DNA of 64,000 bases from Hoplostethus atlanticus. Its lineage: Eukaryota; Chordata; Actinopteri; Trachichthyiformes; Trachichthyidae. The position numbers and the translations under genes are program-made. Below the pieces are notes generated by a model. The model had not been told where the DNA came from. It saw nothing but the letters and a program-made list of their open reading frames with translations, and ran no database searches. The stretch is taken from positions 8,132,001-8,196,000 of the forward strand of contig JAXDDX010000004.1 of the NCBI GenBank assembly GCA_034670405.1. The letters run 5' to 3'. Of this stretch, positions 1 through 64,000 are shown in pieces; the stretch's first letter is position 1; every line of letters begins with the position of its first letter.

Positions 1-1178
1 CATAAGAGGGGGGTGTAGGCCTGGATTTGTAAATTGTTGTGCAATATGATCTAATATTTCCAATACATGTAAGTCATCAATATTGCCCTCTAACGGCCGT
101 TCCCGGAGGTGCATCTCAGACGTTGTTACTGGCATGTGCACAAACCTTTCACAACAAAACAAGAGTATACAGAAAAAAAATACACACACTTTTTTGTCTC
201 CTCGACATTCTCCAACACCCTCCAGACTATCCATGTGATGCCTTGAAATATATTATCACCTCTATGAGTATGAAAAAAACAGAAGAGAAGCAAAAGATTT
301 CTATCTTCATATACGGTCATATACATCATGTATGAGGTATCATATATTCAAACTGATGAATGTACATTTGACAGACACTTGAAGACTTACATCTCATGTT
401 TTCTCAGATTTGTAAAATGCTACTATTTTGCCCTTATGTCTATATATATAGAGAGAGAGAAAAGGCCACAGGCAGAGGAGAGGACATGTGCTCCTCCATG
501 TGAGTGGTTGTCCTGCCTCCCTCTTCCATCCATCCATCCATGTCAGATAATGTGCTACAGATAACACTGTATAGCCTGCATCAGCAGAACTGAGGGCTAT
601 AGAGCCCATCTGAACACCCAATGTTTCACCTCACACTGTCCTTGACTATCTGAATGACAGCTTTCTTTATATGTAAAATAAATGCACACCGTGGCGATGG
701 AGATAATTAAAAATCAATATGTCTCCTCTATAAGTTCAGGCCTCTACCTGGATGTTGGCAGAGTTTCAGCGGTAGCACGTGAGAAAGGCTGCTCCTACCC
801 AGGGATGATGAATGAATGGGACTATTATCTACTCACATCATCAGACTCTTTTCAAACTGCCACACAAGTTATACATACAGGCATGCATACATGCATATAC
901 ATACATGCATGTTTTTGGAATAAAATGGTGGAGATTAAACGGGGCTCTGAGTTCTGTAGTTTAGGAAATTGTACTGTATGTTCGTAGTGAAAGTGTTGGT
1001 TGAAGACAAAAGAACAAGGAACTGGGATGGTGGATTATTTCTGTTAATTCTGCCATTTATAAGGTGCTCCTCATATGAAAAGGTGTCTTTGGTTTGAAGC
1101 AGTGGGGACTTCAGTCAGGTGGCAGAGCTACATTTGGTCTGATCCAAACCCTGGAAGCTGTGACCAACACTGACGGAC

Positions 1179-1201
1179 TGATTGACTGACTGACTGACTG
1201 A

Positions 1202-1232
<31 letters not shown>

Positions 1233-1283
1233 ACTGACTGACTGGCTGGCTGGCTGGCTGACTGGCTGACTGACTGACTGACT
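1179..1283. repeat. Interrupted TGAC/TGGC tetranucleotide repeat
   Basis: About 105 bases of 4-base units alternate in blocks: TGAC, then TGGC, then TGAC, TGGC and TGAC again. The minus-strand translation is a Ser-Gln/Ala-Ser-Gln run of no coding significance. Confidence 0.9.
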
Positions 1284-1599
1284 AGATGTGGTACTGTCAC
1301 GCTACTGTACACAAACACGTGCCGCTGGGAAAATCTGAACCAAATACACACATGTGCTAAAAATAGAAACAGATGTGGACAAATATAGCAGTTTAGTGAG
1401 GAGTGTGGTAACAACATTATATAAGCTTTCTCTAACGTAAACTAAGAATAGAACAAGCTCAGTTTTACTATTTATAGATTTATGTGTAGACCAAACTCTC
1501 AGTCCTGATGTTCACTTTTGTTTGATGCCTTTACTCAATTCAAGCATTACATTTAGCAATAGGCTCCTACCATTAACAGACAAACACACACATAATAAA

Positions 1600-2030
1600 A
1601 ATAACTTTATTTCTCAAGACAGATTCACAAAGTACTTCACAAGATTAAAAAAAACAACAGGATCAAGAGATAAAACAAAATAAATATCATAATAAAATAC
1701 TAAATACAAAAATAAATACAAAACATTCTAGCACAGACCGATAGATCAAACAATCAAAATATAATAAGGTGAAAGTAAATCAACAATAGTCTCCATATGG
1801 ATTAAAATCAAGTAAAAGCAACTTTTTAAAAAATTGTTTTTAAGAGAGATTTAAAAGATGACTCCTCAGGCAGGTCGTTTCAGAGTTTAGGGGCCATGAT
1901 GGTGAAAGCTCGGTCACCCTTAGTCTTCAAATTTTGCTTGAGGAGCAACCAGGAATGCTCTGCCGGAGGATCTCGGGCTGCGACTAGACTCATGAGGGGT
2001 TAATAGACTGGAGGAGCACTAAAATTGTTT
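1600..2030 (-). mobile_element. Degraded LINE fragment (reverse-transcriptase C-terminus and 3' end)
   Basis: On the minus strand, 1875-1940 translates to LKTKGDRAFTIMAPKL, stop, NDLP. This resembles the C-terminal peptide of L2/CR1-like fish retrotransposon polymerases, with the usual Trp codon mutated to TGA at 1882-1880. Surrounding sequence has more stops. The family assignment is from memory of the motif; exact ends are not visible. Confidence 0.5.
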
Positions 2031-3670
2031 CTTTCTCACCTGCCAGAAGTGCTTGTAGCACAACCTGACTCAGCGTTAATATCAGTTATCTCTGTCAGTG
2101 GAGAGGAAGCTTCTTGTTTTCTTGTTTGTTTGTGCAACAAAATGTTTCTGTGTCAAACTGAGACTTTACGATGTCATAAGGTTTACGGGAGCAATAAGTA
2201 ATCTATGACCTTCAACCTTTATTGATGACCAGTATTAATTGCAACAACACTGTTAAAACTTATTTCCTCCGACACAAGCCTCTGGCCAGCCTGGTCCCCA
2301 AATCATATTGTGCTATTGGGCAGTAATCGTACTTATTGCCCCATTAAATTTGCAATGTGGTTTTGAGAAGAAAATACACTAGATTCCTATTTTTCTCATT
2401 CACTATCTGTACTTTCCAATGTGTCTTTAACAAAACTGTCTCCTTCTTAGCCCTCAACCCCAACCAACCAAAATCTGTCTGAACTTCACACCCATCTCCT
2501 GGGCTGATCAAAACCTTATATGTGGTGCTTCAAGTTCACATGTCAGTTTCTCTTGGATAGTTTACATGACATCGTAATACACCTCTCGTCCCCAGTCCCC
2601 AGTCTTCCCAGCTGCCAGACATGGTGACAGGCAGGTTTCACATCTCTCTCCTGTTGAGTTTGATGCCAACCATGCTGGGCTTCTCCAGGCTACCGTCTGG
2701 CACTCCCTCGAACCTTTCCTCATCATCACCCTTCCTGTCACTCTCAGCACTTTAACACCTCTCCCTTCCTCCCATTCTCTCTTGTTCCAGCCACAACCTT
2801 TGAAATCTTGCATGTGGGGAAATTATTAACACCTTATCCCGGCCATTTTGAGTCAGTCTTATTTACTGTTAAGGGAGTACAAGCTCTTGGCATGACAATA
2901 TAGTCAGTACCGGACACTTATTATATTGCCACCTTGATTATCTTGAATGATCAATAGAAGATTATTTCTGTCTTTCTGTCTCTTGACTTTTACACTACTA
3001 TATTTATAAGAAGTTTTAGGGGGCAAAAAACATAGTATATGATAAGTTGAAAATATGATGGGCTTTTCTAAAACCAAAAAACTGCAAAAAAAAGCATAAC
3101 TGGAACTGAACAAAAGCCTCATTAGTTTAACCTCTAGAAGCTAATACTTATGGGAGAATCCTTAGTTTCCAAAATTGAGGCCCTTATAAGCTAATGAACA
3201 TGCACCTTTGATGATTGATTTGATTAAATAAATCCAATCGCGAAGAATACTTAATACTTCTCGACATACTGTACATACGTAGAATTTTGAACGGTGGACT
3301 TTTACCAGCATGCTCTTCTATCATGGTGATTCTGCTGCCACTTTAATCTCTTTCAGCAGAATCTGGGTGTCTTACTGAGATTGCTTTTACTTAAGTAAAG
3401 GAGTCGTGCACTTGGTAAGATTAGGATGTGTGTCCATGGGTGACACCCACAATTCTGTGCTCATTCATACAAACTCCTCGTAATTCTGCGGTCCCCCTCA
3501 GTGTAATTGGCACACCCTAATGGAGAGGGGGTGATGAAACAACAATGCTCCAGCGATTAAACATTGATCCATTGCTGTTTGACATCAATTAAAGTTGCTT
3601 TAACTGTCAGTACGACAGAGGATGTCTTCTGATTTATAATGGCATCAGGGAAGGTTTATTTACAAAAAAG

Positions 3671-3706
3671 TCAATAGCGTTATCTGTTTGCAGATAACGC
3701 TATTGA
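3671..3706. repeat. Perfect hairpin, 16-base arms and 4-base loop
   Basis: Arms are 3671-3686 (TCAATAGCGTTATCTG) and 3691-3706, exact reverse complements around the loop TTTG. It lies in gene-free DNA downstream of KCNK10. No flanking direct repeat or U-tract suggests a known function. Confidence 0.85.
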
Positions 3707-5739
3707 GTGTCATGACACAGATGACGGCCAGCTTTTGTCTGTCATGACATTTATTTAAATATTGAAATATATTTATATTTAAACATTTATATTCATATAA
3801 ATACCCCCATTACTTTGAACTGTCAGAGAAATTCTATACTTCCCAGGTTATCCAGCCCAGAATCGCTGAAGTGAAATTAAATTCAGGAAAATACATTTTG
3901 AAGAATTCAGGCATAGTTTGATGCTTTTATGAAGAAAGAGAAATGTTCTTCTGAGTGGAAAAGTTGAGGAAAGTCGAGTGTTACAAGGGAGTTGAGCGAT
4001 TATGCCAACTTTTAAATACTTTTTCAAGTATTTATCAAGTCAGTAATTCACTACATATACACATTATCAGTCTTTTTTATCATAAATAAAGTTATCATAT
4101 GAATTTCATAATCTTTCATAATGCTCAACAGTCTATAAAACGTGTAGGGTCACATATTGAACAGTCTGTCATGTGATATTGCCTGTTTTGATTGCCAGAA
4201 GGGGAAGCAACTACCTGTGCTGATGTCGCTAGAGTGTAGTATTTTATCAGGTCCTTGTTGAACTGCTCATGCTGTGGTAGTAACCTTTATAGACCGGTTG
4301 AAGGCCAGTAAGTTCCTGTTCCTGCTGCAGTTATTTTTTAGTGCAGTTGCTTTGGAAGATTGCTTTTTCCATTTCACATTTCTCTACAATTTTATTGTGC
4401 ATTTCGCGAGCTAGTGAAAGATTAATTTCAAGTTCCCTGGTTATCACTTGTCACTCAGGAACATTTTACTGTTTACTGAGCTACGTTTTACTTTTACTCA
4501 ATGTCAATTTTTTTCACCAATAATTTTACTTTTATGTAAGTAGGATTTCAGCAGAATAACAGTACTTTTATTTGAGTAGTGTTTTTGGTACTCTCCTGGG
4601 TGCCTCCCATGCTTCACTGTGACATCGTGTTTGTCAGCAGATTGACTTTTTCCTGAGCGGTTGAGGAACACCTACGGCCCAATGATTTATTGATGACAAC
4701 GACTGCAAGACTGAAGACATAAATAAATGGACTAATGAAAAACCCACACATTGTAAACCAAGTGTGAACGAGTGGGGAACGGTCAAGGTTAAATCCCCTG
4801 GTTGATCCATCATGAGCCATAAGTGGGGGAGGCAATTGAGGAGAGATAGAGGGAAGAGAGAGAGAGAATGGAGAGAATGGAGAAAATGAAAGTGGGGAGA
4901 AGGAGATCGAGGTCACTTCCACCTTAAAGGAAGCTCCCCCACGCAACCTTTCTATTACATGCAATTTATAGCTATCCCCATACTGATTAATTTCCTTTGT
5001 AATGGTGTTGTCAGCTGATTTTTTTACTGGGTGCCACACACAACGACTGCAAGTGACACATGTGACTGTGGCTTCCAGGTAGACACAACGAGACACATGC
5101 AGCCCTTGGAGCAGCATCCAGCAACACGCTAGGAGTTACATAACAATGAATCCTGACATTTAATTACCCCAAAACCTGCGTCAAGGATAATGCACTGTGA
5201 AAATGCATCTTTTTTTGTAAATGGTAAGACTTGAAATGGGAGAAAAATCAATTCAACTCTGCAGAGGAACAGCTTGTGCATGCCTGAGATATTATTTGGT
5301 CTTTGAATAAATACATGACAGCATTCCAGTGAACAGGCTTTATATTTTTGATTCTTCCCTGGAAAAAGTAATTGAACAATCAGAACTTTTGTATTCTTTT
5401 TGTCAAAACTCATTCTTTTGATTGTAAAATTGAATTTACAGCATTTTATCATTGAATACAATCATACAGTATTGAGTACACAGTTGTATTTATGTATAAG
5501 AAAGCATGTGACTCTTTGCGGTGATGTATGGATAATCCAATTAAAGTACTTAATGCGTTGTAATGTGTTCACAACTCTCCCCATTACTCCTGATTTGAGC
5601 TCAAAAACATCAGTTTTACCAAAAAGTAAAAATATGCATGATGTCTGGCAGCCAAATTTGACCATCAATATGAGAGAAAACCCAATAAACATAGTTTTAA
5701 TCTGTTAATGACAAATTTTGAAGCAATGGCTGCAATGGG

Positions 5740-5934
5740 GTGAAAACCTCTGACCTCCAAAATGTATTTTCTGGAACTAAGGAAAACAGGATTGTTTTTA
5801 GATTGAACTCCATGCATTTTTGAGTTTATCCAACAGGATTTTGAAAGGATTTCATAAATCTCAACCCATAGAAGGCCATGTAAACCTTCAATTGGAGTTG
5901 AAAATCACCAAAACTGGAGGTAAGAGGTTTTCAC
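5740..5934. mobile_element. MITE-like element with terminal inverted repeats
   Basis: Ends are GTGAAAACCTCTGACCTCCA at 5740-5759 and its reverse complement at 5915-5934 with one mismatch (19 of 20). The 195-base length without coding capacity fits a non-autonomous DNA transposon. No clear target-site duplication was seen, so the family is unknown. Confidence 0.5.
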
Positions 5935-7109
5935 ACGATAACAGTGATATAACATTTGAGTTATATTGGAGGTAAAATCACAAGTGTTTCATTTCTTTTG
6001 TAATATTTATTACCAGAAAAAGGCACTCACTACATTTGATGTGATTTTTTCACAAAATAAACTGTAAACAACAAATGTCAGTGATTATTGTCATGGATGG
6101 TAAAATGGTAAATGGTATTCATGTCAGGTTATGAGTACAACCAATATCTACGTTATTCGCCATTAGAAATGCATGCATTGCAAGCCAATGGTACATTTTC
6201 TAAAGTTGTAAATTCACCTGTAGGCATTGGACAGCAGTATCAGTACCCGTTTTCATAGTGCAGATGATACAAAGTAATCTTAAAATAATGTCTAAAATCA
6301 AGTTTTAGAAAATTGGCAAACATTTCAGTGAGTAAAGCTTTAGGAAGCATAGAAAAAAACATTCCAGTTTAGAGAGGTTGACATATTTTACCCTCTACGA
6401 GGAAAGTTCCTGACATTAGTCAATAAAAAAGACTGTGTTTAGAGAAAAGAAATACAAAAAAACATGGTGTGACATATTTAGATGACATTTTCCTTTACAG
6501 TTGAGTGGAAAACACAGTTGAAGTGCAGGATTGATATGAAAATGAATAAACACAGATGCAAACATGCTTGGTGAATAAAAAATCAATAGTCACATTCATG
6601 AATTAAAGTCAATCAAACAATCTCTCATGACATATACAAGGTAAAATGTTCAGAACTACACTGGGTTCAACAATGCTCACAATCTCAAAACCAGAGATTA
6701 ACCGTGGTTCTTTCAAGTGGTCCAGCCATTAAAAATCATGTTGTGTTGATTCAACGGGTAGCAAATCATAACTGAAATAATCCTAAATTTTGTTGAGCAG
6801 TACACAGTGTGAATTAAAGCAGTACATTTCATTTAGTTCAAACACCAAGGGACAGTAGCATCACTATAATTCCAAGCTCTCAAGTTAGTACATGTCAGAA
6901 ATTTGCGTTGGAGCTGCAGGTCTGTGTTAAAAAACCATGCACAATCAAGGAGAATAGTTTGTTTCTTATGAGCTCTTAGTACACAGTTGTGTATATCCCA
7001 GGGCTACGTTTTCAGAGTCGCATACCATGTAGGAGTAATTGTATATGTCAGTTAGGTAAATGCACATGTTGTGTATTGATCCAGCAGGAACACAACTTCC
7101 CAACCTCCA

Positions 7110-7115
7110 TTTATT
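7110..7115 (-). terminator. Candidate KCNK10 polyadenylation signal (AATAAA on minus strand)
   Basis: TTTATT on the plus strand reads AATAAA on the minus strand, about 480 bases downstream of the KCNK10 stop. It is the first perfect hexamer I noticed past the stop. The true 3' UTR could be longer, since TREK mRNAs often have long tails. Confidence 0.3.
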
Positions 7116-7597
7116 AAACACTGGAGTCGAATTCGTAGCAGTCTGTTCGGCTAAAAATAGCCGCCACACTATGAGCGCGGATCAATATTGTTTCTGTAGA
7201 AGGATGACATGACACTGGGTCTCTCTGCCTCCTGCCCACATTGTTTAAAAAAAATGGAGAAGCTATTCGATATTATCATACAGTCTTTGCCCAGCTGTCT
7301 TTAGTGGCAAGAGAGTTGTCCTTGAAGTTCTTTTCTATAAGTAGCCTATTGTACAGTATCGTCCAAGAAATGAGGTATTTTACCATAGCTTCTTCTATCT
7401 CTTCCCTTTCATTGATTTTTGGCAACACACTATCCTCCCATGGCTATGGCACAGTGACTGAATTTCCTCAGAGCAGTCCCAAATCTAAGGTAAGGAAACA
7501 GAAAGGCACATTTCTTGACATCTGAAAGGACTGTGCACTCTCTCTTTCTCTCCGTCTCTCACTCTCTCACTCTCTCACTCTGTTTCTCCTTGTTCAT

Positions 7598-9103
7598 CTA
7601 CACTCCTGGGCTTGTCTGTGGCTGGAGCTCTCTTCCATCCAGGATCTTGTCATCCTGTTTCTCTTTGGCCTGCGTTGATATGACCTCATTCAGCTTGGTG
7701 CAGTCCGTTGCGTATTGCGACAGATTTGTTAGACTGGTGTTTCCCTCCTTATTCTCTCCATTTTCCTCATCCGGCTCCCCATCTCCTCCCCCGTCTTCCC
7801 TCCTCTCCTCCCCTAGCACGGCGCTGCCACTGCTCATGCCTTCACACATCCGACGAACGTCATCTGGAATGTTCCTCTTCAGCTCGCGGTTCTTGCTGCG
7901 CTTGGCCAGCTTGGTGAGAGATCCGAAGCGCAGGTTGAAGAGGTTCTCCTCAGATGAAGATGCCGTCTGTTGCGTTTGCTCACTGCCCTGACGGTCGTAC
8001 AGCTCGCAGGCCCCTTTCAGCCTCAAGTTGTTCAGCTTGGTGTCAATGCTTTCCTGGGAGGACGTCTTGAAGCGGCCGGCATCCAGACTAGCAAACACGG
8101 CCCTCTTCTCTGGGGAGAGCATGTCCAGGGAGTGGGCTCGCTGCTCCAGGCCCAGCTGGCGGCGCTCCATGCTGCGGATGGTGGCGGCCCGCTGGAGCTT
8201 GTCATGGATCTCAACACTCAGGCGCCGCCGCGTTTCACGGAATTCTGCACGGACATTTGCCTTCCACTCGACTGCATGAGCCTTGAACTCCCCAACCTGT
8301 GACGACAATTAGCAAAGGATCAGAACTATGTGGTACAATATGTCATTATCATTGTGGTAATCTAGTGTTATAACAATGTTATAACAAGCCAGCAGGTCAC
8401 ATGTGCTTGAACAAAGTCTAGCACTTCTTTAACTTTAGTTTAGTTGGATAATTACAAAACTGTCACCAGATCAGCATTTATGGGCAAGGTCATTCTACAT
8501 CTTTATAACAATGGGATTGTCTGTTAGCTGTTAGATACAATAGAGTTAAGTGATAGATTGTTCCAGATGGATGACATATTTCTTTTAGATCTATTTGAAA
8601 TTACAAGATGGGGGATCAGTTACAAAATCTAAATGTCTAGCAGTGCTGACAATCACGACCCCTACTCTGAAACCCTATACATCCTTTTCCACACTGTACG
8701 AGAGGATCAATAAGTCGGTGTCTGTCTGGCTATAAAGTAACAGCTACTCCCTGATCACCTCCACCAATAGCAGCCAGTCACCCGGGCTCCTGACAAGGCA
8801 CTAAGCAGGCATAATAAGAGAGCAGAGGCAGAAGAGAGAGGGGAGGCTGCAGCTGAGTGACCTTTTATTTTCCACTGCTTTAATGTAATAACGGATGGTG
8901 TAATCAAATGAACCCCACCTCCTCTTTGGTCTTTTTGGACAGCACTCGGAGCCAGTCTCCAATCATGCTCAGGACTGCCGCAAAGTATGCCAAACCCACC
9001 AAGATCCAGAACCATACCAGTGGCTTGTACCACTTCTTGTACTCGATCCTACGGTCTCCACCTAGAGGTGAGCGGAAGAATCACAAGATATAAAAAAAAT
9101 CAG

Positions 9104-9142
<39 letters not shown>

Positions 9143-11823
9143 CAAAGTGATAAAACGACCATCCTCTTCATACCTGCCACATAGTCTCCTATTCCCACTG
9201 TGGTGAGAGTGATCACAACAAAATAGATAGCCTCCAGCGTGGTCCAGCCCTCGATGTATTTGAAGATGACAGCAGGGATGGTGACAAACACAATGCAGCC
9301 AGCCAGGATGAACAGGATGGTGGACGTCACTCTGATCTTGGTCTGGCTGATCTGTGTGTGTTTTTGCTAAGGAAAACCAAACAGGACAAGTCAAGACCAG
9401 CAATAATACTGTGATTAATAAAGGCAGTGTTATGGCTTAATGGAACATCACTCAGACAGACAATACTGATTTGGTTAAATTCCCAGTGAACAAAGAGAAA
9501 AACATGATGTGCAAGGTCTGTTTAACTGACCCCGATGAAGGTATAGGCTGATACGCGTAGGTGTTTTTTTTAATGTCCAATTAGAGACTTTTAAACTTTA
9601 AAACCCACTGGACTTGGACTTTTTGAGAACACATTTGTGGTCATAATATTCTATATATATTCTATATATTATATAACCCCTACCCAGAGCTCATCCCCTG
9701 CCCAGCCAAGCTCCTCAGTCTCCCGACTCAGACAATCTCAATCTGCCTGTGATCCCTCTGCTTCTTCCACACTCCATCAAACACACCTGGCCCCGACAAC
9801 AAAGCAGTCTCACCTAATCTCTACAGCCCTGTGTGTTCACTGAGGGAGTAAGGGCTCAAATCTGTCCAGACAGCTAGGTTAACACTGGATAATAGCGGCC
9901 TAGACTGTGTGAATAAAAGACCGAATCAAAGGTAGCTTGCTGTTTACAGCGAATGGGATTGTAATAGCCTTGAGATGATACTTTGGCTGTCACAGTGGGG
10001 AGCATATTGGTGCTTTTATAGTATTTTATTTCATAGCACAATAACACGATAACAATACTGGATGACTACGTGCAACTCACCCTGAATATCTTCTCAACTC
10101 TCAAGATGCTTTTCACAAAGATGGTCCCCAGCTGGTCCCCAATCCCTGCCAACAAGAACCCAAACAGAGGGATGCCAAATATGGCATACAGGATACAAAA
10201 GATCTTCCCGCCCTCTGTTCTTGGAGCTATGTTTCCATAACCTGTCAGACAAGGAAAGGGCAAAGAGGAGGAGGAGGAGGAGGAAGAGGAGAAAGAGGAA
10301 AAAGAGGGGAGAAAAAACATGACACGAGGATACAAAGGAAGAAAAGAAGAAGGGCAGGAGGACATGAAGGAGGATCACAAAGAGGTAATGGAGGAAAAGG
10401 TAGAGGAGGAGTAATAAAAGGGAGACAAGAAGCAGAAGAAGACAATCAAGACTTTCTTATGCAACATGGTTAACTGCAGCTCTTATGCAATACTATTGAG
10501 TTCCTGAAGCACGAGTCTGAGGTGAATAAGCTCTTCGAGGGAGACAATAATTATGTTGTCCTCAGAGAAAATTACATTAATTATGGCCCTGCAGTGAAGA
10601 AGCCAAGAGAGACAGGGGACAAATAATAACCAGTAGCCAGCAGCTCCTTCCATTTCAACCCGGTATCCTTATGATGTGATCACATCAAGAAGAATTGTAT
10701 TATTCCATTATAAATATATTCCACATTTAGTTTAACTAGACTAGAATATTTAAAGGAAGCTTCTTTATTTTTCAACTTTAAACTGAATGTCTTAGTTCCT
10801 GGATTTAAAATCAGGGTCTATTAGGACAGTGAAGTGGTTGATGGCAGAAGAGTGCCGGCACTGAGCTGTTACAGGAATTTGCCTTGGAGTGCTGAGAGGA
10901 AGCTGGATGGGCAGCAGCAACAAACGCCTACATTAATGAATGTCTGGGCTCCACCATCACAGCAGCTCAGGAATATTGCTTTTTTTTTTCCAGTCACTGA
11001 AACAGAGGAACCCGGAAACAGTATGTAAAATGTAATGCATCAATACTGAATGCTGAAATTACGCTTCATAACTGACACCAGAGTAAAGAGGAAAAAAATA
11101 GCAGCTTCCTTTGATTAAAGCTTGCACGGACCCTCTAGAAACCATTTTTTATTTACCAGGCAAGTCGATTAAGAACAAACTCTCATTTACCACAATGGCC
11201 TCCCAAATGGCATTTTGAGATGGAGGCAGGGAGAAAAACATGTAGAGGTCTTGCTTATTGCTTTAACTACACGTTGACATAGAGTAGAATAACATGTATG
11301 TCTGTACTGGTTGGTTAAGCCACCTCAATAGGGCAAAGGCTCAATAGGGCACCAATAAGGGAGGTATTTACAGAGCGGTGGGGGTTGTTACATGAGTCTG
11401 AATGGCAGCTGTGGTAATAGAACGCCTGCGACAAATGTAAATGTACCTATAGTTGTGATGACAGTCCCAGCGAAGAAGAAGGCACTGCCCAGGTCCCAGT
11501 AGCTGGAATTGTAAGACATGTCTCCAATGGGACTCACTCCTGCACACTCCACCGCATATATGGCACGCTGAAAAGAAGAACAGTTATAAATAATAATGTC
11601 ATAATTTCTTTCCATTTACCATTGAGAAACACACAGAAGCACGTGCATGTTGTATTTTATGGAGGTCTCGTGAACAGCGGACTACAGGGTCAGGGTTGCA
11701 GGCCATCTCAGTTTGATGACACGACAACAAAAACACGTGCCTGCTTTTTAATTCACACTATAAAGTCATAATGGTGTGAACAGAGTGAGCACATTAAACC
11801 ACCTCCTGTCCGTGTGCGTGTGC

Positions 11824-11867
<44 letters not shown>

Positions 11868-14612
11868 CACGAGCCATTGGTTACACACGTGAGGTGACTG
11901 ATAATGGACTGACTTGACCATGTCGAGATCAGCCTGGAACGTCACTGGGAGATAAAAGAGAAGAGAGAATGGAAAAGGACAAGAGAGCACTGGGAAAGAA
12001 AAATGTGAGGGGAGGGACAGTGATGGAGTATTGAATTGATCCCACACCCTTGTGATTAGGCCATAATAACACATGTAAGTGAGCTATGGAGTTAAGATGA
12101 CGGATTTACAGAGTTGCAAAATAAAGCACAATCTTTTAGTCTTTCATCAGCAATAGTCCTGGCTGAAGAAAGCATAAACTGTTGTGTGCCGACTTACGTT
12201 GAATTCAATAGTTTTCAACTGAAAATATCCTGGCAATATGGGCAATGAGCAGTGTGTTATGGATATAAAAATCAACCATCATACTGCTTATGTCAAAACA
12301 TTACATAGTGACTCTTTAACCTTCCTGTGTGCAAGAACAACTAATATAAGACCTGTAAAAACTTTTCATGTGACATTTCCTCTACTCTTTTTTTTTTTTT
12401 CAATTTACACTGAACGAATCCACAATCGCCTGCTGCCGCTAGACCATTATCTCTAATATTTTCTCATTTAGTCTGTAATGCTTTTCTTTAGCCCCAGCTC
12501 ATGTATGGTAAACATAAGCCAGCCATAGTCCATCATTATTCTCATTGATTTCCTTCTGTACTATGTAGCCATAAAAAGCTTAATCTGATATCTCTCATTC
12601 TCTGTTTAATAAATGTAATGTTTATGGGCTCTCTCAAACAACAAGAATTTTATGAGAAAACCATGCAATTCCATATCCCCGAGATAGTTTGACTTTTTCC
12701 TTCCTCACATAAATCACTGCTCTGCTCACATAAGGACATTTTTGGGGAGGACTGTTAAAATAAATTGCTTCAGTGCACTAGCATTGTTGGTGGGATATAC
12801 GTTTGGTCAGACCAACCCCACACCTCTCCATGCATACTGTTAGCTTGTGTGATGCTCGTCCCTAATGAAATATTTATCAGTTTTCATGGCATATATTTAA
12901 AAGAAAACAGAGTGGAAAGACCATTTCATTACTGCACATGCCCTCTCTTAAACATGCATGTGATGGAGATCCACATCACCTAGGCTCTGTCGGTGTAGCC
13001 TCGCTAACAAGGCTGATTTCTGTATCTACAATTAGCCAACTGCAGTAATGTTATTTCACTGGTATTAGCAGCCACGGCTATTTTATAGGCATGATATCAA
13101 AGCAGCAATAATAAAATAAATCCAAAATAACCTAATTCTGGAGTCAAGGGAGAACCACAAATAGCCTTACACACTATCTGAATACTTTATGAGGAAGTCT
13201 ATTTTGGGCTTTCACTTTTTCACATCATGCTGTATTAGAGATGTGCAAAAGCCCAAATTTGCACTTCTGAGGCCCGAGGATGATGATCTTGATTTGTACT
13301 GTAGCCTGTTAATTAGGATGGCGCCAGTGAGTTTTGTTTCAGATATGCTCTATTTAGTTTAAAGAATAATCCAACAGACCCATGAAACAGCTAAGTGGCC
13401 TTGACTTATACTGCACTGCAGGATCATTAGAGACAGGATGTCTTACTGCAGATCCTTATCCTCTCAGCATGGTGCCTCACTGTCCCCTTCACCCACCCTC
13501 ACCGTGAGCCATGATACAGTGCCAAGTACTCTCCTCTCAACAGCACAACTAGAACCAGCATTACACATGTACAAATTACCTCCCAGATTCTCACAAGCAG
13601 GTTCTTCCTAAAATTGAAATTTACCATTTGATGGTTTTTTTTCTAAAAAAAAAATAACCGGTGTAGCTCGACATCAAGCCAAAATAATGACTTTATTCAT
13701 AATGGTTTTTTTTTTATTGTGTACTTGCAAGTTCAAAGGTGAAGGTTTTACTTTACACCACCATTCACCCACAAACAAATGGGGACCAAAAAGATGAAAA
13801 CCAACTACTACATAGAATACTTCTATGCTATTGTACACACGTTCATAATGGCCTGCCTACTTTCCATCTGTGGTCGGAAACTCTCTCAAATGGCTGTCTT
13901 ACAGTTTTACAGCTACTCTTCTCCTCAAGGTTAAACGGATAGCAATAATAAAGCATTATGAGCACTATGGTTGATGAAGTTCGATCTAGACAGGTCTTTG
14001 TAGGTCATCTCTGGTCTGGATATGGACCCTTACTTTATTCCACTCCAACAGTTCATATTATGAATTCTGGATCTTGTGTGTGTGTGTGTGTGTGTGTATT
14101 CACCTGCCACAATATTAGGATCAACCTCAGAAAATATCAGCACTACAAACTGCACAGGACAGAACCACATGGCGAAACACAGTTCTCGAAGGAGCTGTAG
14201 TGCATGAAGAAAACCTCCTGCCGACCGCAAAAGACAAACAACAACAAAATGAGAGGCTTTCCAGCGAAAAGAAAACTGCAAATAAGTCTTAAGGACAAAA
14301 CACACCCTACCCTGAGTGACCACAGACAATAATGATGACGGGTTCATGTTCTGGCAAAGTTTACTACAGAAATGAGGTTTCAAATTGAATATTCCTAAAA
14401 GCTTTATTTTAGACATAAGTGAGTCATCAAAAAAACAAGCTTTGATTGGTGTCAGTGACAGCATGGCTTCACGTTGTGCCACAGTGTGAGTCATCCCAAA
14501 GGCACTGGGAGAGGCAATTAGGTCCGCTGCCTTCATGGGCACACAGTGGGTGGGTGGACTGACACGGAGGCAGACATGAGGACGTGAACCGGCGTGCATG
14601 GGCTCACTCACG

Positions 14613-14644
<32 letters not shown>

Positions 14645-17600
14645 TCCATATCCTCTGAACTGTTATCTCAAATTCAGCACATTCTGGAAACAGACCCTTG
14701 TACGTGTTCTGTCTCTCATCCATACCTCTTACACACAGACACACACATGCTTCTCAAAACTGCCATTTTTCTGTCAACTCCTCCACCAAACAGTTTGACA
14801 ACAGTGAGTCACCACTGCTTGTGCTGCCAGCCGCCAGTGTGTTTCAGCAATCGTCGGCTGAGTGACAGGTTGACACAGCACAAACAGCCCAGCTATGGAA
14901 GCTGGGAGAAGACCTGAAGACTCTTGGCATGGCCCGGGGCCCATTTCTTAAGACAGCACAAAAATACTGCTTTTTGTCAGTGTGAGCTTCAAACGTGGCT
15001 TGATTTCTGTTATACAATCTTATGCTGAGGGTTGAAATACCATCAGAATTCAGTAAACTGAAAAATCAATACTGTTTCTTCAATTTAGATTAAGGAAAAA
15101 TGTATTTAAGGTTAATTAAGAATCAGAATCAAATTTATTGGCCAAGTAAATTTGCACATACAAGGAATTTGACTCGGTGACGTTGGTGCATTAAAAAACA
15201 GACACAGACAATCAAATAAAGAAACTCAAACACTCAAACAATCAACAATCAATATATACAATGAAAGTTGTGTATTAGTGTAATTAAAGAACTCTGAGTA
15301 ATTACATACACACCAATAACTCTGTGCACAGTTAGTACTGCAGTTAGTTCCTGGCAGCAAATAAACACTATCACATGTGTTCACCTGTACTAATAGTATC
15401 TGAATCTGAGCATTTATCCAGGAGACAGTCTTATCTATGATTCAGCTGCTGCAACTAGTGATGCTGCTTCGAATGGGGGGAGGTCTGTGACTGCTGGCCC
15501 ATGCACTGAATAATTGATTCCCTATGGACCCCAAGCAAAGGCTAAAGGTTTTTATTTCTACACCTCCCTTCAGGAAATCAAATACTGTCATTGATTTTTT
15601 ACAAACTCATCATAGTTCTTTCATGGCTTAAAGGTTTGGCCACTGCAAGAGAAGGGAGGAAACAGCTGAGGATGCTTCAATGAAAAAGAGAAAAAAGAAT
15701 GAAGGTGGATGTGAAGAAGGACAGAGCGAAAGAGAGAGACAGATAGGCAGTCCAATATTCAGTGGAGCAGTGTTGAAGAAGCTAACATCAAATGGAGCCA
15801 TTCTAGCAGAAAGTGGAGCACACCAAATGCCATGTGCTTGGTTCTCTCTTTGGGGTTATTTCAAGCTTAAGAGATACAGAAGGACCCAGTGAGGCGCTGA
15901 AGTGAAGCATGCCTCCTCTATTCTCATACAATACACGAACAACATAGAAAGTGTATTACTCCAAATGGTTCTCTTTGCTCTCTTGGCAACCACATCACAC
16001 ACTATGGTTATGGTTCAATTGCAAGCTGTAGCTTGACCTCTGGTATTCTCCAGGAACTATGTCCATATGCTTCCTATGGAATACTATATACTGGGTACTA
16101 ATGTTAGTGAAAATGTCACGGCATTTGACACAGGACATCCCTCTGTTTTCTTTCTGTCCTTCTACTGTCCAACTGGGTGGAATCACTGGCTGAATAAACA
16201 ATTACCACATGGCCCTACTGGAAAAGAGAGCTCGACTCATCTTAGTCCAGCTTTTTTCCCATCGCCACACACCTTCACAAATCAAACTTTTAATTCAGCC
16301 AAATGCACACGGCACATCTCAAATCATTTTCCAATCCCAGCTCCAGTCGTACATGTCAGTTTGAAGCATTGACCTTAATTCTTGACTCATAATTCTGGGT
16401 GTGATATCAAGGGCAGTTTGGAGCATCGCCATGCTCTGTGTTATGAGGTCGGATGACACTTTTCAAAAGACACTATAAAATGTCTATTTTTATGATGGGA
16501 CTGATATGTTCTGCTTGTCCAATTCACACAAGTCCTGGTTCAGAGACATGATAAGCATAAAAGCTTCACAGGCCAGGTCAATACAAATGTGGAACGCATC
16601 AGACAAATGTAACTCAACCTCTGTGTATGTCATTGTTTATGTGTAAATAATCATGTTTTTCACGACAGGTCCATGTGCCCAGGTTCATCTCAGAGATTGA
16701 TCAGAATCATCTCTCTACTATATAGTCTAGCATTAGTACGAATCAGTGGGTCAAGACCTGAAGATTTACTGGATTCCTGGCTAAGATAGAAGATAGGATG
16801 TATATAAGGCTACAGTTTTCACATCAGAAAAAAACAGATATTTGGTGTTTCTGAGTGTTTCTGAGTTTCTTACAAAAAAGACAATAATGCTGCTGTGACC
16901 AGGAGCTTATTTCCTTATATGTATAGGTGTTTATTTTACTACTCTATTCCAATTATGGGTATATACATTCATTATTGAGCTCTTACATATTGTCAGTCTG
17001 TATATCAATAGATTAATCAATACATTGGGGAATGAAAATATATCTGCATTCCTATCATCTGTGTTGGAGCTAGGGCTATGGACCTTTTGTTGATATATCA
17101 GGCCGATATTGGCCTCTTATTAAAGGTCCCATATTATGGAAAACGGTTTATTCCTGGCGCTTATACATGTTCCACAGGAAATTACTTCCCTAAGCAGCTG
17201 AGAAAATTTGAAATCTGGAAGTCAACCCGTTTTTCTGTATTTTCCTTTTTCCCAAAACGGTGCCAAAGATAGGAGAAAAACAGCCCGTTTCAGAAAATGG
17301 TTCCTTTGGACGTCATAAGGTGCAAATCCAGCCCCTCTCAGAGCATGCCCACGCCCAGTTGAACAACCAATCCCATTTACGTCGTTGCAAAATGCAGCTC
17401 ACGGCAGTGCCGCAAGCCGTTGCTTATGGTGCATTCCATTGTACTCGGAAATCGATAATTCCGAGTCGGTATTCCTAACTTCCAATCTAAATGTGTTCCA
17501 GTGCATCTGCTCGGGAAAACATAATCGCCCGCTGCAAACTCATGTTTGTATGTAAGTCTCAGAATGTTACAAGATCTAAACTCAACATCAACTACTACAG

Positions 17601-20600
17601 CGCCATTAGTGAAGAGAATCGGCGCTATCACATTCGGACGCCGTTTTTTTCCGAGACACTGGAATGCACATTACTTTGCGACTGGTAAAAATTCGGGATA
17701 ATCAACTCTCCTTATTTTTTTTAAGGGGGAACCCCCGCAAGTCTCCCCAAAACCAGAAAAAGGGGAAATTTTTTTTTTTTTTCGGCAACGGCTACGTTTT
17801 TTTTTTCCCCGAGGGGAAAGAAATTTTAAAGGGGCTTGTTTAGCAACCAGGTTTGGGAAAAAGAAAAAAAAATTAAAATGGGGAAAATTTTAAATTGGGA
17901 ACCCCCCTTGGTAAAACTGTGGGTTTTTTGTTTTTATTTTAAAAAAAATTTGGGTAATTAAAAGGGGGAAAAAATTTTTGGGGGGCACCTTTTTTTGGGG
18001 ATTTTTTTTGGGGAAAAAAGCTGGAAAAAAAAAGTAAAAAAATTTTTTTTTTTTGGTTTGTGATCAATTTAAATTATTTGTTCGAAAAATTTTCTGTTTT
18101 GTCTTTGGGTTTCCAAAAACTTAGCACCATTAAAAAAACGGGGAGGTTGTTTTCCCTCTTTGGGAAAAAATTTACCCCAAAAATTTTTTTTAAAAACCCA
18201 AAAAAGTTCCCCCCCTTTTCTCAGTTTTATTTAATAACTTATCATGGCCTTTGCGGACGCCCCGGGTGTGTCCAATAATAAAAACCCGGGGAAAAAAATT
18301 TTCCGGGTTTCCCTTGGAAATAAGTGGACGTTATGCCCTTCCCCCCTTCAGCTAGCCAAACAGGGTCTCTTCCCCTTTTTTTGGGCCCCCCCTTTTTAAA
18401 GGGTTTAAAACTTTTTTTTTTTTTTTTTTTAAATTTTTTTTTCCCCCCCTTTTTTTTTCTTTAAAATTTTTTTTTTTTTTTTTTTTTAAAATAAATTTTT
18501 TTTAAATTAAAGGGGTCGCCCCCTTCCCCCCTTTTTCAAACCTTTTTGGGTTTTTTTAAAACATGTTTTTGGGCTTTGGGTTTTTAAAATCTTTAACCCT
18601 TTGTAAAACAGTTTGTTTTTAAATTTGGGGAAAAAAGGGTTTAAACCCAAAACAAAGCTGGGTTTTGGTTTTTTTGATTTTTAATTTAAAAGTTTGTTAA
18701 GGGGGGGTTTTAAATTTTGCCCAAAAATTTTTTTTTTTTTTAAAATGTAGATCCTTCCCCCCAGAAAAAAAAAGGGAAGGGGTTAAAAATTAAACCTTTA
18801 AAAAAAAAATTTAAGAAATTTTTTTAAAATTTTTTTTACTATTTTTTTTTGAAATTAAATTTTGTTTTCTTTGTTTTATTTTTCCATTTGGGGTTTTTCC
18901 CAAAACTGTAACTAAAAAATTTTTGGCCAAAAGGAAGGGTTTTTTTGGATTTTGTTTTATGGCGAGGTTTTTGTCCTTCCGAAAAAAGACTTGTTTTTTT
19001 TTGAAATTTTCAAAAAAAAGGAAAAAAAATTGGGTTTGGCCGGTTCGCCTTTAAAAACCCTTTGTTAACCATTTTTTTTTAACCCCATTGGAAGCTTTTT
19101 ACAAAAAAAAAAAATTTTTAAAGGTTAATGGATTCACCAAAAGTTGTTTAATAGTAATGAAGTTTAAAAGCAAAAAGGGACGGAGGAAATTTTTTTTTCA
19201 AGGGAAAAAACCTTTTTTTTCCTGGTTTTAATTTTTTGCAAAAAAATTAAAAGTTTTCAATTTCTGCACAAATAAAAATTTTTATTTTTTTGGCCCAATT
19301 TTAAAAAGATTAAGTTCTCATGAAAAAGGGTTTTTTGTTTCCCAAAAAATTATTCCTTTACCCCTAACCCAAAAAAAAAAAACGGGGGGGGGGTTTTTTG
19401 GGGGCCCCGGGGGGGGGGGGATTGTCAATTCTTTATTTAATTTAAATTTTAAAATCTGGGGAAAAAAAACCCTATTTTTAAAAAATTTTTTTTAAAAGAA
19501 CAGATAAAGGGTTAAAATTGCCCATAACCACCTGGTTCATCTGATTTTAATGGAAAAAAAACTTTAAAATTTTTAATTCCGTCCTTTTTAAAAATTATTT
19601 TTTTTTGGGTTTTTGCATTAAATTTTTTTTTTAAAACATTTCTGCGGGTCCTGGGAAATTTTAAACAAATCATTTTAGGGTTTTTTTCCAAATTGCAAAA
19701 AATCGAAAAAGTTTTTCATGAAATTTATTTCTTTTTGGGCCCCAAAAAAAATTACTCTTTTTTAAAAATCCCAAGAAAGTTAGGTATATGAAACAAAGAG
19801 GGTTTTTTTTTAAAAAAATTTTTTTAAGAAGGCATCCCCTTTTTCTTTTTTGGAAAAAAATTTCCAAAAGGGTGAAAAAAGGGGGTTGCCAAAAGTTTCC
19901 AAAATTGGTTAGTTTAAAAACCAGAAATTAAAAATCAAAAACCCACCCCTTATCCCCCCTTTCTTTTTGACAAATTTACCCCCCAAAAAAAGCAAACCCT
20001 TTTGTTTTTTAAAAAATTAATTTTGCCCCCGGGCTATTAAAACAAACAAATTCCCTTTTTTAAATTAATTTTTTTAAAAATACCAAGGTTCCCCCCCTCA
20101 ATTTACAATTTCCCCCTGAGGAAAAAAGGTTATGGTGAATGGGTTTTTGGCGTTTTAAATTGCTAGGTTTTTACCCAATCCCCCCAAATTTTGGGACCCA
20201 ATTGGGAAAACGCCGCCCTTTCCACCCCAAATTTGGGGGAGGGGTTTGGCCCGCTGGGACCAGTCCCCAAAATCAGGGGGGGGGAGGGGAAGGGGTCAGG
20301 GGACAAAACGTTCCAGTTACAAACCCCCGGGGTTTTATGGGTTTTTCCCAAATGGCCGGTAGACTTGTTGGCCATGGCCTGGCTTTTTTAAAAAGGCCTT
20401 TGGGCCGGACCCCTAAAAAAAAAAAAAAAAAAAAATTTGGGTTAGAAAAAATTTTTTTTTTTGGGGGGGCCCCCCAAAAAGTATTTTTTAAATATTTTAT
20501 TGGGGGGGGGCAAATACATTTTAATTTTAACTTTTAGGGTTTTTTTTGGGGAAAAAAAATTAAAATGAGAAAAATAAAATTTTTTTGTAGGCTTGGTTTA

Positions 20601-21227
20601 AAAGTTTTTTTAAATTTAAAACCTTTCCCCCCGTCAAAGTTTGTTTGTCTTTTTTTGTTCGCTAATGCCCCTTGCATTTTCTTCGCCCCCAAATTTTTTT
20701 GGCCAAGTTTTTCCCAAAAAAAATTTGGGGGGGGGGTAATACGGCATCCCCCAAAGGGTAATATAAAAAACCCCAAATTTGTCAAAAAATCCAAGTTTTT
20801 CCCCATAATGGTTTTTTTCCCTTTTAAATGAGGGGCTTTTTTAAATAACTTCAAACCGTGCCCCTTTTAAAAAAAAAGATCAAAAAAAGGGGAAAAGAAT
20901 TTTAAAATTTCTTTTAAAAAATTTTAAATTTCAAAAAAGCTTTTCCATTTTCCCAAATTTAAAAAATTTTTTGAAAATTTAAATTTTTTTTTGCTGGTTG
21001 CGTTTTTTCAATTTTTAAAAAATTAAAAAAATGGTTTTTGTCATATTGCTTAACGGGGGCATGAATTTTAAAATCCCTGTTACTGATCTCTGTCCACTCG
21101 CTCCCTGCTTCGCCTCAGCCCTGTCCACTACTCCGCTCTGTCTACCTCCCCGGTTTTTCTTATAATAAACCTTTGTTCATCTCCCTCTGAGTTTCGGTTC
21201 TGCTTTTGGGTCCACTGGGATACCGTA

Positions 21228-21277
<50 letters not shown>

Positions 21278-24200
21278 TCTAGCATTAGTACGAATCAGTG
21301 GGTCAAGCCCTGAAGATTTACTGGATTCCTGGCTAAGATAGAAGATAGGATGTATATAAGGCTACAGTTTTCACATCAGAAAAAAACAGATATTTGGTGT
21401 TTCTGAGTGTTTCTGAGTTTCTTACAAAAAAGACAATAATGCTGCTGTGACCAGGAGCTTGTTTCCTTATATGTATAGGTGTTTATTTTACTACTCTATT
21501 CCAATTATGGGTATATACATTCATTATTGAGCTCTTACATATTGTCAGTTTGTATATCAATAGATTAATCAATACATTGGGGAATGAAAATATATCTGCA
21601 TTCCTATATCATCTGTGTTGGAGCTAGGGCTATGGACCTATATATATGTTTGTTGATATATCAGGCCGATATTGGCCTCTTATTAAAGGTCCCATATTAT
21701 GGAAAACGGTTTATTCCTGGCGCTTATACATGTTCCACAGGAAATTACTTCCCTAAGCAGCTGAGAAAATTTGAAATCTGGAAGTCAACCCGTTTTTCTG
21801 TATTTTACTTTTTCCCAAAACGGTGCCAAAGATAGGAGAAAAACAGCCCGTTTCAGAAAATGGTTCCTTTGGACGTCATAAAGTGCAAATCCAGCCCCTC
21901 TCAGAGCATGCCCACGCCCAGTTGAACAACCAATCCCATTTACGTCGTCGCAACGGCAACGGCAGTGCCGCAAGCCGTTGCTTATGATGCATTCCATTGT
22001 ACTCGGAAATCGATAATTCCGAGTCGGTATTCCTAACTTCCAATCTAAATGTGTTCCAGTGCATCTGCTCGGGAAAACATAATCGCCCGCAGCAAACTCA
22101 TGTTTGTATGGTAAGTCTCAGAATGTTACAAGCATCTAAACTCAACATCAACTACTACAGCGCCATTAGTGAAGAGAATCGGCGCATATCACATTCGGAC
22201 GCCGTTTTTTCTGAGTACACTGGAATGCACCATTACTTTGCAACGACTGAAGCTAAAACAACATATCAGGAGATATATCAACTCTCCAGTTATTATTTTG
22301 TAGGATGCAGGCAGCAACATAGATCCCTGCACAGTCTCCCAACACGCGAAAATGCCAGGACAGAGTGGATTAATTTTATTTTTAACGGCAACGGCTACAG
22401 TTTTTTCTGTGTGTGATGATCAGTCCTCAGACTGCTTGAGCAACGGCAGGATTAGCATCTAAATTGAAGCTTAAAGATGGAGCAATTCATAAGGTACGTG
22501 ACCCATCTGCAAAATTGGAATCTGTAAGTGTCACCATGTTTTGATTTAATTTACCAAATTAGTCTGGTTAGTATATTCACTGCTGGTTAGCTAACGAGCT
22601 AGCGGGGCTAGCCACGGGCTTGTTGGGCGTGGAAGAAGTAAGAAAACTAAAGCTGGAGTCATTAAAAGTAAAGTAAAGTAAAAGTAAAGTTATTGGTTGG
22701 AGTCAGGACTCATCTTAAAGTTATTTGTTGGGACCAGTGTCTGTTTTATAAGTCTGTCGAACGTGTCAGGCTTGGTAAACTTTAGCCACCATTAGTACAA
22801 TCGTGTTTGGTTGTTTGGCTGCGCTGTTTGGATGCAAATAGATTGCATCCAATAATATATTGGTTAACTAGCTCAACAAAATTGTCAATCCTAGCTTGTC
22901 TGCAAGTTGTATTCAATAAGCTTATGGACATGAGCCATAAATAGACCGGCTACAGCAGAGAGTGTCGCTCACACATCCACATACACAAACACAAGGCACG
23001 AAAGTACAATATTACACAGAATTGTTATCATTGAGAAACTAAGTGGAACCGCCTCAGCTGCCTCTTCCCATTCTGGGTCAGACTCCGGCTCAAACATGTA
23101 CGGTCTCAGTGTTGGTTCTGGAGCGGCCGCCATGGTTATGGTAGATTTCTGCATCAAGCTTATTTGTTTACCTTGAGCAGCATGGGCGCTCTGCTCTCCG
23201 CCTCCGCCAGGCGATCGCGTGTAGGTTGTATGTAATGAGCACTGCTCTGATTGGCCGCCTCACGCCTCACTCACGGAGTGAGGCGGCCAATCAGAGCAGT
23301 GCTCATTACATACAACCTCCACGCCCTCAAAACAGCCTGTTCTTTACAATGGAGAAAATGAGAGACTGAAACACACACCACAGAAGCTGGTTTTAGGATT
23401 TTTTTTTATATAGACTTCACAAACGTCTTGTAAAGACCCCCAGGAACAGTTTAAATAGCCCAAAATGAGTACAATACCCCCCCTTTAAATATCAGACTGT
23501 CAGATCCTCCCTGCAGCTACATAGAAGACATAAAGACATAAACAACTTTACAGACTGTAAAACCTGAAAGAAATCTCTTTGCTCATTTTATTCACTCATT
23601 TAATTATTCATATTATTTTTATTGCAAATTAATTATTGATTGATTGCTTAATGTATCCCAGTGTTTTCCTGTCCAGGTGTCTGGTGGTCATCCTGCCTTA
23701 AAGAGCTGCTAACCCTAAACAAATTTCTGGGTTTCAATGGAGAGTTTTAGTGTATAGCTTGTAGTTTATGCTGTTTCAGAGGCTTTTTCCGTCCTTCCAG
23801 AAATACAATGTACTTGTATTTTTGGTATGAAAATGGTCAAATTTAAAGATATGGAATATTAAAAGATATGGCTATTTGTGACTTCAGTATAAAAATATCA
23901 GTATCAGCCTTCAAAACCCATATTGTTGAAGCTAGTATTTTTTTATGCACTGATTAAGGATTCAGTCTTTAGTAGCAACAAAATCAATACAGAGCTTCAA
24001 TCGGCATTCACAATAGTTCGCTCTAGAGTAGTAGTATGAAGTATGAATACTGCAAAAAGGTCACAGTGAGTGAACTTTCTTTCTTCAAGGATAAACATCT
24101 TTTTTTTTTCTCTCCCTGGTTATTTACATTCTGTTATGCAACAAATAAACAGTGCTGGTCAATTACTGCACAAACTAACATGTACTGTACAGTATATTTG

Positions 24201-27200
24201 GCAACAGATCTGAAGTGTCACTGAGCATTATGAGTGTCTCTATGAAGACCCTGAAGGTATTATTGTGCTTCCTGCTGAAGGATGGACTTGCCTGCCTCTA
24301 CCCATGACATTTAGCCATCAAAACACAAAACACAACCGGGGGGGAAAACAGTGCGGTTGGGGGGGCCGGGGGGGTTCTGATGTCGCACAAGTCTCTATGT
24401 ATTACATTTAATGACTCAACTCTGCGGGAAGAGCCCTAATAACCATCTGAATTGGGATTATTAGTGGTACATGGATGTCAACATGCTTTCATCAAGATGT
24501 GGAATTAGCGACCACAGAGCGGTGTGTCATGGCACTGATGTACATGGCACTGATCTTTTGAAGTGTGACAAAAGAAACTGAAAGACTGAATGGTCACGTG
24601 CACGTGAGAAGATTTGTAATGATGATTTATTGTCAGCTTTCTGTGTGCATTAAATTGTATATTACACATTTCATGCAGGTCCTGGAGATTTCACAAGCAT
24701 ATATCATTTGACGGGTTTCATTCCAAATTGCTATAAATCGATAAAAGATTCTCATGGAATTGATTACTCAGTATTCCAGACCACAGATAATAATCATACT
24801 TTTTTAAAGCAAATGCCATTAGAAAGCTTATGGTATATGATATTACACTATGAGTTGTTGTTTTTTGCATGCCAGCAATCATTTGCTAAGATTAGGCATC
24901 ACTTTTTTCTTTTTGGAAAATAAAGTCTTCATTTGTTTAAGGACTCTGTGAACATAAAAGGACTTAGCACAGATGATCTCCAAGATCATGTGATTAGCTA
25001 ATGAAACCAGAATTAACTGCCTCAAATAGCCACCCCCATCTATCAAACCAACCTAATGACTCTATTCTGATTACTTTCACCTGCCAATCAAATCTCAGCA
25101 TTATTTTTCATATTCTCCTTTCCTGTCCTCTTCCCCTCACACAAACCTTAACTGATGCCCTGGCTGTCAGAGCAGCTGGAGGGAGAAAACAAGGAAAGGA
25201 TTCTGCTATTAAAAGTCAGATGCACATCATGTCTCGCTTGACTCTAAATGCTCATCTTCACTTATACGGACTCACCATGAGTGCCTCCAGCTCATCAGGA
25301 GTGACACATGGATGCCTCTGCAGGAACAAGGCCTTCTCCATGGTGATGATGGTCTTCTGGTCATTTTCAAATGGCTGCTCCAGCGCTCTGAACGCCAATC
25401 CTCCACAAACCAGGTAGAGCACTACCACTATGAACACCGCCAGCACCGTCTTCCACTTCATCACTGAGTGGAGGGCTGCTAACGAGCTGTCGCAGCTGGC
25501 ATCCATGCTGGCCACCAGACTGGCAGAGCGGGAGGAGATGGAAAGGCGTGGCAGCGGACAGTAACCGTTGGCCTTAGTGTCACAACCCATGGGGTTCTGC
25601 ATGGTTGCCACACTGGCCTGGACTAGACTTGACTTGGCCATGGCAGGCTGGTCTTTTTTGGGAGGGACCAAGTTGGTCTGGACCGCCACTAGGAAAAGAG
25701 ATTGAGACAAAGACAAGAATACATAGTGGGTTAGAAATGTGGTTTATTTTTGTGCTGGAGGACGCCATGACAGCAAAACAGTATCTTGTGAAAGTGATTC
25801 TGATGGTGGGAAGCAAATGACAATTGGTTAACATTTCTAACTCTTTACAGTCAGGTTATGAAAGTCGTGAAGAAAGAAAGGTTGAAGAATGAGAAAAATC
25901 CAAACTGTTTTTTGTAGGCAGTTAGAGGCTTTATAAGCTTATGTTTTGACATGATATTACAGAGCACCATTTCCCATGTCAATGTGTGTGTACATCATGT
26001 CTGTTCTTTGTTCTGATCGGTAATAGCCACATTGGTGCATTGTCCTCTGCAGCCGACATTGTCCCTTGACGACCAAGTTCTTCAGAAATACTGGAGGGGG
26101 TGTGGAGATGACGGCATCCCAGTAGGCTAATCATAAAAGACGCACCCCAGTTTGTCACCGAGGCAACATGCCAAGTTTTTCCACCTGAGCTAGAGTGCTC
26201 AGTTGGCTGACTGCTGTCTCACTGAGGGGCTTTTTCAACTAGTAGCCTTCTTAGACCGTGACCACCTTTATTGATCACTAACAATCATGATCAAAATCAT
26301 GGAGATTAGACGATTTTAAAATTTCATTTTAAATTGTAATTAATTTAAAAAGTAGCCTATTTCCATTCTCCAAATTAAATTAATTTAGCCAAATTCTAAT
26401 TTCCATTTTCACGGTTAAAGCTGGAATATGCAGCTTTTTCACATTAGGTTAACAATAAATAAATAGGATATATGATACTTTATCAGTCTGTGTCTGTCTG
26501 TGAATCAGTGTGTACATGTCTAATAAAACCTTTTTGCCTGAAATCGGCTTTTCAATGATGTTCGGTATGTTTTGGGTTGTGTACCATTTTGCTGTTGGCC
26601 TGCCATATAGGCATGGCCAGTAGCCATCTATATCTTCTGACCCACATTGTTTGTGTGGGCAAGTCCTGCACACAAATCGTGTTGTTTCACTTGAAGTTGT
26701 TCCTACACTTACTGACTGTAACAGACAATCAGCATGAGAATATGATGTGAAGGCAGTGAGCTTTCTGTGCATCACCACTCCAAATCCAAATGATTTCATC
26801 GATTTTACTTCACCTACAAAGTAAGAGACAATCATATCTACCACTTCCCAACACAGATGCCAATAAAACATACATATAAAATACACATGGTGGCATGAAA
26901 TAAAAGAAGATAAGAACTGGCACATCCTCGCCTTAGCAATCCTAACAAATGTCTGATATTGCTGTAGCCATCCAGAGGTAAATGATGGGTTAATGATAAA
27001 ATATTGAGGAAGAGTGGCTGCTGGGCGTCTTCACTGTCGAGTATTACAAGCTAATTACATGAATGTGCCCTGAATGCTCCCATAGCTGCACTCCAAACCT
27101 AGAAGCAATCACTGAAATACTACAATATTATAACTAAAATGTTTGGTAAATCTGACAGCTGCACCCATACTGAAATTGAGTATCAGAGTTTAAAAGTTGT

Positions 27201-28056
27201 TTAATGTTTTTAATGTCATATTCAACCTCACAGATCCCACAAAAAAATACACATGTGTTGCCATGGTGTCTGGCACATTGTGTCCAACTACACCTTGTTT
27301 GTATGACATGAGGCTCAGTTGTGTAGAAACCTCTTCCAAATTCCCAAGAACTAAATGGTCAACAAAACCTCATTATAGGGAGAAATTCAAAAATAAATAG
27401 ACAGGGAAAGAAAGAAATAGCTATAAAATAACTATGCACTAATGCATTGTCTTATTTATTTATTCACTTATGCTCACTCTTATTTATTTATATATTTATT
27501 TATATTTATATATATATTATTTATTTATTTATTTCTATGCATTTCAGTGTTTTACATTTAGTTATTCTGTATGCATTAGTATTGATTTATGAATTTATTT
27601 CTGATATGGCCAATTGTATCCTCCATTCATTACACCTATCAAAATGCCTACATTGCATGGCAGACTAAGAACTGGGTTTCCTATATGTGACTCTGGGCTA
27701 ATAGGGGGGCACTCCTAGCACTGAGCAACTGAACAACCGTCAGTCGGGCTACAGCTCTACCAAAGGTTTTCTGTCACCTCCAAATCTTGCTGAGCGTTTT
27801 TGCAGCAAGCTGGGGTGAACTGATAAAAGCCATTAGTCCTGAGAACTGAAGGCCCTGTCCATTGCTTGAAGAGAGTACTTCATGTTCCTTCCTGTCTAAT
27901 GGAGACCATATAGCTAACTCAAGGCTGTTAAAGGAAAATTAATATAATGGATAAAAACTTTGAAAAATACTTGTATTGGGGGCATCATTGAAAGATTACA
28001 TGGAAATACATGCCCTAAATATAGTCTATTTATCTGTCTGCCTATCTATCTGTCTA

Positions 28057-28089
<33 letters not shown>

Positions 28090-30700
28090 ACTATTCTGTG
28101 TTTTGATATCAAATGAGAGAACCACTTACAAGAAGTTACAATACGCACCACTTGCAGCCAAAGACTTACAATGTTGCCAAGAGTTAATGGAAAACATTTC
28201 GTCATCCTGGACCCAGGAAAGCAAGAATTCAATCTCAGTAATAGGCTATAGGAGAGTGGGATAGGTGCCATCCGTTTGGGTCATTGGCTTCTGAATACCC
28301 TTTATCATAAATGTATGCATACTGGGTAGGTCATCCAAGGAGGCAGCCATATTTAGATCCTTTTATGTATATAAAGCATTGTATAAGCCATTCAGAGCCC
28401 CAGCCTTCACCCCTGAGGCCCCCACCTCTCTCCAATGAGAGAGTGCCTCAAGCCATGGGAGGAGCCTCTTGGCTACCATAATGCAATTCCTAATGGTAGG
28501 AATAAAAAACAAATTTGTTTGAGGGAGGCGCTCTTTTGTTTAATGGGAGAGTCCCATTATGTGTGAGTGTGTGTGCATGTGCGTGCGTGCGCACGCATGC
28601 TCACACATACACACCACCCTGATGAGTCAAGGTCGTCCAGGAAGTCACTCATTCTCTTCCGGGAGCTATAAATCTTGTTAGTAAGCCCTTTGACTTGTAT
28701 CATGACTGAATCAATTACAGTAAACTGATGTCACAAGTACAGAAAGATTCACTTTGAATGTCTATGATGTTGTGGATGGCAGCAAGCTATTTTTAGAACA
28801 TGAGATGTGAGTTGAATGAGAGAGAAAAATGGGGAAGATGGATTGAGAGGTGAGGTAGCAGAGGGACGTTTCACTCTATATCAATATATTATGTTGTATT
28901 TGGTGCAATAATTTTGATGGACATAGAAGAAGATCTACTGGTACGGCTCCGTCCCATTCCAAATGCAAATTGGGCCAAGTCCAGAACTAATCTGACAAAG
29001 ACGTTAATTGCTTTTCACCTCATCTTATAATTGAATGAAATTGAATAAATGGTCGTAAGTGTCGTAAGTGGTGGAGAGTACACTCCCACACAACAGCAGA
29101 GTAGGTCAGAGAACTGTACAGTATCTCCCAGATGTATCGTCTCCAGCCCATCTTAGTGATAAACAAAGCTCCAGCATATAAGGTTGTCATCTATGTTCAT
29201 TCAAAACCATAGGCAAACCGACTTTTGGATGAACATTACTGGGTTTCCATTGTGTGGCATTAATTGTGTGGTATTCAAACCACTGAAGCCGCTTCATATT
29301 GATTTTTTTGCAAATTAGATAAATAAGTCCTGTGTGGAAAGCAATTATTTTCTATGGATACTCTCTCTCTGTCCTAGCTCTGTGCTTCCTGGAGCATTTC
29401 AGGGCATACCAGAGGAACACTCGAGCTGTTCCTCCATCCAGAATAAAAATAAATGATATCTGGATGATGATGATAATAATGGTGGGGGCGGATATGGAAG
29501 CACACTATATGTTATTAGTGTTTACAGCTCACGCCAAAGTGTTGAATCTCACACCATACCGCACAGTTTACCGCACAGTTGAGGTGGGACACTAATTTAT
29601 TCAGTTTTTCATCATACCAGCTGCATTTGGGGAAGCACGTGGTACAACGTGAAACGCATCGTTTACCCGCTGGGCGCCTGCTGTTGGAAAATGAACAGAG
29701 GACGCAAAAATACAAAACTGAGCAGACAAATGTAAATTTTGGATGTCTCCGTGTGGCTCTTTGCCAGTGATTCCCACAGAGGTTTGTGGCATTCATCTCT
29801 CCAGCTGCGCCCAAGTCTAATAAACATATGTCAAGCCAGACAGAATAAAGACATATAAAATTGACTTCCGGTCAAAAACATTCAAAATAAAATTCGTTGC
29901 AACATTACACAGAGCACCCAAGTGAATATAATTAAGAAAGAATATGTCCAGAATAAAAAAAACGTTTGTTTTTTATTAAAAAATAACTTTTATATCATCA
30001 TAATGGAGAGCAAAGAACAAGGAAAAAGCTCCCAGAAATTAATTCGGAAGCCATATCTAAACAAATTACGAGGGGGCATTCAGGACCAATGTTCCCTCTA
30101 AGCTTTGTGCATTTGGAGACCTATGTCTAGAAATGTATCATATTGACCAAATAATAATGTCTTGTCAGTCATCAGTCAGTATTTGGACTTTTTTACTGGC
30201 AAATTATATTATAGATGCAGCTATAGATGCCCTTTATTTTGACGGCAAGGTCGCTTAACTTCTGGTCTTATTCTGGCTGCTACTGACTGGCTTGACGCGG
30301 CTCCCTGGCGAGGGCTGCGCTCCCAGCAACGCTACCTCTCACAGCTGAGTACACGGAGGATGAAGAAGAAAGAAATACTACCAAACGCTTTGTCGCGTAT
30401 TAACGGTCATCTTTGTATTACCAAAGCGTGCAAATGAGAGAAAAACTCGAAAGAAAATGAACAAAATCAAATTATTTCAATAAGAATTTGGATAGAACCT
30501 GTTTGAGCGGACTAAAAATAATCTAGTAGAGGTACAGATGGTCGCTCAAAGAAAACGGTTGAGTCCGGGACAAAGTAGTCTACAAAGCTGTTTAAATGGC
30601 ATTTTAAGCAGCTACTTAATCAGACAATAGGCAGCATTTACCAACCTTGTTCTGGGTCCCAGTTAACTTGTTTCCTCGGGTTCTCTAGTGGAAATTTCAT
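7598..30700 (-). CDS. kcnk10: KCNK10 (TREK-2) two-pore-domain potassium channel, 7 coding exons
   Basis: This gene encodes a plasma-membrane background K+ channel that works as a dimer and is gated by stretch, lipids, heat and pH. Coding exons in transcript order are 30700-30646, 25688-25276, 11567-11447, 10241-10081, 9366-9174, 9061-8919 and 8296-7598 (stop at 7600-7598). The sum is 1785 bases, or 594 residues plus stop. The start is [18 protein letters not shown], very like the mammalian TREK-2 start. TM1 is near residues 98-119 and an extracellular NSS glycosylation sequon is at 176-178. The first filter is TIGYG (195-199). The second reads TVGIG (306-310), where TREK channels normally have GFG. 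The proximal C-terminus keeps KTKEEVGEF, with the pH-sensing Glu, and RRRLSVE. The downstream [18 protein letters not shown] and MLSPEKR segments are TREK-2-specific and exclude KCNK2. All introns are GT-AG with matching phases. Whether this is the a or b fish paralogue cannot be told. Confidence 0.97.
9105..9140. repeat. GATA microsatellite
   Basis: About nine GATA units lie inside the short KCNK10 intron between the exons at 8919-9061 and 9174-9366, ending roughly 30 bases from the latter's donor. Confidence 0.95.
9690..9850. mobile_element. Possible LTR-retroelement fragment
   Basis: A C-rich block containing CACTCCATCAAACACACCTG stands out from the surrounding intron and resembles pieces of fish LTRs. 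This is only a resemblance from memory; no ends or target duplication are visible. Confidence 0.2.
10265..10440. repeat. Purine-rich GGA/GAA low-complexity tract
   Basis: Almost pure AG sequence sits in the KCNK10 intron just upstream (in transcript sense) of exon 4. On the transcribed strand it is a long pyrimidine stretch leading toward the acceptor at 10242-10243. Confidence 0.8.
11140..11225. repeat. Dispersed fish repeat fragment
   Basis: The stretch TTTATTTACCAGGCAAGTCG followed by a TTAAGAACAAA motif matches my memory of a widespread teleost interspersed repeat. The class cannot be determined here. Confidence 0.4.
11826..11867. repeat. TG dinucleotide microsatellite
   Basis: About 20 uninterrupted TG units in the long KCNK10 intron. 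Confidence 0.95.
14075..14097. repeat. TG dinucleotide microsatellite
   Basis: About 11 TG units in the long KCNK10 intron. Confidence 0.9.
14611..14644. repeat. CA dinucleotide microsatellite
   Basis: About 16 CA units preceded by CGCA units. It lies 0.5 kb from a TG tract of the opposite phase. Confidence 0.95.
15120..15245 (+). repeat. Dispersed fish repeat (TTTATTGGCCAAGT type)
   Basis: The sequence AGAATCAGAATCAAATTTAT followed by TTGGCCAAGT and GCACATACAAGGAATTTGAC is a very common teleost interspersed repeat as I remember it. Only the 5' portion is recognisable. Confidence 0.5.
16723..17688 (+). repeat. First copy of a duplicated ~960-base segment
   Basis: From TAGTCTAGCATTAGTACG onwards this matches 21275-22250 at an offset of about 4552 bases. 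It shows scattered substitutions and small indels, for example ATATATATG present near 21640 but absent here, and a changed block near 17385. Similarity fades after 17688, where base runs start to inflate. It includes the left end of the transposon found in full at 21683. Confidence 0.9.
17689..21060. other. Corrupted sequence: homopolymer-ridden block, probable assembly or base-calling artefact
   Basis: About 3.4 kb is dominated by runs of A, T, G and C of 4-20 bases in constant alternation, unlike anything else in the window. Its first 130 bases still track 22250-22410: ATCAACTCTCC, a compressed GCAAGTCTCCCCAAAA-like piece, then CGGCAACGGCTACG. It therefore begins as a badly called copy of that region. 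Open frames here should not be taken as genes. Confidence 0.85.
21065..21232 (+). mobile_element. Possible LTR fragment
   Basis: Normal-quality sequence resumes with a C/T-rich stretch, an AATAAA-like ATAATAAACC and an ending GGGATACCGTAACA. That arrangement is reminiscent of the 3' part of a fish LTR. It is flanked by the AT microsatellite. No partner LTR is visible. Confidence 0.3.
21229..21274. repeat. AT dinucleotide microsatellite
   Basis: About 22 AT units stand immediately before the second copy of the duplicated segment, at a likely assembly junction. Confidence 0.95.
21275..22250 (+). repeat. Second copy of the duplicated ~960-base segment
   Basis: This is the better-quality partner of 16723-17688. 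It continues into intact sequence rather than homopolymer noise. Confidence 0.9.
22230..22525 (+). pseudogene. THAP-like zinc-finger remnant inside the transposon
   Basis: The upstream frame gives [19 protein letters not shown] followed by [13 protein letters not shown], the C...LP...W..FI spacing typical of THAP-type DNA-binding domains of transposon origin. The frame then breaks. A shifted frame resumes with [20 protein letters not shown], also typical of the family. At least one frameshift and one stop separate them, so no intact protein is encoded. Confidence 0.5.
22969..23157 (-). pseudogene. Short acidic peptide remnant (RPYMFEPE type) inside the transposon
   Basis: A 62-codon frame contains an internal ATG in good context (ccATGG) giving [20 protein letters not shown] and an acidic continuation. 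The PYMFEPE motif recalls the N-terminus of fish P2X7-like and transposon-encoded proteins. Only one short exon-like piece is present, with a GTTCCA donor-like site near its end. Function is not claimed. Confidence 0.35.
23219..23322. repeat. Long perfect hairpin, 40-base arms
   Basis: Arms 23224-23263 and 23278-23317 are exact reverse complements around a 14-base loop, and pairing extends five more bases outward with one mismatch. The arm contains CTGATTGGCC, an inverted CCAAT box. It lies upstream of the minus-strand remnant. Confidence 0.95.
24338..24376 (+). other. G-rich tract with quadruplex potential
   Basis: Four G-runs (7, 2, 7 and 7 bases) occur within about 40 bases of the KCNK10 intron. 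Three long runs plus a short one make quadruplex formation possible but not certain. Confidence 0.5.
27445..27536. repeat. TTTA/TATT-rich low-complexity tract
   Basis: Imperfect TTTA units in KCNK10 intron 1. Confidence 0.8.
28038..28088. repeat. TCTG/TCTA microsatellite
   Basis: About twelve 4-base units in KCNK10 intron 1. Confidence 0.9.
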
Positions 30701-31200
30701 TGCTCTTGTTGTTCTCAAGAAAGGTAGCTACACTATAATATGATCAACTGCATCTACAAAAAAACGCAGAAAAAATAGCCAATTCATTAGGTGCGTTTCT
30801 CTCATATTTTCGGCACATCTTCATTTCTTGAATAGTGAGTGTAATGAATGGGGGGAATAAGAGCAACGCGAAAGCGCATTGTCTGGGTTCAGCTCTTCCT
30901 CCTCCTCCTCCTGCCGCCTCGCATGGACGCGTGGTGTTTGCTTGACAGATTGAAATACTTATGAGACGTTTCACTGAGCCGTTTGGAGGGGACCAGATCA
31001 CATCACATCTCTCGCACACACCAGTGGTCCGGTCCAGTGTGCGAACTTTACGCACGCATGACGCCAATATCAACAAGGAGTAAAGGATGCTCTCCCTATG
31101 TCGGTGTTCCCTCCCAAACCGCCGCCAATACCTTGTATAGGTGTAGGAAATTCGCATGCATTTTACATTCACACGGTCTGTCTAATACAGTTATATAAAT
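30701..31200 (-). promoter_or_regulatory. Probable KCNK10 5' leader and promoter region
   Basis: This is the sequence just upstream of the KCNK10 ATG on the minus strand. It is locally richer in CpG than its surroundings and contains a GGA/GCC-rich stretch near 30895-30930. A 142-codon open frame (31172-30744) ends 43 bases before the channel ATG. It resembles no known protein and is better read as leader or uORF than as a gene. No TATA box or start site can be fixed from sequence alone. Confidence 0.35.
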
Positions 31201-33453
31201 TGAATACTTACTCTTATTAGTGTTTTTTTCCGCCCAAACAGGGTTATCTTCTCAGCGTTTGGCGACCGGTGTCTGAGCACATGGCGCAGGGGTGCAAATT
31301 AGAAATGTACGGCTGTTCAGTGGCAGACTTAAACCATTACATCATTCACCAGTATGGGAAACTGTGCATTATTTATGAACTTCAATGGCTAAAGACTAGT
31401 CATCTCTCCAACCCTGCCAGATCCCCTATTAAACTAGTGTGCATTAAGTCATTCGCTGTGCAACTCAGATGGTTAGGATGGCAATTTGGTATAGGGAACC
31501 ATTAGAAAACATGGAATTGCCGATTAGGCCACATTGTTTTCAGAGGATATCAAGTATAGATTTTGTAGCCACATTTTTTTTTTAAAACGTTGCACTTTTG
31601 AAATTTGTAATGATGAAATGTCTTTGTATAGAACATCTTACAACAGCTGCAAGAGTCTTCAAAGTTGCTTTGCAAAATATTGTAAGATATTCAGCACAAT
31701 GACAAATAAAGTCCATATACACTTTATATTATTGTTGCTACCTATGGACAAAGATCTGTAGTGTAAGGCCACCTTACACTCTACACCTTACACATCTTAC
31801 AGTTGTATCATTTTTAGATACATGAAACGTATTTTAGGTAGGCTATCTTTATTCTTCATCAGATAAAGAAGAGGGTTGCAGACACATCTACAAGAAAATA
31901 ACAGATGAATTGTGATCATATATTGTACACATGAATGCCAGTTTATACCAATTTGTGTTTTAAAAAGTGATTATCCAATCAAGGAACAAACTAGTGAAGT
32001 ACAAATTCATTTATAGTTTAAAGTCTGTCTCACTTGCGGCTTGTCACATGGCTGTAAAGTAAATCACAATAGTTTTCTGGTAGTGGTGCAAGGTCAAAAG
32101 GTCTATCAAACAATAGAAGAATTAACAATATGCTGTTGACAGACTGTTCCTATGAGTGTACTCAATTCTCCCACATTGCGTCAGTTTTTCACTCTGCCAT
32201 GTTATTGTAAATTGGCATGAATAGATTAGGGTAGGCAACTTGGTTATGTGGTTGATGGTTATGTGTTCATGTACACCACACACTGGTCTGAAACCCACAT
32301 ATCAAGTCCATTCATGCCTCTGTAATAAACAAAGAAGACCCATCTCATGTTTATTTATACATTTGATGAACAGTTTGGGCTTTAGGACCCTGGGGAGCAG
32401 GAGAGGGCTGAGGGTGGAAAGGGTGGGCAAGTACCTTGGCTTTGGAAGCCAAAGTATTAGAGATGGTCCCTCTATTGCCTTCTACTGGCTGGCTACAGAA
32501 CAACATGAAACTCCACCCACCTTACATTTGGACCAAAGTCCACCTTCTATGTATAAATTAAAGTCAATATTCTTTTTCTACAAGAAGTTATAGTCACAAT
32601 AGCTAATTTCATTTATTATATTGTCTCCCTTATGGTGAATTTGAAATGGGCGTGGCTGCATAATCCTGTTCTTGGCAATGGCTCTGCACAACATGCGGGC
32701 GTGCTTTATGACCATATAAGACAATGTGGACTGGCTTTTCCTGCAGTTGTGAGCTTCACCCTGGCTCCACCTGCTTCACCCTTTTAGTCTACTGTGCAAA
32801 CTATGGCTCCAAACATACAACATGTCGGCACCAAGAAATCTCACTTCCTGGGCTTCAAACAGGCCCATAGAAAGTCAACGGGTGACATCACAGCCATTTT
32901 GTCTATTTTCTATAGACTATGGCATGTCCAGCATATTGCACACTCAAGTATTGATTAGGTATACTGTTACTAGCAGACATTTCAGATTGAAGCTTCATCA
33001 AATGATGATCAAATTAAAAATATCTGGGAGCTTCAAATCATGTTCAACCACCATTCTTGACGAGAACTTCATAATGTGTACAATCCACACATTATTGAGC
33101 TGCATTTTTAGAAATGAAATTTTCAGCATACTTAAGCCACATATAATTTTTTGTATGGCATTACTGATTTAAGGACAGAAAGATTGAACAGAAAGACGAG
33201 AGGGGGCTGACATTACACAGAATTGGTGCGCCAAAACCAGTTGAACCACCAGAAAGCCCTTGATTGCAAATATTTAGCTTGGCAAAATGGTAGAAATTAT
33301 ATATTTAAATGTCACCCATGAGACCTTCGAAAGACTTTGCATAATATTCATCAAATCATTATATTTGTTATATATTATTCATGACAGTTGTGTGAAATGA
33401 AAATCTAGTAATAATCCATAAAGACATTGCTTTGGCAAAATATAGAAAATGTA

Positions 33454-33806
33454 CAGTACCAGTAAAAGGTTTGGACACGCTTACTCATAGAAGGGTTTTT
33501 CTTTATTATTACTATTTTCTACATTTTAGAATAAGTCATCAAAACTATGAAATAACACAAAATGAATTATGCAGTAACCAAAAAAATTGTAAACAAATCA
33601 AAACAAAATTTTAGATTCTTCAAAGTAGCCACCCTTTGGCATTACGCTTAGGGTTAATAGCCTTAACGAGCAAAGAAATTCCACAAATTAACTTTTAAAG
33701 GCACACAGCAAAGACTACAGCAGGTGATTTCACCCCTGCTTTAAATCAAAATGTCTTTAATATCGTGAAAAACAGTCAGCTGTGTCCACACTTTTGACTG
33801 GTACTG
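33454..33806. mobile_element. Internally deleted Tc1/mariner-type element
   Basis: The left end is CAGTACCAGTAAAAGGTTTG and the right end is ACACTTTTGACTGGTACTG, inverted partners, flanked by TA on both sides (33452-33453 and 33807-33808) as Tc1 elements require. At 353 bases it lacks a transposase. Inner sequence such as TTCTTCAAAGTAGCCACCCT belongs to a well-known fish Tc1-like family. Confidence 0.8.
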
Positions 33807-34004
33807 TATTTCTAAGTATATTGAATGAATAGGACATCTATGAATTGCTGTTTTAAAAATTCGAGTTATAACTTTTTATTTGACTTATTTCATAATTTAT
33901 AACATGACTATATGATTATCATTTACTTGTTTGTTATCACATATATACATATTTGTATGTACATGCTTTGGAAACACATTATATTGTACTGACAATACAG
34001 CTTT

Positions 34005-34142
<138 letters not shown>

Positions 34143-34204
34143 CGATATGCATGATCGTGATGACGAGAGTCCACGGTTGGATAATGCAAAGAATATCTGA
34201 TCCA

Positions 34205-34320
34205 CACTCCGTAGCAGTAGGTGGTGGTACAGTCCTAAAAGAAGAATAGCGCAGTAGGCGGTAATGCAACATGTGTGTGTGCCAGCCGCTGTAAAAAGAA
34301 GAGGAAGAAGAATAAGATGA
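34205..34320 (+). repeat. Dispersed repeat fragment upstream of SPATA7
   Basis: The blocks GCAGTAGGCGGTAATGCAAC and GTGCCAGCCGCTGTAAAAAG, then a GAAGAAGAAG-like end, match my memory of a short repeat common in fish genomes. It may overlap the SPATA7 promoter. Confidence 0.4.
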
Positions 34321-34350
34321 CGACGGCGCGAGTCAATCATAGCAACCAGC

Positions 34351-34398
34351 ATGGCGACGGGGAAGCTTTCTTCTCGTCTGCTTATAAGCAAGTATTAG
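34351..34398 (+). other. Possible upstream ORF in the SPATA7 leader
   Basis: An ATG in good context (AGCATGG) opens a 15-codon frame, MATGKLSSRLLISKY, that stops before the SPATA7 ATG. If the transcript starts upstream of it, it could damp SPATA7 translation. Confidence 0.3.
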
Positions 34399-34539
34399 CT
34401 TGTTAGCTAACCCGATTATTTTCCAGTGTTAAAATGTTTAGAATTAGCTATATTCTTATAGTGGAATATATCCAAGCTCTGGCGTCGCTGTACCCGAATA
34501 TTTCTGAAGAACATGGGATACACTGAGTGTAACATTATC

Positions 34540-37500
34540 ATGGAATCGAAAAGAGGTATTCAAAACTACAAACACCATAAGCGTTAGCTAACTAACATTG
34601 GTTTACTCAGTACAAGCTACGGAGTAGCTAGCATGCTTAGGCAGGCAGCCAAATAACTATAAGCTCGTGCTGACTCGCTTGTACGCACTCACTGATGTGC
34701 TGTGGTTTCAAGTTTCGACAAACATTACCCCTTTGCTAACAGTGCTAGTCTATGGTGAAGTAATTTCAAGTCGAGACACCCTATGTTGTAATACAATTCT
34801 GTATGTAACGTTAACTCACGTCGTTAACCTATCAGTATCATTAAGTTATGTCGCTACCCAAAGTCTGTGACTGTGATGTTGGTTCATCTGTCGTACTGTG
34901 GGTAGATAGCTTGCTTAATGATACTCATTCATCTTCCTGTTACATTTAGGGAGTGCATCACCTATACCTGGGCGCAGCCTCAGTGGTCTCAGAGGACAGA
35001 GTTTGAAAAGCAGCCGTAAGTATTTCTGACAATATTATCACCACCGCGGTAAAATGGGTTTCGGGTTGGATATTCGACAGATATTCGGGTCCTCTAAAGT
35101 GATCATTTTCAGCATTTCAACAAATAAAATAAGCACTTATTGAAACATGCATGATGTAGCTCTATTTATGTAACACACTGATTTGTTTTTGTGATTTTCT
35201 TTTTGTTGTCATATGGTTGAGAAACTATTGAATTTTAACTTTATGTACATCTATGCAATTACTTTATTGACTAACCAACCGCTGTAGAAACTGATCAGCG
35301 GAGACATCCAGTAAGCTTCCCGGCCGCAAGCACTCATTTCGGGGCCGTAAGTGTGTTAGCCGCTGCTGACTTTGGAGAACTTGAATATCCAACCTGAAAT
35401 CAATTTCACCACGGTATTATCACCATGAGAAAAGTTGAATGATTATCATTCACATGTAACAAAGGCAGTACGTTTACAGTTCAGCACTGTTGTTGATTAA
35501 CATAGAGTTTTGTTTTTCTGTCGTGTTTCTAGCTTTCTGCCCTCAGTCCTCGACCAGGATGACTCAGTCCATCATTAAAGACCACATGGTGTCTCACTAC
35601 AAGAAGGTTTACTCAGCTAAAGGTGCGCTACATGGCAGGCAGATACAAGGGTCCTGTCCTGCTCCATTGACTTTTTCCCCTATGAAAATCTGCAAGCTCT
35701 ATAACTACGTCGAATTGAAGGATTACGGACAAGTGAAATTTGACGTAGTTATAGAGCTTGCTGACTTTCGTAGTCCTGTATCAGGGCTAGTAGAGGCTGT
35801 GATGTTCACAGTGAAATTCATTAGACCAGATTCAACCCATGCATATGTATATACAGTGTATATATATTGGTTCAACCATGTGTTTCTGTTAAACCTTTGC
35901 TCTATGTTAAATCTTACTTATGTGGGAGTTTGGGTTTGGGGGAAAAATAACATTAAAATCTATTGGGATGAGCTCACATATTTATGTTTTTCCTGTTCTA
36001 TGTTTTTCCACAGCTGCCATTGATGTCTCAGTACCCAAAAGCTTGATATATAGTGTGAAGTGTAAGTTGCAAATATTAAAAAACACATATTTACATTGTA
36101 ATTGATAAACAGTTTTGTTCCCAATTGTCTATTTGTGCCTAATCATTTTTGCACACCTATTTACAGACAATGATCAGATAAGGCGGGAGCAGTTTAGGAA
36201 AGGGGGTCGTTCCCAGTCAGCCCACTCTCTCTCACAGAGGAATGCTAGAAGCTCCTGCTCATCAGCTCAGGTGGGAAATAATCTCACCAGCGATGATATT
36301 TTATTATTGCATCATGTTATGCTATTGGTATTGGTATTTTTAAAAATGTATTCTGGCTGGCAGAGATAAAACTAGAGCTTTATAAGCACTATCAAACACA
36401 ATTTGATTGCATAACTTTGAACTAAAGCCCACATTTTTGCCACTCGAACCTTTTCACTATGGTGTCTGACCCTACAATGTATTTGTTTTTTTAGAGTAGG
36501 AGATCAGTACAAGGTGAAGAAAGCCCCTACTTCTGCTCAGGAAGTTCCATGAGCTCAAGCCCAAGGCTCAGCACCTCCTTTCACGCCAAGCAGATAGTTT
36601 ATCCATCATGCACAATAGGTGATTCTCTGAGCCGATCTCACCCCACGCGCTGCACATCAGAGTTAAACTACAGGAGCCCAGATGCAACCTCCCACAGGCA
36701 GCAGGCAGCATGTTCCATGGCCACCTCAGGCACTCAGAGTGGCTACAAGACTTTCCAAGATCCTGTCCAGAAGACATATAGTGGGGACTTACTCCAGAAA
36801 CATTCTCAGTACTTTACCGAGGACAAACCTTTCACTCCTAAGACCCTGAAATCGGATAAGAGTTCATACCTGTCAAAATATCGCTACTACACAACCCCAC
36901 GAAGGAAACCAAATCAGGATTGCACCAACGCTAGATTGATGCGCCAAGAGACATATCATGGAAGGTACCTATCTTACACATAGTCTCTTTTCCCTCATGG
37001 TGAAAAAGAAAAGACAGAAATAGAAATGTCTTTCACATATATCCTGAATTATCTCTTTTATGCAGCACACAAACCAAGGAATACTCATCAATGGACTTTG
37101 ATGACCCACCTCAGGTAAGTTGAATGCTTTAATTTGATTCTTCAGACAAAACTGCTGCTGCATCTAAGAGTATGTTCCTGGAAAAATAGTGTGCAGCTAT
37201 GATGGTGCCAGAACATGATTTAAGGGAAGAGGTAGCAGGTAGCATCAGTCATACTGACTGAACCATTTGGCTAGCTGTAGTGAGCAGCAATATTAAATAA
37301 AAGACTGGTAGAGCAGAATTATCTCTCACTCAAGGTTACTGAAGTTGTTGATGTTCCTCTATAAATGGCTCTGAAATAGAGGTGTAAACACTTCTGAATT
37401 ATGTCTGTTTATCCTGATGATATGATATGATATTCCACTTAAACTACCGTATTTATTTGACCAGAAGACAGTCTAGACAGTATTGAATATCCCCTCTGTT

Positions 37501-39212
37501 TTTGCAATTACTTACTAACTTCCTGTTTTACAGGGATTTAGTACTGGGCATGAGTGGTCTGAGGATGAGTTCAATAGCGCAAATGCCTCAGTATCTAGAC
37601 AACAAGGCCAGACAAACAAGAGCAGAAACAGTGATTTCTTTCACTCCTCATCCAGGTAAAATTATGAAGTGAGAATATTACCTTTTGATTTTATTGATAA
37701 TGGTATTATGTTTATGTATTGCTTTTAAAAAAAATATATTCAAGAAAATAAAGTGCAATTGCCTTTTTCTAGGGTCTCACCAGAAGGCAGGAAGTCTCCT
37801 ATTATGAGTGTATCTGCAGAGTAAGTTCTAGTTTCAGCATATTAAATAAAAGCCTGTCACTTCAATTGAGTTGGAAATGATTGTGCAATACTTCAGATAG
37901 CACAAAGAGTTATGCTTCTGTGAACCTTAAGTACCTTCTAAAATAATGTAGTCTCTGTGACATGAGTAATCACCTGTCCTTCCTCAACAGGGAGGAAGAA
38001 TTAATGTACCTTGAATTCATTGCTGAAGTAACTGATGATATTTTGTCCAGGGGGCACTTCTCTGACAGGTTTGTCATTTTTATGAAGTATTTTCTATGGA
38101 CTTAAGAGACCTTGGAATCTCTCTTAATCTATCCTTAATGTTGGGCTACAAATAATCACAGGATAGTAGCAGCCTGGATGCCACTCCTTTTTTCATAATA
38201 ATACAACAGCATGAATCTCATAATACAATAAGTGTTTAAATATTGGCCAGTGCTGTGATAATCATGGGTTACCTCCTCCTGAGTCATGACTACAGTGTGA
38301 CTGAGTGTGTTTTGTCCTTTGCAAGGGTCCTAGACCGGGTGTTAAAGCGGCATATTGAAATGAATAAGCATCGACTTGATGAGGTGAGCACATAATTTCA
38401 TGCAGAAGCCCAAATATGTTGTGGAATTCTCAAATCAAATTTTCAGTTTTGAGCAATTAAAATTGCCCTAAATATGATGCCTATTTAAGAAATATCGAGG
38501 TAGAAAATTGCAGAGGGCTCTTGAATTGTTTTCTAATGCACTCCATTGCATTGCTTTTAAGGATAAAATGCGCCACCTTCTGGAAGTGTTACGTAACGAT
38601 TTTGAGGATCCAGTCAACATGCCCATCTCCAGTGCAGATCTTGAGAGAAAGGAGAATGATCTGCTTCATATACACCTACCAAGGCTGGAATCAAGAGGGT
38701 CAAAACAAATGGAGACCAAAGAGGACAATGACCTCTTCCATAATGCATCACTTATCAAATACTGTGATTCACCAGTGAATGCTGCTTCCTTATCAGTTTC
38801 CACACCGCTACATACCAGCTCTCCTGAAAGGAGTGCTTCACTTACTGAAACACATAAAGAGGGTTCAGAGGATCTCAGTCAGAAAAAGTACATTGGCTCT
38901 CCTCTGCTCAGTGAGAGCGTCAGTGAAAATGCAGGGATCAATGAGGAGGACGACCATCAAAACCAAAAAGACTCTACTGTTATAGACAAAGAAGGCATCA
39001 CTCAAAACCATGGCTACACTAGTATGACCAGTGATGAAGGCCTCCATCTAGACCAAAGTGAAGACAATAATGATGGACTATCTAAAGAGCTGGAGGATCT
39101 GGGAAGAAGTTTGTCAGAGTCTCTGCATGTTTACAGCAATACACATGATAACCAGCAGGCCACCAATAAGCAACATAATACATTTGTCTCTCTCAGTGAT
39201 GACGAGTTCTGA
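34540..39212 (+). CDS. spata7: SPATA7, photoreceptor ciliary protein, 12 coding exons
   Basis: SPATA7 is a scaffold of the photoreceptor connecting cilium; human mutations cause Leber congenital amaurosis and retinitis pigmentosa. Exons are 34540-34555, 34950-35015, 35533-35622, 36014-36061, 36167-36270, 36495-36964, 37066-37114, 37534-37655, 37773-37820, 37991-38068, 38326-38383 and 38562-39212. They total 1800 bases, or 599 residues plus stop, matching the usual length of about 600. Conserved blocks include KDHMVSHYKKVYSAK, AAIDVSVP, the PFTPKTLK...YRYYT segment in exon 6, EEELMYLEFIAEVTDDIL in exon 10, and RHIEMNKH with KMRHLLEVLRNDF at the exon 11-12 junction. It has no membrane segment or enzyme motif and is mostly polar and low-complexity after residue 400. 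The start is uncertain: an in-frame ATG at 34513 would add nine residues, and both sites have A at -3 and G at +4. MESKRG is preferred because mammalian SPATA7 starts with a similar short basic peptide. Confidence 0.96.
35692..35761. repeat. Inverted repeat with 20-base perfect arms in SPATA7 intron 3
   Basis: Arms 35692-35711 and 35742-35761 (GCAAGCTCTATAACTACGTC and complement) are exact, and pairing can extend on both sides with a mismatch. The loop is 30 bases. It could be a MITE core or a structured RNA element in the intron. Confidence 0.85.
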
Positions 39213-41633
39213 CTGACTTGCTGTATTCACGGATTGGATGTCATTTAATGGCTTTTGTTACCAATGGAGAATATTGTTACAAGAAATTTAGTATCTGAAT
39301 TTTTTTTTTTTAAATAGTGGATTTATTTCACATTTTGTTGTTAAAAGCCCTGCCAATGTGCTGGTCTTCTAGTATAATTCTAGTTTTTAACTTATTACAA
39401 AAGCACAATGAAAACATCACACAGTCAGATGTTTTGTGGAGAAAACAAAGATGTGTGAGTTTACCGGAGACTTGTGTTTGTTTTAATGTCTTACAGCTGT
39501 TTGGGCCATGGCTTCCTTTTTCAATTGCAGTCTCTAAAAACAATGCTCTATTGGAAACAGGGTGCATAGAGGCATAGGGGGAGCCACAATGGTTGAGTCA
39601 CAATGGATCTCTAAGAAATGCTCAAAATACTTTTATTCAGTATTGCCCCATAGTAAGTGTAATGCCTTGTAAATTTGCAAAGTATTGCCCATAGCCCTGC
39701 ACTCATGTCACATGCAAAATCTGTTTTGTACTGTAGATTCAGTGAGTTGCAGACAGTGTACCCAATCAATGAGTCTATTTGTTTTACTGTAGTTTACCTT
39801 CTCAGGATTCTAGAAAAAAAAAAGTTTATAAAGAAATTGATATTTCTTCATGGCATTTGATCAACTGTTCTTCTGACATGTAGCTACTACTACTACTTGA
39901 CTGTGACCAAAAAAGTGTCTTTATATTTGCAATAAATTTTTAGCCACTCTGTTTTCCTCTGATTGCATCAAATTAGTAAATTGATTACCAACTCATAATT
40001 CCTCTCATGTGTATTACAGTTACCTCAACAGCAGCAAAAAGGTTTATCTATTTTATTATTACATAACATTCTTTGTCTTGCAAATTCAGACACAAATTGC
40101 AAGTGTCACATGGTGTAAAAGGTAAACAGACGGGACAGCAGCCAATAGCTCTAGGCAGCTGTCCCATTTCTGGCATTTTCACTGCTCGGCATTCCAGCTG
40201 TCTGATGTCATGCTCTGAAAACCTTCATGTATTCCGCCGCCACTGAGGCACTATAATGCGTTTTGAAACGTCTCTACTGCTTACGAAGACACGGTAAACC
40301 TAAATTATGCTTTCTTAAAAAAGTACTATAGATTCTGGGAATATACTGGGTTAATTCGGTAATTCATTAAATGCTGCAATACAATTAGAAGTAGAACCAC
40401 AGATCCGCGGATGTAGATGGCATACACTTGTTGCTCTTCCAGCCCCAGGAAGTGGAGCACGCTTGGAACTTGACTGAACTCTCGGACCAAGAGGCATGGA
40501 GTATAACGTTAGTTTTAAACCTGAAACAAACTCAAGATAATTTAGCCATCTTTAATCCCGTGAAAAGCTAACACATAGTAACCAAGTGACATTGATGGCG
40601 GAATTGGTCATGGCTGAACCGTAACTGGACTGCTTCGTTACCTCTGGCGGGTAACGTTAACGTTATTTGCAATATATTTACCAGCGACGTCAGCTTTCCA
40701 ACGGTTTGGTCTATTTGCTGGAATACTAGCTAGCAAGCTAAGGCTAATTTAGTTGTCTAACGGTTAACGTTAACGAGTAATTACAACTAACTGAGAAATA
40801 GTTGGGCATATATTTTAAGATTTACGAATGCAATGTTTATAACTCAGGTGGTACGCGCATATTTTTCACTTCTGTTGCTATTTTGGAACACTTCAATTTG
40901 TAATAATATGGTGGATGATGCATGGTGGAGCGTCTGATTTAGAAAGCAGCAGGGATTTTGCGATGTCCCGTTCAGCAGCGCCAGTCTATGTGCTGAATCA
41001 AGTCGCCCTGTCCGTGATTGGATCAGACTATTCCCTGGAAGGGGATTAAGGCTACCACATGCGTGGAAAACTAACACATTTATCATAGTTAGTTACACAG
41101 GTCAGATAGCTTGCCATAAATTGTTAGCAGTCCATAGATTTGATCTCATATTTTTCACATTGTTTTCTAAATTAGTAAAACAGGTTAATCCCCTTTAGTA
41201 GCCAACCCAAGATAGGTAACTTAAAAATAAAATGCAGTGTTTAAGAGGATTACTGTACCATAAGTCCTGTGTTTGTCTAGTGGGCATCTGTTTTGGGGTT
41301 ATTGGGGTGACAGACCAGATGTAAAGACATGTACAACTACTTAATGAGGTATTGTAACATTTTCCAGATCAGAGGATGGACCATGTTGAAGTTTTGATTC
41401 ATGCTGTTTTGGATCCATTCTTTTGGAGGCTGTAATTTTACATTGCCAGATGGTGTGCATCGTAACATTTTGATGAGGTCTTGAGATGTTCTCGTCTCAC
41501 TTTTTAGGTCTGTCCATTGATGATGAGCCCGAAGACTGGCTGGCCTAATATTTACACTGTCTTTGAAGGGACAGCAACAAGATTAATTTCTCTGGACTAA
41601 GTGAGGACCTTCCTGTCTGAAGAATTGTGAAAC
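39213..41633. other. SPATA7 3' UTR, spacer and PTPN21 promoter with 5' exon(s)
   Basis: From 39213 to about 39950 is SPATA7 3' UTR. A CpG-richer stretch around 40430-40700 with GTAACGTTAACG-type sequence is the likely PTPN21 promoter. A PTPN21 leader exon probably begins at 41508 after TTTTTAG and runs into the ATG at 41634. No other gene is seen. Confidence 0.4.
39931..39936 (+). terminator. SPATA7 polyadenylation signal AATAAA
   Basis: AATAAA lies 719 bases after the SPATA7 stop codon and before the next gene's promoter region. The intervening 39213-39930 stretch has no coding signal and reads as 3' UTR. Confidence 0.5.
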
Positions 41634-55187
<13,554 letters not shown>

Positions 55188-55353
55188 GTACGAAGTTCTC
55201 TCCTACCCTCCTCTTCATCCCCAAACGCCGTCATCATAGATGATCGTAGGGTGGAATTTCCTCAAGGCTTATACCAAACTGCATTGTGACGGTGTAACCG
55301 TTCAAACTTTGCGGTTGGTATTTGTCAGACCCTGTTTTGGCCCATGTCTAAGT

Positions 55354-56362
55354 ATTAAAGGAGGCAAGAGTGATGGGATTTACAACAAAGAAGCATTGCC
55401 ACCTGAAGGAGCATAAAGACTTTTGTATGATATGCCTCTTAACAGTATTATATGTCACTGTTGTTTTTTTACGTACACTATTACTTAATGAAGCCCAGCA
55501 CTTTCTCAGTACCTTGCTGTACATAATGAACCATGTTTAAGCTGCAGTAAAAAAATCTATATTATGATTGTGTATCAAAAGCAATTTATCTATTTTCATT
55601 TGACTAAAGTCTCTTCTGAGATGAGTGTGTTACTGGATTACCGTTGTGGTAACAATTAGTTCTGATAATGACGTTATTAAGACTGTTATGATAGTGAACA
55701 TTAGTTCTGAAAATGACAAAAATTGTGTCTCATTAAGGTTTGTCTTAGTACAGAGATCAGACGGGTGTTACTGTTGCCGTGGCCCCTAGTGCTACGGATG
55801 TCGTCTTCCTTAGGCCCTACATTTGACTTGTTTATTAATAAGAATAATAAGAAATATTTCCTTTCAGTAGATTCTAAGGCTAGCCAGGTTATACCATAAC
55901 CCCTGTGATATGACTATCCCACCAAAGAGCCACTTGGTATGGGCAGTGTATGATTTTTCTTTTTTTAGGAGCACGCTCCACGTTTTGTAGTGGAGGTGCA
56001 GAGGACTATGAGAGTCTCAGTGGAGTCACAGTTCTCAGGTGTTCACCAAAGAATCCTTACCGCCCAATTTATATCCGCTCACCTATAACAATCAGGCTTA
56101 GAAATCCTCACCCCAGGTAATTGTGAACTTGGCCGATTTTAACACCCATTCAGGATTTTTACGTGAAATACTGTGATCCTAAAGGCCCTTTAGAGTTGAG
56201 TCCCTTTACGTTCCCGAAGACACTTCTGACTAGATATTCCTTCAGTGTGTGAATGTGATTGTCCCAGTTTGGATTTTTAGGAAGTAGAAACACATTGCAC
56301 TGGTTCCAGTAACCTATGGTTGAAGTGATGAATGAGAAGATTGAAGAACCTCACAGAATAAA
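55354..56362 (+). terminator. PTPN21 3' UTR with candidate polyadenylation signals
   Basis: An ATTAAA variant hexamer occurs at 55354-55359 and a canonical AATAAA at 56357-56362, 167 and 1170 bases after the PTPN21 stop. Either could end the transcript. No coding sequence is seen between them. Confidence 0.4.
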
Positions 56363-58465
56363 ATCTAAATCTGAAGCGGACTGAGGTTTTTAACAACGCA
56401 GGGTTTGGATTTGGGGTTAAACTGGAAAATTGATTTTATATTCATATTGTTTATGACTTCTATCATGAGAGCTGTTGATGTTTGACAAATTTAACTTGGC
56501 ATGCTCTGTCAAATGAGTGCTGTATTTATTGAACAAGAACAATATATCTTCAGTTATTTTTTTGCCCAGATAAAGTGCCTAAATATTATATCTGCAATGT
56601 ATAGTTGAAGGGCTTCTATGTATTTTTGCTTAATATGAAGGAAATATGAAAAACATATCCTGAGAATCCTTTTTTCCATTCAATATGTATCATTTATGTC
56701 TCACTTATCATTGCAGTGATCTATATTAATAATGCCAATCAATACATTTGAGAAGCACACTTGGAAAGGACACCACCACAGCGGCCTAACTAACTTCCTT
56801 ACCACCAGGTTTCAAGACTTGGCATTCAAAAGATAGAAAACGATAACCTCTCGAATCGGGTTGGGTTCCTCAAAATCATCTTAATTTTATTGCAAGTACA
56901 TAGAATCAGGACGGTTACGGATGCCAAGTCAGGGCCGAGATGGGGAAAGGCCATTTAACAGTGTTCAAATACAACTCACAGCTTTGTCTCTGTCTGAACA
57001 TCTAACAAAGCCATTTGAAAGTGCTGTGCAATGCGTAGGCTTGATGTCACCCGGTGTCCACCTCCCTTGGTTAACCCAGGCTCAGTATTAGTGAAGTAGC
57101 ACGTCTCAGGGGGAAGTAGTGTGTTGCTCAAGGGCAGACCAGCTCCAGTTACAGTATTCTGGTCACCATGCTTGTTTTCACTCCTGTGAGATATGTCCCT
57201 CTGCAGAGACACAAATGGCCTCCTGCCTGTTAATGACTTCTACGATCATGTTTGACGGGAGCCAGGCACCGTTGGTGTCGGTTCCCTTTGGCAGCCACGA
57301 AGAGTATGTACAAAACTTACCGATCACCAATATAGAAGAAATGCTTAGATCAATTATTTTTTTAACATCAAATGGTGTTTACAAAATTACTCTTAGCATA
57401 GATGGTCTGTTTTCAGTAGAGCCAACTGAATTTCTAATTTGGCCAAAGGGAAGTGATTGTAATGTCATTTTTATTACCCTGAAGTTTGGTTTGTTTATTG
57501 AGTTGAGTTTTATGTGTCATAGTTGTATTGGCAGTGACCTTATTTATTTAACTGGAGGAAAATGAATCCTAACCCCCGGGTAGATGGTTGGCTTACAGCT
57601 GGATCTTCAAGGCCCATGTAAAAGCTGCTTCAGGTTTTGTGTGGTTTTGTTTACCGTGATGCTGATTTGAGTCTTACCGTGTGGAGACTGACACAAGAAG
57701 GTTCTTGTGGCCAAAGTTTAACAGTTTTGTCTGTGTATGTTCATGATGTACACATTGTAAACTTCTCAGCTTTAACGCATAATGGTGTTATTGTATAAAC
57801 TATCTAATGAACAAAAATGGTATTGTGTAAATGTGTAGAAAATCTTTCCGGCTATAAGAAAAAATATTTGCAAAGATAGATATATGCCTCGTTTGGTCTC
57901 CATATCCAGTTCAGGCAGATTGTGTCACCTAATTTGTCTTTCACGCCACCTAGTGGTAAGAGTTACAAGTCAGTCAGTGATTCTCCATCTCACTTGGGTT
58001 TCATGATTACTATTTCAGTAGCTTTTAATTAAAGACAGAGGAGTTTATATCATGGGGAGAAATCTTTATTGACCTTAATTAAATAGTCTTCAAGCGAATG
58101 AAGTGAGATAAAGATATGACTTTTCCAGGAAGGAGGGAGGGTTCTCAACCAGGAGATATGGATTCAAAAAGTATCCTCTTGCATCCTTGATCTGTTTTTG
58201 ACTTGGAACGTCGAGGTTGTCTTAGGCAGAGGACACACAGTGGACTGACAGAGGGCGGACCTCCCTCCGGGCCATAGTTTTCCAAAAAGAGTTAAGTGTC
58301 CTTTTCAGCTTGTTTCTCTTTAAGGTAGCAGCGTTCTCAGTCAACCTTTCTTTTTCGTGCAGGATGCATCCTGCCACTTCCTCAGTCAGATTGTTTTCCC
58401 AGATATCCCTCCACTTGAAGCCGATTCCAACTAACGGAAAGTGTCTCATAATTAATAAGCAAACA

Positions 58466-58471
58466 TTTATT
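58466..58471 (-). terminator. Candidate FAM98B polyadenylation signal
   Basis: TTTATT on the plus strand is AATAAA on the minus strand, about 470 bases past the FAM98B stop. A variant ATTAAA occurs closer, near 58821-58826. Neither is proven. Confidence 0.25.
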
Positions 58472-58941
58472 TCTCACCATCATGTCCCGCTGGTGAAGAA
58501 CTCACTTTCCCTCGGCGTTCACCAGGGTCAGCTCACACAAGGCAACACAATGTTCTCAAGAGTATTTGAAGATGTTCCCCTGTCTGCATCAGATCAGACG
58601 CTAAATAATATTTTCAGTTCATGAAACTGAAAGAAAAGCTTGTAATAACTGATGGCTTTTTTTCAAAACACTATGTATGATCAGAATATAAAAGAAACTT
58701 TAAAAAAAGGCTAAATCAAACACTATTCCACCAACAGTAAAAATACAAGCTTTATAAATCATCGAAACGGGGAAGATATTTAACGAAATGCTGCAGTACT
58801 CTTCAATTCATCTTTACTTTTTTAATTTAGAGATTAGATAAGATAAAAAAAATTAGATAAAAAATACCTTAGTGTTTACTGCTCTATAGAAAAGCCCCAA
58901 AATAGAGTTCAGTTCAAATGTAACACTGCGTCTGGATCAAT

Positions 58942-61637
58942 TTACAAAATATCAGTAGAAATTAGTACTGGTACCGTCCTCTCTTTCCTCCATATCCACC
59001 TCCTCCTCCATATCCCTCCTCCTCCTCCTCCTCCTCCTCCCCCCCTCCAACCTCCACCTCCTCCTCCACCTTGGCCCCAGCCACCCCCTCTTCCACCTCC
59101 TCCCCAACCACCTCCACGTCCACCATCTTGTCTTTTTTTCCAGGGTGGCATCTCGGGTGGCGGGGCGTCTATCTCAGATGGACGGCCTCCTCGGTCTGGT
59201 ACTCTCCCCATGAGGATCTGCGGATCAGAACCAGAGAAATATAAAAGATATTTCAGAGAACAAAATAACATCTTCAATAGGATCTTGTTAAGGGGCGGCA
59301 GGGTGGCCTCGAGGTTAGAGGCGGTCCGTGAGCCTCGAGTCGACTGTAGCATGTCACCACTCACTTTAAACATTGTGAAGCTGCAGATTTTATGGGGGGG
59401 CGGATTGTTCAAAAACAGTTATGCCATGAGGGTATTACTAAATTACACTGTTTTCCAGGAAGTAAAAGCAATGAGATTTTTACAGAAATATGAGAAAATA
59501 AATGTTTTGGCATTTATGATATGAGAATTAACTTAGATGTGAAAAGTCATTTTTTATTTCATTGTGACTTTAAAATTAATATTTTCAATATAAAACTTAA
59601 AAATAAATGAGTGCACCATTATGTGGGATGGAAAAATACCAACACCAAAAAAACACACAGAGTCTTTCGCTAAAAAAAAAAGTGACACATTTGTCCAGGT
59701 CAGAAGTCTTCTTAGTCAAATTCAATGCAATCCAATGCACGTGGCTCCAGAAAGCTCCTGTACCTTGTTGACAGCACAAGCAGTCTTCTCCCTGCTGGAG
59801 CCGCTGCTGGTCTTCACCACGTTGCAGATGTCTTCCCTGGCAGCCAGCAGCTCCGCCACGCCCACCGACGACTGCGGCCTCAGAGTGTGTCTCTTGGGCT
59901 GGTAGGCTCTCGCCATGCTGTCCACCTTCACCTAATAAACCACACACACACATATAAGAGAATCAGCTTCTGTGGAAACAGATATACACTTGGCATCCAC
60001 GTGTCTCATCCACATAGGTCCCTTTCTGTGATATAAAATGAAGGGTTTCATTCTCAACATTTTGGGGAAAAATGTTGGCTGATGTTCATTGAAAATCATT
60101 ATTGCTTGACAATTACCAACCATCATACAATCAATACTACTGTACCACTACTGTATTGTACATCTCCATCAGTATAGATTCAAATGGAATTGAGGAGGAG
60201 AAACAACAATGGACAGTTTCATGTCTGATTGATAGATAGACCTGCCTTGGCTCTGTCTGACCAGCCGAAGGACTGAACCGTCACATCCAGTCGTTTGATC
60301 AGCATTCTGCGCCGGCACTCATATTCTGAGGACAGGACTGTGTTGATCTTGTGCAACCTTTCCTGTGGAGACAGAGAAGGCCCAAAGTGAGTTGAATAAG
60401 TACGATAATATCCATAAACTATGTAATACACACACACACACACAACTAAGATATGATAGATATGAGCACAAATAAGAGGGAAATAATAGTTTATGTCTTA
60501 TTCCATACGTTTATCAGCTTACCCATTGTTCACTGTTGAGAGATTTCTGCAGCACTGGCTTTCCAATGTAGCCATTTGGAATATCTTCAAGTACTTTGTT
60601 TACCTACAATGATACACGTGGTATGAAATGTACCATGTTACATTTGTGTCCTCTTTCACAATAATAAAAATCACCCTCCACCACAAATCAAGATGAGCAA
60701 CTTAGTCACACCTTGTTTTCCACTTCAGAGAATATTCCTGCTACATCCCATCCTCTCGGCTCTGGTAGCTTCAGTGTTTCACAGATTGCCTGGAGGTCCT
60801 GGTACACCGGGCTCTCTTCCTGTTGTTTACCAGAGCCTTGTCTGCTCCTCACTATCTGAGCCGCTTGAAGCTCAGAGCTTAGAAACACTTTACAAAAAGA
60901 CATACTGGAGTAAGTTACTGATCACCCAGAGAGGTTGTTTAATTACAATTATTGCAGTGTGGAAATTGGGATCTTAATTGATTACATACAGATGGACTTT
61001 AGATGATCCTTCTTATTTTGCAGGCTGCCCTTGAGAATCCCTGAAACAATTCCTTCATAGGGACAGTGCATCTCTTTCAGCAAACCACTCATTTCAACCT
61101 GAAGGCTGTCAATATCATCTGGTGAGGGAGTAGAGAGAGATCAAGAGATCAGAACTGTGCTCAACAACACAGCAGCATTCATTGTTGCACTGCCGGGTGG
61201 TGTGGCGCGGATGTGGCTCACCTGGACCAGACGATATGCTCTCCTCCAGGTCACATAACGGTTTCAATTTGGATGCTAGCCACTTGCATAGGTTCACATA
61301 CTCAGGCGAGGACAGGCCTCCCTGTGCTGCTCTGACAAGCGCCTTTTCCTCCAGCAGAGGGCCATCATAGCTAGGTAATGTTACAGAGAACAATCAAATG
61401 CGCATCGAAAACATCATAATAATTGATATCAAGTATTATTTAACGACTAAGATTACGACTTGCCAGTGCAGCCAGCCTCTCCCCTTTAACACGCCGAGGG
61501 AAAACATAACGTTAACGGTCGATGGGCAGCTGTAACTTAACGTTAACTGTTGAAGCTAAACAGCTGAAGAGCTAAGTTGCTAACCCTGTAGTTGCTTACC
61601 CAAGTTGTTCCAACAAATCCAGAATATCACATTCCAT
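58942..61637 (-). CDS. fam98b: FAM98B, tRNA-ligase-complex subunit, 8 coding exons; tail probably frameshifted
   Basis: FAM98B is a component of the RTCB-DDX1-CGI-99 tRNA-splicing ligase complex and of RNA-transport granules. Exons in transcript order are 61637-61600, 61370-61222, 61118-60990, 60887-60712, 60603-60523, 60362-60246, 59931-59764 and 59217-58942. All phases agree: 858 bases through exon 7, then a 276-base last exon. Conserved blocks include the GPLLEEKALVRAAQGGLSSP segment, YECRRRMLIKRLDVTVQSFG, WSDRAK, REKTACAVNK, LMGRVPDRGGRP and PPPEMPPWKKRQ. A Gly/Trp/Arg-rich tail follows from about residue 313. The literal frame ends in an uncharacteristic IWRRRWIWRKE... peptide after a GGA run. 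The neighbouring frame gives a Gly-Tyr tail ending KRGRYQY with a stop at 58964-58962, so a one-base indel is suspected. Intron 6 uses a GC donor (GCCAAG then gcaggt). The tail favours FAM98B over FAM98A. Confidence 0.94.
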
Positions 61638-61900
61638 TGTGCAATCGATGCTATGAGACTTTCACGTGCGTTGACATAAGAATAATATTAAGTTAAAGGC
61701 GAAATTTAATTGTAACGAATTCCATTCATTTTTGCGGCGCTGTCTTTGCATGCTATCTGCTAAGAGTTCCGGTTACGCACGTAAGACGTAGTGAAACGTG
61801 CGAACCTCGAGTTATAGTTCCGCCACATTGGTTCCGCTCTAAAACCTCCTTACTTGGACCTCGTGAGTAAAAGTCCCCGCTTGTTTCAGTAACTCAGTTT
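61638..61900 (-). promoter_or_regulatory. Probable FAM98B promoter and 5' leader
   Basis: The sequence immediately upstream of the FAM98B ATG contains several CpGs and no repeat. It lacks an obvious TATA box, as expected for a housekeeping gene. The boundaries are estimates. Confidence 0.35.
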
Positions 61901-62679
61901 AACATCAGTTAGACCAAGGTTGCCGGAAGCTAGCCTTATTAGTAAAAAAATGACATGATTCTTTTTCTTGTTATTATATATCATGCTTTTGGACACTGAT
62001 ATAACAAGTAGCAAGCATATCAAGTGATATAACATGTACTTTTAATAGTAGACAGTAGTTTCTATGGTTTTATGTCATGTAGTTTGTTTCAATGTAATAA
62101 CTTCACTAATGTAAGCAGCTCCTCCAATATAATTAAATGTTATCAAAATGGTCCCAGTAGGTCCAGTAGAACATCTTATCACCTCCTGGAACACTTTGGA
62201 GGGCCAAACAACTATTTTGTTTAGGGTTAAGGGATAGCAGCCCTGGATTAGACATATCGCAACTGGTAAAGCAAGATTATAATGTAATAAAAGCAGTAAT
62301 TACAGAGTCAAACAATGTGAACATATTATTAATTAATGTATATGATCTCTCAGATAGATTGGGATGGGGCCTAACCTGAACAATTTATTATTGTGAATTA
62401 TATTAATGTTACTATAAGCCCATTCAGATAGAAAAACTGAAATGGACTCGCCAAAATATACAAACTAGGAGGAAGAAGTAGGTTACTCAGACTGCTTATG
62501 AAGTGGCACAATCCTACTTAAGAGTAATGTCTGAGTTGTCTCACTCACACACACATTTACTTTACACTCTTGGCCACTGAGCAGCTCCACTGCTGGATTC
62601 ACTTTAACTTGTAATTTCCAATCTAGACTGTACAGGGATCATAACTGAAGTCAAAAGAACACAATAAATACAGAACACA

Positions 62680-64000
62680 AGATTAAAACTCACCATTTTA
62701 TTATGATAATGTTATTTGATATGTCAAATTACAAGTGTATGATGTAACATAAAAACAGTTACAAACATATGTATGCATATTTACATTATATATTTATGAA
62801 AAGTAACGAGCTACATCTGTATAAAGAAAATACAACTATGACATGAGTTATTGGGTCTATAAATTTTACATCATATACTTGGTATTCTCGAACCATGATA
62901 GAAATACCTAGACGTATAGAAACCAAGAGAACCAGAACAAGAATTGTTAAGACGGAAGATGGAAACTAGGATGGACGTGAGGCACTTTTTTGAGGTTGTC
63001 AGGGTGTGAAAGCTGATGGCACTAAGAAACTCAAAGAAAGAAAGAAAGACAGAAAGAAAGAAAGAAAGCAGGCAGTGTTTACAGAATAGTTAGAGTACCA
63101 TTTATACTGCAATTTTCAAAACACAAAGGTCTTCCACTATTTAGAACTAATCACATAAATGTTACATCAAGCGCTGTAAGATGAAAAAAAGCGTACATAT
63201 ATCATCAGTGCACCAAAGCATTGGAGAATTGAAACATAACTCAACTGCTGTGAAAAGTAACCTTTTAAAACAATACACTGAAGAGAAACAGGTTTATATA
63301 GCTTTTTTCTTTTTTAATCTACACAATGTCAAGAATGTACACTTGTATGCATTCCCAAAGATATGCACAATTTCCAAGATTGAAAGAAGATAAAAGACTA
63401 GCAGCAAAGTGGTTAAAAACTGAAGTCTTACATAATGCAGGTAAAAAAAATATATTAAAGCGGACAGACATATGTTGCATATATAATACAGTACATGACA
63501 GGAAGTTGCACTGTGCTGGTTAATGCAGAATGAGAAGTGTTATTTCAGCATTCTCTAAACTTTGTATAAATGCACGTCCTACATTTTGCTTCTCAGCCAG
63601 CAAGTTTTAATCAGGTTCATCAAACCTTGGTTCAGCTTGCAATATGCAGGGCAATCCAATTACAATGGGAGATTATGGCAACAAACAAACAAACCATTTG
63701 GTTACGCGCAAACCTCACATACACGTCAACACAATGAAAACTAACTTACATACGCACACATTCATGGGCACACAAGAACACACAGGTAACACAGTAACAC
63801 TCGCGCACCCACACGCGTGCACAAATGTGCACTTCAATATCACACAGAGCAATCGAACGTCAACACACTCATGGTCATGGTTATATGCTGTTGGAGAATT
63901 AAGTATTGTTTTAACAGTCCTTCTTAGCTGATTTTATCTCTCAACACAATAAAATTAGTGATTGTATCTAGCAGCTTTATATGTATGTATGTATATATAT
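62680..64000 (-). other. Possible 3' UTR of a minus-strand gene beyond the window
   Basis: There is no coding sequence here. TTTATT near 62697-62702 (AATAAA on minus) followed rightwards by AT-rich, unique, ORF-poor DNA looks like the end of a minus-strand transcript entering from the right edge. In human, SPRED1 lies upstream of FAM98B with its 3' end facing the FAM98B start, so a spred1-type gene is the natural guess. Nothing in the sequence itself proves it. A GAAA microsatellite sits at 63031-63069. Confidence 0.2.
63031..63069. repeat. GAAA microsatellite
   Basis: About nine GAAA units with one GACA interruption. Confidence 0.9.

Follow-up and report, generated by a model that had tools for sequence, protein, structure and literature searches.

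Results

The KCNK10 (TREK-2) intron in the Hoplostethus atlanticus assembly carries a tandem duplication of about 5.2 kb that is very probably a false one. It is best explained as an error of assembly and not as biology, with two haplotypes joined end to end. The analysis was performed on one stretch of 64,000 nucleotides, called the window here, which lies inside contig C4 (C4:8,132,001-8,196,000). The features on which the argument rests are given below.

16,723-17,022 = 21,275-21,574: 99%-identical block pair 1
17,086-17,385 = 21,649-21,948: 99%-identical block pair 2
17,401-17,552 = 21,959-22,110: 99%-identical block pair 3
16,723-17,549, + strand: copy 1, clean part with allele-like differences (pairwise alignment with copy 2)
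17,550-17,689, + strand: copy 1, onset of decay, mainly single-base deletions at first (alignment)
17,690-21,070, + strand: copy 1 continued, a blurred and deletion-rich image of about 22,250-26,500 (collinear alignment)
20,080-20,453 (edges approximate), - strand: degraded duplicate of the KCNK10 exon within the blurred block (full alignment)
21,074-21,230, + strand: last ~155 bp of a 561-bp LTR, ending in ...CCGTAACA, with the left side cut off
21,230-21,274, + strand: (AT)n tract separating the LTR end from copy 2
21,275-26,536, + strand: copy 2, clean, running unbroken into the right-hand flank
21,683-23,489, + strand: 1.8-kb mobile element bounded by TTAA, within the duplication
25,261-25,743, - strand: ORF with the intact copy of the KCNK10 (TREK-2) exon (match to PDB 4bw5)

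A direct repeat with allele-like differences

The window contains a direct repeat of 0.97 kb (16,723-17,690 and 21,275-22,262) in the same orientation, which is clean in both copies. Self-comparison of the window placed the 99%-identical blocks at an offset of 4,552-4,563 bases. This agrees with the sequence-only reading, in which a segment of ~960 bases was seen twice in one orientation. When 16,723-17,549 was compared with copy 2, 10 substitutions, 5 inserted bases, and 11 deleted bases were counted per 833 reference bases. The clean part of the copies therefore differs by 1.2% substitutions plus small indels, and 97.5% of the reference bases are matched. Haplotype-like variants between the copies are present, and the earlier suggestion that the small indels represent two haplotypes is supported by these counts, with the phase presumed.

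The number of places at which this sequence occurs was determined in the 632.8-Mb assembly of 1,161 contigs. The segment 21,275-21,575 was found at two places, both inside the window (both of 2 candidates scored). The corresponding search for 23,490-26,540 showed no place besides itself among the 40 scored of 3,323 candidates, those places being taken by the mobile element, and a third copy of this part may have escaped the search.

The mobile element was considered as a source of the repeat. Its right two-thirds (22,300-23,489) match 39 other scored places at 93-99% identity (best 40 of 3,323 candidates). The element was aligned over its full length at 2 of 9 loci; the other seven gave the internal inverted repeat alone and are likely in the opposite orientation. 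The first part of the element is also present in copy 1, from about 17,120. Against two other genomic copies, this first part is 98.6 and 99.1% identical in copy 1 and 96.8 and 97.2% identical in copy 2. An origin of the repeat in separate insertions of the element at two sites was rejected, because the repeat begins ~400 bases beyond the element's edge and the blurred continuation of copy 1 extends ~3 kb past it.

The homopolymer-rich block is a collinear copy of the following sequence

Between about 17,690 and 21,070 the sequence is dominated by runs of at least 3 identical bases, as expected from the corrupted block of ~3.4 kb reported earlier. Such runs make up 65-75% of the bases in each of the six 500-base windows covering 18,001-21,000, compared with a mean of 22% over 128 windows. 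Triplets of consecutive runs of at least 3 bases occur at 35.5 per kb in the block; outside it, the window has 0.2 per kb. Five of the six 500-base windows have a G+C content of 27-31%, and the remaining one has 42%. This is the sole blurred block of the window, as found by a 500-base run scan and by a second scan that covered 63 of the 64 kb.

The source of the block was searched by a diagonal scan, in which 250-base pieces of the block were compared as raw sequence with both strands of the window outside the block. The best place of 24 of the 26 pieces was on the expected diagonal and on the same strand, while the reversed control gave 1 of 26. In an earlier diagonal scan, 27 pieces had their start before 21,025, and 25 of these similarly fell on the diagonal. 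The two off-diagonal pieces of that scan are at 18,275-18,650, and a 50-bp inverted repeat (23,217-23,324) lies approximately across from them. Run-compressed alignment with cheap gaps was also tried and gave no clear source for the block, because the loose gap costs made all places score alike; the raw-sequence scans found the source.

Full alignment of the block over 4,268 reference bases gave 63.1% match, 12.7% substitution, 3.4% insertion, and 24.2% deletion. Nearly all substitutions (527 of 542, or 97%) equal a neighboring base of the block, and 3,102 runs in the reference are reduced to 1,293 in the block. The alignment characterizes the block sequence as low-pass filtered: short runs have disappeared and long runs have spread, with order and strand kept. 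About 3.4 kb written in the block stands for ~4.3 kb of source, and ~4/5 of copy 1 is unreadable. This blur escapes standard searches. Megablast of the block against its source gave no match, and blastn gave a single 33-base match. Between the two copies, megablast aligns bases 1-957 of copy 1, and blastn aligns bases 1-999 plus one 33-base match.

Because the blurred block continues copy 1 collinearly along 22,250 to ~26,500, the real extent of the duplication is, on this alignment, ~5.2 kb rather than 0.96 kb, with an uncertainty of about 100 bases at the right edge (26,536). The sequence-only reading had described copy 1 as decaying into homopolymer noise while the second copy stays clean, and had proposed a low-quality tail embedded in the contig. 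The decay, the clean second copy, and the embedded tail are all supported. Plain noise is not, since the block is a degraded collinear copy of the next ~4.2 kb, including an exon. That the block has content, as the continuation of copy 1, had not been noted.

Error ramps meet at a sharp junction

The left edge of the block is gradual. In the alignment to copy 2, differences amount to 2-4% per 50 bases over 17,500-17,649, and the errors from 17,551 onward are at first mostly single-base deletions. The unmatched reference bases then rise to about 25% at 17,650-17,699 and 31% at 17,700-17,799, followed by a plateau of 32-45% from 17,800.

The right end of the block is different in kind. For the segment 20,870-21,073, the score was 87.4 with 26,250-26,560 as target and 18-20 with the upstream LTR part, the null maximum being 55.0. 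This contrast in score indicates an abrupt switch of source at the junction. The last 73 bases before 21,074, taken alone, scored 25.4, under the null maximum of 26.2, and are not assigned to a source. To the right of the junction, single-base deletions in the LTR, as compared with three genomic LTR copies, thin out from 21,083 to 21,214. This deletion ramp mirrors the one to the left of the block.

The LTR is a multi-copy sequence in the genome, with 224 candidates (40 scored). Elsewhere it is 561-564 bp long (three pairs measured) with a pair spacing of about 4.94 kb; here only ~155 bp is present. Five loci were tried for the LTR alignment and three were used; the other two (L004 and L007) gave no proper alignment and are probably in the opposite orientation. 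The left neighbors of the two copies thus differ by the LTR end and the (AT)n tract.

No N letters are present in the window, including the junction, so a simple scaffolding join is not visible. The join between the copies has no N, yet a sharp switch of source is seen at ~21,07x with an error ramp to either side. Copy 1 is the error-rich one. Since the join sits inside contig C4, a former contig boundary at this point is one that we infer.

A broken copy of the KCNK10 exon in the intron

Residues 91-156 of the ORF at 25,261-25,743 match KCNK10/TREK-2 (PDB 4bw5) with an E value of 2.5e-23. The counterpart of this exon in the blurred block carries stops in the single frame translated over 20,010-20,480. 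With these stops, the assembly holds a false and broken copy of the KCNK10 exon within the intron. Pfam search of four ORFs, including the KCNK10 exon and an ORF near 7.6-8.3 kb, gave no family. We take the matched exon at 25,261-25,743 to be the one with the first transmembrane segment, and the last coding exon of KCNK10 is presumably the one near 7.6-8.3 kb. The earlier placement of the duplication in a KCNK10 intron is accordingly supported in part, one exon having been found by search (4bw5) and the last exon being presumptive.

With one copy dropped, the intron becomes 4,552 bases shorter. This agrees with the earlier estimate of an intron ~4.5 kb shorter for the haplotype without the LTR; the intron of the other haplotype may be longer.

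Blurred sequence at other places in the assembly

The assembly was searched for patterns of runs. A 15-base run pattern had 133 genome matches, with 91 for its backward control, and a 17-base pattern had 56, with 45 for the control. Near-equal counts are what one would expect if runs follow one another in every order within blurred sequence. With control counts nearly as high, the number of matches alone is no measure of blur; the clustering of matches is. The 156 pattern matches (100 of the 133 and 56 of the 56 listed) fall at 112 places, and 21 of these have more than one match within 6 kb. The chance expectation for such clustering is a mean of 0.2 pairs. Among 20 loci returned for the 15-base pattern, 8 are blurred, at six places including the KCNK10 locus, and 12 are ordinary.

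Contig ends and interior pieces were compared with the same blur threshold. Two of 40 contig ends pass it (the end of C3 and the end of C400), and three more are mildly blurred (the end of C9, the start of C100, and the end of C500). The other 35 are ordinary, which indicates that most contig ends are not blurred. Among 80 interior 1,500-base pieces, one passes the threshold, and it comes from the KCNK10 locus itself (L033). Blurred blocks at other places and at some contig ends indicate that the fault is not local.

Three further blocks (L063-L065) were read in 10 kb and are more severely blurred than the KCNK10 block. They gave no consistent diagonal to their own flanks within 10 kb, the best isolated z being 4.3; for L065 the clean flank tested was 2.35 kb only. 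The joining of two alleles is thus shown for the KCNK10 block alone. L065 comes after a long tandem array.

Toy simulations of the blur

The blur was compared with toy simulations. Independent base errors in one read, simulated at the observed rates, gave no run triplets and a poor fit. Gaussian blur of the base signal gave a mean run of 3.16, triplets at 34.9 per kb, and 3% deletions. A majority consensus of 10 misregistered reads gave a mean run of 2.49, 25% deletions, 97% of substitutions equal to a neighboring base, and triplets at 12.6 per kb. Gaussian blur and misregistered consensus each match part of the signature, and none of the settings tried matches all of it.

Origin of the duplication

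A failed merge of two haplotypes is the best reading, because the copies show allele-level differences, their left neighbors differ, the tested segment 21,275-21,575 is at two places only, and the error ramps meet at the junction. The same proposal in the sequence-only reading is upheld by the allele-like differences, the LTR and (AT)n neighbors on the left, the two places of 21,275-21,575, and the error ramps, again with the phase presumed. The proposed course is as follows. A single individual would carry two alleles at the KCNK10 locus. In allele A, the left flank would run directly into the duplicated segment; in allele B, an LTR retrotransposon or a solo LTR would have inserted into TA-rich sequence immediately to the left of the segment. 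The assembler would extend allele A rightwards until its consensus collapsed into blur, with ~3.4 kb written for 4.3 kb of real sequence. The end of allele A would then be joined to the left end of allele B, which would begin within the repeated LTR. The outcome would be a false tandem copy, ~4/5 of it unreadable, with a broken KCNK10 exon. We infer the haplotype phase, the heterozygous LTR insertion, an origin of the blur in consensus calling or base calling, and a role in it of the sequencing technology and the assembler.

A true tandem duplication of ~5.2 kb, in which an LTR fragment separates the copies and copy 1 was merely badly sequenced, is given a slim chance. Both copies lie in tandem in one contig with no N, and a substitution level of 1.2% suits a young duplication no less than it does two alleles. 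A true duplication, however, requires a truncated LTR precisely where the copies abut, together with a coincident meeting of both error ramps. Two intact copies running end to start, the mark of a genuine tandem duplication, were not found; a truncated LTR intervenes. Copy 2 is continuous with its flank, whereas copy 1 is unreadable past 17,690, and the blur at other contig ends and inside contigs means that this assembly produces such blocks. The allele-like differences, taken by themselves, equally fit a recent true duplication, which counts against the joining of two haplotypes.

Slightly less probable again is a single chimeric or very poor long read as the only support for the join, with the jump to the LTR as a chimera within the read. 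The concentration of errors on one side of a sharp switch fits such a read, as does the dominance of single-base deletions among the early errors. An ordinary noisy read, however, does not reproduce the block: simulated independent errors gave a mean run of 1.32 and 35% of substitutions equal to a neighboring base, against 2.61 and 97% observed. A read with blur at the signal level is possible as the source of a chimeric join. This explanation differs from the joining of two haplotypes only in where the join was made.

Biological expansion of runs in copy 1, by slippage or hypermutation, would also give substitutions that copy the neighboring base (527 of 542) but is hardly credible, as the error rises from ~4% to ~40% within some 250 bases and ends at the junction, exon and intron are hit alike, and similar blur is found at the very ends of unrelated contigs.

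Discussion

False duplications of two kinds have been described in genome assemblies, those from divergent haplotypes (heterotype) and those from sequence errors near contig boundaries (homotype) (Rhie et al. 2021, PMC8081667; Ko et al. 2022, PMC9516828). Ko et al. (PMC9516828) class false exon gains, and a figure legend in Rhie et al. (PMC8081667) mentions a combined heterotype and homotype example. The KCNK10 case resembles a false heterotype duplication in the terms of the VGP, in that alleles stand in series in one assembly with allele-level differences and an exon is falsely gained. It differs in that most of one copy is blurred beyond recognition by BLAST and no N gap lies between the copies. 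It resembles a false homotype duplication, a class placed near contig boundaries in the same papers, in that sequence errors block the merging of two versions of a locus; unlike that class, the clean parts of the KCNK10 copies carry allele-like differences. With these differences, the case is at best a mixture of heterotype and homotype. The artefact is therefore of a known kind, a false heterotype duplication with a homotype contribution, and the readable blur is its sole unusual part.

Gap closing with poor long reads offers another comparison. The DENTIST paper (PMC8848313) gives 84.2% identity for one of the tools compared. As in that setting, low-identity sequence is set between clean contig sequence. 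Unlike it, the KCNK10 block has a 63% match with a blur that lengthens runs, and since the inserted sequence belongs beyond the start of the next piece, no true gap is bridged.

Among the results of the literature search that gave the false-duplication papers, no description of a run-lengthening blur was found. Blurred blocks may, as a tentative suggestion on the doubtful side, be a poorly described class of assembly error, with many places hiding second alleles or lost sequence that escapes ordinary searches but could be found by loose alignment. If this is true, it could give the basis for a simple blur detector for public assemblies. The blur hides ~4/5 of the duplication from BLAST, and alignment-based purging of duplicates may miss such cases. 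With blur at other places and at contig ends, such blocks should be masked before studies of genes or repeats. For KCNK10 in Hoplostethus atlanticus, annotation would be given an incorrect length for the intron and, within it, an additional exon copy that is broken.

Blurred sequence at contig ends and at internal loci

Forty contig ends were checked for blur, that is, sequence turned mostly into homopolymer runs. Strong blur was found at the ends of C3 and C400 (loci L088 and L101), and mild blur was found at the C9 end, the C100 start, and the C500 end (loci L094, L077, and L102).

At L063 (C1:16,297,001-16,307,000), a unit of ~1,878 bp is present twice in tandem with 99-100% identity. This tandem pair sits immediately ahead of a blurred block, and the N count in the L063 stretch is 152. 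Very strong homopolymer blur comes after a long tandem array of the GATAGGTTGATAGGTAGA type at L065 (C118:215,501-225,500); this blur extends for more than 7 kb and reaches the end of the stretch read.

Mobile element within the clean copy of the duplicated KCNK10 segment

21,683-23,489: mobile element, 1.8 kb, TTAA at both bounds
23,217-23,324: inverted repeat within the element, 50 bp, 8-bp spacer

The element looks like a piggyBac-type, TTAA-inserting transposon. Its right two-thirds was found in at least 39 other places at 93-99% identity when 40 of the 3,323 candidates from the genome search were scored.

Putative neighbouring gene and simple repeat

49,874-51,604: ORF, + strand, PTPN21 exon-like
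54,351-54,695: ORF, + strand, PTPN21 exon-like
34,005-34,140: (GAGA)n array, 136 bases

The Pfam search with the 49,874-51,604 ORF returned no family. Both ORFs resemble PTPN21 exons, and together with KCNK10 their order presumably resembles the vertebrate KCNK10-SPATA7-PTPN21 arrangement.
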